A stretch of 58,731 nt of DNA from an uncultured bacterium (lineage in GTDB: Bacteria > Vulcanimicrobiota > Vulcanimicrobiia > Vulcanimicrobiales > Vulcanimicrobiaceae): NCBI GenBank assembly GCA_903829325.1, contig CAIKPM010000030.1, positions 1 through 58,731 of the forward strand, in the 5' to 3' direction. The notes under the pieces are model-generated. The model was not told the DNA's origin. It searched no databases and saw nothing but the letters and a program-made list of their open reading frames with translations. The position numbers were made by a program, and so were the translations under genes. Shown piece by piece: positions 1 through 58,731 of this stretch (its first letter is position 1; each line of letters begins with the position of its first letter).

Positions 1-136
1 AAACCTGTGCTCAACAGCGAATCCATGCTGCTAATTATATTGAGGAGGCTGTGCAGTTCACGCGGCGCGGGCTTACACCGCCTCCTTTGGTTGTGAAAGC
101 CGTAACCTGACCTTATTAGGCTGAGGGGCTGAACGC

Positions 137-460
137 TTACAATGACTCAAGTCGCGCAAGTCGATGATCAATCGACGTGAGTAGCGTCATCACCGCATCG
201 TGATCAGCGTGAGTCGATGACCCTCGCTTACGTTCTTTGCTCTCGACTTCGATGAACGACGCCGGAGACACATGCAACTCTGCAGCAAGGCGCAGGAGCA
301 CTTCCGTTGTTGGCAGTGATTCAGCTCGGAGTATGCGGTAAAGCGTCTCGCGACTGATACCAGTACGCTTGTTGAGGAGCGAGATCGAAATGTCTCGCTC
401 CTTCATTGCGCTCTTCAACGTGCTCGCCAGGTGGTGGGCCACCTTTTTATGCATATCCAC
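137..460 (-). CDS. XRE-family helix-turn-helix regulator
   Basis: A 107-residue DNA-binding protein. Residues about 10-70 form a Cro/C1-type five-helix fold, with the recognition region around TGISRETLYRILRAE followed by LLRLAAELHVSP, the usual spacing of helix-turn-helix domains of this family. The C-terminal 35 residues are polar and end in a short leucine-rich helix (LTSIDHRLARLESL) that could dimerise. It is transcribed away from the secreted-protein gene at 506 with only 45 bp between the starts, so autoregulation of that divergent region is plausible. An alternative start is the third codon (ATG, two residues in). It resembles regulators of mobile islands or toxin-antitoxin antitoxins, but no toxin partner is adjacent. 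The family call is firm; targets are unknown. Confidence 0.75.
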   Translation of the reverse strand: MDMHKKVAHHLASTLKSAMKERDISISLLNKRTGISRETLYRILRAESLPTTEVLLRLAAELHVSPASFIEVESKERKRGSSTHADHDAVMTLLTSIDHRLARLESL

Positions 461-505
461 GAGACATATTGTCTCAAGGAATAGGCGCCATGATTGACAT
501 AAGTA

Positions 506-1048
506 ATGGGCACTATGTCCTTTTTATGGCATTGCTTGATTGCTCGACGCCCCGCATGCTCGCGCCATGCGGCTTCCATGCTTGCCAGCCTTCTGGCAGT
601 GGCGTTACTGTTTTGCTCGACTGCCAGCGTTCAAGCTGATCAATCCCCGCCAAGTCCTTGGCATTTTAAAAATGTGCCTTGTGTCGACACGACTATTACA
701 AGAGTCACTCCGAGGCTAAGCAGTATTGGGCAAAAGAGCTTCACTCTCGAAGAATTTGAACAAAGTGGCGTATCCGTTAGTTATGATTCCACTCTTGGCT
801 CAAACCCAGCAGCTCACCGTCTCTTCAATGCCGGCATTATGCATTACCAAGATGAGGTGGGCAATGATGTGATGATCAACGAGCGCCCAGGTGACAGAGT
901 GCAACTTTGCTTCCTCGGAGCGCCTGCGCCAACTGATCAATGCAATCCTGACCTTGACTCGCGCGGACGCTCTTTTCGAGTGTATGATTACCGGCAGCGA
1001 GCCGACTACACTGGCGAAAATTCAGAACACACCTGCGGCGGAGCTTAG
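506..1048 (+). CDS. secreted protein of unknown function
   Basis: A 180-residue protein that I do not recognise. The N-terminus has arginines followed by a hydrophobic stretch (ASLLAVALLFCS) and an Ala-x-Ala-like cleavage site before DQSPP, so a Sec signal peptide is likely. An ATG at 578 would give a shorter n-region. The mature part of about 136 residues has three cysteines that could form disulfides and no recognisable catalytic motif. It ends 11 bp before the zinc-ribbon gene and may be co-transcribed with it. The nearby PDZ protein at 2613 has a closely similar signal cleavage region (SVQADQ here, SVQADE there), hinting at related export signals. Function is not inferred. Confidence 0.55.
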   Translation: MGTMSFLWHCLIARRPACSRHAASMLASLLAVALLFCSTASVQADQSPPSPWHFKNVPCVDTTITRVTPRLSSIGQKSFTLEEFEQSGVSVSYDSTLGSNPAAHRLFNAGIMHYQDEVGNDVMINERPGDRVQLCFLGAPAPTDQCNPDLDSRGRSFRVYDYRQRADYTGENSEHTCGGA

Positions 1049-1059
1049 CGAGTTTTCGT

Positions 1060-2532
1060 ATGGGGCGCCCTGGACAAAATCCGATCTCAGAATGCCCTCT
1101 GTTGCTGGCGGAATGGCATCATGAAAAGAATGGTGACCCCCACAAATATTCAGTCGGTAGCAATAAATTAGTATGGTGGCATTGCTCCTTAGGGCATGAG
1201 TTTCAAGCAAAGCCCAACACACGCTCTGCCCCATTAGCAAAGCAGGGGCGCATCACAGAGTGCAGTGTGTGTCGGTCAACAAGGCAAGCTGAGTGGACGT
1301 GGGAACACATTCTTACAACTGCGACACAAATAAAAAATCAGCGTGGTACATTACCGCCAGTTCCGTGGTTTCAGAAAAATGGCTACAGCACGATGGTAAA
1401 TGCGATTTACAATATAGGAAAAACATGGTTGGATGTACGTCAAGAAATCGACTCTCACGAAACATCTTCTTTAAATGCGATCTCGCGAATCGGGATACGC
1501 TGGAGAAGCAAGGCCGAGGCGTGTCTATCAGATTTCCTATATGCGCGTGATGTCGAGCATTCGATAGGTCGACGTTACCCACCATCTTATGCCAAAGTAT
1601 CCGGAAAGAAAAGCGGCATGTATGACATGCATTTTCGCAAGCCAAATTCCAACGAGTGGGTCGATGTTGAAATCTGGGGTGGACATCCGGGCGGCGAAGG
1701 AACCGTTGAATATCAACGGGTGCGTCAAGCGAAAACAGATTTCCATAAAGGAAATCGTAATTTCTTCGGTGTTGAGCATTCCGATTGCTACAGCGAATCA
1801 CGCCTCGAATTTCTATTAAAGCCATATATTGGAGAACTGCCGGTTGTCAAACAAGGGCATGAACTCGACCACACAGTCCCGACTATACGCTGGTCAACGT
1901 ATCAAGAGGTGCTCGACTTCTGCCGCCAGGTAGCGGCGTTGCAAAAGGACGGGATCTTCCCTTCAGAAAAATGGCTGCGCAAGCAAGCTCCGTACGAGAA
2001 CCGCATGGGCGATGCCTATCCTTCGCTTATGGATAAAATATATCAACACTTCGAGAGCATTGCGAATTTACGAAAAATTCTTGGCCAACAAGATCATAAT
2101 CGGCGCAACTGGTCTGATGATATCGTTAAGCAAGAACTTGATGCCTGGATGAAACGCTATGGGCGCACTCCAGGCGTCATAGCTACAGCCTTCAAAAATG
2201 GCGATACGAATATTTCACAATCAGAAGTACGTCGTGGAAATCTAATCGCGACAATGGCGCAAAAGTACTGCGGCGGCGTGACCAAAGCTCTGCGTAGTAT
2301 TGGATACGATGTAAAACCAGAAAGACAAAAATCTTCAGCCCTCAGCATGCTGCATTTGGCGGCATCAAAAATTGATAATATCGCCAAAAATATTAACGAT
2401 GTGACGACCTCACGCGATATTCGACTCAACGTCAAAAAAATATATCTCTACGCGAATCAGCTTGAACGAAAAGTCGATGAGCTAAACCAAGCAGCTGAAC
2501 GGTCAGAGAAAAACGCATTGCAAACTGCATAG
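1060..2532 (+). CDS. zinc-ribbon, PD-(D/E)xK-like protein with HNH-associated-type repeats
   Basis: A 490-residue protein of mosaic build. Residues 39-71 look like a treble-clef/zinc-ribbon of the DUF4379 kind (WWHCSLGHEF followed by CSVC), a module often found in nuclease-like proteins of islands. Around 148-207 are spaced acidic residues in KAEACLSDFL, YDMHF and VDVEIWGG (E153, D189, E204), resembling a PD-(D/E)xK-type endonuclease core, but the usual lysine is not evident. Three stretches (about 78-132, 283-345, 353-420) share a pattern of Trp, an alpha helix, Gly-x-x-Pro and a second helix, like the homing-endonuclease-associated repeat that reads DNA. A DNA-targeting nuclease is the inference; activity is unproven. 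It lies 11 bp after the upstream gene with no strong ribosome binding site. Confidence 0.6.
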   Translation: MGRPGQNPISECPLLLAEWHHEKNGDPHKYSVGSNKLVWWHCSLGHEFQAKPNTRSAPLAKQGRITECSVCRSTRQAEWTWEHILTTATQIKNQRGTLPPVPWFQKNGYSTMVNAIYNIGKTWLDVRQEIDSHETSSLNAISRIGIRWRSKAEACLSDFLYARDVEHSIGRRYPPSYAKVSGKKSGMYDMHFRKPNSNEWVDVEIWGGHPGGEGTVEYQRVRQAKTDFHKGNRNFFGVEHSDCYSESRLEFLLKPYIGELPVVKQGHELDHTVPTIRWSTYQEVLDFCRQVAALQKDGIFPSEKWLRKQAPYENRMGDAYPSLMDKIYQHFESIANLRKILGQQDHNRRNWSDDIVKQELDAWMKRYGRTPGVIATAFKNGDTNISQSEVRRGNLIATMAQKYCGGVTKALRSIGYDVKPERQKSSALSMLHLAASKIDNIAKNINDVTTSRDIRLNVKKIYLYANQLERKVDELNQAAERSEKNALQTA

Positions 2533-2612
2533 CTTGTGAAGCATCACATAAATATCATTTTTGCCGACCTCTGAAATTGAGGTTGACTCTCGAGTATGAA
2601 AGGCCTCAAGGT

Positions 2613-3401
2613 ATGATTCGATATCGGTTATTAGCTACAAATTTAGCAACACTTGCACTCGCGTTTTTATCGCTGACAGCTATGATGTTTGGGATACCAC
2701 AGAGCGTACAAGCAGATGAAAATACCTCTTTCGGTGTGCAAAACAATTCCCCGGGACATCCCGCCGGTTCGCCAATTCAAATCGAATCCTGCGAGACTGG
2801 AACGATGTTAGGAAGTACTCCATTCTTGGCACAAAGCGATCGACGTTTTCATATTGCGTTTACCAATGAAGGTAACGTTACAGCAGACCTCGTCCGATTT
2901 TATCTCACCTATGGCGAAGAGCGGTTTTATATTAGAGATAAGGGAAGCTTCGCTCCTGGGATAACGATTAACCATTCATATAACCGACGGGGCGGCACAA
3001 TTTTCTCATCCCCCATCTTTGGTCACACCGTATTATCCTGTGAAGTCGTCGCGATTCATTTCACCAACGGAACAAACTGGACAAGTGATAGCAATGCGGC
3101 GAACGCCGGTCCAGGGGCAAATTCACCATCACCAGTTCATAAAATTTTGGGCGTACTACTCCGCCAAACAAATGAAAATATCCTCATTACCGCGGTGATC
3201 TCTGGGAGCGCGGCAGAGGCGACCGGCCTTCAAACCGGTGATATACTGAAAGCGATTAACGGAATGCCATTGGCAACAGTTAGTGATGCCAATGCTGCGA
3301 TTCAGCAGGCGATTGACAAGGACTTTCTTATAACAATAATGCGTAATGGGCAAACAATCAATTTGATGGTAAAGTCACACACAGCTTCAGCGACACCTTG
3401 A
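2613..3401 (+). CDS. secreted PDZ-domain protein
   Basis: A 262-residue exported protein. The ATG at 2613 is preferred over an in-frame TTG at 2577 because it is preceded by an AAGG-like site and gives a clean signal peptide (hydrophobic run TLALAFLSLTAMM, cleavage after SVQA). The middle, about 30-160, looks beta-rich and has two cysteines. The C-terminal 85 residues form a PDZ fold: GVLLRQTN at the carboxylate-binding position, then GLQTGDILKAINGMPL and IMRNGQTINLMV, the classic PDZ ending of HtrA-like and C-terminal-processing proteases. No protease domain is present, so it probably binds exported protein tails rather than cutting them. The next gene starts 13 bp downstream and probably shares its mRNA. 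Confidence 0.65.
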   Translation: MIRYRLLATNLATLALAFLSLTAMMFGIPQSVQADENTSFGVQNNSPGHPAGSPIQIESCETGTMLGSTPFLAQSDRRFHIAFTNEGNVTADLVRFYLTYGEERFYIRDKGSFAPGITINHSYNRRGGTIFSSPIFGHTVLSCEVVAIHFTNGTNWTSDSNAANAGPGANSPSPVHKILGVLLRQTNENILITAVISGSAAEATGLQTGDILKAINGMPLATVSDANAAIQQAIDKDFLITIMRNGQTINLMVKSHTASATP

Positions 3402-3414
3402 GTCCTTCACTTGT

Positions 3415-4128
3415 ATGAGCAATCAAATCTTCGATCAGACTCGGAACGAATCCCTGGGCTACAAAGTAATAATCATCCGCTCGTTGCTTGCAGTATTGCT
3501 TGCATCGTTAACCTGGAAAATCCATGACAATTTCGCTCAGTATGTTCTTCGTCAACAAGCGGCCTATCAAGCATCGGTCGATGCGGCGAATTTAGACCTA
3601 GCTAATTTCACAAATAGTGTCGATGAAATCCAAGTTGAACTCGTGAACACAACCGGTGGAATCGAACGTGTGTATCTTGGGACCAATGGTGCCATGACCT
3701 CCCTATCGAATGGGGTGGATAAGTCTACTCCGCCTGAGCTTGTGGATACGTTGCCTTCTCATTCGAACGACACGATTAATGTCCACGAGTGGGAAAATAA
3801 GTATATTTCTCTGGTAACCTCATACGTCTTTCTGACCCCTGTCAGCTCACCCGCATATCAGTTGCAAGCCAATTTTTTCAGAGAAGATCAGTCAAATTTT
3901 GTGACCACCATTTTTGCCATACCGAATCAATCTGATCGTAATTTTACTGGATATCCCACAACCTTTAATGCTCTCCCTGGAATGACTGTCGCATATCGCA
4001 TTCAAAAGAAGATAGACGGCTACAAGCAAGCACATCAACCCGATCTGAAAGACTTTCCTACTGATTTCTGGTCGTATGTACAGACCGTTCTGACTCATGG
4101 TTGGATTACGAATGATGGCGCGGGATGA
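3415..4128 (+). CDS. single-pass membrane protein, unknown function
   Basis: A 237-residue protein that I do not recognise. A short cytoplasmic tail of about 16 residues precedes one transmembrane helix (VIIIRSLLAVLLASLTW), leaving about 200 residues outside the membrane. The first part of that domain is helical, the rest mixed, with no cysteines and no catalytic motif. It follows the PDZ protein after 13 bp, so the pair may act together at the cell surface. That is an inference from spacing only. Base composition is AT-richer than the mutS region, like its island neighbours. Confidence 0.5.
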   Translation: MSNQIFDQTRNESLGYKVIIIRSLLAVLLASLTWKIHDNFAQYVLRQQAAYQASVDAANLDLANFTNSVDEIQVELVNTTGGIERVYLGTNGAMTSLSNGVDKSTPPELVDTLPSHSNDTINVHEWENKYISLVTSYVFLTPVSSPAYQLQANFFREDQSNFVTTIFAIPNQSDRNFTGYPTTFNALPGMTVAYRIQKKIDGYKQAHQPDLKDFPTDFWSYVQTVLTHGWITNDGAG

Positions 4129-4552
4129 TTGAACCGCGAGCATGCTTGGGGGTTGCTGATCGATCAAGGTCGTTGCTTGTCCTAAACACGCTGCTCGGCG
4201 GCGTAATTCTAGCTGCGGCATGACCAGGAGCATAAGTGAAAAGTGAAGGGAGTGACCAAAGTTGCTGGGCATTGAGTTCACGCGGTACTCGATCCATGAC
4301 GCACTGGGTACCGAGCGCCACGCCTTCGAGTGTCACAAGCTGAGCCGATATAGAAGCTGAGTCGCGAAAATCATACCAGCGGGCAAGCAATACATTGGTT
4401 GCACCGTCATCACCGATTCTATGAAAGGCGCCCACTAAATTTCTGTCGACGCATGAACCGAGAGAATATGGCGATCTCAGCTTAGGCTCTAGTGTCTATG
4501 AATGCATGTCGTGATAAGCGTGCACCACTTTTACGACAAGGAGCACCCAGCG
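4129..4552. other. 424-bp gap, no convincing gene
   Basis: Between the membrane protein and the protease there is no well-supported gene. A minus-strand frame beginning with GTG at 4435 and ending at 4106 is open for 109 codons and reads like ordinary protein sequence, but it overlaps the upstream gene, has no clear ribosome binding site and matches no family I know. It may be a gene remnant. The last 45 bases (from 4508) belong to the inverted repeat shared with the truncated protease copy and include the AAGGAG ribosome binding site at 4538-4543. Confidence 0.4.
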
Positions 4553-5151
4553 ATGTCACTTCCGATTACCGCAGTCACCCCTGTCCGCGCGTCAAAATCC
4601 GAACATGAAGGAGGTGGCGTTTCGGAGCGACATTCGTTGCAATTCGGCGTATATCGCGATGGAGACAACAACCTTGACGAGGCCCAGTCACCCGTGATCG
4701 ACCAAGCGCGGGATGTCACGCAAGCAGATTCAAGTATCGCTGTCAATGTCGAAGATACCACTCAGCGCGACGATGAAGTGGGGCCAGACGGCTTGCTGCG
4801 AACAGAAGAATACGATTTTGTGGGCGGTGAGCAGAAACATGTAGATGTAGCGGCACCCCAGGACATGGCGGCACGCTCAACGTTAACCCGTTTTGTCGAG
4901 CATACACTTGACGAAGCGGAGCACAACGGCGCTAAATCAACTTGGCTCGATCTTGTTGATCACGGCGGTGGCGACGGTGGCGCATTCCAAACCAACATAA
5001 GCGGTGGCAAGGTCATGAAAGAGGACGACATCGCGGGCGCTATCGCTGACGGGATTAAGGATCACGCGCAAGCGCACCCCGAAGACGCCGGCCGTGGTGT
5101 AGACGGCGTACTCCTCAACGCTTGCTTGATGGCGAGTTTAGGGGCAGAATC
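4508..5151 (+). repeat. left arm of inverted protease duplication
   Basis: This stretch is homologous, in inverted orientation, to 7232-7836. Identity is high at the nucleotide level through the leader, the ribosome binding site and the coding region as far as just past the catalytic cysteine. The left copy has an extra segment of about a dozen codons near its N-terminus. Homology stops sharply at 5151 while the intact gene continues. The arms enclose about 2.1 kb. Confidence 0.8.
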
Positions 5152-5824
5152 TTCGCTCTCACATGCCGGGGTTCGCTATCTCGCCGCAAGTCCGGAAACA
5201 ATGATCGCTCCGGGTGCACCAAGTGAAATTGCCGAGGACATTGCCCGGAACCAAGACGACCCAGCGGCAATGGCCAAGGCGATGGTGCATCGCACCATGA
5301 CGACACATTACGGTATCGGGGATGTCAAATTCGGTCCAGCAGCGGCGTTCGACGTTCTCGATCTCGACCCGAAAAAGATCGCAAACATGGAGCAAAGCGT
5401 CAAGCAGCTCAATTCCGCGATTGTTGCAGCAGCAAAGAACCAAGCAACAAAGTCGGAGATCAAGGCCGACGGACGCGATGTTGAGGGGATGACCCGTTCA
5501 CAGGCGCCTGGCCTACCGTGGCACGCTGATCGACCCGCTGAAGAACTGTATGGCAACCTCGCCAGCGATACCAGTCTGCCCTTGGAGCTAAGAACCGCCG
5601 CGCATAAAGCGGTGGCAGCAATTGCCGCAACGGTATTGGCCCACGGCGAATCGAAGGACTTTGCGCCCTTTGGTGACGAGAGTTATCGCGACGCTGCCGG
5701 ACCTACGGTGCATTTTCCTACGAGCAAACGACAAATCGACCCTTGGGCTCCCAAGATATCCGAAACACGTAACGAGTTCGCTCGTGAAGTGGGCGAAGCT
5801 ACTGTCGCAAAAGCGTTAGCGTAA
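4553..5824 (+). CDS. clostripain-family (C11) cysteine protease homologue
   Basis: A 423-residue protein related to clostripain peptidases, which cut after arginine or lysine. Start chosen at the ATG at 4553, nine bases after AAGGAG; the in-frame GTG at 4502 is upstream of that site. The N-terminal core has FGVYRDGDNNLD, typical of the family. The catalytic pair is visible: His at about 137 in LVDHGGGDGG and Cys at about 191 in LLNACLMASLGAE, followed by VRYLAASPE, the usual substrate-pocket strand. There is no signal peptide, unlike secreted clostripain, so it probably acts in the cytoplasm. A helical C-terminal region of about 200 residues follows. A truncated inverted paralogue lies at 7210-7791, and an AT-rich membrane gene sits between them. 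Substrate unknown. Confidence 0.8.
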   Translation: MSLPITAVTPVRASKSEHEGGGVSERHSLQFGVYRDGDNNLDEAQSPVIDQARDVTQADSSIAVNVEDTTQRDDEVGPDGLLRTEEYDFVGGEQKHVDVAAPQDMAARSTLTRFVEHTLDEAEHNGAKSTWLDLVDHGGGDGGAFQTNISGGKVMKEDDIAGAIADGIKDHAQAHPEDAGRGVDGVLLNACLMASLGAESSLSHAGVRYLAASPETMIAPGAPSEIAEDIARNQDDPAAMAKAMVHRTMTTHYGIGDVKFGPAAAFDVLDLDPKKIANMEQSVKQLNSAIVAAAKNQATKSEIKADGRDVEGMTRSQAPGLPWHADRPAEELYGNLASDTSLPLELRTAAHKAVAAIAATVLAHGESKDFAPFGDESYRDAAGPTVHFPTSKRQIDPWAPKISETRNEFAREVGEATVAKALA

Positions 5825-5952
5825 GATAAAAGCCTGGAGCAATAGGTCTTCAGCTGCGATCAATAAGCCTCTGCCGAGGTGCTGAGATGTTCTGCGCGAA
5901 TTCGCTTGCTGTTGACTATTTCAGCATCTCACTTCGGAGGCTTTTCGTTGGA

Positions 5953-7017
5953 ATGAAAATTGCGGATTTGATTGCCGCGAGGCGTCGAGAGCTTCGATCA
6001 AAAATAATTCAAGGGGCAGCAGTTATCGATGTAGCTACTAATTTATCATGTCGCATACTTAAAAATATCAGCTTGATTAGTCTGCACAAAAATCCAATAA
6101 AAACATCAGCTTCTTTTTTGATAGCAATGTTGCTGACATGGGCGATCTGTAAGCCAAGTTTTAAAATTCCTTGGCATGAAAACCTTGGCTCAAGTGATAA
6201 ATCGATTTTCTGGACAACATTTATCGGAGACGTCGCGAACTGCGTTATGGCACTGTCTACAATATTCGTGATGATAATCGCAAATCAGCAATATATGGCA
6301 TTCAAGCGCGATTCCAAGACTAAGGCAACCATCTCGACGATAGACGAATGGTATCAAAAAGATATTCAAAGCTATTTGAGCTTTCCCGAGCTTTATTTGA
6401 TGTCCATTTGGGATTATGAGCCCTGGGGAAGCCGTCTATTCGCGAGAAGAGTTTTCAAGGGTTTAATCTACAAGGCTCGGAGATCAAGCGGCCTAAAATG
6501 CAGAAAAGAATACCGAACAAAACTTCAAGAAATAAACAACGTCATCGAATCGATCAATACGCTCGCCGTAAAAACATGGAATCTTATAGGCAAGAAAATT
6601 ATTGATGCGGATTTATTTTTTAGTCACTTGGACTATTGCATTGTCTCGTCATACTTCGAGTACGAAGACGTTTTGGCGATTCGTCAATCCGAATACAGCT
6701 TCTTGTACAACGAATTCACCGATCTTGCCAGACTCGCTCAATCTTACTATGCAAAGAGAGGAAGTGATTCAATCGTCTCACAGTTGATTGATCAAAGTTT
6801 TGACGACTTACCATGTGACGAAAAGTCTTTCAAAATTTTTCACGCGAAGGTCGCACGTAAAGACTTGCGATTTAAATGTTACGACCTAATTTATTGTATA
6901 TTCTCGTTTGAAATTTTCTGCTTTTTAAGAAAATATAGAGCATTGAATACGCTGTGCTCTGGCGTGTTTTGGAAATATTGCGATAACTTGATGGTGGAGC
7001 ATTTTTCCGAATCTTAA
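5953..7017 (+). CDS. AT-rich two-TM membrane protein, unknown
   Basis: A 354-residue protein with markedly AT-rich codons (many AAA, ATT, TTT) compared with the neighbouring proteases, a sign of recent transfer. The ATG at 5953 is preferred because CGGAGG lies 12 bases upstream and the extra residues from an earlier ATG (5887) add nothing recognisable. Two transmembrane helices (about 51-67 and 86-112, the latter VMALSTIFVMIIANQQY) are followed by a charged cytoplasmic domain of about 240 residues rich in Tyr, Phe and Lys. The layout resembles DUF4760-like and phage-abortive-infection membrane proteins, but I see no diagnostic motif. It sits alone between the two inverted protease copies. A defence or toxin role is speculation. 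Confidence 0.6.
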   Translation: MKIADLIAARRRELRSKIIQGAAVIDVATNLSCRILKNISLISLHKNPIKTSASFLIAMLLTWAICKPSFKIPWHENLGSSDKSIFWTTFIGDVANCVMALSTIFVMIIANQQYMAFKRDSKTKATISTIDEWYQKDIQSYLSFPELYLMSIWDYEPWGSRLFARRVFKGLIYKARRSSGLKCRKEYRTKLQEINNVIESINTLAVKTWNLIGKKIIDADLFFSHLDYCIVSSYFEYEDVLAIRQSEYSFLYNEFTDLARLAQSYYAKRGSDSIVSQLIDQSFDDLPCDEKSFKIFHAKVARKDLRFKCYDLIYCIFSFEIFCFLRKYRALNTLCSGVFWKYCDNLMVEHFSES

Positions 7018-7209
7018 CTTATCTTAAAGGTATTTATTTTCGACTGGTTTCCAAGCAATAAATCTTCCGTAATTATCATCCGACAGATTTGAACCACTGC
7101 CAATTCTCTTAGTTAAGAAATTGCATCTAAGTCAAACGACTTACACCTGCGAATGAATAATAATACAGCGCAGAACGACACGGCAAGCTCAGGAGGCAAT
7201 CGGACGTTC

Positions 7210-7791
7210 CTACCCCCTTGTATAGTATCCCGATTCCACGCCCAAACTGCCCATTAAACACGCGTTCATCAAGACGCCATCGACCCCGCGTTTTGCATCT
7301 TCGGGGTGTGCTTGCGCGTGATCCTTAATCCCGTCGGCGATAGCCCTCGCGATGTCGTCTTCTTTCATGACCTTGCCACCGCTCATGCTGGTTTGGAACG
7401 CGCCACCGTCGCCGCCGCCGTGGTCGACGAGATCGAGCCAGGTTGTCGTGGCGCCGTTTTTTTCGGCTTGGTCGAGGGTGTGTTCTACGAAGTGGGTCAG
7501 GGTTGAACGTTCGGCCATGTCTTGCGGATCGTCAACGTGGGCCTGGCGTTGTGCTCCGTTGATGAGGTTGTATTCTTCGGTGCGTAAATCGCCGGGATCG
7601 CCCAGGGCATCATCGCGTTGGGTGGTGTCTTCGACGTTCACCTTCACCTGAGGATCGCGTTCGGTGACCGCTTGCGCTTGATCCAGCACTGCCGATTGAG
7701 GCTCATCAAGATTATTGTCCCCGTCGCGATAGATTCCAAATTGCAGCGAATTGCGTGGGGTGGTGGGGGCTACGGTGATCGGGAGTGGCAT
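7210..7791 (-). pseudogene. truncated clostripain-family paralogue
   Basis: A 193-residue frame closely related to the intact protease at 4553 but inverted and cut short. The start is the ATG at 7791, preceded by the same AAGGAG leader as in the intact copy. It retains FGIYRDGDNNLD, the catalytic His motif LVDHGGGDGG and the catalytic Cys motif LMNACLMGSLGVE. It then leaves homology after GVES and stops after five unrelated residues, so the substrate-pocket strand and about 215 C-terminal residues are missing. The clear start site and largely synonymous differences suggest recent duplication with 3' truncation. It is most likely a pseudogene, though a short regulatory or decoy protein cannot be excluded. 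Confidence 0.75.
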
Positions 7792-7836
7792 GCGTGGGGC
7801 TCCTTGTCGGAAGATGTGGTGCATGCATATCACGAC
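7232..7836 (-). repeat. right arm of inverted protease duplication
   Basis: Inverted homologue of 4508-5151. Similarity begins upstream of the start codon (shared GTCGTGATA and GTGCACCAC or GCACCAC in the leader) and ends at the GAATC shared just after the catalytic-cysteine codons. The boundary at 7232 coincides with the point where the truncated frame turns into unrelated residues. Confidence 0.8.
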
Positions 7837-7966
7837 CTGGGCCTTTTGGCGCTAGGTGGGCGCTTGTCGATTTGGCGGAAGGAGACATAAATCAGAGTAA
7901 GCGACGGTTCTTGCGGCTTGCAGCTATCGGAGCGACGCTAGTTATCGCTAGAAAAGGATCTTTATT

Positions 7967-8071
7967 ATGGGATTTCCCCCATCGGGCGCTCCGAGTCCAT
8001 ATAATCCCGGTCCGTACACGCCGCCGTACCAGTCTCCGCAGCCGTCGCAACCGCAGCAACCGACTTCCTAG
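7967..8071 (+). CDS. 34-residue Pro/Gln/Tyr-rich micro-protein
   Basis: A short frame, ATG to TAG, with a good ribosome binding site (AAAAGGA, about nine bases upstream). The peptide is almost entirely Pro, Gln, Ser, Tyr and Gly, with motifs such as PSPYNPGPYTPPYQ. Its composition matches the N-terminal 60 residues of the protein starting at 8174 (QPQQYAPYSDPTQ). It could be a stand-alone low-complexity peptide, a leader peptide, or the stump of a truncated paralogue of its neighbour. It lies downstream of the divergent promoter region shared with the truncated protease. The frame and site are seen; expression is inferred. Confidence 0.45.
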   Translation: MGFPPSGAPSPYNPGPYTPPYQSPQPSQPQQPTS

Positions 8072-8173
8072 CTTTGATTTTGGGGCCGTGCTTTAGCGCG
8101 CGCGGCATTCCTTGTCAAGTGGTCCTTCTGCGACATACTCAATATTAACGATTGCTTTCCGTGAAGGTGCAAC

Positions 8174-9214
8174 ATGGCCAACGCTACCGGTATCTCTAGT
8201 GCTCAGTACGGTACGAATGCGTACCAGCCTCAGCAGTATGCTCCGTACTCTGACCCTACGCAGGGTGCATATGCGATGCCGGGCGGCGGGATCGGTTCAG
8301 CGCCTCCTGCATCTTCGACGTACTCTGCGCCTGCGGCAGCTCCGCAGCAACAGGGCTGGGTTTCGCGCCATCCTTGGTGGACGCTGACGCTTTCTACGCT
8401 AGCCGGTGGCTTGCTGATTTTCGCGATGTATAAGATATTCTCGAGCAAGGACAAGGCCAAAACTGAGGGAGAGGACGATAACTCGGGTCAAGCAGGGGGC
8501 GCCGGGACTGCAGAAACTCCGGGTAAGCCAGATGAGCAAGTCCAGACTAAGCAGCAAGCGCCCTCGAGTGGCCTGGCGACCCAAGATGATCTGACTGCTG
8601 AAGAGAACCACGAACTGGATACCTTGGAAAAGAAAGCTACTCAATGGCTTGCAACCTCTAATCGCACCGATCTTGCGGCGACATGGGGGGAAGCTAAGCT
8701 TACTGAGGCTGATGTCACCAAGTTCCAAAACGCGGCGAAAGAGCTCGAAGTAGCAGAATATAAGCTTAAAACTTCACACAGTTACAGAACTCCAGCGCCC
8801 GCACCAGCAGACGCAGCAGCAGACCGAGCTCATCTGCAAGCAATGGTTACTACTAAGGAAAGTGATCTAGGTGCATTAACTAAAGATCGGATCCGCTTAA
8901 ACGAAGAACTCTCTAAAGTTGTAACAGGCTCTGCTAGAGCCAAAGAGTTGGGTTACCAGCTTGATCTGATTAAGAAAAAAGAAGCTGCTGTTGACGAGTT
9001 GTATAAATCGAGCGTTAGCAAAGTCGAAGCGGAGCAATTAAACAGGCAGGCGCTTCAAACCGAAGTCTCCACCAAAACAGCTGATTTCAACAATGCAAAG
9101 AGCAAATACACAGTCGCTATCTCTGACGCACACAGTAAGTTTGATGAATTGTATCGCGGCTTCCCACATCAAGAACGCTTGCGTACCTTGCGACGCTTGC
9201 CTCCGCGGATCTAA
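8174..9214 (+). CDS. membrane-anchored coiled-coil protein with P/Q/Y-rich tail
   Basis: A 346-residue protein of unknown function. Residues 1-65 are low-complexity (Pro, Gln, Ala, Tyr, Ser), 68-89 form one transmembrane helix (LTLSTLAGGLLIFAMYKIF), and about 90-125 are an acidic Gly/Glu-rich linker. The rest is mostly long alpha helix with a heptad-like pattern (for example DLGALTKDRIRLNEELSKV) ending in a basic tail RTLRRLPPRI. A GAAGG element precedes the ATG. The topology suggests a scaffold or envelope-spanning protein. It is followed by a strong terminator, so the transcript probably ends here. No homologue is recognised. Confidence 0.55.
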   Translation: MANATGISSAQYGTNAYQPQQYAPYSDPTQGAYAMPGGGIGSAPPASSTYSAPAAAPQQQGWVSRHPWWTLTLSTLAGGLLIFAMYKIFSSKDKAKTEGEDDNSGQAGGAGTAETPGKPDEQVQTKQQAPSSGLATQDDLTAEENHELDTLEKKATQWLATSNRTDLAATWGEAKLTEADVTKFQNAAKELEVAEYKLKTSHSYRTPAPAPADAAADRAHLQAMVTTKESDLGALTKDRIRLNEELSKVVTGSARAKELGYQLDLIKKKEAAVDELYKSSVSKVEAEQLNRQALQTEVSTKTADFNNAKSKYTVAISDAHSKFDELYRGFPHQERLRTLRRLPPRI

Positions 9215-9229
9215 GGATCTAATCACCCG

Positions 9230-9268
9230 CACGAAGCCGCAGCGATGTCTGCGGCTTCGTGGCTTTTT
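9230..9268 (+). terminator. Rho-independent terminator
   Basis: A perfect 13-bp stem (CACGAAGCCGCAG at 9230-9242 with its complement at 9249-9261), a six-base loop, then GC and a run of five T. It ends the island transcript before mutS. Confidence 0.9.
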
Positions 9269-9323
9269 GAGGTGGTGGTGGGTGCGAAAGATCCGGGGTT
9301 TGGGGTGGCGAAACCCGGGCTAG

Positions 9324-11813
9324 ATGAACCGCCCGCGTTATTCCCCCATGCTCGAACAATATTTCACCATGAAAGACCACCACCCCGAAGCATTACTGCT
9401 CGCACGGGTCGGTGATTTTTATGAGGCGTATGGGGAAGACGCCGAGACCCTGGCCCGTGCACTCCAGCTCGCCCTGACTGGGAAAGACGGTGGCGGGGGG
9501 AAACGCGTCGCGATGGCCGGCGTTCCGCACCACGCGCTCGAACGCTACCTCGCCAAACTCGTCGCCCAACGCTTCGTCGTAGCCATCGCCGACCAGATGG
9601 AAGCCCCCGTCGCGAATAAACTCGTGCGCCGAGAAGTTGTGCGCATCGTGACCCCGGGCACCTTGGTCGATGAACAAATGCTCGAACGCAGCAGCAATAA
9701 TTACCTCGCTGCGGTGGTTGGCGCACCGACAAGCGCACTCTCTGACGCCGCTGGGATGTTCGCTTTCGTCTATGCAGATCTCTCGACCGGTGAAGCGAAC
9801 GCGACGATCATCGACGGCGCGACCACGTTCGATGAATTGCTCGCGGAAATGCATCGGATCATGCCCGCGGAGATCCTGCTCGAAGGCATCGGCACGCAGA
9901 GCACGCAGCTCGAAGCCTTTCTCGAAAGCCTGGGCACGCGCATCGCTCGGGAACGCCTGCCCGCGCAAGCCGCCGCAAGCACCGACCCCGACCTGTTTTC
10001 CGGATTTTCGCGCGATGAATCGATCGCGATGGGCCGTGCCCTCGATCTGCTCCAGGCCTACGCCAAACGCGTGGGGTTTGCGCAAAGCGAGGCCCTGCGG
10101 GGGATTCGCTGCTACCGCCGTGCGGGCTTTCTCGCGCTCGATCAATCCACCAGGCGTCACCTGGAATTAACCCGCGCGGTGGGATCGAATGCCCAGGCCA
10201 CCTTGCTCGCCACCCTCGATACCACGCGCACCGCGATGGGCGCACGGTTACTCTCGCGCTGGATTTTAGCGCCGCTGGTTGATCGCAAGGCGATCACCGC
10301 CCGCGCTGACTCCGTCGCTACGCTGCTGGCCTTGCCGCGTGAACGCGTGAGCCTCGCAGAACAGCTCGGCGCGCTGTTCGATCTCGAGCGGATCGCGCAA
10401 AAAGTGCGCTTCCGGCGTGCCTTACCGCGTGATCTCGCGAGCCTGCGCCGCACCTTGGCCGCCTTAGCTCCCCTGCGCGAGCAGCTGGGTGCGTGCTTGC
10501 CGCATCTAGCTGATCGAATCACCGATTTCGCGCCGCTGGCGAGCGAACTCGAACGCAGTCTGTTACCCGAACCGGCGGCTAACCTGGTCGATGGTGGGGT
10601 GATGTGCCCCGACGTTGATCCCGACTTGGCTGAATGTCTGGCCTTACGCGCGCATGGTCGCGAGCGGCTCAACGCGCTCGAAGAAACCGAGCGTGAACGC
10701 ACCGGGCTGAAATCGCTCAAAATAAAATACGCGAGTGCGTTCGGATATTCGTTTGAAGTGTCGACTGCGAATGCGGCCTCGGTCCCCGATCGCTGGATTC
10801 GCCGGCAAACCCTGACCAATGCCGAACGTTTCGTTACCCAAGAACTCAAAGATTTAGAAGCCGCGCTCGCCTCTGCGGCGACTCGAGCGATCGCGCTTGA
10901 AGAACAATTATACCGGGCCTTGGTCGAACGCGTCGCGCTCGATGTCGATGCCTTGTTAGAGGCAGCCGAAGCGATCGCCGAAGTCGATGTCTTTGTGTGC
11001 TTTGCGCAAAACGCCGCCGAACGTGGCTACGTGCGTCCGGTGATCGTCGATGAAAGCAGTATCGAAATTATCGACGGTCGGCATCCGGTGATGGAAGCGC
11101 TGCGCGGGATGAATTTCGTGCCGAACGACGTGAGACTCGAAACAGAACACGATCGATTTTTGCTTTTAACCGGCCCGAATATGGGTGGTAAATCAACGTA
11201 TTTACGGCAAACCGCGATGCTCGTTATCCTGGCGCAAATCGGCAGTTTTGTTCCGGCGAAACAGATGCACTGGGGCATCGTCGATCGGATTTTTACCCGC
11301 ATCGGTGCCGGGGATGATTTGGCTTCGGGGCAATCGACGTTTTATCTCGAAATGGCTGAAACCGCGCAAATTCTTGCGCGTTGCACGCGACGTAGCCTTG
11401 TCCTGATCGATGAAGTCGGGCGCGGTACGGGCACGAGCGATGGCTTAGCGATCGCTCAAGCGATTTGCGAATATTTACTCGGTTTAGCTGAGCATGCTCC
11501 GATGGTGCTTTTCGCAACGCACTTTCACGAATTAGTGAAATTAGCCGAAGACTGGTCACTCGTCGCAAATTATCATGTGACCGCGCTCGAACAACACGGA
11601 CGCGATGGCGCACCCGTCTTCTCGCATCGCATTTTGCGCGGCAGTACGTCGCGTTCATTTGGCATCGACGTCGCCAAAATGGCCGGCTTGCCCGAGAGCG
11701 TGATCACGCGCGCGCGCGAATTAGCGCAAACCCCCAGCGCCGCTGCGCGTCCGCGCGGGCAACGGCGCGAATCACGCTACCAACTGGCGCTGGACTGGCG
11801 GGGATCTCAATAA
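9324..11813 (+). CDS. mutS: DNA mismatch repair protein MutS
   Basis: An 829-residue mismatch-recognition ATPase that finds base mismatches and small loops and recruits MutL. The N-terminal mismatch-binding Phe-x-Glu motif is present (GDFYEAY, residues about 31-37). The connector, lever and clamp regions follow, and the ABC-type ATPase domain holds Walker A GPNMGGKST at about residue 616, Walker B LVLIDEVGRGT and the TFYLEM segment. Length is slightly below the 853 of Escherichia coli. The mutL gene follows directly, and no mutH is seen, which fits a methyl-independent pathway. High GC and strong bias for C/G third positions mark it as core genome. Confidence 0.97.
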   Translation: MNRPRYSPMLEQYFTMKDHHPEALLLARVGDFYEAYGEDAETLARALQLALTGKDGGGGKRVAMAGVPHHALERYLAKLVAQRFVVAIADQMEAPVANKLVRREVVRIVTPGTLVDEQMLERSSNNYLAAVVGAPTSALSDAAGMFAFVYADLSTGEANATIIDGATTFDELLAEMHRIMPAEILLEGIGTQSTQLEAFLESLGTRIARERLPAQAAASTDPDLFSGFSRDESIAMGRALDLLQAYAKRVGFAQSEALRGIRCYRRAGFLALDQSTRRHLELTRAVGSNAQATLLATLDTTRTAMGARLLSRWILAPLVDRKAITARADSVATLLALPRERVSLAEQLGALFDLERIAQKVRFRRALPRDLASLRRTLAALAPLREQLGACLPHLADRITDFAPLASELERSLLPEPAANLVDGGVMCPDVDPDLAECLALRAHGRERLNALEETERERTGLKSLKIKYASAFGYSFEVSTANAASVPDRWIRRQTLTNAERFVTQELKDLEAALASAATRAIALEEQLYRALVERVALDVDALLEAAEAIAEVDVFVCFAQNAAERGYVRPVIVDESSIEIIDGRHPVMEALRGMNFVPNDVRLETEHDRFLLLTGPNMGGKSTYLRQTAMLVILAQIGSFVPAKQMHWGIVDRIFTRIGAGDDLASGQSTFYLEMAETAQILARCTRRSLVLIDEVGRGTGTSDGLAIAQAICEYLLGLAEHAPMVLFATHFHELVKLAEDWSLVANYHVTALEQHGRDGAPVFSHRILRGSTSRSFGIDVAKMAGLPESVITRARELAQTPSAAARPRGQRRESRYQLALDWRGSQ

Positions 11814-11847
11814 TGGCTTGCGACGGCTTCACGATCGAGGCCCTCTG

Positions 11848-13611
11848 GTGATTCGTCGACTTGATCCGATCACGATTGGGCAAATTGCTGCCGGTGAAGT
11901 GATCGAACGCCCGGTCTCGGTCGTCAAAGAACTGGTCGAAAATGCGCTCGATGCGCAAGCGACCCGGATTGTCGTGACGATTCGCGGCGGTGGGTTCGAC
12001 GAAATTACCGTGAGTGATGATGGCATCGGGATTGCGCCCGAAGAATTACCGCTCGCGGTTGAACGGCACGCAACGAGCAAATTGAGCGATACCCAGGGCT
12101 TAGAAGCCTTGGCGACGCTGGGTTTCCGCGGTGAAGGCTTGGCGAGTATTGCTGCGATTGCCCGGGTCTGCATTACCTCGCGGCGACCTGGGGAAGAATT
12201 CGCCGCGCAAATCGAAGCCTTTGAAGATACGGTTTCTCCCGTGCACGTTGCACCCGGACCGCTCGGTACGCGGATTAGTGTGACCGATTTGTTTGTGCAC
12301 GTGCCGGTGCGTCGCGAATATTTGCGTTCGCCGCAAGCCGAATCGACCCGCATCGCGAATTTTCTGACGACCTTAGCCCTGGGGTATCCGAGCGTTGCGT
12401 TTACCCTGCACCTCGACGGCCGTGAGAGCGTGACCTTGCCGCCGGCGTTCACCACTGCTGAACGCTTGGCGGCGGTGTTCGGGCGTGAAGCGGCTGAACG
12501 CATGCTGCCGATCGAAGATTTCGCAAGTGGCATGCACGGCACGATTCGCGGCTATATCAGCCAGCCGGGCGCTGATCGAGCCGATCGGCGGATGCAGTTC
12601 CTGTTCGTCAACGGGCGCGTGCTCAAAAGCACCGTCTTAACAGGCGCGTGGAGTGGGGGGTACTCTGGCTATGTGATGACCGGGCGTCATCCGTTTGGGG
12701 TGTTGATGCTCGATCTGCCGCCCGATCAGGTCGATCCAAACGTGCATCCCACCAAGAGCGAGGTTCGTTTTCGCTACAACGCCCAGGTGGCCGATGCCGT
12801 CCGACGGGCGCTCGTCACCACCTTGCATCGCGATGCAACGAAGCGCTTGGGCGCCGCGGTTTCGTTTTCTCCTCACGTGCCGCCCAGGCGCGATGAATTG
12901 CGTGAAGCACCGAGTGAATCGTCGCGTGAAGCATCCCCGGAGCCGTTTGTGCCCTCGCCTTCATGGCAGAATACGCGTCGCATCACCGTCGCGTCCGAAC
13001 AGCAGACGATTTTCGCAGAGCTGCCTGCATCTTCGGCACCAGCGGTGGCGCCGGCCGGATTGCGGGTGTTGGCGCAGCTGGATCGGGCTTTTTTGCTGGC
13101 GACCGATGGACGCGCGATTGTCTTGGTCGATCAGCACGCGGCGCACGAACGGATCGTCTTCGAGCAGATTCGGGCGGCGGGGCAAGCCGAAGTCGTGACC
13201 CAACCGTTATTGGTGCCCGATGTCTTAGAACTCGAACGCGCCGATGCCGAGAAATTGCAAGAATCGCTCGATACCCTGCGGGCAATCGGCGTAGAAATCG
13301 AGCCGTTCGGCGAGCGTGCGTATCGCATTCTCGCGATGCCGGCGAGTCTCGCGGGCCGGCATTTTCACGTGCAGGGCTACTTGGATGATCTCGATGACGA
13401 GACACCCGGTCTCGACGCCCGCGAGCATATCTGGGCCACCATGGCTTGCCACTCGGTCGTGCGCGCCGGCGAAGCGATGGAGCTGGCGGAAATGCAAAGC
13501 GTGATCGATCGACTGGCGGATTGCGCCAATCCGATGCACTGCCCGCACGGTCGCCCCACGATTGTCAGGCTCGACGCGCCCCACATAGCCCGCTTGTTCA
13601 AACGGGTGTAG
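11848..13611 (+). CDS. mutL: DNA mismatch repair protein MutL, endonuclease type
   Basis: A 587-residue GHKL ATPase that couples MutS recognition to strand nicking. The GTG at 11848 is chosen because the product then begins VIRRLDPITIGQIAAGEV, matching the family N-terminus; an in-frame TTG at 11818 adds ten unconserved residues. ATP-binding motifs include ENALDA, DDGIGI and GFRGEGLASI. The C-terminal domain carries the metal-binding endonuclease motif DQHA-x2-E-x4-E (DQHAAHERIVFE, about residue 428) and the supporting CPHGRP (about 565), so this MutL should nick DNA itself. It starts 34 bp after mutS and is probably co-transcribed. Confidence 0.96.
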   Translation: MIRRLDPITIGQIAAGEVIERPVSVVKELVENALDAQATRIVVTIRGGGFDEITVSDDGIGIAPEELPLAVERHATSKLSDTQGLEALATLGFRGEGLASIAAIARVCITSRRPGEEFAAQIEAFEDTVSPVHVAPGPLGTRISVTDLFVHVPVRREYLRSPQAESTRIANFLTTLALGYPSVAFTLHLDGRESVTLPPAFTTAERLAAVFGREAAERMLPIEDFASGMHGTIRGYISQPGADRADRRMQFLFVNGRVLKSTVLTGAWSGGYSGYVMTGRHPFGVLMLDLPPDQVDPNVHPTKSEVRFRYNAQVADAVRRALVTTLHRDATKRLGAAVSFSPHVPPRRDELREAPSESSREASPEPFVPSPSWQNTRRITVASEQQTIFAELPASSAPAVAPAGLRVLAQLDRAFLLATDGRAIVLVDQHAAHERIVFEQIRAAGQAEVVTQPLLVPDVLELERADAEKLQESLDTLRAIGVEIEPFGERAYRILAMPASLAGRHFHVQGYLDDLDDETPGLDAREHIWATMACHSVVRAGEAMELAEMQSVIDRLADCANPMHCPHGRPTIVRLDAPHIARLFKRV

Positions 13612-13644
13612 ATCGTCTTCGGCGCACCTCTTTTCGAGGTGGCC

Positions 13645-13683
13645 TTAATCTCTCCACGAGGCTAGCTTAACCTAATCTTGACC
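13645..13683 (+). promoter_or_regulatory. Pho-box-like direct repeats before pstS
   Basis: TTAACC (13667-13672) and TTGACC (13678-13683) are spaced 11 bp apart start to start, with a weaker TTAATC at 13645 exactly two periods upstream. Tandem TT(A/C/T)A(C/T)A-type hexamers on an 11-bp repeat are the known PhoP/PhoB-type binding pattern. Their position 24 bp before pstS fits phosphate-starvation control. No phoB or phoR lies in the window. Confidence 0.5.
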
Positions 13684-13706
13684 TTGGTGTGCGATACTCT
13701 CCAGTG

Positions 13707-14522
13707 ATGAAATCACGGAAAGCGATCGCGTTGCTTGTTGGCGTGCTGCTAGGGTTGAGCTGGGTTGGTTCTGCGCAGGCGATGGTGCGCGTGACGGCTG
13801 CTGGTTCCACCGCGTTGTTGCCGCTGATGAAGGCCGCCGGCGCGCTGTATGCCCGTCAGCACCCTGATATCGAAATCAGTGTTTCGGGTGGTGGCTCGAG
13901 TAGCGGGATTACTCAAGTTGCAGCCGGTGCGATCGATATTGGCGATAGTGATTTGGCCTTGCCGCGGCATAGTAGTTTGGTCGATCACCGGATCGCGGTG
14001 GTGGGTTTTGCGTTAATCGTTCATCCCGATGTCCGCTTGCGCTCGCTGACCCAGGCGCAAATCGCTGGCATTTTCTCGGGAAGCATCGTCAATTGGCGCG
14101 CGCTCGGCGGACCGAACGAATTGATCACGGTGGTCAATCGCCCGCGCAGTTCAGGGACGCGATCGGTCTTTCGTCGCGAAATGATGCACGGCGCACAAAT
14201 CGCCGATTCGGCGCTGACGGTCGATGCCTCGGGTACCGTCGTGGAAACGGTTTCGAGCACGCCTGGAGCAATCTCGTACGTGGCGCTTTCCGCGCTGACC
14301 CATTCGCATTTACAGCCGCTAGCGCTCGACGGTGTCGTCCCGACGCCCGCGAATATTGCTTCGGGACGCTATCCGTTGTGGTCGTACGAACATCTCTTAA
14401 CGGCAGGTCCGAATCCAACGCTCGATGCGTTTATCGCGTTTGTTGCGCAGAATCGTAGCCTCTTGCGCAGCATGCATTATCTTGCGTTGTCCGAGATGCA
14501 CGTGGTAAAGAACGATAGATAG
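13707..14522 (+). CDS. pstS: phosphate ABC transporter substrate-binding protein
   Basis: A 271-residue exported phosphate-binding protein. The ATG at 13707 gives a good signal peptide (KSRKAIALLVGVLLGL, cleaved near SAQA); an in-frame GTG at 13689 adds six residues. There is no lipobox cysteine. Family hallmarks are AAGSTALLPLM at the mature N-terminus, SGGGSSSGI in the phosphate-binding loop, IDIGDSD and NRPRSSGTRSVF. It heads the pstS-pstC-pstA-pstB operon, which delivers orthophosphate across the membrane at the cost of ATP. Pho-box-like repeats precede it. PhoU, often the last gene of such operons, is absent. Confidence 0.94.
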   Translation: MKSRKAIALLVGVLLGLSWVGSAQAMVRVTAAGSTALLPLMKAAGALYARQHPDIEISVSGGGSSSGITQVAAGAIDIGDSDLALPRHSSLVDHRIAVVGFALIVHPDVRLRSLTQAQIAGIFSGSIVNWRALGGPNELITVVNRPRSSGTRSVFRREMMHGAQIADSALTVDASGTVVETVSSTPGAISYVALSALTHSHLQPLALDGVVPTPANIASGRYPLWSYEHLLTAGPNPTLDAFIAFVAQNRSLLRSMHYLALSEMHVVKNDR

Positions 14523-14547
14523 GCCGTACCGCACCCTCTTGCGTTCT

Positions 14548-15402
14548 ATGCACCGCGAAGAAGCGTTCGCGCTGTGGGTGTTGCGAGCGTGTGCATTGTT
14601 CTTGGTCGTGGCGATGGCGTCGCTGGTGGCATATCTAGGCTATCAAGCGAGTGGACTTTTTACGATTGATCAGGTGAGTCTGGGCGAATTTTTGACTTCG
14701 TTCCGTTTTGATCCCGATCTCAACCATGTGGGCGCGGCGGTCTTTTTACTGGGCTCGCTCAGCGTCACGGGTTTGGCCTTGCTCATTGGGGGACCACTCG
14801 GTGTCGCGGTGGCAATTTTTCTTTCCGAAATTGCTCCGCCCGCTTTAGCAAGCGTACTGACGCTCACCATAGAGTTGCTCGTGGGGATCCCTTCGGTGGT
14901 GTATGGCTGGCTGGGTTTGCTCGTGGTCGTGCCCTTTGTGCGCGCGACCTCGCTCACCTCGGGTTTTGGTTTTTTGGCGGCTGGCTTGGTGCTTGGGGTC
15001 ATGATTTTGCCTACGGTTGTGGCTTTAAGCCTCGAAGCCTTACGGGCTCAGCCGCAGAGCCTGCGCGAAGGCTCGCTGGCCTTAGGTGCAACCCGCTGGG
15101 AAACGATCTGCCATGTGCTCTTGCCGGCGGCTCGAGCGGGTTTGGGGGTCGCGTTTTTGTTGGGCATCGCACGCGCGATTGGCGAGACCTTAGCGGTACA
15201 GATGGTGATTGGTAATGCCAGTGTGTTTCCGCACGATCTTTTTCACGCCGCCGCGACCTTGCCCACCGAAATCGTGCTTGATATGGCCGGAGCGCCGCCA
15301 GGTTCGCTCTTGCAACACGCCCTTTTTGCGATGGCGTGTGTGTTGCTGGGTATTTCTTTGCTGCTGGTTTTGCTCGTGCGCATGATTGCGCGGCGCAGCT
15401 GA
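14548..15402 (+). CDS. pstC: phosphate ABC transporter permease PstC
   Basis: A 284-residue integral membrane permease with about six helices. The ATG at 14548 is preferred to an in-frame TTG three codons earlier. The binding-protein-dependent permease signature is visible as LREGSLALGATRWETICHVL, which contacts PstB, followed by GIARAIGETLAVQMV. It pairs with PstA as the phosphate channel. The stop overlaps the pstA start in TGATG, so translation is probably coupled. Confidence 0.93.
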   Translation: MHREEAFALWVLRACALFLVVAMASLVAYLGYQASGLFTIDQVSLGEFLTSFRFDPDLNHVGAAVFLLGSLSVTGLALLIGGPLGVAVAIFLSEIAPPALASVLTLTIELLVGIPSVVYGWLGLLVVVPFVRATSLTSGFGFLAAGLVLGVMILPTVVALSLEALRAQPQSLREGSLALGATRWETICHVLLPAARAGLGVAFLLGIARAIGETLAVQMVIGNASVFPHDLFHAAATLPTEIVLDMAGAPPGSLLQHALFAMACVLLGISLLLVLLVRMIARRS

Positions 15403-16277
15403 TGGAATATTTTTTGCGTCGGCGACGGCAGTGGGGCAATCTCGTTGCTTTAGCGTGCTTCTGGATGAGCGCCATTCTCGTGATGGTGCTGATTGTTGCA
15501 CTCTTAGGCTGGCTTGTGTGGTCTGGAGCGAGTGCATTGAGCTGGTCTTTTCTGACCTCTGTGCCCAACGAAACGGGCGCGGGCGGCGGTATTGGTCCGG
15601 AGATTTTTAATTCGTTTTATCTGCTGTTCCTGACGTTGTTTTTCACCGTGCCGTTGGCGTTGGCAGTCGCGCTGTATCTCGAAGAATACGCGCAACCCGG
15701 TATTGTCGCGAGTGCAATTCAATTAGCGGCCGAGGCCTTAGCGACGGTGCCGTCGATCGTGATGGGGCTTTTTGGCTTGCTCGTCTTCGTCTTTGTGCTG
15801 CGTTGGCGGTTTTCGGCTTTGGGTGGTGCCTTGACGCTGACACTGCTCAATTTACCAACGATGATGCGTATGACCCAGCAAGCCTTACACGCGGTGCCGG
15901 GGAGTTTACGCGAAGCGTCGCTTGCACTCGGTGCAACAAAATGGCGCACGATTATTCACGTGGTCATTCCGGGCGCGATCGCTCCTTTAACCACGGGCAT
16001 TGTCTTAATTGCTGGCCGTATTTTTGGCGAAACGGCAGCGCTCATTTATACGGCTGGAGTGAGCGTCTCGAACGCTAATCCCTATGATTTCGGGCTTTTT
16101 CATCCCGCCGAAACATTATCGGTGCATCTGTGGTACACCCACGCCGAGGGCGTCGCGGTCGATGCCCAGCGGATCGGCAGCGGTTCGGCGGTGGTATTGG
16201 TCGCGATGGTGGTGATCTTTAATGTTCTGGCGCGCTTGATTGGGAATTTCTTTCGGAGAAGGACAAGTGGACGATGA
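15402..16277 (+). CDS. pstA: phosphate ABC transporter permease PstA
   Basis: A 291-residue membrane permease. The ATG at 15402 overlaps the pstC stop codon by one base and gives a basic N-terminus [11 protein letters not shown] before the first helix. The permease loop [20 protein letters not shown] is closely parallel to that of PstC, and [20 protein letters not shown] follows. It forms the phosphate pore with PstC. The last four bases overlap the pstB start (ATGA). Confidence 0.93.
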
Positions 16278-17071
16278 AAACATTTCTTGAGCAACCACCG
16301 CGTAACGGTGATGAGACGGTTGTCAAAGTTGCGATAGAAGATCTCAATGTATACTACGGTGCGACGCACGCGATTAAATCCGCGACCTTACGCATTCCGC
16401 GTCAGCGCGTCACGTCGTTTATCGGTCCTTCGGGTTGTGGGAAATCAACGTTTTTACGCGCGCTCAACCGGATGCACGATCTTGTGCCTGGCACGCGTGT
16501 TACCGGACGCGTGTTGTTAGATCAGACCGATATTTATGCGCGTGACATTGACCCGGTCGATATCCGGCATCGGGTTGGCATGGTTTTCCAGCGACCGAAT
16601 CCGTTCCCGAAATCGATTTACGAAAATGTCATCTATGGAGCGAAATTGCAAGGCGTGCATCGCCGCAGCGACTTGGAACGGATTGCGGAAACGAGTCTGC
16701 GTCAGGCGGCGCTGTGGGAAGAAGTGAAAGATCGCTTGCAGCAGTCCGCCCTCGATTTATCGGGTGGGCAGCAACAGCGTCTGTGTATCGCGCGGGTCTT
16801 AGCGGTCGCTCCCGACGTGATTTTAATGGACGAGCCCGCGTCGGCGCTCGATCCGATTGCGACTTCGAAAATTGAGGATCTGATCAGCGCGCTCAAGGCT
16901 CAGTATACGGTTGTGATCGTGACGCACTCGATGCAGCAAGCGGCGCGGATTTCCGATGAGACGGCGTTCTTTCACCTGGGGGAAATCGTCGAAAGCGGTC
17001 ACACGACTGAAATTTTCACCCGACCAAAACAGAAGAAGACCGAGGATTATATCACCGGGCGTTTCGGGTAG
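16274..17071 (+). CDS. pstB: phosphate ABC transporter ATP-binding protein
   Basis: A 265-residue ABC ATPase that powers phosphate import. Visible motifs are Walker [10 protein letters not shown], the Q-loop region [18 protein letters not shown] that is typical of PstB, the signature [16 protein letters not shown], Walker [13 protein letters not shown] and the H-loop [13 protein letters not shown]. The start overlaps pstA by four bases. The operon appears to end here; kup follows after about 100 bp containing a possible RNA structure. Confidence 0.96.
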
Positions 17072-17100
17072 CCCCACCGGCTCTTGGGCTGGGCACTCTT

Positions 17101-17161
17101 GGGTCTTTCGTGGTCTCAGCTCGTGCTGAGCAAGACCCCTGGTTCCGATCACGAAGCCAGG
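17101..17161 (+). promoter_or_regulatory. candidate structured leader of kup
   Basis: Just before the kup ATG two hairpins can form. One has a 7-bp outer stem (GGGTCTT 17101-17107 with AAGACCC 17132-17138) and a 6-bp inner stem (CTCAGC 17115-17120 with GCTGAG 17125-17130). The other is CTGGTTC (17139-17145) with GAA and CCAG (17153-17160). The bulge of the first (TTCGTGGTC) is complementary, with one G-U pair, to the loop of the second (GATCACGAA), so a pseudoknot is possible. It lacks the c-di-AMP riboswitch consensus. Folding is inferred from pairing alone. Confidence 0.3.
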
Positions 17162-17169
17162 CTACCACT

Positions 17170-19089
17170 ATGTCAGCTCGTGAACGGCTGCCCGGCTCGC
17201 TTTCTGCCGAGGCTTCGCCTACTCGTCCTACTCCCCAAGCATCGCTTGCGCTAGCCGCTTTAGGTGTGGTGTTTGGAGACATCGGCACGAGCCCACTGTA
17301 CGCGTTCAAGCAATGTTTTGGCGAAGGTGGCGGCTATCTGCCCACCCACGACCACGTGTTGGGGATTTTATCGCTCATCACGTGGGCCTTAATCGGGGTT
17401 GTTTGCTTCAAATATGCCTGGTTCGTGCTGCGGGCTGACCATGACGGCGAAGGCGGCACGCTCGCGCTCTATGCGCTGCTGCGTCCCAAATCTCACGCGG
17501 GGATTCCGGCCCGCCTCGCGCTGTTGACGGTCGTTGTGCTTTTTGGCTCGGCGATGCTCTACGGTGATGGAGTGATTACCCCGGCAATTTCGGTGCTCTC
17601 GGCGCTCGAAGGGCTCGATGTCGCGACGACTGCCGCCCATGCCTACGTGCTGCCGCTCACCGCGCTGATTCTGGCTGGGCTGTTTTTGGTGCAATCGCGT
17701 GGTACGGGCAATATTGGTGCGGTTTTCGGCCCGATTATGCTCGTATGGTTCGCCTCGATTGGCATTGCCGGCTTGGATGCGATTCGTCACGTCCCAGCGG
17801 TGTTGGCGGCGTTTAACCCGATGTACGCGATCTCGTTCTTGCTCGTCAACCGCTGGTCGGGATTTCTCGTGCTCGGGGCGGTTGTGCTCTGCGTTTCGGG
17901 GGTTGAAGCACTCTACGCCGATCTGGCTCACTTTGGCCGCAATGCCATCCGCTGGGGTTGGATTGCCGTTGTTTTCCCCGCGCTGTTGCTCAACTATTAT
18001 GGCCAGGGGGCGCTCACGCTCGCCGATCCTAAAAATTTAGCCTCGCCATTTTATTCGCTGTATCCATCCTTTGCGGTGATACCAATGGTCATTTTGGCGA
18101 CCGTCGCTACCGTCATCGCTTCTCAAGCCCTCATTTCGGGGGCTTTTTCTTTGACCCAACAGGCGATGCAGTTGGGCTATTTACCGCGCTTGCGCATCGT
18201 GCATACCTCGAAACAGCACGTCGGGCAGATCTACGTTCCACTGGTTAACTTTTTGTTGATGATCGCCTGTATCGCGCTCGTGTTGGCTTTCCGCACGTCG
18301 GATAAGCTTGGTGCAGCTTATGGTCTCGCTGTGACGGTCACCATGTTGGCAACGTCGATCACCTTCTTTGTCGTGGCGATCCGCCGCTGGAAATGGCGTT
18401 TATGGCAGGCGATTATCGTGGTCGGGATCTTCATGCTCTTCGATGTGAGCTTCTTGGTCAGTAATTCGCTGAAAATTGTCAGCGGAGCTTGGGTGCCCTT
18501 GGTTATTGCGCTCGTCATGATGCTGCTCTTCACCACTTGGATCGATGGGCGTCGGCGTTTAGCGGTTGCCCTGGCCGACCTCTCGGTGCCGGTCCACGAA
18601 TTTCTGCGTGATGTGGCTGATATCGATTGTTCGGGACACATCGAAGAAACCGCGATTTTCTTCACCCCGCAGACGGTCGGCATTCCGTTTGTGTTGCGCC
18701 ATCAGTGGCTTCGGGCACATGTCTTGCACGAAGAAATTGTGCTGATGACCATCGTCAACGAGCGTCGGCCTCACGTGCCGTACGCCGAGCGGATTACGAT
18801 TGAGCGTTTAGGGCCTCGTTTGACGCGTGTGCTTGCGCACTATGGTTTCATCGAAGAGCCCAAAATCGAAGAGATCTTCACGTGTTGTGAGCACGTTCAC
18901 GGCAAGCGTTTTGTCGATCCGACGTTCTTTTTGGTGGATCCGAAATTGCGCAGTATTCGCTCAGGTTCGTTTCCGGGTTGGCGTCGCGCGTTGCTGGGCT
19001 TTTTGATGCGTAATGCGCGCCCGTTGACCGATTATCTCAATCTCCCGATTGATCGCGTTGTTCAGTTTGGGGTCGAAATCCGGGTGTAA
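17170..19089 (+). CDS. kup: potassium uptake protein Kup
   Basis: A 639-residue K+/H+ symporter of the KUP/HAK/KT family. The ATG at 17170 is preferred; a GTG at 17110 would add 20 residues encoded across the possible leader hairpins. The first helix carries GVVFGDIGTSPLYAF, the family signature, and then GEGGTLALYALL and YGDGVITPAISVLSALEG. About twelve transmembrane helices are followed by a cytoplasmic C-terminal domain of about 150 residues, including a basic stretch near PGWRRALLGFLMRNA. It follows pstB but is separated by about 100 bp. It would import potassium with proton coupling. Confidence 0.95.
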   Translation: MSARERLPGSLSAEASPTRPTPQASLALAALGVVFGDIGTSPLYAFKQCFGEGGGYLPTHDHVLGILSLITWALIGVVCFKYAWFVLRADHDGEGGTLALYALLRPKSHAGIPARLALLTVVVLFGSAMLYGDGVITPAISVLSALEGLDVATTAAHAYVLPLTALILAGLFLVQSRGTGNIGAVFGPIMLVWFASIGIAGLDAIRHVPAVLAAFNPMYAISFLLVNRWSGFLVLGAVVLCVSGVEALYADLAHFGRNAIRWGWIAVVFPALLLNYYGQGALTLADPKNLASPFYSLYPSFAVIPMVILATVATVIASQALISGAFSLTQQAMQLGYLPRLRIVHTSKQHVGQIYVPLVNFLLMIACIALVLAFRTSDKLGAAYGLAVTVTMLATSITFFVVAIRRWKWRLWQAIIVVGIFMLFDVSFLVSNSLKIVSGAWVPLVIALVMMLLFTTWIDGRRRLAVALADLSVPVHEFLRDVADIDCSGHIEETAIFFTPQTVGIPFVLRHQWLRAHVLHEEIVLMTIVNERRPHVPYAERITIERLGPRLTRVLAHYGFIEEPKIEEIFTCCEHVHGKRFVDPTFFLVDPKLRSIRSGSFPGWRRALLGFLMRNARPLTDYLNLPIDRVVQFGVEIRV

Positions 19090-19342
19090 CGCAAGCGCGT
19101 TGCGCTGAGCGCTCCCGCAGCGAGCGCAACGCCAGCTGCGATACCTAGGGCTAAGCGCAGGCCTCCAGCGAGCCCAGCCCCACTGAGTGCGAACGCTGAG
19201 CACCAAGAGGCCGATCGTGGAAAGCAACGGTGGTGGGTAGCGATCGGCGAGCCGCCCAGCCAGCGGTGGCGACGACTACGGTTGCGAGCGTGCGCGGACC
19301 AGGTGGGACTCCGTCTTCTGGGGGTGCAGATGTTGTCGTCAT
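19062..19342 (-). pseudogene. decayed MFS-transporter remnant
   Basis: No single frame is a good gene, yet three minus-strand frames read in order look like pieces of a major facilitator protein. The ATG at 19342 opens MTTTSAPPEDGVPPGPRT then LATVVVATAGWA. A second frame gives GRLADRYPPPLLSTIGLLVL, the loop-plus-helix pattern of MFS exporters. A third gives AFALSGAGLAGGLRLALG and IAAGVALAAGALSATRLR, a typical following helix pair. The shifts and short total length indicate deletions and frameshifts. The end overlaps the 3' end of kup. This reading rests on pattern similarity only. Confidence 0.35.
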
Positions 19343-19357
19343 AGTGGCACTGTGCAT

Positions 19358-19390
19358 GAAAAAAGACGAACGCGCAATGGCGTTCGTCTT
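19358..19390 (-). terminator. terminator of the initiator tRNA gene
   Basis: Read on the minus strand, a perfect 11-bp stem (arms at 19380-19390 and 19363-19373) with a six-base loop is followed by a run of T. It lies four bases past the CCA end of the tRNA gene. Confidence 0.88.
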
Positions 19391-19394
19391 GAAG

Positions 19395-19471
<77 letters not shown>

Positions 19472-19482
19472 GCAGCTACAGC

Positions 19483-19512
19483 AGTATACGCGATAGCAGG
19501 TAGCACTGTCAA
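19483..19512 (-). promoter_or_regulatory. sigma-70-type promoter of tRNA-fMet
   Basis: On the minus strand TTGACA (19512-19507) and TATACT (19488-19483) are separated by 18 bp. The predicted start falls about five bases before the mature tRNA. This is the best promoter match found in the window and shows that the host uses a conventional housekeeping sigma factor. Confidence 0.8.
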
Positions 19513-19542
19513 TGCCGCAACGCACACGTTTTCCCAGGACGC

Positions 19543-19893
19543 TCATCCGAGGAACGCGGCGTGATGCGCTTGATGGGGGTGATGCTGATATGGTTCGCGC
19601 CGTTGAATCGTGTGCTTTATCTCTTCTCCGATGTGCTTTACCGCCAGATCGAGTTCATATCGTTTTTGCAAATTCATCCAAAAACCGGCTGAAACGCCCA
19701 GCCACTGTTCTAGACGCAAAGCCGTATCCGCCGTCATTGCTCGCTTGCCCGAAATCAGCTGGTACAACCGATTGGATGGAATGCGGAGTTCTCGCGCTAG
19801 CTCAGCTGCCGTTATGTCCAGCTCGGCTAGCTCATCACCAAGAATCGTGCCCGGATGGATAGGGTAAATAGGTCGCTTTTCTTTCTCGGTCAT
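19543..19893 (-). CDS. higA: HigA-type antitoxin
   Basis: A 116-residue XRE-type antitoxin of the HigA family, which binds the HigB toxin and represses the operon. The start is followed by the family opening YPIHPGTILGDELAEL. The helix-turn-helix is about 28-60 (ITAAELARELRIPSNRLYQLISG, with KRAMTADTALRLEQWLG following), and GFWMNLQKRYELD is the typical end of the domain. The C-terminus is His-rich. It lies 12 bp downstream of higB, the reverse of most toxin-antitoxin pairs but normal for hig loci. A palindrome in the promoter is a probable HigA operator. Confidence 0.92.
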   Translation of the reverse strand: MTEKEKRPIYPIHPGTILGDELAELDITAAELARELRIPSNRLYQLISGKRAMTADTALRLEQWLGVSAGFWMNLQKRYELDLAVKHIGEEIKHTIQRREPYQHHPHQAHHAAFLG

Positions 19894-19905
19894 GAAGTGC
19901 TCCCC

Positions 19906-20208
19906 CTAATGATAATCGACAATTTCAATATTAACAGGCTTTATATGATTTTCAGGCCATTCAAAGCAGATGCGCCATTGTTTATTTATCCGGATGCTGT
20001 ATTGCGCTTGACGGTCACCACTCAACGCCTCGAAACGATTGCTTGGCAAAAGCATCAAATCGTTGAGTGACTCAGCCTCTTCCAAGATCATGAGTCGCTT
20101 TTTAGCCTGCTGCTCGAAGTTCTGGAATGCTTTGACCCGTTCTCCACTTGCAAACTTCGCTGTTTGTTTATCACGGTAGGTCGGCAATGCTGATTTCTCG
20201 TCCGCCAC
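19906..20208 (-). CDS. higB: HigB-type mRNA interferase toxin
   Basis: A 100-residue RelE/ParE-superfamily toxin that would cleave mRNA on the ribosome when HigA is degraded. Family sequence is clear: YRDKQTAKFASGE near the N-terminus, LNDLMLLPSNRFEALSGDR in the middle, then QYSIRINKQWRICFEW and NIEIVDYH at the end. The GTG at 20208 is the only sensible start; it adds eight residues before the usual beginning. The promoter upstream places the transcription start at or next to this GTG, so the mRNA may be leaderless. The pair could stabilise this accessory segment. Confidence 0.92.
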   Translation of the reverse strand: MADEKSALPTYRDKQTAKFASGERVKAFQNFEQQAKKRLMILEEAESLNDLMLLPSNRFEALSGDRQAQYSIRINKQWRICFEWPENHIKPVNIEIVDYH

Positions 20209-20214
20209 GCTCTG

Positions 20215-20243
20215 AGTATTCCACGAATGACGTACTACGTCAA
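20215..20243 (-). promoter_or_regulatory. higBA promoter with palindromic operator
   Basis: On the minus strand TTGACG (20243-20238) and AATACT (20220-20215) are 17 bp apart. The -35 box overlaps a perfect palindrome, TGACGT-AGT-ACGTCA, at 20242-20228, which sits where a repressor would block RNA polymerase. It is a likely HigA binding site. The +1 predicted from the -10 box falls at about 20208. Confidence 0.65.
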
Positions 20244-20553
20244 GCGTCTACTGGGGGTAAGGAATAAGGACGACGGCTTTGCCAGCCCAGCGTAGTGGAG
20301 ACAATGTGTGCTTGCCCTAAAGGGTACCTCGAAGAATAGTGAGCGACGGCTTTGATTTGTCTTTTCCGCCGACTCTGCGTCGCCAAAACCCTTAAAACGC
20401 TCTGCGTTTCTGCGGCTTTTGGCTCCTTGATCCGACGAAAAATCCAAACCAAATCCATCACTCCCTATTTTTCGAGATACCCTAAAGTTTTGGTGCATTT
20501 TCTCCGACGTGGTAGGTACTGATAACTTAGAGCTGGCCGTTGGAGGCATTCGG
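20244..20553. other. non-coding spacer with short repeats
   Basis: About 310 bp without a convincing gene. Two direct repeats of CGACGGCTTTG (near 20266 and 20346) and two CTCTGCGT repeats (near 20375 and 20400) give it the look of a degenerate intergenic repeat. The last 12 bases hold GGAGG, the ribosome binding site of the glycosyltransferase gene. Confidence 0.4.
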
Positions 20554-22092
20554 GTGAAGCGTCGTATTTCTCGTCATGAGCAACCGTTGGTTTCGGTTTG
20601 CATAACCTCATTGAATTATGCTCAATATATTAATGATGCGATTACTAGCGTCTTGACCCAGAGCTACCCCAATATCGAAGTCGTCGTGAGCGATAACGGA
20701 TCGAGCGATGACACGTTTGAGGTCTTGGCGGCGTACCGTAAAGATCCGCGTGTCAAAGTGTACGTCAACGATACGCAGCTCAGCATGGTTGAGAATCACA
20801 ACGCGGCAATCCGACACGCCCGTGGTGAATATATTGTTGTGCTCTCCGCTGACGATATTTTGCTGCCGAATCATATTGCAACGCTGGTCAGTCGCATTTT
20901 TGATCCGGCTGATCCGGTTGATATTGCGATGGGGCATGCAACCTATCTCGACGCAGATTTGCAACCCTTAGGGAATCCCTACGCTCAGGGCGTGCTCCCG
21001 CTGAATTATAGTCGTCGCGATGAGTTCGCCAGCATGGTGTTTTGCTACGCGCATATGTATCCGGCCAAGATGATTCCTAAAGCAATTTATGAAGAATTAG
21101 GCTACTTTGACGAGAACCTGCTCGCTTTTGATGTTGATTTTTCATTGCGCATTGAAGCGGCCGGATATCGTGTTGCCTTTGTTCCGCAGGTCGTTGCCGC
21201 ATTACGTATGCACGGCACGAGCGCTACAACGAACTTGACGCACAAACTCGGCATGTATCATCGCGATAAATTGACGTATTTATCCAAATTCCTCAATGCC
21301 GAACACGGCTGGCGTTTTGAGTACGTCGGTGTCCATATCGCGCATCTCCTTGAATTTGAACGCGGGATGATTCCCGCTGAACAACTCGATGGCCAATTAC
21401 TCGCGTTCTCGCAAAGCGTGTGCGAACAACTGATCAGCTATGCGGGTCAGCATACAACCTGGCCAGCTTCACGTCCGCGAATCAGCGTGATTGTACATAC
21501 CTTAGGCGCGACAAAACAATTGTTAGCGAGTTTAGATGCGCTCTGGGCGCAAAACGTGCCAGGCATGGAAATTTTGGTGATTCAAAGCCAGGGTATCGGT
21601 ATCGGTCCCTTATTGCAAGGTCGCGCGTATTCGCAAGCCGTGCGCTGGGTCCAAGCGCCCTACCTTCACAACGTTGGCGGTGTGATGAGCCTCGGGATTG
21701 ATTTAGCGCGTGGTCAGTACGTCAGCTACCTCGAAGAAGGGCAAACCACCGCGCAGGATCAGCTGGCGAGCCTCTTACGCGGTATCGAAGAAACCCAAGC
21801 TGATTTTGTCTACAGCGACGCGTCGGAAATTCAAGTGGTTCACACCCTCACATCGACGGAAGGCGTCGGTCATACGCCGTTTATCCCCGTGCAGCGTGGC
21901 GAAGTCTTGCCTGCCCCGGGAAGCGTGACGTTTTCGCAAATCCTCATGCGTCGCAATCTCTTGCTTGGTACCAATATTTTTGAAGCGTTACCCAAGGTTG
22001 AAGAAGCCGAATTCACCACAGCGATGAAAGTGCATTTCCGCTACGTCTTTTTTGAACGCCGTCCCATCACTGAAGCGATGAGTATTGCCTAA
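20554..22092 (+). CDS. tandem-domain glycosyltransferase, family 2
   Basis: A 512-residue GT-A glycosyltransferase. The GTG at 20554 is chosen because GGAGG lies seven bases upstream; an earlier GTG at 20509 lacks such a site. The first domain (about 10-230) is canonical: PLVSVCITSLNYAQYINDAI, VVVSDNGSSDDTFEV, the nucleotide-sugar-binding VVLSADDILLP and a later FDVDFSLRIEAAG. A second, more degenerate GT-A-like domain begins at about 308 (PRISVIVHTLGATKQLLASL) and lacks a clear DxD. It has no membrane segment. Such proteins build surface polysaccharides or glycosylate proteins. Acceptor unknown. The end overlaps the convergent transglycosylase gene by four bases. Confidence 0.85.
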   Translation: MKRRISRHEQPLVSVCITSLNYAQYINDAITSVLTQSYPNIEVVVSDNGSSDDTFEVLAAYRKDPRVKVYVNDTQLSMVENHNAAIRHARGEYIVVLSADDILLPNHIATLVSRIFDPADPVDIAMGHATYLDADLQPLGNPYAQGVLPLNYSRRDEFASMVFCYAHMYPAKMIPKAIYEELGYFDENLLAFDVDFSLRIEAAGYRVAFVPQVVAALRMHGTSATTNLTHKLGMYHRDKLTYLSKFLNAEHGWRFEYVGVHIAHLLEFERGMIPAEQLDGQLLAFSQSVCEQLISYAGQHTTWPASRPRISVIVHTLGATKQLLASLDALWAQNVPGMEILVIQSQGIGIGPLLQGRAYSQAVRWVQAPYLHNVGGVMSLGIDLARGQYVSYLEEGQTTAQDQLASLLRGIEETQADFVYSDASEIQVVHTLTSTEGVGHTPFIPVQRGEVLPAPGSVTFSQILMRRNLLLGTNIFEALPKVEEAEFTTAMKVHFRYVFFERRPITEAMSIA

Positions 22093-22778
22093 TTATCGTT
22101 GAGGTCTGACTGCACGTCGCTGGGCGGCTTGCTGTTGCCTCGGTTGTTTGCTTGTGCTGGCGTGCAGTCGGTCGTGTCGTTGGCACTGGAATTCCCGCTA
22201 TTTTCCAGTGACCTGGCGACGAAACTCAGCCAGCGATTCATGACATCAGAACCATAGTTGCCGTCGGTCGTGACCGAATCGGGTGAGCGTCCGGCGCGTA
22301 ACGCGTTTTGAACAGCGCCTGCACCGGCGTTGTAAGCAGCGAATGCGGCTGCGTGGTTGCCCGAAAATTGTTGAAGCAGTGGTTCGAGAAACGCGACTGC
22401 CGCTACGCGGAGATTCACGTCGATATCGAGCAGCAAACCAAAACCCGGGTACACCGGTGTGGCGGGATTGCTCCAATCGACCCCCGAGGTAATTTGGCAC
22501 AAGCCAACTCCGCAACCCGGGCCGGGCGACATCCCGTATTGCAGCACGTTTTGCCCGCCGGATTCACGCGCGACAATTGCCGCAAGCATGCACGGATCAA
22601 CCAGGCTCGTGCCACCGATTGCGCGAGAAAAATTGGCGGCATAACGCATCAGTTCAGGATGAGTCGGCACGTTGAAAGCCGGGCGTAGTGTCTGGGCTTG
22701 ACTAGCCAGTTCAGCCGGAGAAAGGGTCGCAGCCACTCGTATACCTCTCGAAACAGACAGGAGAACGCTGTTTTGCAC
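22089..22778 (-). CDS. lytic transglycosylase (SLT domain)
   Basis: A 229-residue peptidoglycan hydrolase of the Slt/MltE fold. The catalytic glutamate is in AAIVARESGGQ, followed by GCGVGLCQIT (the usual GLMQI position) and AFAAYNAGAGAVQNAL, the third SLT motif. Extra cysteines near the active site could form disulfides. No classical signal peptide is apparent, so export may use another route or a later start. The Asn/Ser-rich C-terminal tail of about 40 residues is probably disordered. It would cut glycan strands to leave anhydro-muramyl ends. Confidence 0.85.
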   Translation of the reverse strand: MQNSVLLSVSRGIRVAATLSPAELASQAQTLRPAFNVPTHPELMRYAANFSRAIGGTSLVDPCMLAAIVARESGGQNVLQYGMSPGPGCGVGLCQITSGVDWSNPATPVYPGFGLLLDIDVNLRVAAVAFLEPLLQQFSGNHAAAFAAYNAGAGAVQNALRAGRSPDSVTTDGNYGSDVMNRWLSFVARSLENSGNSSANDTTDCTPAQANNRGNSKPPSDVQSDLNDN

Positions 22779-22813
22779 GCGCGCACGGAGTATTCTTCTC
22801 AGCGCGCGCGTTG

Positions 22814-23902
22814 TTAGAGGAGTGAAATCGTCGTGGTTGGTTTTTTGAGCTTGGCCAGACGATCAAGAAACGCCGCTGCGAGCTGATCGCAGCGCTCATC
22901 GTTGATCGTTTCTATCGCGCCTTGCTCGGCTGCATCCATCCAATCAGCGTCAATCGGTAAGCGCGCAATTAAGGGCGCTTCGGCAAGTGCCGCAACATCC
23001 TCAGCATACGATGGCCCGAATACGTTGTAGCTTACACCGGTATCAGGCGCAGTAAATGTGGACATGTTTTCTACGACGCCTAGCACGCTGCGATCCAACT
23101 GCGCGATTAGTCGCGCCGCTTTGCGCACGATCATCGTGGCTAAGCGTTGGGGCATTGTGACGAGTACGACCGCCGTAACGGGCAAGGCTTGCAATACGGT
23201 GAGTGGCGCATCTGAGGTCCCGGGCGGCAAATCGAGCAGCAACACGTCTAGGTCGCTCCAGAGCGTCTGTTCGAAGAATTGTTTAATAACCCCCGAGACA
23301 ATCGGGCCGCGCCAGATCATCGCTTTATCTTCCTCGTCAACGAGCAGATTCGAGCTGACGACTTCGATCGCCGTGCGGGTGCGTGCTGGTACAAAGAGAC
23401 CACGGGGTTTTTCGAGACCGAATTGGGCCGGATCCGGCACGACATCGAGGGGCTCGCGCAGGCCGAAGAAGCGGGGAATCGACGGCCCGGTAATATCCGC
23501 ATCTAAAATCCCCACGCGGAGATTGCGTCGGCGCAAACCGACTGCGAGTAAGGCGGTGGTGAACGATTTCCCGACTCCGCCCTTGCCCGACATGACCGGA
23601 ATCACGTGTCCAATGCGGGCTTGGGGCCCGGCGATCTGGCCGGGCGCACGGCGCACGGGAGTGCGCTCGGATTCGACGATAATCGGAACGCGACCAGTTT
23701 TGACGGCGCTTTCGAGTGCGCGCAATACCGGTGGCAAACTGAGGCCGTGGGCCGCGACGCCCTGAGCGAGGGTTTCCGAGCTACTCACGCTGCAGCCGCT
23801 ACATTGCAAGCCGAATGCGGTCAGCACTTCGCGGGCGATGGGGTAGCTGGCGACGAGGAGATCAATCCTACTCTCGGGGGTGATGGGCAATGCTGGATCC
23901 AT
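22814..23902 (-). CDS. Mrp/ApbC-type P-loop ATPase with DUF1858-like N-terminus
   Basis: A 362-residue protein related to Mrp, an iron-sulfur carrier. The ATG at 23902 is preferred to one 20 codons earlier. The deviant Walker A is VMSGKGGVGKS, followed by GILDADITGPSIPRFFG and the Walker B area LLLDLPPGTSDAPL, all diagnostic. Two oddities stand out. The N-terminal domain is not the usual MIP18/DUF59 type but resembles DUF1858, with LQCSGCSVSSSETLAQG. The CxxC that normally follows VENMS is missing, the segment reading FTAPDTGVSY. The Fe-S ligand set may therefore differ. It diverges from the aminotransferase gene with 58 bp between the starts. Confidence 0.85.
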   Translation of the reverse strand: MDPALPITPESRIDLLVASYPIAREVLTAFGLQCSGCSVSSSETLAQGVAAHGLSLPPVLRALESAVKTGRVPIIVESERTPVRRAPGQIAGPQARIGHVIPVMSGKGGVGKSFTTALLAVGLRRRNLRVGILDADITGPSIPRFFGLREPLDVVPDPAQFGLEKPRGLFVPARTRTAIEVVSSNLLVDEEDKAMIWRGPIVSGVIKQFFEQTLWSDLDVLLLDLPPGTSDAPLTVLQALPVTAVVLVTMPQRLATMIVRKAARLIAQLDRSVLGVVENMSTFTAPDTGVSYNVFGPSYAEDVAALAEAPLIARLPIDADWMDAAEQGAIETINDERCDQLAAAFLDRLAKLKKPTTTISLL

Positions 23903-23960
23903 AGCTGATGCTTGCGCTGTGCTAGCGAGGTTGCCCTGGAACTCACCAGAAGAACGCCGC

Positions 23961-25244
23961 ATGCAGACGGGAGAAGAGCTCGAGGCCCAAGCATGGGCGG
24001 TTTTCGGCGGCGGAGCCAGTTCGCCGGTACGCGCCGGGCGCCGGGTCGGGGGCGTGCCATTTTTTCAGCAAGCGGGGGCCGGGGCGTTGGCCTACGATCA
24101 TACCGGGCGGGCGTATATCGATTATGTGATGGGGTATGGCCCACTGCTTTTCGGCTACCGTATGCCGGGCAGCGAGCGCGTTAAAGCGCAGTTCGATACC
24201 GGTGTGCTGTTTGGATCGACGCATCACGCAGAAATTCGCTTAGCAGAACGCATTCGCGGGCATCTGCCCTCGATGGAACGCTTGCGGTTCACGACGACCG
24301 GTACCGAAGCCGTGATGGGAGCGGTGCGCGTGGCAAGAGCCGCGACCAAGCGGTCGGGCTTGGTGCGCTTCGGCGGAAATTACCACGGCCACACCGACAT
24401 CGCACTGCTCGATGCCGGTGCCTCCGCCGAAACATCGGCCCCACAGGCCGCGGGGATTCCCGCAGGGGTCGCTCGCGATGTGCATGTGTTGCCCTATAAT
24501 GATTTGCCGAGTCTCGAGGCGCTCTTGGCTTGCGAGGGTGAGCAGATTGCTGCGGTCTTGCTCGAACCAGTCGTCGGGAATATGGGCTTGGTTTTGCCTG
24601 TTCCAGGGTTTTTGGAAGGCGTACTCTCAGCCGCTCATGCGGCTGGCGCGTTGGTTATTTTCGATGAAGTTATTAGCTGGTTGCGACTAGGTTTGGGGGG
24701 AGCGCAAGGTCGCTTGGGCTTGCAGCCTGACCTTACCACGATCGGCAAAATATTAGGTGGTGGCTTACCGATCGCGGCGTTTGGTGGTCGGGCGGATTTG
24801 TTGGCGTGCTTGGCACCGCAAGGACCTGTTTTTACGGGCGGAACGCATGCTGGTCACCCCTTGGCAGTGGCGGCTGGACATGCGGTCTTAGACGAGCTCG
24901 AGGGGCAACCCGAGCTTTATGATACGATGCGCCGCCGTGCCGAATATCTGGCTCAAGGTCTTCAGCGCCTCTTCACCCGCTACGGCTATCCGTATCAGGT
25001 GGTGTGGCTCGAGAGCATTGTCGATTTTAAATTCCGCCCGGGTGACCCGATTCGTGATTATACTCAGGCAAAAGAAGCCAAAGCAGAGGTATTCGCACGC
25101 TATTATCACGCGATGCGCGAGCGCGGTATTTTGCTCGCGCCGTCTTATAACGAAGTCATGTTTCTCTCGACCGAACATACCGATGCGCAGGTAGAAGAAA
25201 CTTTACGTGCGGCGGAAGGCGCGTTGTTAGCGATCAAACACTAA
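23961..25244 (+). CDS. HemL-type class III aminotransferase
   Basis: A 427-residue PLP enzyme like glutamate-1-semialdehyde 2,1-aminomutase, which makes 5-aminolevulinate for tetrapyrroles. The ATG at 23961 opens MQTGEELEAQAWAVF. GGASSPVRAGRRVGG matches the HemL N-terminal NSPVRAF region, TTTGTEAVMGAVRVARA and YHGHTD line the cofactor pocket, VIFDEVI holds the PLP aspartate, and TIGKILGGGLP carries the PLP lysine. Related aminomutases and aminotransferases share these features and no other hem gene is near, so the exact substrate is uncertain. The end overlaps a small convergent gene by 18 bp. Confidence 0.82.
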   Translation: MQTGEELEAQAWAVFGGGASSPVRAGRRVGGVPFFQQAGAGALAYDHTGRAYIDYVMGYGPLLFGYRMPGSERVKAQFDTGVLFGSTHHAEIRLAERIRGHLPSMERLRFTTTGTEAVMGAVRVARAATKRSGLVRFGGNYHGHTDIALLDAGASAETSAPQAAGIPAGVARDVHVLPYNDLPSLEALLACEGEQIAAVLLEPVVGNMGLVLPVPGFLEGVLSAAHAAGALVIFDEVISWLRLGLGGAQGRLGLQPDLTTIGKILGGGLPIAAFGGRADLLACLAPQGPVFTGGTHAGHPLAVAAGHAVLDELEGQPELYDTMRRRAEYLAQGLQRLFTRYGYPYQVVWLESIVDFKFRPGDPIRDYTQAKEAKAEVFARYYHAMRERGILLAPSYNEVMFLSTEHTDAQVEETLRAAEGALLAIKH

Positions 25245-25505
25245 CGGCGTGACCGTGAGGATGTTTTCGTAATACCACCAGAGCCCACGCGCACGACGCG
25301 GGGTTGGGGCGTCGTGCCAATCGATAATATCCTTGACGCTCATCATCTCGCATTCGTCGAAGCTGCCGCAACGCAAATAGACAAGCAGCGTCGCGTCACC
25401 GTATCGAGCTTCTAAGCGAATCAAATCTTCAAAAGAAAGCCCGTAATAGGCATCCTCTTCAGAAATGGTGCCATCAGCAATCGCCCGTTCTAGCGAGTGA
25501 GTCAT
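25227..25505 (-). CDS. small acidic protein, unknown function
   Basis: A 92-residue soluble protein that I do not recognise. The N-terminal half is acidic and helical (SLERAIADGTISEEDAYYGL, then SFEDLIRLEARYGDA), the middle has two cysteines, and the end is aromatic (ARGLWWYYENIL). Codon use is like the neighbours. It is preceded by a plausible purine-rich site (AGGAGACC on the minus strand), and a terminator at 25598-25630 separates it from the NYN gene, so it has its own transcript. Confidence 0.5.
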   Translation of the reverse strand: MTHSLERAIADGTISEEDAYYGLSFEDLIRLEARYGDATLLVYLRCGSFDECEMMSVKDIIDWHDAPTPRRARGLWWYYENILTVTPLVFDR

Positions 25506-25597
25506 GTGCTGGTCTCCTCAAAGCGAGTTACGTCATCCGTACGAGAGAACGCTCCGTCTTGAGGAATATCGGCAGAAGTGCCGCAGAGTTATAGCAG

Positions 25598-25630
25598 AAA
25601 AACAGCCTGTCTAGGGATCAGACAGGCTGT
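25598..25630 (-). terminator. Rho-independent terminator of the NYN gene
   Basis: An 11-bp perfect stem (ACAGCCTGTCT at 25602-25612 with its complement at 25620-25630), a seven-base loop and, in the minus direction, a run of five T. It ends the NYN transcript 26 bp after its stop codon. Confidence 0.88.
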
Positions 25631-25655
25631 GCACGATTGTTGTGAGGCGAGCGGT

Positions 25656-26411
25656 TTAGAGGCTGAGATCGTCGTCGAACATGATTGGTCCAGTCAGCTG
25701 CTCGCTGGGCGCAATCGAACGGTTGCCATTGCCACGGCGTTGTTGCTGCTGCTGTTCTTGTAAGACGATATGCGGCACTAATTCGCGTAATTCGGTGAAT
25801 TCATCGGCTGCGTCGAGCAATTCATCCGATGCGCGCGCGGGGAACGAGCGCGGGTGTTCGGGGCTGGCATTATACGCCAAGGGGGTTTGCGTTGCGACAA
25901 CTTGCACACGCACGCCGCGCATCCCGACCGCACGAACCACCGGGACAAAATCCGAATCGCCCGAGACTAAGATCTGGCGATCGCAACGATCGGCGAGGGT
26001 TAACATATCGATCGCTAATTCGATGTCCAAATCGGCTTTGGTGTTGCCGTCAGCGAAGACTTTGACGGGTTTCTTCACCACTTGATAGCCATTGCGGTTG
26101 AGCATACGAATGAAGCCTTGTTGTTGTGCGCGTTTGCGCTCTGTTTCGGCGGGATCCGGTGGTGTATACACGGCACCACCGTCGACTAAGCGGGCGCGGC
26201 GCAAGCTCTGCAAGAGCGCAAACCCGTCGTCGGTCCATTCGCCGATGTAATACAGCGCACGAACGAGCGTGCGGCCACCAGTCAAAGCACCGAGTAAGCG
26301 CTTGAAATCAACCCGAACGCCGAGGCCTTCGTACGTTGCTTTTGCAAAATTCCAACCATCGATAAAAATTGCGACACGCTCTGACGAGTGTGCGCTCTGA
26401 AAATGCGACAT
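25656..26411 (-). CDS. NYN-domain (LabA/DUF88-like) protein
   Basis: A 251-residue protein with a NYN/PIN-like fold over about residues 11-170, the class of putative metal-dependent RNases. The conserved acids are in FIDGWNFAKA, NTKADLDIELAIDML and LVSGDSDFVPVVR. YYIGEWTDDG and KPVKVFADG lie between. The C-terminal 80 residues are low-complexity with a run of seven glutamines and an acidic tip FDDDLSL. The promoter upstream predicts an mRNA leader of only a few bases. It is transcribed alone. Its targets are unknown; roles in RNA turnover are known only for relatives. Confidence 0.85.
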   Translation of the reverse strand: MSHFQSAHSSERVAIFIDGWNFAKATYEGLGVRVDFKRLLGALTGGRTLVRALYYIGEWTDDGFALLQSLRRARLVDGGAVYTPPDPAETERKRAQQQGFIRMLNRNGYQVVKKPVKVFADGNTKADLDIELAIDMLTLADRCDRQILVSGDSDFVPVVRAVGMRGVRVQVVATQTPLAYNASPEHPRSFPARASDELLDAADEFTELRELVPHIVLQEQQQQQRRGNGNRSIAPSEQLTGPIMFDDDLSL

Positions 26412-26423
26412 TTGTCATACCTT

Positions 26424-26452
26424 TATATGAAAGGAGCGACCAAGCATGTAAA
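26424..26452 (-). promoter_or_regulatory. promoter of the NYN gene
   Basis: On the minus strand TTTACA (26452-26447) and CATATA (26429-26424) are 17 bp apart. The -10 box ends 12 bp before the ATG, so the leader would be about six bases. An AAAGG sequence lies in that gap, but most of it would not be transcribed. Confidence 0.5.
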
Positions 26453-26562
26453 CAGGTCTGGCCGCTTATAATAAGTCCGACGATCTCTTACACAGATTAC
26501 CCGAGTGACCTTTTCCTCAGTATCGGCTCAAAGGAGTATCAAGCAGAGATGCAGACGCAATC

Positions 26563-27384
26563 TTGATAAAACCCAAAAGCCCGGTGGTGTACGTCTTGCG
26601 TTGTGCTGATGGGTCACTCTATACCGGGTGGACGAGCAATTTAGCGCAGCGGGTTGCGCAGCATCGTACCGGGCGAGCGGCGCGGTATACGCGCTCGCGT
26701 TTGCCGTGTGAGCTCTTGGCGTATTGGTGCGTGGCTGATCGGTCGGCTGCGTTGCGCGCAGAAGCCGCATTTAAGCGCTTAACGCGCGCAGAAAAAATCG
26801 TCGCGCTGAGCGAGACCAAGGTGCTGGGCTACGCGATCCGCAAGGCTCCCTTTGTAGAAATGCCCTCTTGTTGTTCAGTAAGGAAAGACATGCCTGACTA
26901 CCTTCCACCACTCGAAAAAGAACTGGGTGCCTTGCTTAAGGAAGTGCGTACCCACCGAGCCCGCATTACAACTGAACATGGTGATATTGTCCTGACGTTT
27001 TTCCCTGATGATGCGCCCCGCCACGCGGCGGCTTTCGTCAAATTGGCTCGTGCCGGTTTTTACGACGGCCTCACCTTTCATCGGGTTGAGCCGGGTTTTG
27101 TCATCCAAGGCGGCTGCCCTGATGGAGACGGTACCGGCGGCCCCGGTTATCGCTTACCAGCTGAATTCAATAAGCGCCCGCATAAAAAAGGCACATTGGC
27201 GATGGCGCGTTCGAGCGAGATCAATTCGGCCGGCTCGCAGTTTTATATTTGCCTGGAAGATGCACCATTTTTAGACGGCCAGTACACAGTTTTTGGCGAT
27301 ACGCTTGAAGGTCTCGATGTGATTAGTAAAATCCGTCCAGGCGATGTCATGAAAACCGTTACGATCGAACCCGCCACTCCGTAG
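26563..27384 (+). CDS. GIY-YIG domain fused to cyclophilin-type isomerase
   Basis: A 273-residue in-frame fusion, or two overlapping translation products. Residues 8-85 are a YhbQ/UPF0213-type GIY-YIG nuclease module (YVLRCADGSLYTGWTSN, then AQRVAQH and EAAFKRLTRAEK). Residues about 125-270 are a cyclophilin peptidyl-prolyl isomerase: GDIVLTFFPDDAP, FHRVEPGFVIQGGCP with the catalytic Arg, and SAGSQFYICLEDAP. An internal ATG at 26890 (residue 110) follows AAGGA with good spacing, so the isomerase could also be made alone. The main start is a TTG at 26563. GIY-YIG modules cut DNA; the isomerase helps protein folding. Confidence 0.82.
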   Translation: MIKPKSPVVYVLRCADGSLYTGWTSNLAQRVAQHRTGRAARYTRSRLPCELLAYWCVADRSAALRAEAAFKRLTRAEKIVALSETKVLGYAIRKAPFVEMPSCCSVRKDMPDYLPPLEKELGALLKEVRTHRARITTEHGDIVLTFFPDDAPRHAAAFVKLARAGFYDGLTFHRVEPGFVIQGGCPDGDGTGGPGYRLPAEFNKRPHKKGTLAMARSSEINSAGSQFYICLEDAPFLDGQYTVFGDTLEGLDVISKIRPGDVMKTVTIEPATP

Positions 27385-27401
27385 AGCCAGCACAACGCTT
27401 G

Positions 27402-27453
27402 TCGATTATGTAAAAGGCCTTCTTTTTATGAAGAAGGCCTTTTACATAATCGA
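27402..27453. terminator. bidirectional terminator, 23-bp perfect stem
   Basis: Arms 27402-27424 and 27431-27453 are perfectly complementary around a six-base loop. A- and T-rich ends let it work in both directions, for the cyclophilin gene on the plus strand and the chemoreceptor on the minus strand. The right arm includes the last codons and the stop codon (27442-27444) of the chemoreceptor. Confidence 0.85.
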
Positions 27454-29325
27454 GGTGTCGGCGATGGTGCTAATATAGAGCTCTTTGCCTTCGTGGGCAG
27501 ATTGATTTGCTTGTTCGACTGCGTGCAAAATATCGACGAGACTGGTGGTGATGCGCGCCATGGAGCTTGCGGCGGATTGCATGTTTGCCGAGATATCGCG
27601 CGTGACGGCGCCTTGTTCTTTGACGGCATCAGCGGTGTGCACAACAGCTTCCTCAACCGAACCGATCGATTGACGGATCGAAGAGAGTCCATCGACAACT
27701 TCGTTCGCGACGGTCTGCATTTGTAAAATCTCTTCGCCGATTGTATTTGTCGCGGCCGAGACTTGTTGCGCGAGCGATTTAACTTGGTTGGCAACGACCG
27801 AAAAACCACGCCCGGCAACGCCCGCACGCGATGATTCAATACTTGCGTTGAGTGCAAGCAGATTAATTCTTTTGGCAATATCGGTGATTAAATCAACCAC
27901 GCTCGTCATCGTGCTCGCTTGCAGGCGCAAGCGCTGCGTGGAATTATCGGCGAGGTTGGCCTCTTCGATCACTTCGGCGACGGCTTGACGAGAAGAGGTC
28001 ATGCTATCGCTAATCGAGAGAATCGAGCAGCTTAATTGTTCGGCAGCAGCGGCAACGGCTTGGACGGTGTCCGAAGTCGTCCCCGAGGCATTCGCAGCGA
28101 CGGCCGAACGCTCGTTGACCGAGCTGACGGCTCCCACGATGCGGTTTAAGGTTGTATGAATAAGCTGCTCTTGCTCGTGACGATGTTCGACGAGTTGCGT
28201 AATATTACGAGCGAAGGTCACGATTTTGAACGGTCGACCATCGTTGCCAAAAATCGGATTATAGGTGGCTGAAACCCAAATATCTTTCCCTTGTTTGTTG
28301 CGATATTTCAAACACGCCGAATGATGTTTCCCTTGATGCACGCTCTGCCAAATTGCTTGGTATTCTTTACTCTCGGCGAGTGTTGCATCCACGAGAACCT
28401 GATGGTGACGTCCACGAAGTTCGCTGAGGCTATAACCGAGGATATCGAGAAAATTGCTATTCGCGTCAATAATGGTGCCCTGTAGGTCAAACGTCACGCT
28501 CGCACGCGAGCGGTTGACGGCATCCATCAAACCTTTGACTTCGAGATTCTGTAATTGGCGTTGGGTGACATCGATCGCGAAGAGGACAATGCGAATCGTT
28601 TTGCCATTGCGATCGAGAATCGGGTCATACGAGGCATCAAGCCAGACTTCGCGCCCACCTTGCCCGATTCGCCGATACACATTGGTTGCGCACTGACCAC
28701 GCTGCAGATTATTCCAGAAATTGCGATATTCGGGGCTCGTGCGGTAGGTCGGGTCAAGAAAGTAGCCATGATCTTTGCCCTGGAGATCGGCGTTGGTATA
28801 ACCGAAGGCCGTGAGGAAATTCTCATTTGCCCATAAAATTTTGCCATCGGTTTCGAAATGAATCACGCATTGCGCCCGATTGATGGCGGCAATCTGCCCT
28901 TCGCTCAGCGTCGTGTTGTGCAGGCGTTCGGTGATATCGCTCGCGATTGCTACGACTTTATATGGTCGTTTATTCTGATCGAGTATCGGGTGATAGGTTG
29001 CATGCAGCCACAGCTCGCGTTGATCTTTGCGGACAAAATAATATTCGTCGCTTTGGCTTTGGCCTTGCTGGAGTGCCTGCCAGAAGCGCGGCGAGCTGGG
29101 GCCCGTGCGTTGCTTAGGGTCGAGCAAGCGCTTGTGGTCTTGCTGCACGAGCTCACGCAGCGTATAGCCGCTTAGGGCAAGAAATTGCTCATTGGCGTTG
29201 AGAATGGTCCCTTGCAGATCGAATTCAACCACGGCTTGGCCAGCGAAAAAAGCCGCCTGTTGTGCTTGCAGCTCCTCAATCTTTTGCAGTTTTTGTCTGA
29301 TTCCCGGAGTGAAACTGACGAACAT
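27442..29325 (-). CDS. soluble PAS-domain methyl-accepting chemoreceptor
   Basis: A 627-residue chemoreceptor without transmembrane helices or HAMP domain. Three tandem PAS domains (about 25-135, 148-255, 270-375) share a motif like LDASYDPILDRNGKTIRIV and LWLHATYHPILDQN, each followed by a DIT linker. The signalling domain, about 385-625, has the conserved hairpin tip INLLALNASIESSRAG, with GRGFSVVANQVKSLA following. PAS domains of this class often bind heme, flavin or small ligands and sense redox state or oxygen. There is no CheR-binding pentapeptide at the C-terminus. No other chemotaxis gene is in the window. Confidence 0.93.
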   Translation of the reverse strand: MFVSFTPGIRQKLQKIEELQAQQAAFFAGQAVVEFDLQGTILNANEQFLALSGYTLRELVQQDHKRLLDPKQRTGPSSPRFWQALQQGQSQSDEYYFVRKDQRELWLHATYHPILDQNKRPYKVVAIASDITERLHNTTLSEGQIAAINRAQCVIHFETDGKILWANENFLTAFGYTNADLQGKDHGYFLDPTYRTSPEYRNFWNNLQRGQCATNVYRRIGQGGREVWLDASYDPILDRNGKTIRIVLFAIDVTQRQLQNLEVKGLMDAVNRSRASVTFDLQGTIIDANSNFLDILGYSLSELRGRHHQVLVDATLAESKEYQAIWQSVHQGKHHSACLKYRNKQGKDIWVSATYNPIFGNDGRPFKIVTFARNITQLVEHRHEQEQLIHTTLNRIVGAVSSVNERSAVAANASGTTSDTVQAVAAAAEQLSCSILSISDSMTSSRQAVAEVIEEANLADNSTQRLRLQASTMTSVVDLITDIAKRINLLALNASIESSRAGVAGRGFSVVANQVKSLAQQVSAATNTIGEEILQMQTVANEVVDGLSSIRQSIGSVEEAVVHTADAVKEQGAVTRDISANMQSAASSMARITTSLVDILHAVEQANQSAHEGKELYISTIADTSIM

Positions 29326-29403
29326 AGCGTAGCCTTCTGCGCAGAGAGGAAGGACGAGGGAGATGTGCTCTCCCTATCTATCTCGGCGAAGAAGGCTCAG
29401 ATG

Positions 29404-31251
29404 TTAGCTCTGGGGTTCGGCGCGGCCACCCAGGTGGGTCGCGAAGAATGCTTCAGCGGCTGCGTAGAAGCGCATGCGGTTCTCAGGGCGGGCGAAACCG
29501 TGGCCCTCGTCTTCGAAGACCAAGTATTCGACCGGCTTGCCGTTGTCGCGCATCGCCTTGACTATTTGATCTGACTCGGTGATCTTGACCCGTGGGTCGT
29601 TCGCGCCTTGGGCGATCAGCAAAGGTGCCACAATCGCGTCGGCGGCGTAGAGCGGCGAGCGGTCGCGGAGGAATTGCTCGTCGACCGCGGGGTCCCCTAA
29701 GCGCCGCTTGAATTGCGCTAAGGCCGGGGCCCAATACGGCGGAATCGAGTTGATCAGAGTCAGCAGGCTCGAGGGGCCGACGATATCAACCCCACAGGCA
29801 AACGCGGTTGGGGTGAAGGCAAGTGCGACGAGGACTGCGTATCCGCCGTAGCTCCCGCCATAAATAGCACAGCGCTGGGGATCAGCATAGCCTGCTTCGA
29901 TGGCCCAGGCTTTGGCATCGAGCAGATCATCGTGCATCTTGCCCGCCCATTCGCGGTCGCCCGCGTTGAGATGCGCCTTCCCGTAGCCCGTTGAGCCGCG
30001 GAAGTTCACTTGGAGCACGCCGTAGCCGCGATTGGCCAGCCATTGGGTATCCGGCCGGTAGCCCCACGAATCACGTGCCCAGGGGCCGCCGTGGACCAGC
30101 AAAATCAGCGGAACCGGGCCGTGGCTGTGGGGTGGCAGGGTGAGGTAGCCGTGGATCGTCAGGCCATCGCGGGCTGGGTACGAGATCGGCTGCATTTCGG
30201 CGAGGGTGTAGGGCTCGAGCGCCGGTTGGGTGGTGAAGAGCAAGCTTGCGTCGCGGCGCTTGCGATCGTAAAGATAGAAGGTTGAGGGGCCGTTATCGAC
30301 CACAAATTGCACCGTCCAGGTGGTATCGGCGAGATCGCGGCTGACGAGCTGCCAATCGCCGTGCGACACCTTGCTGAGGGCTTCTACGTCTTGAGCGATC
30401 GCGGGAGCAATGTGACTCCAGGTGCTGCGTTCGCGCTCAAAGCAGACCGCTTCGATTTCGTGGGTTTTCGGATTGGTGATGACCCCGCTGACATCGTAGT
30501 GCGGGTCTTCCGCGATGACCTCGAAGCTTTTGCTTTCCAGGTTATAGGCTAAGAGCCGAGCGGCATTGACCTCAACCGACGATACGATGAGTAAGCGTCC
30601 AGTCTGGTCAAAACCGTGGGCATCGAGCACATCCTCGGGCTCGGCTTCGAGCAAGGTTGCCCAGCTCTTGTCGGGTTGCCGCAGCCGTAAGGTCGTACCC
30701 CCATCGGGGCGGATCACGTGGGCGACTTGTACCTGGAGCTGATTGTCGGTGGTCCAGCCGGCCACGTCGCCGGGGTTCTCTACATCGAGGGTGATATCGC
30801 CCGTGCGGAAATCAATCCGATGGACGTCGAAATATTGCGGATCGCGGGCGTTGATGCTAACGAGCATTTCGTCGGGAAAATTGCGTTCGACCGCGAGAAT
30901 ATCAGCGCGTGCGCCGGCAAACGGCGTCAGATTGCGCGTGATTCCGCTGGTCACGTCGGTCAAGTAGACGTGGAAATTCTCATCGCCGCCTTGATCCTGG
31001 AGGTGGATAATTCCACGGCCACCGGGTTGCCAGAAGAAGCTACGAATCGGCCGCGTGGTGTCGTGGGTGATGGGGCGGGCGTTACTGCCGTCGAGGTTGC
31101 GAACCCAGACGTTGAGCACGCCGTCGTGGGGGGCGAGGTAGCCCAGCATCTGGCCGTCGGGCGAGATCCGCGCGCCGGTTTGTTCTGGGTTGCCGAAGAG
31201 AATGCTGCGCGGAATCAGGGCGACGTAGGTTGGTGTTGAGGGTGTGCTCAT
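29404..31251 (-). CDS. S9-family prolyl oligopeptidase-like serine peptidase
   Basis: A 615-residue peptidase with an N-terminal beta-propeller (about 1-360; WD-like motifs such as NVWVRNLDGSNARPITHD) and a C-terminal alpha/beta-hydrolase domain. The catalytic triad is visible: Ser in YGGSYGGYAVL, Asp in GANDPRVKITESD and His in DEGHGFARPENR. FRGSTGYGKAHLNAGDREWAG and LLVHGGPWARDSWG are typical of acylaminoacyl-peptidase-type S9 enzymes. It has no signal peptide, so it cleaves short peptides in the cytoplasm. Its start overlaps the MFS gene by four bases (ATGA), implying coupled expression, so the two may import and break down a peptide or related compound. Confidence 0.92.
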   Translation of the reverse strand: MSTPSTPTYVALIPRSILFGNPEQTGARISPDGQMLGYLAPHDGVLNVWVRNLDGSNARPITHDTTRPIRSFFWQPGGRGIIHLQDQGGDENFHVYLTDVTSGITRNLTPFAGARADILAVERNFPDEMLVSINARDPQYFDVHRIDFRTGDITLDVENPGDVAGWTTDNQLQVQVAHVIRPDGGTTLRLRQPDKSWATLLEAEPEDVLDAHGFDQTGRLLIVSSVEVNAARLLAYNLESKSFEVIAEDPHYDVSGVITNPKTHEIEAVCFERERSTWSHIAPAIAQDVEALSKVSHGDWQLVSRDLADTTWTVQFVVDNGPSTFYLYDRKRRDASLLFTTQPALEPYTLAEMQPISYPARDGLTIHGYLTLPPHSHGPVPLILLVHGGPWARDSWGYRPDTQWLANRGYGVLQVNFRGSTGYGKAHLNAGDREWAGKMHDDLLDAKAWAIEAGYADPQRCAIYGGSYGGYAVLVALAFTPTAFACGVDIVGPSSLLTLINSIPPYWAPALAQFKRRLGDPAVDEQFLRDRSPLYAADAIVAPLLIAQGANDPRVKITESDQIVKAMRDNGKPVEYLVFEDEGHGFARPENRMRFYAAAEAFFATHLGGRAEPQS

Positions 31252-32510
31252 GCGATGTCCGCAGTTTCCTTCGTGAAATCAGCCGACCGGCGCTCTGGGC
31301 CACATGCGGTTAGTAGGCCCACGAGCAGAAAGACGACCGTAGTGATGGCGGCTAGCGCGAGTGCGTAGTTGCTCCCGCCGTTTGGTAAGGGGAAATACTG
31401 TGCTGCGATGATGCTTTCTTGCACTACGGCTCCGGCTGCCAGAAAGTTGCCGAGCTGGTACATCATCCCGGGAAACGAGGCGCGGGCGTCGGCTGGCGAG
31501 AGTTCATTGAGGTGAGCGGGAATCACGCCCCACGCGCCTTGCACGCAAAATTGCACGAGAAATCCGCCTAAAGCCAGTAGGGGGAGTGTGGGTGCTAAGG
31601 TCCACAACGGGACGACACAAACCCCCAGCGCAACGGTGATGCCAATGGCTTTGCGGCGCCCAATCCGCTGCGAAATTGCCCCAAACACTACCCCGCCGAT
31701 GATGGCGCCGAGGCTGTTGATGACGTTCATCAGCGTTCTGGTATTGAGGTCGAGCCCGCGTTGTTTCTCCAAGAAGGTCGGATACAGATCTTGGGTTCCG
31801 TGCGAGAGATAATTGAAGCTGGTCATAAACGCGATGGCGTAGAGATAGAGCGGCCAATGTTTGCGGAAATTGCTGAACAGCGGAAAAGGCGGGGTCTTGG
31901 TGACGGATTTCTCGCGTGCCAGCCACGCTGGCGATTCGGGCACGTTGTGGCGGATATATCCGACGAGCAGTGCCGGCAGCGCGCCGACCAAAAACATGCC
32001 GCGCCAGCCGATATGATTGAGCAGTAACCACACCGCGAGGGTCGCGAGCAGAAATCCGCACGAGTAGCCTTGTTGCAAAATGCCCGAGAAGAGCCCGCGC
32101 GATTCACTGGGCAGTGTTTCGAGCGCGAGCGCGGCCCCGAGCCCCCATTCGCCGCCCATCGCAATCCCGAAGAGCGCGCGCAGCACAATAAACACGGCGA
32201 GGTTCGGTGCGAAGGCGCTGGCGCATTCGAACAGGGCAAAAAGCAAGATATCGAGCATAAGCGGCCCGCGCCGCCCGAATCGGTCGGCCAGCAGGCCAAA
32301 GATCAGCGCCCCGACGGGTCGCAGCAGGAGGGTGCTGGTAACCGCACCGAGCAGCGCGGGTATGCCGACATGAAAATCGTCCGCTATTTTGACGACGAGC
32401 AGTGGCAGCAGAAAAAAATCGAATGCGTCGAGCGTCCACCCGAGGAAGCTTGCTAAAAACGTGTGGCGTTGTACCGGTTTGAGTTGGGTCCAGGCATCCA
32501 GCAATCGCAT
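31248..32510 (-). CDS. MFS transporter of the SHS/sialate type
   Basis: A 420-residue major facilitator protein with about twelve helices. The first helix FLGWTLDAFDFFLLPLLVVK has the WxLDxxD motif of carboxylate and sialate transporters. GLLADRFGRRGPL is the loop 2-3 motif, and FGIAMGGEWGLGAALALE is characteristic of the SHS/metabolite symporter group. It is likely a proton-coupled importer of an organic acid or related solute. It overlaps the S9 peptidase gene downstream. Its leader can fold into an H-type pseudoknot. The substrate cannot be read from sequence. Confidence 0.88.
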   Translation of the reverse strand: MRLLDAWTQLKPVQRHTFLASFLGWTLDAFDFFLLPLLVVKIADDFHVGIPALLGAVTSTLLLRPVGALIFGLLADRFGRRGPLMLDILLFALFECASAFAPNLAVFIVLRALFGIAMGGEWGLGAALALETLPSESRGLFSGILQQGYSCGFLLATLAVWLLLNHIGWRGMFLVGALPALLVGYIRHNVPESPAWLAREKSVTKTPPFPLFSNFRKHWPLYLYAIAFMTSFNYLSHGTQDLYPTFLEKQRGLDLNTRTLMNVINSLGAIIGGVVFGAISQRIGRRKAIGITVALGVCVVPLWTLAPTLPLLALGGFLVQFCVQGAWGVIPAHLNELSPADARASFPGMMYQLGNFLAAGAVVQESIIAAQYFPLPNGGSNYALALAAITTVVFLLVGLLTACGPERRSADFTKETADIA

Positions 32511-32528
32511 GGCCGCTCGTTCCCTAGC

Positions 32529-32600
32529 GTCAAGGGCGAAGCCTGGGGGCTCATTTCCTGGCTGAATCTTGACCTTTGTGCCCTAGCGGGTTCATGAGCC
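32529..32600 (-). promoter_or_regulatory. candidate pseudoknotted leader of the MFS gene
   Basis: On the minus strand, GGCTCAT (32600-32594) pairs with ATGAGCC (32554-32548). Inside that loop GTCAAG (32573-32568) pairs with CTTGAC (32534-32529) beyond it, giving a crossing arrangement. Small hairpins CCC-GCTA-GGG (32590-32581) and GGC-TTC-GCC (32543-32535) fill the loops. The region ends 18 bp before the MFS start codon. It matches no riboswitch I know. Pairing is seen; regulation is inferred. Confidence 0.3.
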
Positions 32601-32693
32601 GTAAGGCATAATGCCATGAGGAAGCAAGGATGCGTAGGCACGGATGCCTCTTATCCCCCTTGCCATCATCACTGCTTGGTTACAGAGTAAGAG

Positions 32694-32722
32694 AGCGTGC
32701 CTATAGGGCTGGCGCTTTTTTT
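32694..32722 (+). terminator. weak terminator-like element in the spacer
   Basis: AGCG (32694-32697) can pair with CGCT (32713-32716), with an inner GCC/GGC pairing, followed by seven T (32716-32722). No plus-strand gene ends just upstream, so it could close a small RNA arising from the 32.6-kb spacer or attenuate the gene at 32806. The stem is imperfect and support is modest. Confidence 0.3.
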
Positions 32723-32805
32723 GTTTTGAGGGATCACGGTTTCATTCGAATGCGTACGCAGACCATTGCTCCATTCATTTCCGCAGCAATCATGTTGGGG
32801 AACTT

Positions 32806-33618
32806 ATGACTCGGGTCAGTTTTGATCCCAATCAGATTATTGACCACGCGGTAAAGTTGCTTGAGGAAAGAAATTCGAAAGCACTTTCTTGTCTGAAGCA
32901 CCCCTTGTTCCCAGTCGTGACGTATTCGCGGGTAGATGCTGGCACATATATTGAACGAACGGAACAAAAAATCAAGATTGGCATGAGCGGTGATGATGCG
33001 GTTTTGCTCAATGGTCGAGTGAAATCTGCCTCGGAGATTTTAGCGCGACAGCTAGAAACGATCGTTGCCGAGCAATATGAAAATGAGATGCTGAAGTCTC
33101 CTCGCGCATTTGAGACCAAAGCGCTCAGATTCGCAAGCGGATCTTCCGATCTCGGAGAGCGTCAACACACGGCTCAATCTAGCGATAGTCTGGCTAGTGA
33201 TGACGAGTCTCAGGGTTCCTCAGGCAACCGTGAAAGCAGTCGCTCGGGTTCCCCGATACCAGCGTTATTGCAACATGGCGTAACCGACTACCCGGTTTTA
33301 TTTTATTGTCGGTCCGGTTTACGCGAAGCTGCTCGCTCGGATGCAGATAAGCTGTTGAAGAAGTTAGGTCAAATGGCTGAGCAACGACCTGAGGTAGCGC
33401 AAGTATTTCGCAAAGAAAAACGTGGCCTCTTGTTTGTGAACCGGTCAGATGACGAATGCCTTAGCACTATTATGGAGCTACGTGAGGCGCTTCGACCCGC
33501 GATTACCCAGGACTTCGTAGTTGGTACCGAGCGCACGCTTGGCATTGGGGCCTTAAAACACAACCTGGCTGCCGATCAATCCTCGTCTGATCAGCCGCCA
33601 GATCATCTGATGGCCTAA
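32806..33618 (+). CDS. two-domain protein of unknown function
   Basis: A 270-residue soluble protein that I do not recognise. Residues 1-105 are mixed alpha/beta (SFDPNQIIDHAVKLLEE, then FPVVTYSRVDAGTYIE). Residues about 120-155 are a Ser-rich, probably disordered linker (SDSLASDDESQGSSGNRES). The C-terminal domain, about 160-250, looks folded (DYPVLFYCRSGLREAARSD, then EKRGLLFVNRSDDE). The end is Ser/Pro-rich. Codon use is less GC-biased than pepA or purM, so it may be accessory. It stands alone, and a perfect palindrome lies about 105 bp after its stop. Confidence 0.5.
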   Translation: MTRVSFDPNQIIDHAVKLLEERNSKALSCLKHPLFPVVTYSRVDAGTYIERTEQKIKIGMSGDDAVLLNGRVKSASEILARQLETIVAEQYENEMLKSPRAFETKALRFASGSSDLGERQHTAQSSDSLASDDESQGSSGNRESSRSGSPIPALLQHGVTDYPVLFYCRSGLREAARSDADKLLKKLGQMAEQRPEVAQVFRKEKRGLLFVNRSDDECLSTIMELREALRPAITQDFVVGTERTLGIGALKHNLAADQSSSDQPPDHLMA

Positions 33619-33723
33619 GACCCAGTCGAGTTTGAAGGCAATACATCCATGCAAATGTGACACGACATGTCATAATTGCAAGGCGGAATATAACCGAGTG
33701 CGATGAGCTTACCGGCAGCGTGG

Positions 33724-33755
33724 GTCTTGAGCTCCTGGATCCAGGAGCTCAAGAC
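33724..33755. repeat. perfect 32-nt palindrome
   Basis: Two 16-bp arms with no spacer, centred on GGATCC, lie between two convergent genes. Beyond it, CGGCA (33713-33717) and TGCCG (33756-33760) are also complementary, extending the structure past a six-base bulge. There is no T run, so it is not a standard terminator. It could act as a barrier hairpin, a protein-binding site or a mobile-element remnant. Confidence 0.7.
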
Positions 33756-33776
33756 TGCCGAAATATCGGTGGCCTG

Positions 33777-35255
33777 TTACGCTCCAGCTGCGCTCAACAC
33801 GTAGTTGACCAGCGCGCGAACGGGAACTCCCGTGGGGCCCTTGGCCAGTCCTGGGCCGTTGTCGTCGGTGTACGCTGTCCCGGCGATGTCGAGGTGAATC
33901 CACGGAGTGTCGCCGACGAAGGCCTGCAAAAAGGCTGCGGCGGTTAAGGTGCCCGCCGGGCGCCCAGTCGAGTTGCGCAAGTCGGCGATGCTGCTCTTCA
34001 CGTCTTCCTTATAGTCGTCGTAAAGCGGCATCTGCCAATAACGTTCGCCGGTGCTGTTCGCGATCGCGAGGAACCGCTGCACGAATGCATCGTCGTTGCT
34101 GATCGCAGCACTCGCGGCGTGCCCGAGCGCGATAACGCACGCTCCGGTTAAGGTCGCGCAGTCGATGATCCGCGTCGCGCCGAGGGTTTTGGCGTAATGC
34201 AAGGCGTCGGCCAAAATCAAGCGCCCTTCGGCATCGGTATTGATGATTTCGATCGTCTTGCCGCTCATCGCCTTATGGATATCACCCGGCTTGGTCGCGG
34301 TGGGTCCAGGCAGGTTTTCGCTCGAGGGAATCACCCCGAGAATATTGATCTTGGGCTTCAATGCCGCTAAGGCACCCATCGTCGCGATGACCGCCGCACC
34401 ACCGCACATGTCATACTTCATTTCATGCATCCGGTCGGCCGGCTTGATCGAAATCCCGCCGGAATCGAAGGTGATCGCTTTGCCAACGAGCGCGAGCTTT
34501 TCGCTGCTGCTTGGGTCGCCGGTATAGCTGAAGACCATCAGCGTGGCGGGCTGGGCGCTCCCTTGAGACACACCGAGGAGAGCGTTCATGCCCAGCGCCT
34601 GCATCTTGGCTTCATCCAAAACCTCGAGGCTGAGCCCAGGCGCTTTGGCGACTTCGTGCGCGCGTTCGGCGAGGATGGTCGGCGTCATGTCGTTCGCAGG
34701 GGTGAGCGCCAAGGTGCGGGCGAGATTGATCGCTTCGCCGATGATGCGACCACGCTCCGCGCCGGCATCGAGCGCGGCGGTGTCGCTGCCAATAAGCGTG
34801 ATACTCTTGAGGCTGATGACTTTCTCGGGCTCGCTGCGGTAAAGGGTGGTGTCGAGCGTCGCAGTGAGCGCGCCTTCGATAATGAAGGCTGCAGCCAGGC
34901 TTTGATCGGCGATCTCGGCCGGCACGACGAAGGCGAAATCGCTTACCGCGCGCTTGCCGAGTTGGCGGACTGCTGCTCCCGCCCACTTGGCGAGGGCCTT
35001 GGCTTCAAGCTTGTTGCGGTCGCCCAGGCCGATAGCGTAGATGCGCGGGCTCTTCGTGGCTTCGCTGCGGAAGAGGGCGACTTCGCCGGTTTTGCCGGTG
35101 ATTTCTTTCTCGGCGAAGACCTTGGCAATCGCTCCACCCAACGCGCTTTCAACGGTTCCCACAGGGCCATTGAGGGCGAGGTCGGTGAAGACCGGGAGAA
35201 TCAGGGCACCGGCTTCAATCGAGACCGGTGATTCGTTGGATGAACGAAGCTGCAT
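33777..35255 (-). CDS. pepA: leucyl aminopeptidase (M17)
   Basis: A 492-residue cytosolic metallo-aminopeptidase that removes N-terminal residues from peptides. The catalytic C-terminal domain shows KAITFDSGGISIKPADRM and the family signature NTDAEGRLILADAL with metal-binding Asp and Glu, then KYDMCGGAAVIA and TLTGACVIALG. The N-terminal domain (about 1-160) is the usual macro-like half, here with ALGGAIAKVFAEKE. Length is normal. A weak promoter lies just upstream, divergent from purM. PepA homologues may also bind DNA, but nothing here shows it. Confidence 0.95.
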   Translation of the reverse strand: MQLRSSNESPVSIEAGALILPVFTDLALNGPVGTVESALGGAIAKVFAEKEITGKTGEVALFRSEATKSPRIYAIGLGDRNKLEAKALAKWAGAAVRQLGKRAVSDFAFVVPAEIADQSLAAAFIIEGALTATLDTTLYRSEPEKVISLKSITLIGSDTAALDAGAERGRIIGEAINLARTLALTPANDMTPTILAERAHEVAKAPGLSLEVLDEAKMQALGMNALLGVSQGSAQPATLMVFSYTGDPSSSEKLALVGKAITFDSGGISIKPADRMHEMKYDMCGGAAVIATMGALAALKPKINILGVIPSSENLPGPTATKPGDIHKAMSGKTIEIINTDAEGRLILADALHYAKTLGATRIIDCATLTGACVIALGHAASAAISNDDAFVQRFLAIANSTGERYWQMPLYDDYKEDVKSSIADLRNSTGRPAGTLTAAAFLQAFVGDTPWIHLDIAGTAYTDDNGPGLAKGPTGVPVRALVNYVLSAAGA

Positions 35256-35282
35256 GGCATGCCTTTCGAAGCAATGGAACGA

Positions 35283-35310
35283 ATGCTACCCGTGCGATGT
35301 ACAGTGACAA
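35283..35310 (-). promoter_or_regulatory. possible pepA promoter
   Basis: On the minus strand TTGTCA (35310-35305) and TAGCAT (35288-35283) are 16 bp apart, 28 bp before the pepA start. An AAAGG element lies between. Confidence 0.4.
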
Positions 35311-35334
35311 GACTCCTCGGCTAGTTGACCCCCT

Positions 35335-36357
35335 TTGAGTGATGCATATGCCCGCGCCGGCGTTGATATTTCCGCCGGTAACGCTGCGGTGGCGAAATAC
35401 CGCGAGGTCACGTCGGAATGGCGTCACCCTAACCAGTTAGGCGCGATCGGTGGCTTCAGTGGCCTCTTCGCTTTGCCGGAAGACGACCATCGGGCCTTAG
35501 TCGCTTCGACCGATGGCGTCGGGACGAAGATCGTGTTGGCGGCTCGGGCGAAACGCTACGACACCGTCGGGGCCGATTTGGTCAATCATTGCGTCAACGA
35601 TATTCTGGTGACCAATGCGACTCCGTTATTCTTTCTCGATTATCTGGCGGTCGGCAAGCTCGATCCAGCAGTCGCGGGCGCTTTGGTTGGTGGCGTCCAG
35701 GGTGCCTGCCGTGCCCATACCATGGCTTTGCTCGGTGGCGAAACCGCGGAAATGCCGGGATTATACGCTCAGGAAGATTTCGATCTCGCCGGGACGATCG
35801 TCGGCATTGTCGATCGGGATAAGGTGCCCGATCCGGCCAATGTCCAGCCCGGCGATGTGATCGTTGGCCTCCCCGCTATCGGACTCCACACCAATGGCTT
35901 CTCTTTGGCCCGCGCGGTTTTTGCGGAAGCTGAGTACGACCAGCCCCTTCCCGGCGCGCCGGGAGTGACGATTCTCGATGCGCTGTTGGCGACGCATCCT
36001 TCGTATTTGGCGGCTGTACGCACGCTCGAAAAATCGGTCAACATCAAAGCGATGGCGCATATCACCGGTGGTGGCTTGCTAGAGAATGTGCCGCGCACCT
36101 TGCCTGAAGGCACAGCCGCTATTTTCGACGCTACGACCTGGAGCGTTCCACCGATCTTCCAGGAGATCGTGCGCCGTGCCCAACTCAGTGCGCATGAACA
36201 ATATCGCACCTTTAATATGGGCATTGGCTATACGCTGATCGTCCCGGCGACCGATGGGCCCGCCGCTGAGCGCGCCTACCCAGGGGCGAAAGTGGTTGGC
36301 CGCGTGGTGGCTCGGGCCGATGGCGACGAGATCGTTCGGATCGAAGCAGCGGCGTAA
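35335..36357 (+). CDS. purM: phosphoribosylformylglycinamidine cyclo-ligase
   Basis: A 340-residue AIR synthetase, the fifth step of purine synthesis, which closes the imidazole ring using ATP. The only possible start is TTG at 35335, since an in-frame stop lies just upstream and the product then begins SDAYARAGVDISAGN, matching the family. Further motifs are STDGVGTKIVLA, NHCVNDILV, GGETAEMPGLY and AHITGGGLLENVPR. It is six bases from the purN gene, so the two form a purine operon. No other pur gene is in the window. Confidence 0.95.
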   Translation: MSDAYARAGVDISAGNAAVAKYREVTSEWRHPNQLGAIGGFSGLFALPEDDHRALVASTDGVGTKIVLAARAKRYDTVGADLVNHCVNDILVTNATPLFFLDYLAVGKLDPAVAGALVGGVQGACRAHTMALLGGETAEMPGLYAQEDFDLAGTIVGIVDRDKVPDPANVQPGDVIVGLPAIGLHTNGFSLARAVFAEAEYDQPLPGAPGVTILDALLATHPSYLAAVRTLEKSVNIKAMAHITGGGLLENVPRTLPEGTAAIFDATTWSVPPIFQEIVRRAQLSAHEQYRTFNMGIGYTLIVPATDGPAAERAYPGAKVVGRVVARADGDEIVRIEAAA

Positions 36358-36363
36358 CCCAGC

Positions 36364-37509
36364 GTGAGCGAGGAACGCCTTGATCTCACGGTGACGCTCG
36401 ATGACGCGTGCATCGCCTGGCAGCCTTTGCACGAGGCCCTCGAAGTTGTCGACGAAGCTGGCTTCGTGCCGCACCGCTTCCACGCGCTGGCTGAACGCGA
36501 GCTCGCGCGCGTCGAGGCCGATTTAGGCACGACCCTCGGGGTTGCTCTGTCGATCGGGGGAGGCTGGCTGATCGAGCGCAAGACCGAGGCGCCCGCGGTG
36601 GGCGTGCCGCAGTTGCTTGGTTGTGCCGGCTATCATGGCGAGGGCGATCGTGGCATCGTCGGCCCCTTCCACCTTGATGGTGAGCTGGCGGCGACGCGCT
36701 TGACGATGTTGCTGGCGGCCTTATTTTCTTTGCGCGAGCGGGGCTATCGACGCGCGCTGATTCCGGGGGTCAAGGCGAGCGCCTTGCCGGCGATCCGCGC
36801 TTTTTTGGGTGGCGCTATTGTGGCGCAGCAGGCCTCACCGGCGCCGACCCGACCTCGGGTGGTGGTCTGTGCGTCGGGCAATGGATCGAATTTTCAAGCG
36901 GTCATCGATGCTGCTGCTTCGGGGAATCTGGCGCTGGATATCGTGAGTCTCGTGACCAACCGTCGCAACGCTTTCGCCCTCGAGCGTGCACAGCGCGTGG
37001 GGATCGCTAGCCAGGCCTTGGTCTGGGAGCGCGGCCGCGAAACCCGCGCCGAGTTTGACGCCCGGGTGATTGCGGCGGTTGCGTCCGCCGCGCCTGATCT
37101 GGTGTTGTTGCTCGGCTGGATGCATCTCTTGCCGCTGGAATTTGTCACCGCTTTTCCCGCGTGCTACAACATCCACCCGGCGTACTTACCGCTCGATCCG
37201 CGGGCTGAGCGCGTCACCTTGCCCGATGGCTCGAGTCAAGCCGCGTTTCGCGGTGCGCACGCCGTTGATGACGCGCTGGCGGCGGGAGCCAGCTGGATCG
37301 GCGCGTCGCTGCACGCCGTGACCGAAGACGCCGACCGAGGCCGCATCCTCGCCCGCGCCCCGCTCGCACTACGCCCCGACGAATCGCGCGAGCAGCTCGA
37401 CGCGCGCTTGCACCAGCTCGAGCATCGCGTGTTACTGGAGGGGCTACGCGATGATTACCGCGCTAATTGGACTCGTAAGGACGCCGCGGCGGTTTCAATC
37501 GAGCCATAG
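36364..37509 (+). CDS. purN: PurN with an N-terminal GNAT-like domain
   Basis: A 381-residue fusion starting with GTG, six bases after purM. Residues about 163-365 are glycinamide ribonucleotide formyltransferase, which adds the second formyl group in purine synthesis: VVVCASGNGSNFQAVIDA binds the nucleotide, YNIHPAYLPLDP holds the Asn and His, and VTEDADRGRILA the acid. About 155 residues precede it, longer than any normal PurN. They resemble a GNAT acetyltransferase: GIVGPFHLDGELAATRLTML, RERGYRRALIPGV and FLGGAIV follow the expected strand-helix order. The fusion is seen; the GNAT reading is inferred. The end overlaps the convergent ATPase by 55 bp. Confidence 0.85.
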   Translation: MSEERLDLTVTLDDACIAWQPLHEALEVVDEAGFVPHRFHALAERELARVEADLGTTLGVALSIGGGWLIERKTEAPAVGVPQLLGCAGYHGEGDRGIVGPFHLDGELAATRLTMLLAALFSLRERGYRRALIPGVKASALPAIRAFLGGAIVAQQASPAPTRPRVVVCASGNGSNFQAVIDAAASGNLALDIVSLVTNRRNAFALERAQRVGIASQALVWERGRETRAEFDARVIAAVASAAPDLVLLLGWMHLLPLEFVTAFPACYNIHPAYLPLDPRAERVTLPDGSSQAAFRGAHAVDDALAAGASWIGASLHAVTEDADRGRILARAPLALRPDESREQLDARLHQLEHRVLLEGLRDDYRANWTRKDAAAVSIEP

Positions 37510-38849
37510 AGATCATCTGCGCCGAAACCTGCGGTAAGTGGTGCGGTAATGGGAGCCGGTGCATTTCGGCCAATAATCAGGCGAGGCACGTCGAGATTCA
37601 GATTCAGCGCTTGAATGTGGCCTTCGAGATTGGCGATGACGCGCTGATCGATGGGCTGTTTTTGCCATTTGACGGTGCCATAAAATGTCGGGTGATGGTT
37701 CTGCGCACCGACAATATCGATTTCGTTTTGACCATCCGACGATTGCCAATAGCCGACATCGTCTGCGCTGAGAACGCCATTAGTGACTAATTCATAGGCA
37801 AATTCGCGCGCTATGTCCTCATAGACTTGCCCCATATGATCATCAAGCAGGGGCAGAATCTGCGACTCAACCACCCCACGACCAAGCCCCCGCTCAATTT
37901 GACTGCGATGAGGGAGAATAAATCGAAACCAGAAGCGGAGATTCGGGTCGGGAATTCGGTAGCGTACTCGGCGCGAACGTAGCGCATCTTCGGTAATCGG
38001 TACGCGGCGTTCGAGCAAGCCTATCGTCACGAGCTGAGTAATCGCGCGATCGTGGACTTTTGCAAAATCGCGAATCTCGGCCCAGCGTGTCTTTCCAAAT
38101 GCGACGGCTTGGAGAACACGGTACGCGCTGCGAGCATCGTTCAAGGTTGTCGTCAACATGCGATCGGGTGCGTCAATGAGGGCACTCAGCGAGTCGCCAA
38201 ATAAGCGCATGACGTTATCGCGAAACGAAGCTTGTGTCTCCCACTGATCGAGATAAAAAGGCGTTCCACCTAATAAGCCATAGACCAAGGCTTTCTCTTC
38301 GCTCGAGAGGTCCGGGACAAATTCTGCTGCTTCACGATACGACAACGGTTGGACACCTAAGCGTGCGGTAAATCGTCCGTATAAGGGGGCCGCATGCATA
38401 TCCAATTCGTTCATAAAAGTCTGTGCTGACCCGCACAAGATCAGCATGATGTGCGAGTGCCGTCCTTTGTGATCCCACCAGCGTTGGATGAGCGAGGGGA
38501 GGCCTTTGGTTGATTCGCAGAGGTTGGGAAATTCATCGAGGACGACAACTAAGCGTTTACCCGTTGCGTAGTCGCTCAGGGCCTCAAGAGCGACTTCCCA
38601 GTTTGGAAAGTTCACCCCGGGAGGCAAACGCAGGAGTGAGCGTACGAAGTCCGAGAACGCCGCGAGCTCTACTTCGGCTGCCTGCTGAGTTGCTTGGTAA
38701 AAGATTGCCTGCTTGCCCGTAATGAACTCTTGGAGCAAGTAGGTTTTGCCAATGCGTCGACGGCCATACATCAACACCAATTGTGCGCTGGAACGTGCCC
38801 AAAGCTGCTCAAGCTTCAGCAGATCTTGCTTGCGGCCAAGAAATCTCAC
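37455..38849 (-). CDS. ATPase with DUF234-like C-terminal domain
   Basis: A 464-residue protein of the archaeal-ATPase/DUF234 family, common in bacterial mobile regions. The GTG at 38849 gives FLGRKQDLLKLEQL at the N-terminus, which fits the family. A TTG at 38960, overlapping the glnA stop, is an alternative with 37 extra residues encoded across a hairpin. Walker A is YGRRRIGKTYLL, Walker B LVVVLDEFPNLCES. The C-terminal domain ends with the nuclease-like NEIDIVG, reminiscent of a PD-(D/E)xK fold. The GGAGG before the GTG lies inside a 24-bp inverted repeat. Function in such proteins is unknown. Confidence 0.85.
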   Translation of the reverse strand: MRFLGRKQDLLKLEQLWARSSAQLVLMYGRRRIGKTYLLQEFITGKQAIFYQATQQAAEVELAAFSDFVRSLLRLPPGVNFPNWEVALEALSDYATGKRLVVVLDEFPNLCESTKGLPSLIQRWWDHKGRHSHIMLILCGSAQTFMNELDMHAAPLYGRFTARLGVQPLSYREAAEFVPDLSSEEKALVYGLLGGTPFYLDQWETQASFRDNVMRLFGDSLSALIDAPDRMLTTTLNDARSAYRVLQAVAFGKTRWAEIRDFAKVHDRAITQLVTIGLLERRVPITEDALRSRRVRYRIPDPNLRFWFRFILPHRSQIERGLGRGVVESQILPLLDDHMGQVYEDIAREFAYELVTNGVLSADDVGYWQSSDGQNEIDIVGAQNHHPTFYGTVKWQKQPIDQRVIANLEGHIQALNLNLDVPRLIIGRNAPAPITAPLTAGFGADDLYGSIETAAASLRVQLAR

Positions 38850-38913
38850 CAAACAACCTCCACGCACTGGAGGCTCCAGGGTTTGGAGGCTCCAGTGCGT
38901 GGAGGTTGTTTGG
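38849..38913 (-). promoter_or_regulatory. 24-bp inverted repeat over the ATPase ribosome binding site
   Basis: Arms 38849-38872 and 38890-38913 are perfectly complementary; an inner CTCCA/TGGAG pairing shortens the loop further. On the ATPase transcript the downstream arm contains GTGGAGG, the ribosome binding site eight bases before the GTG start. The fold would bury it. Translation would then need unfolding, for example by ribosomes arriving from glnA or by an RNA-binding factor. It might instead be the trace of a mobile repeat. Confidence 0.75.
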
Positions 38914-38956
38914 GCGGGTGCACTGCCCCTTTTCGTTGCCGCTTGGCCTGCGAGGG

Positions 38957-40393
38957 TCAATACCTCCGCAGGTAGGTTTTGCGTTCCCAGGGGTGGACCG
39001 CGCGGCGGTACGCTTCGTATTCGCGGATTTTTGCATCGTGGAAAGCGTGGTAGATGTGGTCACCGAGGGCGTTACGGATGACGGTATCGTGGGCGAGTTC
39101 GTCGAGGGCTTGCCGCAGCGACTTGGGCAGGTGGCGGATGCCGCGCTCGATTTTTTCTTCTGCGGTCAGCTCGTAGGTGTTACCGATGAGCGCCGCGCCT
39201 GGCAATTGTTTGGTGCGGAAGCCATCGACCATACTCGCGACAAGAACGCCGAGCGCGAGGTAAGGATTACAGGCCGGGTCGGGGCTGCGCATCTCGAGCT
39301 TGATTGACCCGGTGGTGTTGGGGAGACGGACGAGGGCATTTGCGCTGCGTTGGGACCAGACGGTATACACCGGCGCATCCCAAGCGGTGACTAAGCGCTT
39401 ATACGAATTGACCAAGGGGTTGCAGATGGCTGTGCACGCTAGTGCGTGAGCGAGCAAGCCGCCGACACCGTAGAGGCATTCATCCGGTTCTTCATGCCGG
39501 TCATGCAGAAACGCCTGGAGTTCTTGTGCGTCGAGGTCGAGCTGCTCGTCGAGCGCGTAGGCACTGGGTTCTAGCGGGAAATCGGGCGGGGTTGGTTCGG
39601 GCGATGGAGGCTCGGCGTGTTGCGGGCGATCGGTGCCCCAGTGGAAATAAAAATGCAGACCGCTCCCGGCCGAATTCTCGATCGGTTTCGGCATAAATGT
39701 GGCATGGATGCCAAAACGCGCGGCGACGCTTTTGGCGACCAGGCGCAGGGTAAAGAGCTGGTCGGCGGCGCTGAGGACACTCGTCGCGCTGAGGTCTATT
39801 TCGTGCTGTCCGGGGGCATGCTCGTGGTGCGCTGCAGAAATCGCGATACCCATGTCTTCAAGGGCGTTGACGATCGCCGTGCGGGCCATTTCTCCGCGAT
39901 CACTGACCGAGACATCGAAATACGAAGCGACATCATCGGTACGCGGAATATCGTCGGTGAGCGCGTCGAAGAGATAAAACTCGACCTCGATGCCGGTGCG
40001 TAAGTTGGGCAAAATTTCGGCGGCATCGTCGAGGATGCGTCGCAACGTCGTGCGGGGGCAACCTTCAAACGGTTCGCCGTCGGGCATGGCGATATCGCAA
40101 ATCAGACGGCCTTCGGGCACCGCGCCGTCGATCCGCGGCAAGAGCGCGAAGGTGCTTGGATCGGGGCGCAAGATCATATCGATTTCTTGATCACGGACAA
40201 AACCGTCGATCGAGCCACCGTCAAACGTGACCTGACCGTTGAGCGCCTTATCGAGGTCGGCGAGCGGAATGACGATGCATTTGCTCGCCCCGAGCACATC
40301 GGCAAAAAAGAGACGAATTTGACGTACGCCCGCGGCCTGGGCTTGAGTTCGAATGCGATCAATGGCGGCCTGGTTATTCTTTTTATTAGGCAT
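38957..40393 (-). CDS. glnA: glutamine synthetase, type I
   Basis: A 478-residue ammonia-assimilating enzyme joining glutamate and ammonium with ATP. The ATG at 40393 lies inside the end of the regulator gene. FEGCPRTTLRRIL, GIEVEFYLFD, HEHAPGQHEIDL, GSGLHFY and NPLVNSYKRLVTAWDAPVY are conserved active-site segments. A Pro/Glu-rich insert of about 40 residues (RPQHAEPPSPEPTPP and on) follows the flexible Gly-His motif. The usual adenylylation tyrosine motif is not evident, suggesting feedback or transcriptional control. It is co-expressed with the PucR-type regulator upstream. Confidence 0.93.
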   Translation of the reverse strand: MPNKKNNQAAIDRIRTQAQAAGVRQIRLFFADVLGASKCIVIPLADLDKALNGQVTFDGGSIDGFVRDQEIDMILRPDPSTFALLPRIDGAVPEGRLICDIAMPDGEPFEGCPRTTLRRILDDAAEILPNLRTGIEVEFYLFDALTDDIPRTDDVASYFDVSVSDRGEMARTAIVNALEDMGIAISAAHHEHAPGQHEIDLSATSVLSAADQLFTLRLVAKSVAARFGIHATFMPKPIENSAGSGLHFYFHWGTDRPQHAEPPSPEPTPPDFPLEPSAYALDEQLDLDAQELQAFLHDRHEEPDECLYGVGGLLAHALACTAICNPLVNSYKRLVTAWDAPVYTVWSQRSANALVRLPNTTGSIKLEMRSPDPACNPYLALGVLVASMVDGFRTKQLPGAALIGNTYELTAEEKIERGIRHLPKSLRQALDELAHDTVIRNALGDHIYHAFHDAKIREYEAYRRAVHPWERKTYLRRY

Positions 40394-41600
40394 AGAGTGT
40401 ATCAATCGCGATAGCAGCACGGAGGGTTAATTGGTCGTGCGGAGAGTCTAAGTTGAGTCCGCTAATTTCGGCTATTTGCCGCAGACGGTAAAAGACGGTG
40501 TGGCGATGGACATTTAATTCCGCTGCTGCCGTCTTTACGTTTTGACCTACTGTAAAATACAGCGCGAGGGTGCGGATCAATTCGGTTTGGTGTTTCGCAT
40601 CGTAGCTGCGTAATTTTTCGAGAATGTGTTCGCTGAGGCGATGCCAGTCTTCACGCGAACTTGCACCCCGTAAAATAAATGGGTATATGCCGAGTTCTTC
40701 GTGGGTAATGACGCGACCGATTCCAAAGAGGCGGCGGGTAATAAACATTGCCTCGCGCGCTTCTTCGACGGTGCGCGCCGCGTCGATCGCATCGGCGTAG
40801 CGGCCCACGCCTCCGACGAGTTTCGCCCCTACGAGCGTCTTGCTCGCGATGCGGGGAATGAGCCCGGCGGCGGTACGGGTGTTCGCGACGTCAACTTCCA
40901 GCGGTGCGGGGCACAGGAAGACAAAGCCGCTCCCTCGCTCCACGACGACAATCTCAGCGCTGCTACTGCGCAGTGCCTCGAGGCAAATACGGCGCAAATC
41001 AGCGTGTTTTGACGTTGCGGAATTTTCGTCGAGCCCCTCGGCTTCAATCGCTACCGCGACATAGCCGCTCGCAAGCGTAATACCGCGTGAGGTCGCGTCG
41101 TCTTTGGCTTCAATCGGATCTTCATACGCACGGGCGAGAAGTCGATCCCAAAACGACTTGCGACGATTTTTGTTGCCGCCTTGTTCGCGCGAGAGTTCGA
41201 TCGCGAGGCTGGTTGCCGCTAGGCGGGCGAACGCCGAATCGGTTTCGCGCAGCGTCTGATCAGGGAAGATCGATAAGCGTCCCAACAGCGAATCGCCTGC
41301 TCTGATTGGGAATGCGATGCCTTCGCGATTGCCTGGCAACGAAAAATGCATCGCACCGCTGGCGGTCGTGTGACCTTTCCCGAGCAGATCGCGTGCCGAG
41401 GCAGGAACCGTGCGACCAGTTGCACCGGAGAGGGCGAGATGACGCCACTCGGCATCTTCGACTAACACCGCCGCTTCGATGTGCTGAGCTAAGTGTGTAG
41501 CCAAAGCTTTAATCCCCCCACCTGAACACGCAATGCGGGTTAATTCTTCGGAAAATATTAAGACGGCTTCCGTTGTGGTCGCGGTCGCTGTGTCAACCAT
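40386..41600 (-). CDS. PucR/CdaR-type transcription regulator
   Basis: A 404-residue regulator. The C-terminal 60 residues are a PucR-type helix-turn-helix: VKTAAAELNVHRHTVFYRLR followed by EISGLNLDSPHDQLTLRAAI. The N-terminal part (about 1-140) looks GAF-like, and the centre resembles a degenerate nucleotide-cyclase-like module, as in CdaR and PucR proteins. It overlaps glnA by eight bases and is transcribed first, so it probably tunes glutamine synthetase to nitrogen supply. The ligand is unknown. Divergent from the small membrane protein at 41639 with 38 bp between. Confidence 0.88.
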   Translation of the reverse strand: MVDTATATTTEAVLIFSEELTRIACSGGGIKALATHLAQHIEAAVLVEDAEWRHLALSGATGRTVPASARDLLGKGHTTASGAMHFSLPGNREGIAFPIRAGDSLLGRLSIFPDQTLRETDSAFARLAATSLAIELSREQGGNKNRRKSFWDRLLARAYEDPIEAKDDATSRGITLASGYVAVAIEAEGLDENSATSKHADLRRICLEALRSSSAEIVVVERGSGFVFLCPAPLEVDVANTRTAAGLIPRIASKTLVGAKLVGGVGRYADAIDAARTVEEAREAMFITRRLFGIGRVITHEELGIYPFILRGASSREDWHRLSEHILEKLRSYDAKHQTELIRTLALYFTVGQNVKTAAAELNVHRHTVFYRLRQIAEISGLNLDSPHDQLTLRAAIAIDTLYA

Positions 41601-41638
41601 CAGCGGACCTGCTGGGGTGAGACGCGAAATGACTGCGA

Positions 41639-41968
41639 ATGGCTTCCGTACTTACTGCACATCTGTTTGTTGGTCTCCTCGCCTTACTCGCAGCACTAAC
41701 GCTCGTTTGGCGTTTGCCGGGCCGGCGACTTACTCTCTACGTGCTTACGCTCCAAATTCTTCTGGGTGGCTTCCTGATGGCGGCTGGTTTCCGGATTTCG
41801 CCGCTCCATATCGTGCTGGCCCTGGTTGGCTGGGGGCTGTATATGGCGGCTAACGCATTGGCGCGACGGCAAGCCCCAGCTCCACGGGTGCTCGTATTGA
41901 CGAGCATCGGTACGCTTTGTGTGGTATTAGCGGGAGCAATCGGCAGTATGGCGATGCACCAGAAGTAA
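41639..41968 (+). CDS. small four-helix membrane protein, unknown
   Basis: A 109-residue hydrophobic protein that I do not recognise. Four transmembrane segments are predicted by eye (LFVGLLALLAALTLV, LYVLTLQILLGGFLMAA, IVLALVGWGLYMAANALA, VLVLTSIGTLCVVLAGA), with a short His/Lys tail. The ATG at 41639 is 38 bp from the divergent regulator start and may share its control. It is not clearly linked with the signalling gene downstream. A transport or sensing role is only guesswork. Confidence 0.6.
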   Translation: MASVLTAHLFVGLLALLAALTLVWRLPGRRLTLYVLTLQILLGGFLMAAGFRISPLHIVLALVGWGLYMAANALARRQAPAPRVLVLTSIGTLCVVLAGAIGSMAMHQK

Positions 41969-42044
41969 AATTTGCCGCGCTCCCCGTCGATAACACTTCG
42001 GTGGGTAGTGAATTTTTCTGTCGGCTTCAGCGCAGCTACGTATT

Positions 42045-42839
42045 GTGCTGAAAACTCTCGAGACGTGCTTTCTGGCGCTGTTTGCTCATCATGCGGACGC
42101 GGTGACGCTTTATGATGCTGATGGGCACATTGCGGTCCAGAATGCTGCTTCGGAGCGTTTGCGAACCATGGCGTCTTGGGACAAGGTCGTTGAGTCTGCT
42201 GCTTTTCAGGAAACCCTCGCGGAGGCGTACCGCGGCAAACAGGGCGCCTTTGAGCTTGCGGTCCCTTCAAGTGAAGGGGAGCTGCGTCTTCGGGTTGATA
42301 TTGCCCCGGTTATTTATGAGGGCAATGTCCTCGGCGTTTCGGAAATAGCCCGCGATCAGCGCGTGCGACTTGCGGAAGAAGAACGCGAACAACTCAATGC
42401 GGACTTTCCATCACGGCTGGTGTTTTATGATCGCGTTGGGCAGTTGCTTTTAGCGATGCGCCGCGATGGGCGTCTGTTTGCGCTGCATACCCTCACGCTC
42501 CAGACGCAAAAAATTCTCGCGCCGGACTTGCGTCAACAATTAGAGCAGGCATTTTTACATCGCTTACGCCAAGTTTTTCGTGCTCATGATACCGTCACAT
42601 GTATCGGTGCCGATTTTGTCGTGATTCAGCCAGAAATCAATGATTTACTCGAAATTCAGGCGCTTGTACGACGCGTGATGATGTTGCTCCAGGCGCCCAT
42701 TCAGTTGGATCGGGAAGTCTACGAAGTCAGCGTAATGATTGGCAGTGCGATTGCTTCTAGGCGGACAATGTCGGTGGACGACCTGTTGGCAGAGGCTGAG
42801 TTGGCCTTGTCACGCCAACGCATTGCGTTAGAAAAGTAG
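42045..42839 (+). CDS. PAS-like protein with degenerate GGDEF domain
   Basis: A 264-residue soluble protein. The N-terminal half looks like a PAS domain (DAVTLYDADGHIAVQNAASE, then VIYEGNVLGVSEIARD). The C-terminal half follows the GGDEF fold: DRVGQLLLAMRRDGRLFALH at the first strands, then HDTVTCIGADFVVIQ in place of the GGDEF signature, and IGSAIASRRTMSVDDLLAEA. The catalytic Gly-Gly-Asp-Glu-Phe is gone (GADFV), so it should not make c-di-GMP and may bind nucleotide or act as an adapter. The gene begins GTG and lies 15 bp before the SuhB-like gene. Confidence 0.65.
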   Translation: MLKTLETCFLALFAHHADAVTLYDADGHIAVQNAASERLRTMASWDKVVESAAFQETLAEAYRGKQGAFELAVPSSEGELRLRVDIAPVIYEGNVLGVSEIARDQRVRLAEEEREQLNADFPSRLVFYDRVGQLLLAMRRDGRLFALHTLTLQTQKILAPDLRQQLEQAFLHRLRQVFRAHDTVTCIGADFVVIQPEINDLLEIQALVRRVMMLLQAPIQLDREVYEVSVMIGSAIASRRTMSVDDLLAEAELALSRQRIALEK

Positions 42840-42854
42840 GGGTTCACGATCGAA

Positions 42855-43619
42855 ATGGATGTACTTGAGATTGCTGTTAGTTTGGCGCAGGAGGCCGGTG
42901 GCTTGTTGCGCGAGCGTTTGGACGCCCCGCGCGATATTCAGGAAAAACACGCTCGTGACTTGGTGACCGATGCGGATCGTGCCAGCGAGGCGTTGATTGT
43001 CGGACGGCTGCATGAATTGCGCCCGCAAAGCAGCATTTTGGGCGAAGAAACCGGTGTGACGAACGGTTCGAATGACGAACGGTGGATTATCGATCCGCTC
43101 GATGGTACGACGAATTACGCTCACCGCTATCCGGTATTTTGCGTCTCGGTTGCCTGCGAACAAGCAGGTCAGCTTGTCGCTGGTGCGATTTATGCGCCGA
43201 TGCTCAATGAGATATTTGCGGCTGGCTTGGGTCGCGGCGCAACGCGCAATGGTCAGCCCATCACGGTTGCGAAAACTGCGGAGGTGCGCTCGGCACTTGT
43301 GTGCACAGGTTTTTTACCGGGTCACGGTGAGCGCAATATGCAGAACTTCGTGCGCGCTTCGTGCGAAGCACAGGCGGTGCGGCGCGATGGTTCTGCTGCC
43401 TTAGATTTGGCTTCGGTTGCATGCGGTCGCTTCGACGCGTTTTGGGAATTCGATTTGAAGCCCTGGGATGTCGCGGCCGGAGTGCTCATAGTTCGTGAAG
43501 CTGGAGGCGTGGTTGCCACCCTCGAGGGTGACGCTTGGCAGCTCGGTGCAGCGTCACTGCTTGCTACGAATAGCACGCTCCAGCAGCCGATGTTGCGCCT
43601 GTTACGAGACCCCCTGTAG
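42855..43619 (+). CDS. inositol-monophosphatase-family phosphatase (SuhB-like)
   Basis: A 254-residue Mg-dependent, lithium-sensitive-type phosphatase. The metal-binding motifs are GEETGVTN, WIIDPLDGTTNYAHRYPVFC and ELDLKPWDVAAG-type WEFDLKPWDVAAGVLIVREAG. ARDLVTDADRASE is the N-terminal signature. Likely substrates are inositol phosphates or related sugar phosphates; in some bacteria the homologue SuhB also binds RNA polymerase. Length is normal. It may be co-transcribed with the degenerate GGDEF gene. Confidence 0.92.
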   Translation: MDVLEIAVSLAQEAGGLLRERLDAPRDIQEKHARDLVTDADRASEALIVGRLHELRPQSSILGEETGVTNGSNDERWIIDPLDGTTNYAHRYPVFCVSVACEQAGQLVAGAIYAPMLNEIFAAGLGRGATRNGQPITVAKTAEVRSALVCTGFLPGHGERNMQNFVRASCEAQAVRRDGSAALDLASVACGRFDAFWEFDLKPWDVAAGVLIVREAGGVVATLEGDAWQLGAASLLATNSTLQQPMLRLLRDPL

Positions 43620-43710
43620 TCGGCTGGGGTATGGGGAATAGCTGCCGCGCGCTTCTCAGATTTCTGAGCAATTTTGCCGTTAATACTGAGAAGAGTGCTG
43701 TGCGCTACAC

Positions 43711-46590
43711 ATGCCCTCTCAAGGGGTTGCCGTGAACGGAATATCCTCATTGGCGGGTCGAGTTCAAGCGTGGTTTCAGGCGAAATTCATGCCCGATCCG
43801 CGGCAAAGGAGCATGTATGCCCCGGAGCCGTGGACTGAGCGTGCCTTGCAGCGCTTGGAGGCTATTTCTGCAACGTTTTTGACCCGCGCAAACAAATGGT
43901 TTTTTGTCAATGTGGCCCTGGGCATATGTGTCCTGCTGGTTCCATATAGTGCTGGTGCGTATCTTGCCTTGCACCACAGCGCGATGGATCTGGTCGCAGT
44001 TCATGAAGAGCGTCATGCAGCTGCGTTGATGCGGCCGATAGTCGAAATGCCTGCAGCGCTGGTCGCCTATCGCGACGCGTTGCTCGTTGCGCCTCGAGAT
44101 GCGCAAGCGCTGCGGGCCCAGGATGTCACACGATGCTTGCATGCTGCGCTAACCGTGCAGAGCGGTGCCGACCGTGCGACACGCCGTGCTTGGCAGCACG
44201 TAGCTCAGGAATGGGCGGCATTACGCAAGCATCCGAATTCGGCTGGTGCCAATCAGTTGTTGAGCTTGGCGAATCGAGCCTCGATGCTCACTTTAAGCTC
44301 GAGCGAAGTGCTTAACGATAGCGATCGTCCGGTCAGAATTTTGGCCGGTATTCAAGTCGATGATATGCCGATGCTCCGCGATCAACTCTACGCGATGACG
44401 ATGCGCTTGCGCGAACACAACCAACTCTCGTTTCACCAGCGCGTGAGCGAAGCGGTTGACGTCAATCAGGTTGCTGAAACGCTCGAAAATATCTCGGGAT
44501 ATTACGTGGTGGTTGGCCGACTTCGTTATCAGATTTTGGATCCAACGCACAATAATGCGCAAGGTATCCATCGCGCGATCGACCCGTTGATTGCTTTGAT
44601 CCGAGAGATCGTCGAGAACCAAGATACCGGCAACGCCGCAGGAGCCGAATCTCGACAGCTGCTGACCTTGCTCGTTCACGCTGATAGCGAGCTGAATGTC
44701 CTACTCGACAGAACCGCTGACGAGATGGATTTCTTGTTAATTGAGCATTATAATAGTCAATTGCAACAGCAGTGGATTACTCGGTGCACATGTCTCTTCG
44801 TGTTATTCGTGATTATTTTGATTTTACAAGGGATGAGTGAAAATCTGCGGCAGCGCGCCGATGACATGGATCGCCGCGAAGCTTTAGAGCGGGAGCGTGC
44901 TGCCGATCAACTTGCCCGAAAGACTGCTGAGCAAGCGCTGGCTGCGACCGCTGCTTTTCGTCAGATTGTTATGGATTGTGCCCCCTTAGGGATCGCTACG
45001 ATCGACACGTATGGCACTATTATCGATTGGAATCCGTATTTAAAAGAATTTATTGGCGATAAGAATGCCGATATCATCGGTGAATATCGTGATGAATTTA
45101 TCGATTTTATTCGGGGGAAAGATGCATCGCTGCAGTTCGAACGCAACTTTGTGCAGCGCAATGGCACCCAGCGGTGGGCTGATATCGTTATCTCGAAGAT
45201 CTATGACGATTCTCGGCATATTACCGTGTGTATGTTGCGAGATATTACTGAGAAGAAAGATGTTGAACTTCGCCTCAATTATGAGGCGACCCACGATGGT
45301 TTGACCAAGCTCGCGAATCGCAACCTGTTCCGCAGCACCTTAGGTGAGATGATTCCTGAAGCGCTCGCTGCGTCTGAGAGCTTCGCGGTTTTGTTTATCG
45401 ATTTAGACTTATTTAAATCCGTCAACGACACGTATGGGCACGCTGCTGGTGATTGTGTGTTGATCACCGTTGCGAGTCGGCTGCAAGACTTAGTCGGTGA
45501 GCACGATCTAGTGGCGCGTTTTGGCGGTGATGAATTTGCAATTTTAGTGGCGGCACCCACGCAGTTGCCTCAAGTCGAGGCGCTCTCCCAGGCTATTGTT
45601 GCCAGCTTGGCTGAACCCATCGTCTGGGAAGAACATAATGTCAATATTGGTTCGAGTATCGGCCTCACATTGGGTCCGAGCGCAACTGAGACTGCGGAAG
45701 AGCTGATGCGCAATGCCGATACCGCGATGTATGCCGCTAAGCAGATGGGGCGTGGCCGGTACGTGGTGTTTGATCCAGAGATGCAGAAGAATGCGCATCA
45801 TAGCGTGCAGCTCGCGAATGATCTCCATACGGCACTCCAAGAGCAAACACAATTATATACGCTCTATCAACCGATTATCGAATTAGCGACGAATCGGATT
45901 TATGGTTTTGAAGCCTGTGTGCGTTGGCGGCATGCGGTGCTTGGTGAGATTGATCCCGATGAGCTGATGAGAATCGCCGAACAATCTGGTGCAATTCGTA
46001 CCATTGGTCGCTATATGCTGCGTCAGGCTTGTCAAGAAATGACCGGATTGTACGCCAAAATCCCCGTGGCCGCTCGGCTACGGCTTTGCGCGAAAATTGC
46101 CCAGAGTGAATTAGCCGCACCAAATTTTGTTGAGTCAACCATTGATGTGCTGCGTGCGACTGATTTTGATCCTAGTAATCTCTATCTTGAGATTTCAGAG
46201 CGTAATCTGCAAGAGAAAAGTGAACAGGCGACGCGTATCCTCGCGCGCCTACAAGAATTTGGCATTCATTTGTCGATGAATGATTTTGGCGCAGGGTATT
46301 CGTCGTTGCGGCATCTGCAAGATTTGCAATTGAGTTCGCTCAAGGTCAATCACCGCTTTATCGATGCAGGGGTTGATGATGAATCAGAGCGCGCGCTCTT
46401 GCGCGCGGTGGTTCAGCTCGCTGCGGGATTCCAGTTGCCAGTGGTTGCGGAGGGGATTCAAAGTCCCGTTGAATTGGAACTCGTGCGCAGTGTCGGGTGC
46501 CAGTATGCCCAAGGGGTGCTGTGGGCAAAACCTATGACCATTGCTGAAGTTGCGGCTAGTCTGCTGCCTCGCTCGAGTAAGGCGACATAG
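43711..46590 (+). CDS. membrane-bound PAS-GGDEF-EAL c-di-GMP signalling protein
   Basis: A 959-residue sensor. Transmembrane helices at about 62-85 and 354-374 enclose a periplasmic sensory domain of about 270 residues. A PAS domain follows (CAPLGIATIDTYGTIIDWN), then GGDEF at about 530-690 with intact FIDLDLFKSVNDTYGHAAGD and RFGGDEFAILVA, and an EAL domain (about 715-950). EAL residues are eroded: FEACVRW instead of EALxR, the Asn position replaced (LCAKIAQSELA), and MNDFGAGYS with the first Asp changed to Asn. It probably makes c-di-GMP but cleaves it poorly, the EAL half perhaps binding it. Confidence 0.9.
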   Translation: MPSQGVAVNGISSLAGRVQAWFQAKFMPDPRQRSMYAPEPWTERALQRLEAISATFLTRANKWFFVNVALGICVLLVPYSAGAYLALHHSAMDLVAVHEERHAAALMRPIVEMPAALVAYRDALLVAPRDAQALRAQDVTRCLHAALTVQSGADRATRRAWQHVAQEWAALRKHPNSAGANQLLSLANRASMLTLSSSEVLNDSDRPVRILAGIQVDDMPMLRDQLYAMTMRLREHNQLSFHQRVSEAVDVNQVAETLENISGYYVVVGRLRYQILDPTHNNAQGIHRAIDPLIALIREIVENQDTGNAAGAESRQLLTLLVHADSELNVLLDRTADEMDFLLIEHYNSQLQQQWITRCTCLFVLFVIILILQGMSENLRQRADDMDRREALERERAADQLARKTAEQALAATAAFRQIVMDCAPLGIATIDTYGTIIDWNPYLKEFIGDKNADIIGEYRDEFIDFIRGKDASLQFERNFVQRNGTQRWADIVISKIYDDSRHITVCMLRDITEKKDVELRLNYEATHDGLTKLANRNLFRSTLGEMIPEALAASESFAVLFIDLDLFKSVNDTYGHAAGDCVLITVASRLQDLVGEHDLVARFGGDEFAILVAAPTQLPQVEALSQAIVASLAEPIVWEEHNVNIGSSIGLTLGPSATETAEELMRNADTAMYAAKQMGRGRYVVFDPEMQKNAHHSVQLANDLHTALQEQTQLYTLYQPIIELATNRIYGFEACVRWRHAVLGEIDPDELMRIAEQSGAIRTIGRYMLRQACQEMTGLYAKIPVAARLRLCAKIAQSELAAPNFVESTIDVLRATDFDPSNLYLEISERNLQEKSEQATRILARLQEFGIHLSMNDFGAGYSSLRHLQDLQLSSLKVNHRFIDAGVDDESERALLRAVVQLAAGFQLPVVAEGIQSPVELELVRSVGCQYAQGVLWAKPMTIAEVAASLLPRSSKAT

Positions 46591-46617
46591 GAGTCTGCGC
46601 CAGGCTGCTTCGCGCCT

Positions 46618-47463
46618 ATGGCGAAGCGATTACGCCTTATGTTTCCTGGTTTTGATGTAAATGCGTTGCGCTTGCCCTACTACGACGGAGCTGGCAACGA
46701 TTTTTTTGTGTATGATGCGCGGATCTTGTCCGATGCGGTCGCTTATCCTGAATTAGCTCAGTACGTGTGTGATCGCCAGGGGCCGTTCGGGGGAGCTGAC
46801 GGGCTGTTGGTGATTCGCGCCATCAGTGATTCGCTTGCGGATGTGGAGCTGCGAATTTTTAATGCAGATGGAAGCGAGCCAGAGATGTGCGGCAACGGGG
46901 CGCGTTGTGCGGTGCGCTATCTGCTCGAAGAAAACGGCACGAAAATAACCATGCAGACGCTCGCCGGGCTGATTGTGGGCGAGATTATCTCCCGCGAGGC
47001 GCCTTTTACCGTGCAGATCGATTTGGGACCACCGCGCTTGCTGACTGATTCTTTGGCATCACACACGTTGATGCTTGAGGGGCGATCCTGGGAATTCGAC
47101 TATCTTTCGTTTGGCAATCCGCATATCGTCGTTCTGGTCAGTGATGTCGAACAGATTGACCTCCGTCGGCTTGGCCCGCAATTTGAGCGAGCTCCGTTGT
47201 TTCCCTTAGGCACTAATGTGCATTTTGTTCAGGTGCTCGATACCGAGTCGCTGCGTGTCCGGCATTGGGAACGTGGGGTTGGAGCGACGCTCGCGTGTGG
47301 GACCGGCGCTGCCGCGTCGGCTGTCGTGGCAATTCAACGCGGGTTGGTGAGCTCGCCGGTGCGCGTTTTCGTCCCGGGCGGGACTTTGGGAATCGTCTGG
47401 AGCGGTGCGAACGCGCAACTGCGTGGGCCGGTTGTGCGGCATTCGGTCGAAGGTCTGGCGTGA
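46618..47463 (+). CDS. dapF: diaminopimelate epimerase
   Basis: A 281-residue cofactor-free epimerase converting LL- to meso-diaminopimelate for lysine and peptidoglycan. Both active-site cysteines are visible, in EPEMCGNGARCAVRYL and TLACGTGAAASA. The N-terminal YYDGAGNDFFVYD matches the family GxGNDF motif. ERGVGATLACGTGAA is the second half-site. The ATG at 46618 gives 21 extra bases before an internal ATG, either being possible. Its stop overlaps the radical SAM start (GTGA), so translation is probably coupled. Confidence 0.94.
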   Translation: MAKRLRLMFPGFDVNALRLPYYDGAGNDFFVYDARILSDAVAYPELAQYVCDRQGPFGGADGLLVIRAISDSLADVELRIFNADGSEPEMCGNGARCAVRYLLEENGTKITMQTLAGLIVGEIISREAPFTVQIDLGPPRLLTDSLASHTLMLEGRSWEFDYLSFGNPHIVVLVSDVEQIDLRRLGPQFERAPLFPLGTNVHFVQVLDTESLRVRHWERGVGATLACGTGAAASAVVAIQRGLVSSPVRVFVPGGTLGIVWSGANAQLRGPVVRHSVEGLA

Positions 47464-48737
47464 AAGAACTCATGCCCGGGCTTGCGTATGCCAATGGGCG
47501 CTCTGAGATTCTTTTCGATGAAGCGACGGTGCCTTTCGCCGATGCGGGCTATCGCCGCGTACCACAAGCCGACGAGCTGTTGCCCGCGCCCGATGGTGCT
47601 CTGCCGACATTGTTGCCTGGGCGTCGGCCTGCGGTCTTGCGAGGCCGCAATAAACAAAGGACTGCGGTGGCAGTGTTGTTGCCCGCTGGGTACACGCGGC
47701 TTCTCTTGCCGGCGTACGAACGCCAGGCCGATGCCCCGACCTTGCCGCTCTTCGGTTACACCTACGCGTGCGTGATCGACGACGCGTTGTATGTGGCCGC
47801 CGCGCGTACCGATGCGCGAGACGATTGGCAACCGCGCCGCTTTGCTGCGGGCGAGCTCGAGGCCGTGGTCGATCGACGGATGTCGCTTGATCCAGCTAAC
47901 CGGATTCTTGGACAATTACGCCGTTGTGCTCAAGAGTTTGGTTGCTTTACTGCTCAGAATGTGTTTCTTGAACAAGGTGAAGCGGCGATTCCCGTTTCGC
48001 CTCGCTGTAATGCCGCGTGTGTTGGCTGTATCTCAGAACAACGTCCAGATTCCGGTGTGCCTGCGCCACAAAATCGCATCAACCAAGAGATCGATGTTGC
48101 TGAAATCGTGCGGCTTGCGCTGCACCATCTTGAGCGCGTGCCGAATGGGATTGTCAGCTTCGGCCAGGGGTGTGAAGGCGAGCCGCTGCTGCGCTCGACG
48201 ACGATTGCTCGGGCCATTGCCCAGATTCGGCAAGAGCACGCTCATGGGACGATCAACTGCAACACCAACGGGAGTTTGCCGCAAGCTTTGCAACGATTGA
48301 TCGACGCGGGACTTGATGCGGTGCGGATTAGCTTGAATTCATTCCGACCAGAGGTGTACGCGGCGTATTATCGGCCCACGGGGTATGGCTTGGAAGACGT
48401 CTTGAGCTCGATTCGGCTTGCTGTGGGCGCGGGATTGCGCGTGTCGCTCAATCTGCTGACGCATCCCGGGGTGACTGATGATGTGCGCGAATTAGCGGCG
48501 ATGCGTGCCTTTTTGCGTGAATGTCCGGTGTCGCTCATCCAAGTGCGGACCTTGAACATCGATCCCGAAGTCTATTTTGCGACGGTGGGGCGTCCTGAAG
48601 ATACCGCGGGGATGTTAGCGGCGCTTGAAGAGATTCGTAGCTTGGATATCAACGTGGGCAACTTTACACCACCTGCTCGAACGGCAGGAGCAGTCTCGGT
48701 GTCCCAGAAACCACGTCGGTCGCAGATCGGGATGTAG
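47460..48737 (+). CDS. radical SAM protein, unknown reaction
   Basis: A 425-residue radical SAM enzyme. The GTG at 47460 overlaps the dapF stop. The iron-sulfur motif CX3CX2C is in SPRCNAACVGCISEQ at about 182, and GIVSFGQGCEGEPLL and NTNGSLPQALQRLIDAGLDA follow in the barrel. About 180 residues precede the motif, an unusual N-terminal extension with no clear homologue (LLPGRRPAVLRGRNK). The last codons and the stop overlap the tRNA-Pro gene by ten bases. It may be co-expressed with dapF. Substrate unknown. Confidence 0.85.
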   Translation: MKELMPGLAYANGRSEILFDEATVPFADAGYRRVPQADELLPAPDGALPTLLPGRRPAVLRGRNKQRTAVAVLLPAGYTRLLLPAYERQADAPTLPLFGYTYACVIDDALYVAAARTDARDDWQPRRFAAGELEAVVDRRMSLDPANRILGQLRRCAQEFGCFTAQNVFLEQGEAAIPVSPRCNAACVGCISEQRPDSGVPAPQNRINQEIDVAEIVRLALHHLERVPNGIVSFGQGCEGEPLLRSTTIARAIAQIRQEHAHGTINCNTNGSLPQALQRLIDAGLDAVRISLNSFRPEVYAAYYRPTGYGLEDVLSSIRLAVGAGLRVSLNLLTHPGVTDDVRELAAMRAFLRECPVSLIQVRTLNIDPEVYFATVGRPEDTAGMLAALEEIRSLDINVGNFTPPARTAGAVSVSQKPRRSQIGM

Positions 48738-48804
48738 CTCAGCTTGGTAGAGCGCTGCGTTCGGGACGCAGAGGTCACAGGTTCAAGTCCTGCCATCCCG
48801 ACCA
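48728..48804 (+). tRNA. tRNA-Pro (CGG)
   Basis: A 77-base cloverleaf with encoded CCA and anticodon loop TTCGGGA. The acceptor stem CGGGATG pairs with CATCCCG. The T loop is GTTCAAGTC. The first ten bases are also the last codons and stop of the upstream radical SAM gene, so processing of the tRNA 5' end would cut that mRNA. The GGAGG of the next gene begins just after the CCA. Confidence 0.95.
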
Positions 48805-48817
48805 TGGAGGTATTCTT

Positions 48818-49216
48818 ACGTTTTCTCGCTTTAGTCCGGCTTCACGGCGTGCTTTGCGTGCGGCGGAGCAAGAATGCCGTAATCTGAATCATTATTACGT
48901 CGGCGTCGAGCATCTCTTACTTGCCCTTCTGGCCGAGCAAAATGATGCGGTCGAGGCGCGCTTGCGAGCGCGAGGGATCGTTCCGGGCGAAGTCTATCTC
49001 GAGCTGCGCAAGCGGCTTGGGACAGGCGAGGATCGAGTCTGGCAGGGGATTCTTGTCACCCCACGCGTGCGGCGTGTGGTTGAGCGGGCTGGCGATATGC
49101 TACCAGCGGATGCGTTGATCGAGCCGCTCGATCTCTTTGAAGCAATCTGTCTTGAAGACGGTGGACTCACCGCAGATCTGTCGTTTCGCCGAGCGTTTAC
49201 GACTGTCGGAGCATAA
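48818..49216 (+). CDS. stand-alone Clp N-terminal domain protein
   Basis: A 132-residue protein made only of a Clp repeat domain, as at the N-terminus of ClpC and ClpB, which feeds substrates or adapters to the protease. Family sequence starts FSRFSPASRRALRAAEQE and continues NHYYVGVEHLLLALLAEQ. No AAA domain follows. No ATG, GTG or TTG lies in frame before that conserved start; the codon in the initiator position is ACG at 48818, seven bases after GGAGG. Either it starts with ACG or the sequence carries an error. A TTG at 48854 would lose the first conserved helix. It follows tRNA-Pro directly. Confidence 0.7.
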   Translation, partial: TFSRFSPASRRALRAAEQECRNLNHYYVGVEHLLLALLAEQNDAVEARLRARGIVPGEVYLELRKRLGTGEDRVWQGILVTPRVRRVVERAGDMLPADALIEPLDLFEAICLEDGGLTADLSFRRAFTTVGA

Positions 49217-49222
49217 ACGTTC

Positions 49223-49822
49223 GTGGAACATCTGCATCATTTTTTTCTGCATATCATTGACACCGCTGGCTATGTTGGTCTGCTCATCGTGATGATTCTG
49301 GGGAACTTGGCCATTCCAGTTGGAACCGAGATCGTCTTGCCTGCTGCGGGCGTGTTATCGGCAACCGGTCACTTGGCGAGTGTTTGGTGGACCGGCGCGG
49401 TCGCGATATGCGGCGAGTTGATTGGTGGCTCGATTTTATTCGCACTGGGGAAATATGCTGGACCTCCGTTCGTCCATCGTTTCGGCCGGTTTGTCCACAT
49501 CCGTGAGCATGAGCTAGAACGCGTGCATGCTTTTTATGCACGTTTTGGCGCAAAAACTGTCTTTTTCTCACGCTTTATCCCCGTAGTTCGCGGTATCGCC
49601 GCATTACCGGCCGGCGTGTCTGACATGCCGTGGTCGACCTTCTTGCTGTATACGGCTGCAGGTTCAACGATTTTTTGTTCGGGCTTAGTCTTTCTGGGGG
49701 TCCGCCTGGGTGAACATCTCGATCTGATTGTCCCATTCTTGAGTCGTGCGGCGCTTGTGCTCCCCTTGCTTGTTGTGGTTATCGGAGCGCTGCTTTGGTG
49801 GCGGCGGGAGCCCGCCGCGTAA
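49223..49822 (+). CDS. DedA-family membrane protein
   Basis: A 199-residue integral membrane protein of the DedA/SNARE-associated family, linked in relatives to lipid scrambling (undecaprenyl phosphate or phosphatidylethanolamine recycling) and membrane stress. Conserved segments are ILGNLAIPVGTEIVLPAAG and FFSRFIPVVRGIAALPAG. A GTG at 49223 is the start, six bases after the Clp-N stop. The gene overlaps uvrC by about 28 bp at its 3' end. About five transmembrane helices. Confidence 0.88.
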   Translation: MEHLHHFFLHIIDTAGYVGLLIVMILGNLAIPVGTEIVLPAAGVLSATGHLASVWWTGAVAICGELIGGSILFALGKYAGPPFVHRFGRFVHIREHELERVHAFYARFGAKTVFFSRFIPVVRGIAALPAGVSDMPWSTFLLYTAAGSTIFCSGLVFLGVRLGEHLDLIVPFLSRAALVLPLLVVVIGALLWWRREPAA

Positions 49823-51687
49823 TTCCTTACCATCGACTTACAGAGTCATTGGCGTTACTGCCGCATGCGCCCGGTGTGTATCAAATGCTGGATGCAGATG
49901 GTCAGATTCTCTACATTGGTAAAGCTATTTCGCTGCGCAATCGTGTGCGCTCGTATTTCCAAGAGCGCGCTGCGTTAGGGCCACGCAAGGAAGCGATGGT
50001 TGCGCGGGTCGTCGATGTTCGCACGATCGTCGTTCAAAACGAAGTCGAAGCGTTGATTCTAGAAGCCCAGCTGATTCAACGCCATCAACCTCCTTATAAC
50101 GTTCGATTGCGTGATGATAAACGCTACCCATACCTCAAAGTCACGAACGAGCATTTCCCCCGGATTGTGTATACTCGCACCATTCTCGACGATGGTGCGC
50201 GCTATTTTGGGCCTTACACCAATTCCGATGCTTTGCGCGAATTAATCGATTTGCTGCGCAGCGTATTCCCGATTCGAACCTGTCGTGAGCCTATCGATGG
50301 GCAGCGCAAGCGTCCTTGTTTGCAGTATCATATTAAGCGCTGTTTGGCGCCGTGTGTTGGGTATCAAACCGAAGCCGATTACGATGCAATCGTCGCCGAC
50401 GTTGTCCTTTTTTTGGAAGGTCGGCAAGAAGCGTTATTGACCCGCATGGAGCAAGAAATGCATGCGGCCTCGGCGCGTATGCAATATGAGGCTGCAGCCA
50501 GACTGCGTGATCGCATTGCCTCGGTGCAACGAGTGACACAAAAGCAGCACGTGATTTGGCCAACCCAAATCGATCTGGATTTAATCGCTCTTGCCCGGGC
50601 CCAGGGTCAAGCGTGTGTCCAGGTCTTCCTGGTGCGCGCTGGGAAGCTCTTTGCGCAGGAGCATTTTCTGCTCGATGGTGTGAGCGATCATACCGATGCA
50701 GAAATTTATGCAGAATTTTTCCCGCAGTTTTATCAGGGCGGTCGGCTTCCGAAAGAAATTCTGGTCGCAGCTTTACCTACAGACGCTCGCTTATTAGAAC
50801 AGTGGTTGTCGCAACGGAAGCAACAGCGCGTTCGCGTGTTAGTTCCCCAGCGTGGTGAGCGCAAGCGTTACCTGAACTTGGTGCAGCAAAATGCCGAGCA
50901 TAACCTCAAGAATTTCCTAAGTCATCAAGAAGCGCAGGAAAGTGCATCTGCGACAAGTTTGGCGGAGTTGGCGGCGGCGCTCGATCTGCCTGGGCCACCC
51001 CGGCGGATTGAATGTTATGACATTTCGAATATCCAGGGAACCAACCCCGTAGCTTCGATGGTCGTTTTTCAAGATGCGCGACCGAAGAAGAGTGAGTATC
51101 GTCGATTTGCAATTCATTATGAGCGTGGGCCAAATGATTTTGCCATGATGGCAGAAACGCTGCGCCGTCGCCTACGCTACTTGCGCCCCGATGACGCGAG
51201 CGAGATTGTTGCTCCCGCTCGTCGTGAGCGTTTTCATCAGCGGCCGGATTTATTATTGATCGATGGGGGAAAAGGCCAACTGCATGCGGTGGTTGAGGTG
51301 CTCAAGGAGCTCGATTTATGGGGTATTCCGGTAGCGGGCTTGGCCAAAGAGCACGAGTGGCTGTTTGTGCCAGATCGTTCTGAACCGATTGTCTTGCCAC
51401 CGAATTCAGCTGGATTACACTGCGTGATGCGTATTCGCGACGAAGCGCATCGATTTGCGATCACATTCCATCGTAAGCGTCGTGCGAAGGCGATGACGAG
51501 TTCGGCGCTCGATGAGATTGAGGGCATCGGGCCCGAGCGGCGCAAGCGTCTGCTCAAAGCATTCGGCTCGCTCAAAGCAATTGCTCAGGCCCAAGTCGGG
51601 GAAATTGCTGCAATCAAGGGAATGAACGAAACAGTAGCGGCTAGAGTGTATGCTGCTTTACGAAAAAAGGGAGACCATAGCGAATGA
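49795..51687 (+). CDS. uvrC: excinuclease ABC subunit C
   Basis: A 630-residue nuclease of nucleotide excision repair, making the incisions on both sides of a lesion with UvrA and UvrB. The GIY-YIG domain is at the N-terminus (GVYQMLDADGQILYIGKA, then LRNRVRSYF). The UvrB-interacting segment is around EAAARLRDRIASVQ, the RNase H-like endonuclease area includes ECYDISNIQGT and LLLIDGGKGQL, and a tandem helix-hairpin-helix ends the protein (EIEGIGPERRKRLLKAFGS). The TTG at 49795 or GTG at 49798 follows GGAG. The end overlaps the holin-like gene by four bases. Confidence 0.96.
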   Translation: MVAAGARRVIPYHRLTESLALLPHAPGVYQMLDADGQILYIGKAISLRNRVRSYFQERAALGPRKEAMVARVVDVRTIVVQNEVEALILEAQLIQRHQPPYNVRLRDDKRYPYLKVTNEHFPRIVYTRTILDDGARYFGPYTNSDALRELIDLLRSVFPIRTCREPIDGQRKRPCLQYHIKRCLAPCVGYQTEADYDAIVADVVLFLEGRQEALLTRMEQEMHAASARMQYEAAARLRDRIASVQRVTQKQHVIWPTQIDLDLIALARAQGQACVQVFLVRAGKLFAQEHFLLDGVSDHTDAEIYAEFFPQFYQGGRLPKEILVAALPTDARLLEQWLSQRKQQRVRVLVPQRGERKRYLNLVQQNAEHNLKNFLSHQEAQESASATSLAELAAALDLPGPPRRIECYDISNIQGTNPVASMVVFQDARPKKSEYRRFAIHYERGPNDFAMMAETLRRRLRYLRPDDASEIVAPARRERFHQRPDLLLIDGGKGQLHAVVEVLKELDLWGIPVAGLAKEHEWLFVPDRSEPIVLPPNSAGLHCVMRIRDEAHRFAITFHRKRRAKAMTSSALDEIEGIGPERRKRLLKAFGSLKAIAQAQVGEIAAIKGMNETVAARVYAALRKKGDHSE

Positions 51688-52043
51688 TGTCTTTATTACT
51701 CCGCCTCTTAGTCAATGCGGTTGCGCTGCTCGTTGTAGCCCATCTGGTGCCAGGAATACGAGTTGCTTCTTTTGGGAATGCACTGTTGGTCGCATTGGTC
51801 TTAGGCCTTGTCAATGCAGTGTTGCGTCCGGTGTTGGTGCTCTTGAGTTTGCCCTTGGAAATCCTTACCTTGGGGCTTTTTACATTTGTGATTAATGCTG
51901 CATTGATTTTGTTGGTTGCTCATTTGCAAATTGGTCTCTCGGTTGATAGCTTCCAAGCGGCATTTTTGGGCGCGATTGTTTTGGCAATTATTTCATTTTT
52001 GCTTTATCCAATGGTGCTCGCCCACGCTTTGGGCGATTATTGA
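51684..52043 (+). CDS. phage-holin-4-like membrane protein
   Basis: A 119-residue protein of the PF04020-type (phage holin family 4, superfamily IV) membrane proteins, found throughout bacteria and not restricted to phage. Four hydrophobic segments are seen, including LLVNAVALLVVAHLVPGI, LVLGLVNAVLRPVLVLLSLP and ITLGLFTFVINAALILLV-type TLGLFTFVINAALILLVAH. The start overlaps uvrC by four bases (ATGA), so translation is coupled. Function in this family is unknown. Confidence 0.82.
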   Translation: MMSLLLRLLVNAVALLVVAHLVPGIRVASFGNALLVALVLGLVNAVLRPVLVLLSLPLEILTLGLFTFVINAALILLVAHLQIGLSVDSFQAAFLGAIVLAIISFLLYPMVLAHALGDY

Positions 52044-52081
52044 AAAGGTTGCCGTAAGGGAGCTGCGAATGCTCCTCGGCC

Positions 52082-52660
52082 ATGCGCACTCGAGGTCCTG
52101 CTGTTGTTGCCTCTGCTGTCGTTGCAGCTGGCACATTCTATCTTGCGAGGCTGAACAGTCAGTCGCCCCCAGAACCACACCACCATCATCATTATCCGGT
52201 GGCTGTGCAGCCTTCCGTGGGGGTGACGTCTGAGCCCAGCGCTCCACCTGCTGCGGAGTCGCTGCGTTTCTATGCCTGCGCGGTAGATGGCCACACCATG
52301 CTGCCGTACCAAATGCGTTTGGCGGTGGCGGGCGATCTGCGGAGTCTCGCCTATCTTGCCGCAGTAAAGGCTGTAGCTGGGCCTGCCGATAGAAGAGAAG
52401 TGATCCGTTTCCCGTTAGGAACTATTGTTCGTTCGGTACAGGTTCATCATGAGTTAGCGATCGTCGATCTCTCAACCCAGGTTGAACATACTGAGTCGGG
52501 AGGCTTTGCAGAGCTCGGTGAATTCAAAGCCCTTGTCTGGACGATGACCGAGCTGCCAGGCATTCAGCGGGTTCGCATTGTTATCGGTGGTGAACGACTG
52601 CCGACGCTTCCTGGAGGCCACCTTGAGCTCGATGAACCGCTTGCCCGTTCCGATTTCTAA
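52082..52660 (+). CDS. GerMN-domain protein
   Basis: A 192-residue protein with one N-terminal hydrophobic segment (VVASAVVAAGTFYLA), a natural run of five histidines (HHHHH), a Pro-rich linker and a GerMN domain from about 75 on. Family features are LAAVKAVAGPADRREVIRF, GTIVRSVQVHHELAIVDLST and WTMTELPGIQRVRIVIGG. GerMN domains are found in sporulation, lipoprotein and envelope proteins; their role is probably in cell-wall association. It overlaps the amidase gene by 29 bp. Nearby amidase and murI support an envelope function. Confidence 0.82.
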   Translation: MRTRGPAVVASAVVAAGTFYLARLNSQSPPEPHHHHHYPVAVQPSVGVTSEPSAPPAAESLRFYACAVDGHTMLPYQMRLAVAGDLRSLAYLAAVKAVAGPADRREVIRFPLGTIVRSVQVHHELAIVDLSTQVEHTESGGFAELGEFKALVWTMTELPGIQRVRIVIGGERLPTLPGGHLELDEPLARSDF

Positions 52661-54593
52661 GCTCGCTTCGCGCTGCGTAGCGGCGGGGCTCGCTTTGGCC
52701 TGCTTGGCAATGCCCCTCTCAGCGGTGGCGCAAACGGCGCATGGGCCTGAGCTGTGGTTTTTAGGATCACGTTTGATCGTCTCGGAAGCTCGCAGTGCCA
52801 ACGGTGAACTCTTGCTTGCGACCGATGATGCGGGATTGCAGCGGTTCCTCGCTAAGCTCGGCGCACATTTGTCGTATCAGCCGGGTGAATGCTATGTCGT
52901 CGTCACGGCTGCAGATCATCGTTCGATCGTGTTCGCGCTCGGCTCGAGTCAGTATACGATCGATGGTCAGCCGCAAGACGCGGCAGTGCCGGTGACCAAT
53001 GAAGCTGAGCATGTTTTGGTGCCATTTTTCGCGCTGGCACGTGCTTTATATGTTGTGCCGGTGGCGAGTGAGCATGCGCTGATCTTACAGCCCCAAATCG
53101 CCGACGTCGAAACGCAAGCTGATGGTAGCCGGACGGTGGTGCTTTTCCATGGCGCCGCGGTCTTGCACCCCGTGATCCTGAGCTCGCGCCCGAACGAGAC
53201 TGTGCTGCGTTTTACTGGTACCGCTTCAACGTTGCCGCCTGAGCGAGATATCGCTTCACCCGGTTTGAACCATATGTCGGTTGCGGTGACCGGTTCGCCG
53301 CGTAATCCCACGACTGTTGTCACCTTGCTGAGCCCACAGCGAGCGCACGCTGCATTCTTGCCGACTCCTGATTTGACTAGTGCTGTTATTGCACTCGATA
53401 CAAATGCAACTAGTAGCGCAACTGGCAGCGTTTCATCTTCGGCCACGAATACACAGAGCGTTGCTAACGCGATTGCGGTGACCGACCTGCATGAACAGGC
53501 GACCCCTGATGCGTTTACGGTGACTATTTCGCTGAGCGGTCAGCCCAATTATGCCTGGCGCTTCTTGGGTGACGGGCGCTTCTACATCGATATCCATAAC
53601 GCGAGCTTGAGCACGGCGCCGCGTGATGAAATGTTGACCGATCCTCGCGTGGCGAGTTTGCGCTTGCGTGAAAATGGCACGGAGAGTGAGCCGAATGTTC
53701 GCTTGGCGCTGACCTTAGTCGGTGGGCCAGCGCTGAGCATTCAATCGGATGCGAAGACCTTGACGCTACGTTTCGCCGGTCAGCGTGCTGCCGATGCGCT
53801 GCGTGCTGGTCAGGGTCAAGTCGGGCAAACAGTGCTGGTGCAGCAACCGATTGAGCCCGTTGCACCTGCGCCCGTGCCGGTGATGTCACCAGTGGGTTTC
53901 TCGCGCGGGTTAATCGTGCTTGATCCTGGTCATGGGGGGAGTGATACCGGCGCGCAGCACAATGGTTTGACTGAAAAAATTCTCACGCTCGATATCGCAC
54001 GGCGCTTGCGCAGTTTGCTCGTAGCCCAGGGGTGGTCGGTGAAAATGACCCGCGATGCCGACGTTGACGTGTATGCTCCGAACGATTCTGCGCGCGAAGA
54101 ATTGCAGGCGCGGTGTGATATCGCGAATGCTGCGGGTGCGCGTTATTTTGTGAGCATTCATATCAACAGTTTCACTTCGCCCGATTTGCAGGGCACAACG
54201 ACGTACTATTATCACCCCCAGGATGCCGCGTTTGCGGCGATTGTCGAGAAAAAGCTCGTATCGGCTTTGGGTACTCAAAACGATGGTGCGCAAAAGGCGA
54301 ATTATTACGTCATTCATCACACGACAATGCCCGCAATTCTTGTTGAAACGGCGTTTTTATCGAATTCCGATGATGCCGTCTTGCTACGTCAGTCCAGCTT
54401 CCGTCAGTCGGTAGCGCTCGGGATCCGGGATGGGATTAACGCCTACGCGAGTGGAACTGGGACTTCGCGTCAGACGACGGATGATCACGACGATGTCTCA
54501 GTGGCGCCACCATCGCAACGCGAGTCCTCTCGCGATCGTTCCCAGACTTTTGTTCGCTCAGCAGCTTCAATGGATGATGATCTTTCACAATGA
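52632..54593 (+). CDS. N-acetylmuramoyl-L-alanine amidase with AMIN domain
   Basis: A 653-residue exported peptidoglycan hydrolase that removes stem peptides. The ATG at 52632 opens a signal peptide (SRCVAAGLALACLAMPLSAV). An N-terminal region like a copper amine oxidase N domain (about 35-150) is followed by one or two AMIN-type beta domains (about 165-270 and 300-385; FTVTISLSGQPNYAWRF). The catalytic Amidase_3 domain (about 445-615) has LDPGHGGSDTGA, EKILTLDIARRL, SIHINSF and ILVETAFLSN with the zinc ligands. The C-terminal tail is Ser/Asp-rich. It overlaps murI by four bases. Confidence 0.93.
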   Translation: MNRLPVPISKLASRCVAAGLALACLAMPLSAVAQTAHGPELWFLGSRLIVSEARSANGELLLATDDAGLQRFLAKLGAHLSYQPGECYVVVTAADHRSIVFALGSSQYTIDGQPQDAAVPVTNEAEHVLVPFFALARALYVVPVASEHALILQPQIADVETQADGSRTVVLFHGAAVLHPVILSSRPNETVLRFTGTASTLPPERDIASPGLNHMSVAVTGSPRNPTTVVTLLSPQRAHAAFLPTPDLTSAVIALDTNATSSATGSVSSSATNTQSVANAIAVTDLHEQATPDAFTVTISLSGQPNYAWRFLGDGRFYIDIHNASLSTAPRDEMLTDPRVASLRLRENGTESEPNVRLALTLVGGPALSIQSDAKTLTLRFAGQRAADALRAGQGQVGQTVLVQQPIEPVAPAPVPVMSPVGFSRGLIVLDPGHGGSDTGAQHNGLTEKILTLDIARRLRSLLVAQGWSVKMTRDADVDVYAPNDSAREELQARCDIANAAGARYFVSIHINSFTSPDLQGTTTYYYHPQDAAFAAIVEKKLVSALGTQNDGAQKANYYVIHHTTMPAILVETAFLSNSDDAVLLRQSSFRQSVALGIRDGINAYASGTGTSRQTTDDHDDVSVAPPSQRESSRDRSQTFVRSAASMDDDLSQ

Positions 54594-55357
54594 AACTTGG
54601 TGTTTTCGATTCTGGCCTTGGCGGACTAACGGTTGTCCGTCACCTGCGCGAGCAATTGCCGCAAGCAGATATTTTGTTTTACGCAGATCAACTGCATGTC
54701 CCGTATGGCTTGCGTGATCAAGAAGAACTCTATGGCTTTCTCTGCAACAACATTGCGACGCTCGAAGCCCAAGGGGTTGATGCGATTGTGGTGGGTTGCA
54801 ATACGTCTTGCGCAATCGCGACGAAGTTTGGCATGCCCAAAGCTTCGGTCCCGATTTTCGATCTCGTTGAGGCAGGCGCGAACGCCGCTTTTGCTGTGGC
54901 AAGTAACCGGTTTGGCGTTGCGGCGACTCCTGTCACCGTCAATACCGGGGCTTACCGTCGGGCATTGATGGTGCGTGACGCGGCAAGCGAAGTGATCGAA
55001 ATTGCTTCACCAGTGCTCGCCGGTTTGATTGAACAACAGGCTCCCGCAGCGCAGCTACGCGCAGCCGTTCAAGAAATCGCCGATTTATTGCGGCCGTGTA
55101 ATGCCGTTATTCTCGGTTGTTCGCATTATGCACTCATCGAGGAACTGTTTAGCGAAGCGTTGCCGTATGCCGCGATTATTGACCCAGCTCGTGAGCAAGC
55201 ACTCGCGGTCGCGAATTACGCGCGCGAACAGGGCAAGCAAACTTCCGGCGGAGCGAGCTTCGTCGCCTGGACAAATGCTGATACGCGCGCGTTTATCGAT
55301 AAGGTCAACCAACTCGGGTTAACGCAGCCGTGCAGCGGGCTGGCCGTCGCTCGCTAG
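54590..55357 (+). CDS. murI: glutamate racemase
   Basis: A 255-residue cofactor-independent racemase making D-glutamate for peptidoglycan. Both catalytic cysteines are seen, in VVGCNTSCAIA and ILGCSHYALIEE. FDSGLGGLTVVRHLRE begins the protein and the YADQLHVPYG segment is conserved. The start overlaps the amidase stop in ATGA. Length is normal. The order amidase-murI, with GerMN upstream, links this operon to cell-wall assembly. Confidence 0.95.
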   Translation: MKLGVFDSGLGGLTVVRHLREQLPQADILFYADQLHVPYGLRDQEELYGFLCNNIATLEAQGVDAIVVGCNTSCAIATKFGMPKASVPIFDLVEAGANAAFAVASNRFGVAATPVTVNTGAYRRALMVRDAASEVIEIASPVLAGLIEQQAPAAQLRAAVQEIADLLRPCNAVILGCSHYALIEELFSEALPYAAIIDPAREQALAVANYAREQGKQTSGGASFVAWTNADTRAFIDKVNQLGLTQPCSGLAVAR

Positions 55358-55364
55358 AGCGAGT

Positions 55365-56018
55365 TTATCCGACGTGGTAGACGCGAAAAAAGAATAGGAC
55401 GGTGACGGTCGCAAGGGCCGTGCCGGCGATCACCTGGGCTGGGGTGTGCGCCTTTAGGTAGAGGCGCGCCCAGCCTACTAGTGGGATAAGCAGAAAAAAA
55501 GGCAGCGGAGCTGGCTTATACAGGATCCACAGCACGACGAGCGGTGCTGTAATGCCAATTGCGTGGGTGCTAATTTTCCAATGATGGGTAATCGCGCCTA
55601 CGATGACAGCGTTGGCGGTGTAGCCGGCCATCGTGGCGACCAAAAGCGCTGGAGCGTGGCAGAACGCAAGCGTAACGGTTCCAAAGAAATAAAATGCGAT
55701 AAAGCCACTAAACACGGCGTCTCGCTCTGTCCTGACTGACATATCGAAGTCACTGATTTGCCCATGCGTATAGCACCAGTACGTATAAAGCATCGGCCCG
55801 ATCGCGGTGAAAAAACTGCTCAGGAAGAGCAGTCGCCAAAATTCCGAGGTGCTGTTGGCGAGCATATGCGAAAGAATGACAAATAACGTCAACGCCGTGA
55901 GAAACGGGTTGCAGATGGTAGAAATCATGCGGGCGGCCTCACGGCGGAAGCGCACGCGCGGTCGCGTCACGGCTGGCACGGTGACATAGTACATCTCTTG
56001 CGCCAAACAGGCCTTCAC
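55365..56018 (-). CDS. PAP2-like membrane phosphatase
   Basis: A 217-residue protein with about six transmembrane helices. The core resembles PAP2-type lipid phosphatases: KISTHAIGITAPL supplies the central His and RLYLKAHTPAQVIAGTALA the C-terminal His motif. The first motif (Lys...Arg-Pro) is represented only loosely by SVRTERDA. Likely substrates are undecaprenyl diphosphate or phosphatidic acid, which would suit the neighbouring wall genes. It is convergent with murI, seven bases from its stop, and diverges from secG. Confidence 0.65.
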   Translation of the reverse strand: MKACLAQEMYYVTVPAVTRPRVRFRREAARMISTICNPFLTALTLFVILSHMLANSTSEFWRLLFLSSFFTAIGPMLYTYWCYTHGQISDFDMSVRTERDAVFSGFIAFYFFGTVTLAFCHAPALLVATMAGYTANAVIVGAITHHWKISTHAIGITAPLVVLWILYKPAPLPFFLLIPLVGWARLYLKAHTPAQVIAGTALATVTVLFFFRVYHVG

Positions 56019-56088
56019 GCTATGCCAACGCGAATGTCCAGCAAGCTACTGCTGCGTCCATCCCCCGTCGTAAGGAGCCCCCACCTGC

Positions 56089-56463
56089 GTGACTGTTCTC
56101 CCTCCCGTTTTGCCATCCGCGGCTGCACCAGCGGCGCTGACTCTGCCCGCCCCGCTGCCGACGTTGCATGCTTTTGCACCGGTGCCGAGTGCTGCTTTAG
56201 CTTCTGACGCCTTCAAAACGCCTTTGGCGCTTCATTATCCTTGGCTCACCCACACCTTCGCAGCATTCTTTCTAGGCTCAGCGATCGTTTTCGTGATCTT
56301 GATGGCGCTGCAGACGACCAAGCAAGAAGGGCTTGGAGGCGGTAGTCGGGTTGATGCGTACCGGTCGCGCTTGGGTGTCGAGGGGCAACTGGCGCGGGTG
56401 ACCGAGAGCGTTGCTTGGTGTTTAGTGATTTCAGCAACCTTGGTCTCCCTCAGCGGGATTTAA
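56089..56463 (+). CDS. secG: preprotein translocase subunit SecG
   Basis: A 124-residue subunit of the Sec translocon. Two helices are visible (AAFFLGSAIVFVILMALQTT and VAWCLVISATLVSLSG), joined by KQEGLGGGSRVD, the expected SecG hinge. The N-terminal 55 residues are an unusual Pro/Ala-rich extension (PPVLPSAAAPAALTLPAPLP). The GTG at 56089 follows AAGGAG by about ten bases. Its stop lies four bases before the CTG that appears to start the dipeptide ATPase gene. Confidence 0.8.
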   Translation: MTVLPPVLPSAAAPAALTLPAPLPTLHAFAPVPSAALASDAFKTPLALHYPWLTHTFAAFFLGSAIVFVILMALQTTKQEGLGGGSRVDAYRSRLGVEGQLARVTESVAWCLVISATLVSLSGI

Positions 56464-56467
56464 TCCG

Positions 56468-57436
56468 CTGTTAGCTGTCCGTGATCTTTCGGTTGGGTTC
56501 GCAAGCGGTGGACGATTTGTTCCTGCGATCGATCAGCTCTCGTTCTCGCTCGAGCGTGGCAAAACATTAGGGATTGTTGGCGAGTCAGGTTCGGGGAAAT
56601 CTCTGACTGCACTTGCCTTAATGCGTTTGTTGCCGCCCAACGCACACATGACTGGCGGCGAGATTCTTCTCGCGGGTGAAGCCTTGCATCGCAAATCTGA
56701 GCGTGCGATGCGGGAAATTCGCGGTGCGAAGATTGCGATGATTTTTCAGGATCCGATGACTGCATTGAATCCGGTGCTTTCGGTCGGTGAGCAAATTGCC
56801 GAAGTTCTGCGGGTGCATCGTGGTTATTCGCGCTCCGATGCCTGGCAAAAAGCAATCGAGGCACTTCGGCTTGTTGATATTCCCGACGCCGCAAAACGTG
56901 CCCACGATTATCCTCATCATTTTTCGGGTGGTATGCGTCAACGTGTGCTCATTGCGATGGCGCTCGCTTGTGAGCCTGATGTACTGATTGCCGATGAGCC
57001 GACAACCGCGCTTGATGTCACAATCCAGGCGCAAATATTGGCGCTGATGCAAGAAATGCAAGCGCGGTTGGGGATGGCGTTGTTAATTATTACGCATGAT
57101 TTAGGGGTCGTCGCACAAATTTGCGACGAGGTCTTGGTCATGTATGGTGGTGCGATCGTTGAGTATGGTCGCGCAGAAAAGATTTTTAGCCAGCCAGCAA
57201 TGCCATATACCCACGCGCTACTCGCTTCTTTGCCTCGCATCGATGGAAATGTGCATGAGCTCTTAGCGACCATTGATGGGCAGCCACCACGCTTGTCTGA
57301 ACTCCCATCTGGATGCGTTTTTGCTCCTCGTTGTCCGCAACGTTTTGCTCGTTGCGCGCAACGCCCACCATTGTTTGATGTTGGTGAGTCGCATCTTTCA
57401 CGTTGTTGGTTAGCGGCAGCTTCAGATGGGCAATGA
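56468..57436 (+). CDS. oligo/dipeptide ABC transporter ATPase, DppD type
   Basis: A 322-residue ATPase for peptide uptake. The frame continues upstream of the first ATG (56621, which would remove Walker A) and is open back to 56429 without ATG, GTG or TTG. CTG at 56468 fits: it would give a first residue then [10 protein letters not shown], the standard family opening, and lies five bases after the secG stop codon. Walker A is [11 protein letters not shown], the signature FSGGMRQR, Walker [13 protein letters not shown], and the oligopeptide-type C-terminus [15 protein letters not shown]. It overlaps the partner gene by 11 bp. Permeases are not in the window. Confidence 0.8.
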
Positions 57437-58430
57437 GATGAGAACGACGACTCCGTTGCTTGAATTGCGCGAAGTTACGAAACAATTTGTGCGCAGTGGC
57501 TTGCCTGTGCGCGCTCTAGAAGGGGTGAGTTTTTCAATTTATCCCGGCGAAACCTTAGGATTAGTCGGGGAATCTGGTTCAGGAAAAACGACGATCGCGC
57601 GCACGATTCTGCGTCTCACTGAACCATCAACTGGGCACATTTTTTTTGCGGGTCGAGATATTACGCATCTTTCGCAACGTGCGTTGCGCCCGCTGCGCAG
57701 AGAAATGCAGCTCATTTTTCAAGATCCGTATGCATCGTTAAATCCACGAATGACGGTGGAGGCGATTCTCGCAGAGCCGTTGATTGTGCATGGGATAGCG
57801 AGTCGCAGCGCGCGGCGGGAGCGCATTGCCGAATTGCTCGACTTGGTGGGTTTGGCTCCGGAACACGCGCGACGCTACCCGCATGAATTTTCGGGGGGAC
57901 AGCGCCAGCGGATTGGGATTGCGCGCGCCTTGTCGGTGCATCCACGTCTGTTGATCGCTGATGAGCCGGTATCAGCACTCGATGTCTCGATTCAAGCCCA
58001 AGTCTTGAATTTGCTGCGCACGCTGCAAGAAAAGCTGGGGCTGACCTTACTTTTTATCGCGCACGATCTGGCGGTCGTACGACATATTTCTACACGCGTT
58101 GCGGTGATGTATTTAGGCGCGCTCTGCGAAGTGGCTGCTCGTGATACCTTGTACGGTCGGCCACTGCATCCGTATACCCAAGCCTTGCTCTCGGCGATCC
58201 CGTATCCTGATCCCGTGCGCGAGCGAGGACGGCGGCGCATTATTTTATCGGGCGATATTCCGTCTCGTGTTGCGCCGCCCAGCGGGTGTCGTTTTCACAC
58301 ACGCTGTCCGTTGGCTTTTGCCCGCTGCGCGAGCGAAGAGCCAGCTCTGCGTAGCTATGCTGATCATCAGGTTGCCTGTCACTGGGTTCAAGAACACGAT
58401 GGTCAACCCGCGCCGCTTTTGCCGGGCTAG
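57426..58430 (+). CDS. oligo/dipeptide ABC transporter ATPase, DppF type
   Basis: A 334-residue partner ATPase. Walker A is [14 protein letters not shown], the signature [15 protein letters not shown], Walker [15 protein letters not shown], and the C-terminal motif [16 protein letters not shown]. An ATG at 57426 is given; the ATG at 57438 is possible. It overlaps the DppD-type gene, implying a heterodimer. A strong bidirectional hairpin terminator lies 20 bp after the stop. The permease and binding protein genes must lie elsewhere. Confidence 0.92.
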
Positions 58431-58450
58431 ACTGTAGATGCGAAGCAAAT

Positions 58451-58493
58451 AGAAAAAGAGTGCAATCCATTTTGTGGATTGCACTCTTTTTCT
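58451..58493. terminator. bidirectional terminator, 19-bp perfect stem
   Basis: Arms 58451-58469 and 58475-58493 are perfectly complementary around TTTTG. A run of A on one flank and T on the other permits termination from both sides, serving the DppF-type gene and the AT-hook gene that comes from the right. Confidence 0.9.
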
Positions 58494-58516
58494 CGTTACC
58501 CGATCTTAGGAGTTAC

Positions 58517-58731
58517 CTATGAACCTCTTGGGCGTCCTGGTTTGCGACCGGTCGTGGATTTTTTGCGTCCAGCGGTGCTCTTCGCGCGACTAACTGTCGC
58601 TTTTGGACGTCCGACGCTCGCCTTTTTACGCGCGACGGTTGCCTTTGGACGTCCGACGCTCGCCTTTTTACGTGCGACGGTTGCCTTTGGACGTCCGACG
58701 CTCGCCTTTTTACGTGCGACGGTTGCCTTTG
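58517..58731 (-). CDS. C-terminus of an AT-hook, lysine-rich repeat protein (partial)
   Basis: The minus strand is open from the right edge of the window to a TAG at 58519-58517, about 70 codons with no start in view. The protein is nearly all Lys, Arg, Ala, Gly, Pro, Thr, Ser and Val and repeats a 14-residue unit ending GRPKATVARKKASV, at least three times. GRPK and the end GRKPGRPRGS are AT-hook motifs, which bind the minor groove of AT-rich DNA. Such tails occur in histone H1-like and HU-fusion nucleoid proteins. The N-terminal domain is outside the window, so the exact class is not known. Confidence 0.75.
   Translation of the reverse strand, partial: KATVARKKASVGRPKATVARKKASVGRPKATVARKKASVGRPKATVSRAKSTAGRKKSTTGRKPGRPRGS
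58602..58731 (-). repeat. 42-bp in-frame tandem repeats
   Basis: Three nearly identical 42-bp units start at 58602, 58644 and 58686, and a fourth runs off the edge. Only a C/T change separates some copies. They encode the 14-residue AT-hook repeat, so copy number could vary by slippage or recombination without breaking the frame. Confidence 0.85.

Follow-up and report, generated by a model that had tools for sequence, protein, structure and literature searches.

Tandem palindromes at a fixed spacing before PDC-S27 ATPase genes: a candidate gene-specific operator

The DNA analysed here, called the window, is a stretch of 58,731 nucleotides. On its minus strand a glnA-type glutamine synthetase gene is followed by an ATPase gene, and a long hairpin lies between the two (Table 1). 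The hairpin adjoins the GTG start codon of the ATPase gene (38849-38847) and also spans the GGAGG of its ribosome binding site. The original prediction, made from the letters alone, described a 24-bp perfect inverted repeat that covers GGAGG and abuts the GTG. It proposed that the repeat acts as a translational switch or is what remains of an insertion.

Table 1. Features of the locus, with positions in the window
Feature	Position	Strand	Remark
ATPase_2-DUF234 gene (PDC-S27), 464 aa	37455..38849	minus	GTG start; winged helix predicted at residues 239-298
Whole inverted repeat	38849..38913	minus	30-nt arms 38849-38878 and 38884-38913; loop 38879-38883
Unit 4, outer half-site TGGAGGTTGTT	38852..38862	minus	overlaps the ribosome binding site; placed by 16-bp period, by eye
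Ribosome binding site GGAGG	38857..38861	minus	7 bases before GTG
Unit 3, full palindrome TGGAGCCTCCA	38868..38878	minus	identical to unit 2; pair scoring and genome unit search
Unit 2, full palindrome TGGAGCCTCCA	38884..38894	minus	pair scoring and genome unit search
Unit 1, outer half-site AACAACCTCCA	38900..38910	minus	placed by 16-bp period, by eye
glnA-type glutamine synthetase gene	38957..40420	minus	upstream of the ATPase gene; stop 43 bases before the hairpin

The PADLOC profile of PDC-S27 matches the window protein with an E-value of 7.4e-42, and it also matches all 56 aligned relatives. The ATPase_2 domain (PF01637) scores above its cut-off in the window protein, and a DUF234 domain is present as well. 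By profile, the gene is a member of PDC-S27, a candidate defence family. In the excerpted account of this family, PDC-S27 joins an ATPase to a PD-(D/E)XK-type domain and comprises 3503 archaeal and 4562 bacterial systems; PDC-S27 is a candidate there, and for most such candidates validation is pending (PMC12988326). The nucleotide site of the window protein is intact, with G29, G34, K35, D105 and E106 invariant in all 56 aligned sequences. In the DUF234 domain, the PD-(D/E)XK-type residues E344, D378 and K394 are kept. Position 392, in the ExK motif, is an E in 46 of the 56 sequences and a T in the window protein and six close relatives. This E is presumably a catalytic residue, and the nuclease of the window protein's branch may be dead. 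A scan for relatives with the window protein alone as the query gave no matches. The GTG is the likely start codon, since the proteins of close homologs start there too. The rival start considered in the original prediction, a TTG at 38960, was rejected because the 37 residues that it would add are absent from homologs.

The structure model of the protein is confident (pLDDT 96.4); an earlier model from 5 sequences was weak, and its fold matches were left unused. Residues 239-298 form three helices and two strands, and profile positions 210-305 weakly resemble ZitR-type regulators (E 0.007-0.01). The nearest solved structure is 2qen (Z 22.1, rmsd 3.0, 290 aligned), and the next is 2fna (Z 20.1, rmsd 3.4, 285 aligned). 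NLR-type ATPases and Cdc6/Orc1 follow among the fold matches, with the C-terminal domain barely covered. In sequence, the ATPase resembles TnsC (E 4e-9). The winged helix of STAND/NLR-type ATPases is often structural rather than DNA-binding.

All of the 30 glnA loci have a PucR-type gene next to glnA. Only one of them, the window's own, also has the ATPase gene after glnA (about 1 kb after glnA was covered, in some loci less). The ATPase gene is present as a single copy in the window's genome and in 11 of 98 related genomes. This patchiness and the single occurrence after glnA indicate that the ATPase gene was most likely acquired.

The arms of the hairpin are 30 nt long, 97% complementary and 5 nt apart. 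From the outside in, the stem has 24 perfect pairs, then a single C-C mismatch, then another five pairs; the 24-bp perfect repeat of the original prediction is thus its outer part, and the coordinates bear out its position over GGAGG and against the GTG. The folding energy of the region is -67.9 kcal/mol (z -7.9), and none of 200 shuffles is equally low. When the whole window was dinucleotide-shuffled 30 times, the longest repeat of this sort measured 10-15 bp. In the unshuffled window, the second-longest one begins at 27402 and measures 24 bp. It forms a hairpin of its own (27402-27453, 24-bp arms, 4-nt loop), which is flanked by a cyclophilin-like gene and, on the other strand, a PAS-chemotaxis-like gene (names assigned by eye), and which looks like an ordinary two-way terminator.

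A search of the genome for the repeat had been suggested as a check. The 21-base core of the hairpin, allowing up to 3 mismatches, has no second copy in the 1.89-Mb genome, so that the repeat is single rather than scattered. Of the two outcomes that the original prediction named as refuting it, the TTG start is thus unlikely and scattered copies are absent from this genome. A remnant of an insertion sequence was rejected on this single copy and on the lack of a plasmid match. The idea of an insertion stands only in part: the gene follows glnA in one of the 30 loci, but the repeat is a single copy and shows no signs of an insertion-sequence end. An Rfam search listed 11 matches, every one under its gathering score, and a known RNA family was therefore rejected at curated scores. 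The microRNA-precursor names among these sub-cut-off matches look like those that any long hairpin would give.

Read as DNA, the hairpin is an array of short palindromic units. Their order is AACAACCTCCA-CGCAC-TGGAGCCTCCA-AACCC-TGGAGCCTCCA-GTGCG-TGGAGGTTGTT, that is, two identical inner palindromes between two outer half-sites, with a period of 16 bp. The stem's only mismatch is the central C common to both inner units; such a mismatch is unavoidable when an odd palindrome is present as two direct copies. The window unit TGGAGNCTCCA has no other occurrence in the 1.89-Mb genome. Two close relatives carry units at 15-16 bp (partly by eye), TGCAACCTGCA/TGCAAGTTGCA in L005 and TGGAACCTCCA/TACAACCTGCA/TGCAGGTTGCA in L006. 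The best-scoring lag is 16 bp in L007, L132 and L133, and 15 bp in L015.

The array is a recurrent feature of the family. Short palindromes precede most starts in the 5' regions of relatives, and these regions repeatedly show a 15-bp and now and then a 16-bp spacing. The pair score used here rewards pairs of similar 11-bp near-palindromes and is scanned over spacings. The discovery set held 94 upstream regions, from 76 of the 80 relatives' loci, 17 in-phylum loci and the window; four loci (L075, L101, L111 and L121) were dropped by hand for partial or cut starts. Among the 92 distinct regions, a pair occurs at lag 15 in 42, at lag 16 in 7 and at lag 30 in 9, and the remaining lags from 11 to 45 give 0-3 each; shuffles average at most 0.6. 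Pairs at lag 15 were found neither in the gene interior nor in the far upstream stretch. The unit register is picked by best score, which favours good palindromes. A direct-repeat test that makes no demand for a palindrome is independent of register; among the 94 regions, it gives 26 at lag 15, 4 at lag 16 and 6 at lag 30. The score thresholds were set after the first pair scoring of this set. At a score of at least 18, pairs precede the gene in 19 of the 94 loci at lag 15 and in 5 at lag 16, and the other 552 kb of the loci hold 5 and 0. At a score of 16, there are 49 matches at lag 15 and 44 at lag 18 outside the upstream regions, which are attributed to coding sequence; even so, such pairs are about forty times as frequent before the gene as elsewhere.

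The pattern was first noticed in part of the discovery set, and a held-out set of 45 regions therefore served as the independent test. PDC-S27 copies were located in 25 genomes, which gave 76 start stretches; 29 of these belonged to the discovery set, and another 2 were of insufficient length. The 45 are mostly paralogs of genomes already represented, that is, new genes but not all new genomes. They include L263, L265, L266 and L270, copies that share a genome with one of the haloarchaeal loci L076 and L099. The array recurred at lag 15 in 19 of the 45, at lag 16 in 2, at lag 30 in 5 and at lag 45 in 3, with 0-2 at all other lags. Pooled, with duplicates removed, 69 of 137 upstream regions have an array at 15 or 16 bp; the counts in all sets are uncorrected for kinship. 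Neighbouring spacings give 3 (lags 13/14), 6 (lags 17/18) and 6 (lags 19/20) of the 137. The other 68 regions fall below the array threshold, and so half of the PDC-S27 genes examined are without an array at the threshold chosen. The sister family DUF4143 (PDC-S01) has the pair in 0 of 30 loci at lag 15 and in 1 of 30 at lag 16, a rough control, as a script chose the genes and start codons and several N-termini seem to be misplaced. On these counts, rough as they are, an array generic to ATPase genes of such kind was rejected. The window's own genome (G000) has two DUF4143 genes of the PDC-S01 type, near the starts of contigs C16 and C56. In the literature searched, a scope that left out most subscription papers, no description of the array was found.

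The unit sequence varies from gene to gene, and its similarity tracks protein identity (Mantel r 0.32, reached in 0 of 5000 permutations, 49 genes). This correlation may stem in part from the common descent of the gene and its leader. Copies within one genome also differ in their unit, as in G173, which has ATATAGTATAT and TTTTATTAAAA. Of 64 bacterial arrays, 22 coincide at least partly with a promoter-like site, with 9.5 expected. At the window locus, the promoter scan gave no sigma-70-like promoter.

Two explanations place the function of the hairpin in RNA. One takes it for a terminator or attenuator of glnA, which ends transcripts and lets few pass. The hairpin is a strong same-strand stem 43 bases past the glnA stop, but it lacks a trailing U run, and arrays precede the ATPase gene in many genomes with different neighbours. 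The terminator scan gives no minus-strand site here, and on that ground we rejected a terminator, which seems very unlikely. The other explanation is the translational switch of the original prediction, in which an RNA hairpin hides GGAGG and GTG and expression requires an opened stem. A variant of it is a read-through lock: transcripts from outside fold, and those started inside do not. IS10 and IS50 have a lock of such kind. The ATPase gene is codirectional with glnA, whose stop shortly precedes the hairpin, and the ribosome site of the window is predicted to be fully paired, with an unpaired probability of 0.00 versus 0.25 in shuffles (0 of 200 equally low). The site of L005 is likewise nearly fully paired (2 of 200 shuffles equally low). 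In L006, by contrast, there is no effect (101 of 200), and family-wide accessibility is 0.38 versus 0.37 in shuffles, for those 49 of the 94 genes in which the script identified a site. Burial of the ribosome site as a family principle was rejected on this comparison. The site is still predicted to be paired in transcripts with a start within the array, down to -25, which argues against a switch of this type; in a transcript from -20 it is paired only in part. The switch also leaves the fixed 15-16-bp period unexplained where arrays lie well before the ribosome site. Since pairing shows no family-wide trend, an RNA lock is not why the family carries the repeat. The proposed switch thus survives as a predicted burial in the window and L005, but it fails in L006 and in the family genes. 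As an account of the hairpin it is rather unlikely, although an RNA translational lock in the window is possible.

A further alternative takes the array for one end of a mobile unit, or for an iteron that serves the ATPase as a replication or targeting site. The patchy occurrence of the gene and its single occurrence after glnA agree with this, as do the likeness of the ATPase to TnsC in sequence and to Cdc6/Orc1 in fold. However, the array lies on the 5' side of the gene, strong pairs are rare elsewhere in the loci, the 3' side included, and the region is without a plasmid match. The overlap with promoters and the gene-specific units agree with an operator instead. We regard an element end or iteron as quite improbable.

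The array is probably a private operator that acts in cis, bound by the ATPase's own winged helix, with autoregulation as the result. Since the family shares a DNA array of spaced palindromes, the hairpin is most likely mainly an operator, with an RNA effect as a second layer at most or a by-product. In the proposed mechanism, the operator would consist of tandem 11-bp palindromes directly before the ATPase gene, with a period of 16 bp, about one and a half helical turns. The ATPase would bind the units as an oligomer through its winged helix, and its own transcription would be held down. As a result, an acquired candidate defence gene would stay quiet until something disturbs the binding. Because unit sequences differ between gene copies, each protein would recognise an operator of its own. 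The window array touches the start codon and extends into a 30-bp near-perfect dyad, and therefore RNA that continues from glnA into the ATPase gene would enclose the ribosome binding site in a fold, which may add a translational lock on read-through RNA. The promoter overlap of the arrays fits repression by the gene product, by analogy with RptR and AbiEi. Several observations weigh against the operator reading: the 68 of 137 regions below threshold, the negative promoter scan at the window locus, the weak likeness of the winged helix to ZitR-type regulators, and the often structural role of this domain in STAND/NLR-type ATPases.

Several known systems resemble parts of this arrangement. Archaeal Cdc6/Orc1 proteins are AAA ATPases with a winged helix that bind repeated sites, often beside their own gene, and origin recognition boxes are common to several genes and species. 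The ATPase matches them in structure; origin boxes are shared, whereas the unit here is private to each gene. For AbiEi and Rv2827c, we know of no shared fixed-period array. In the excerpted report on these antitoxins, AbiEi / Rv2827c exerts negative autoregulation via inverted repeats in its own promoter, as proposed here, but belongs to a two-gene toxin-antitoxin system (PMC7319586). RptR, in the part of its description used here, is a small dedicated repressor in phage defence islands that shuts down its own promoter through tandem short palindromes over the -10 box (PMC12255303). The likeness lies in a defence locus whose own protein acts on tandem palindromes, such binding being a candidate activity here. 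RptR differs in its 6-bp palindrome and 9-bp repeats, compared with a gene-specific 11-bp unit at 15-16 bp, and in being a small repressor, whereas the candidate binder here is the large ATPase itself (PMC12255303). Repeated palindromes lie directly before the candidate regulator's own gene in PDC-S27, as they do in the RptR and AbiE operators. IniR, according to the excerpts of its report, also joins an SSO1545-like ATPase domain to a DNA-binding domain and acts on a promoter. It is an activator with a MalT-like sensor and a C-terminal DNA-binding domain, and unlike IniR the window ATPase has a nuclease-like DUF234 domain after the winged helix (PMC5760070). The excerpted PDC-S27 account covers distribution and domains and describes no operator (PMC12988326).

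PDC-S27 numbers thousands of genomes, and the array precedes half of the members examined. For each protein the array names a candidate DNA ligand, and it predicts how the gene stays quiet. It also lets PDC-S27 copies in one genome be distinguished by operator. A bolder version, which we hold to be unlikely, has the ATPase parked on its private iteron array, which would be at once the gene's brake and the oligomer's resting place, until intruder DNA or protein pulls the ATPase off. If true, a single gene would make up an immune switch: once released, the oligomer could act, and more ATPase would be made at the same time. The spacing of one and a half helical turns would in that case seat an NLR-like oligomer on the DNA of the array.

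The genes on both sides of the array have some further peculiarities. The ATPase gene and a purN-like gene share 55 bases at their 3' ends, tail to tail (37455-37509). The window ATPase extends about 14 residues beyond the ends of close relatives, and the gene may have lost its original stop when it arrived. In the glnA protein, some 50 residues (about 263-312) are left out of nearly all alignments with relatives.
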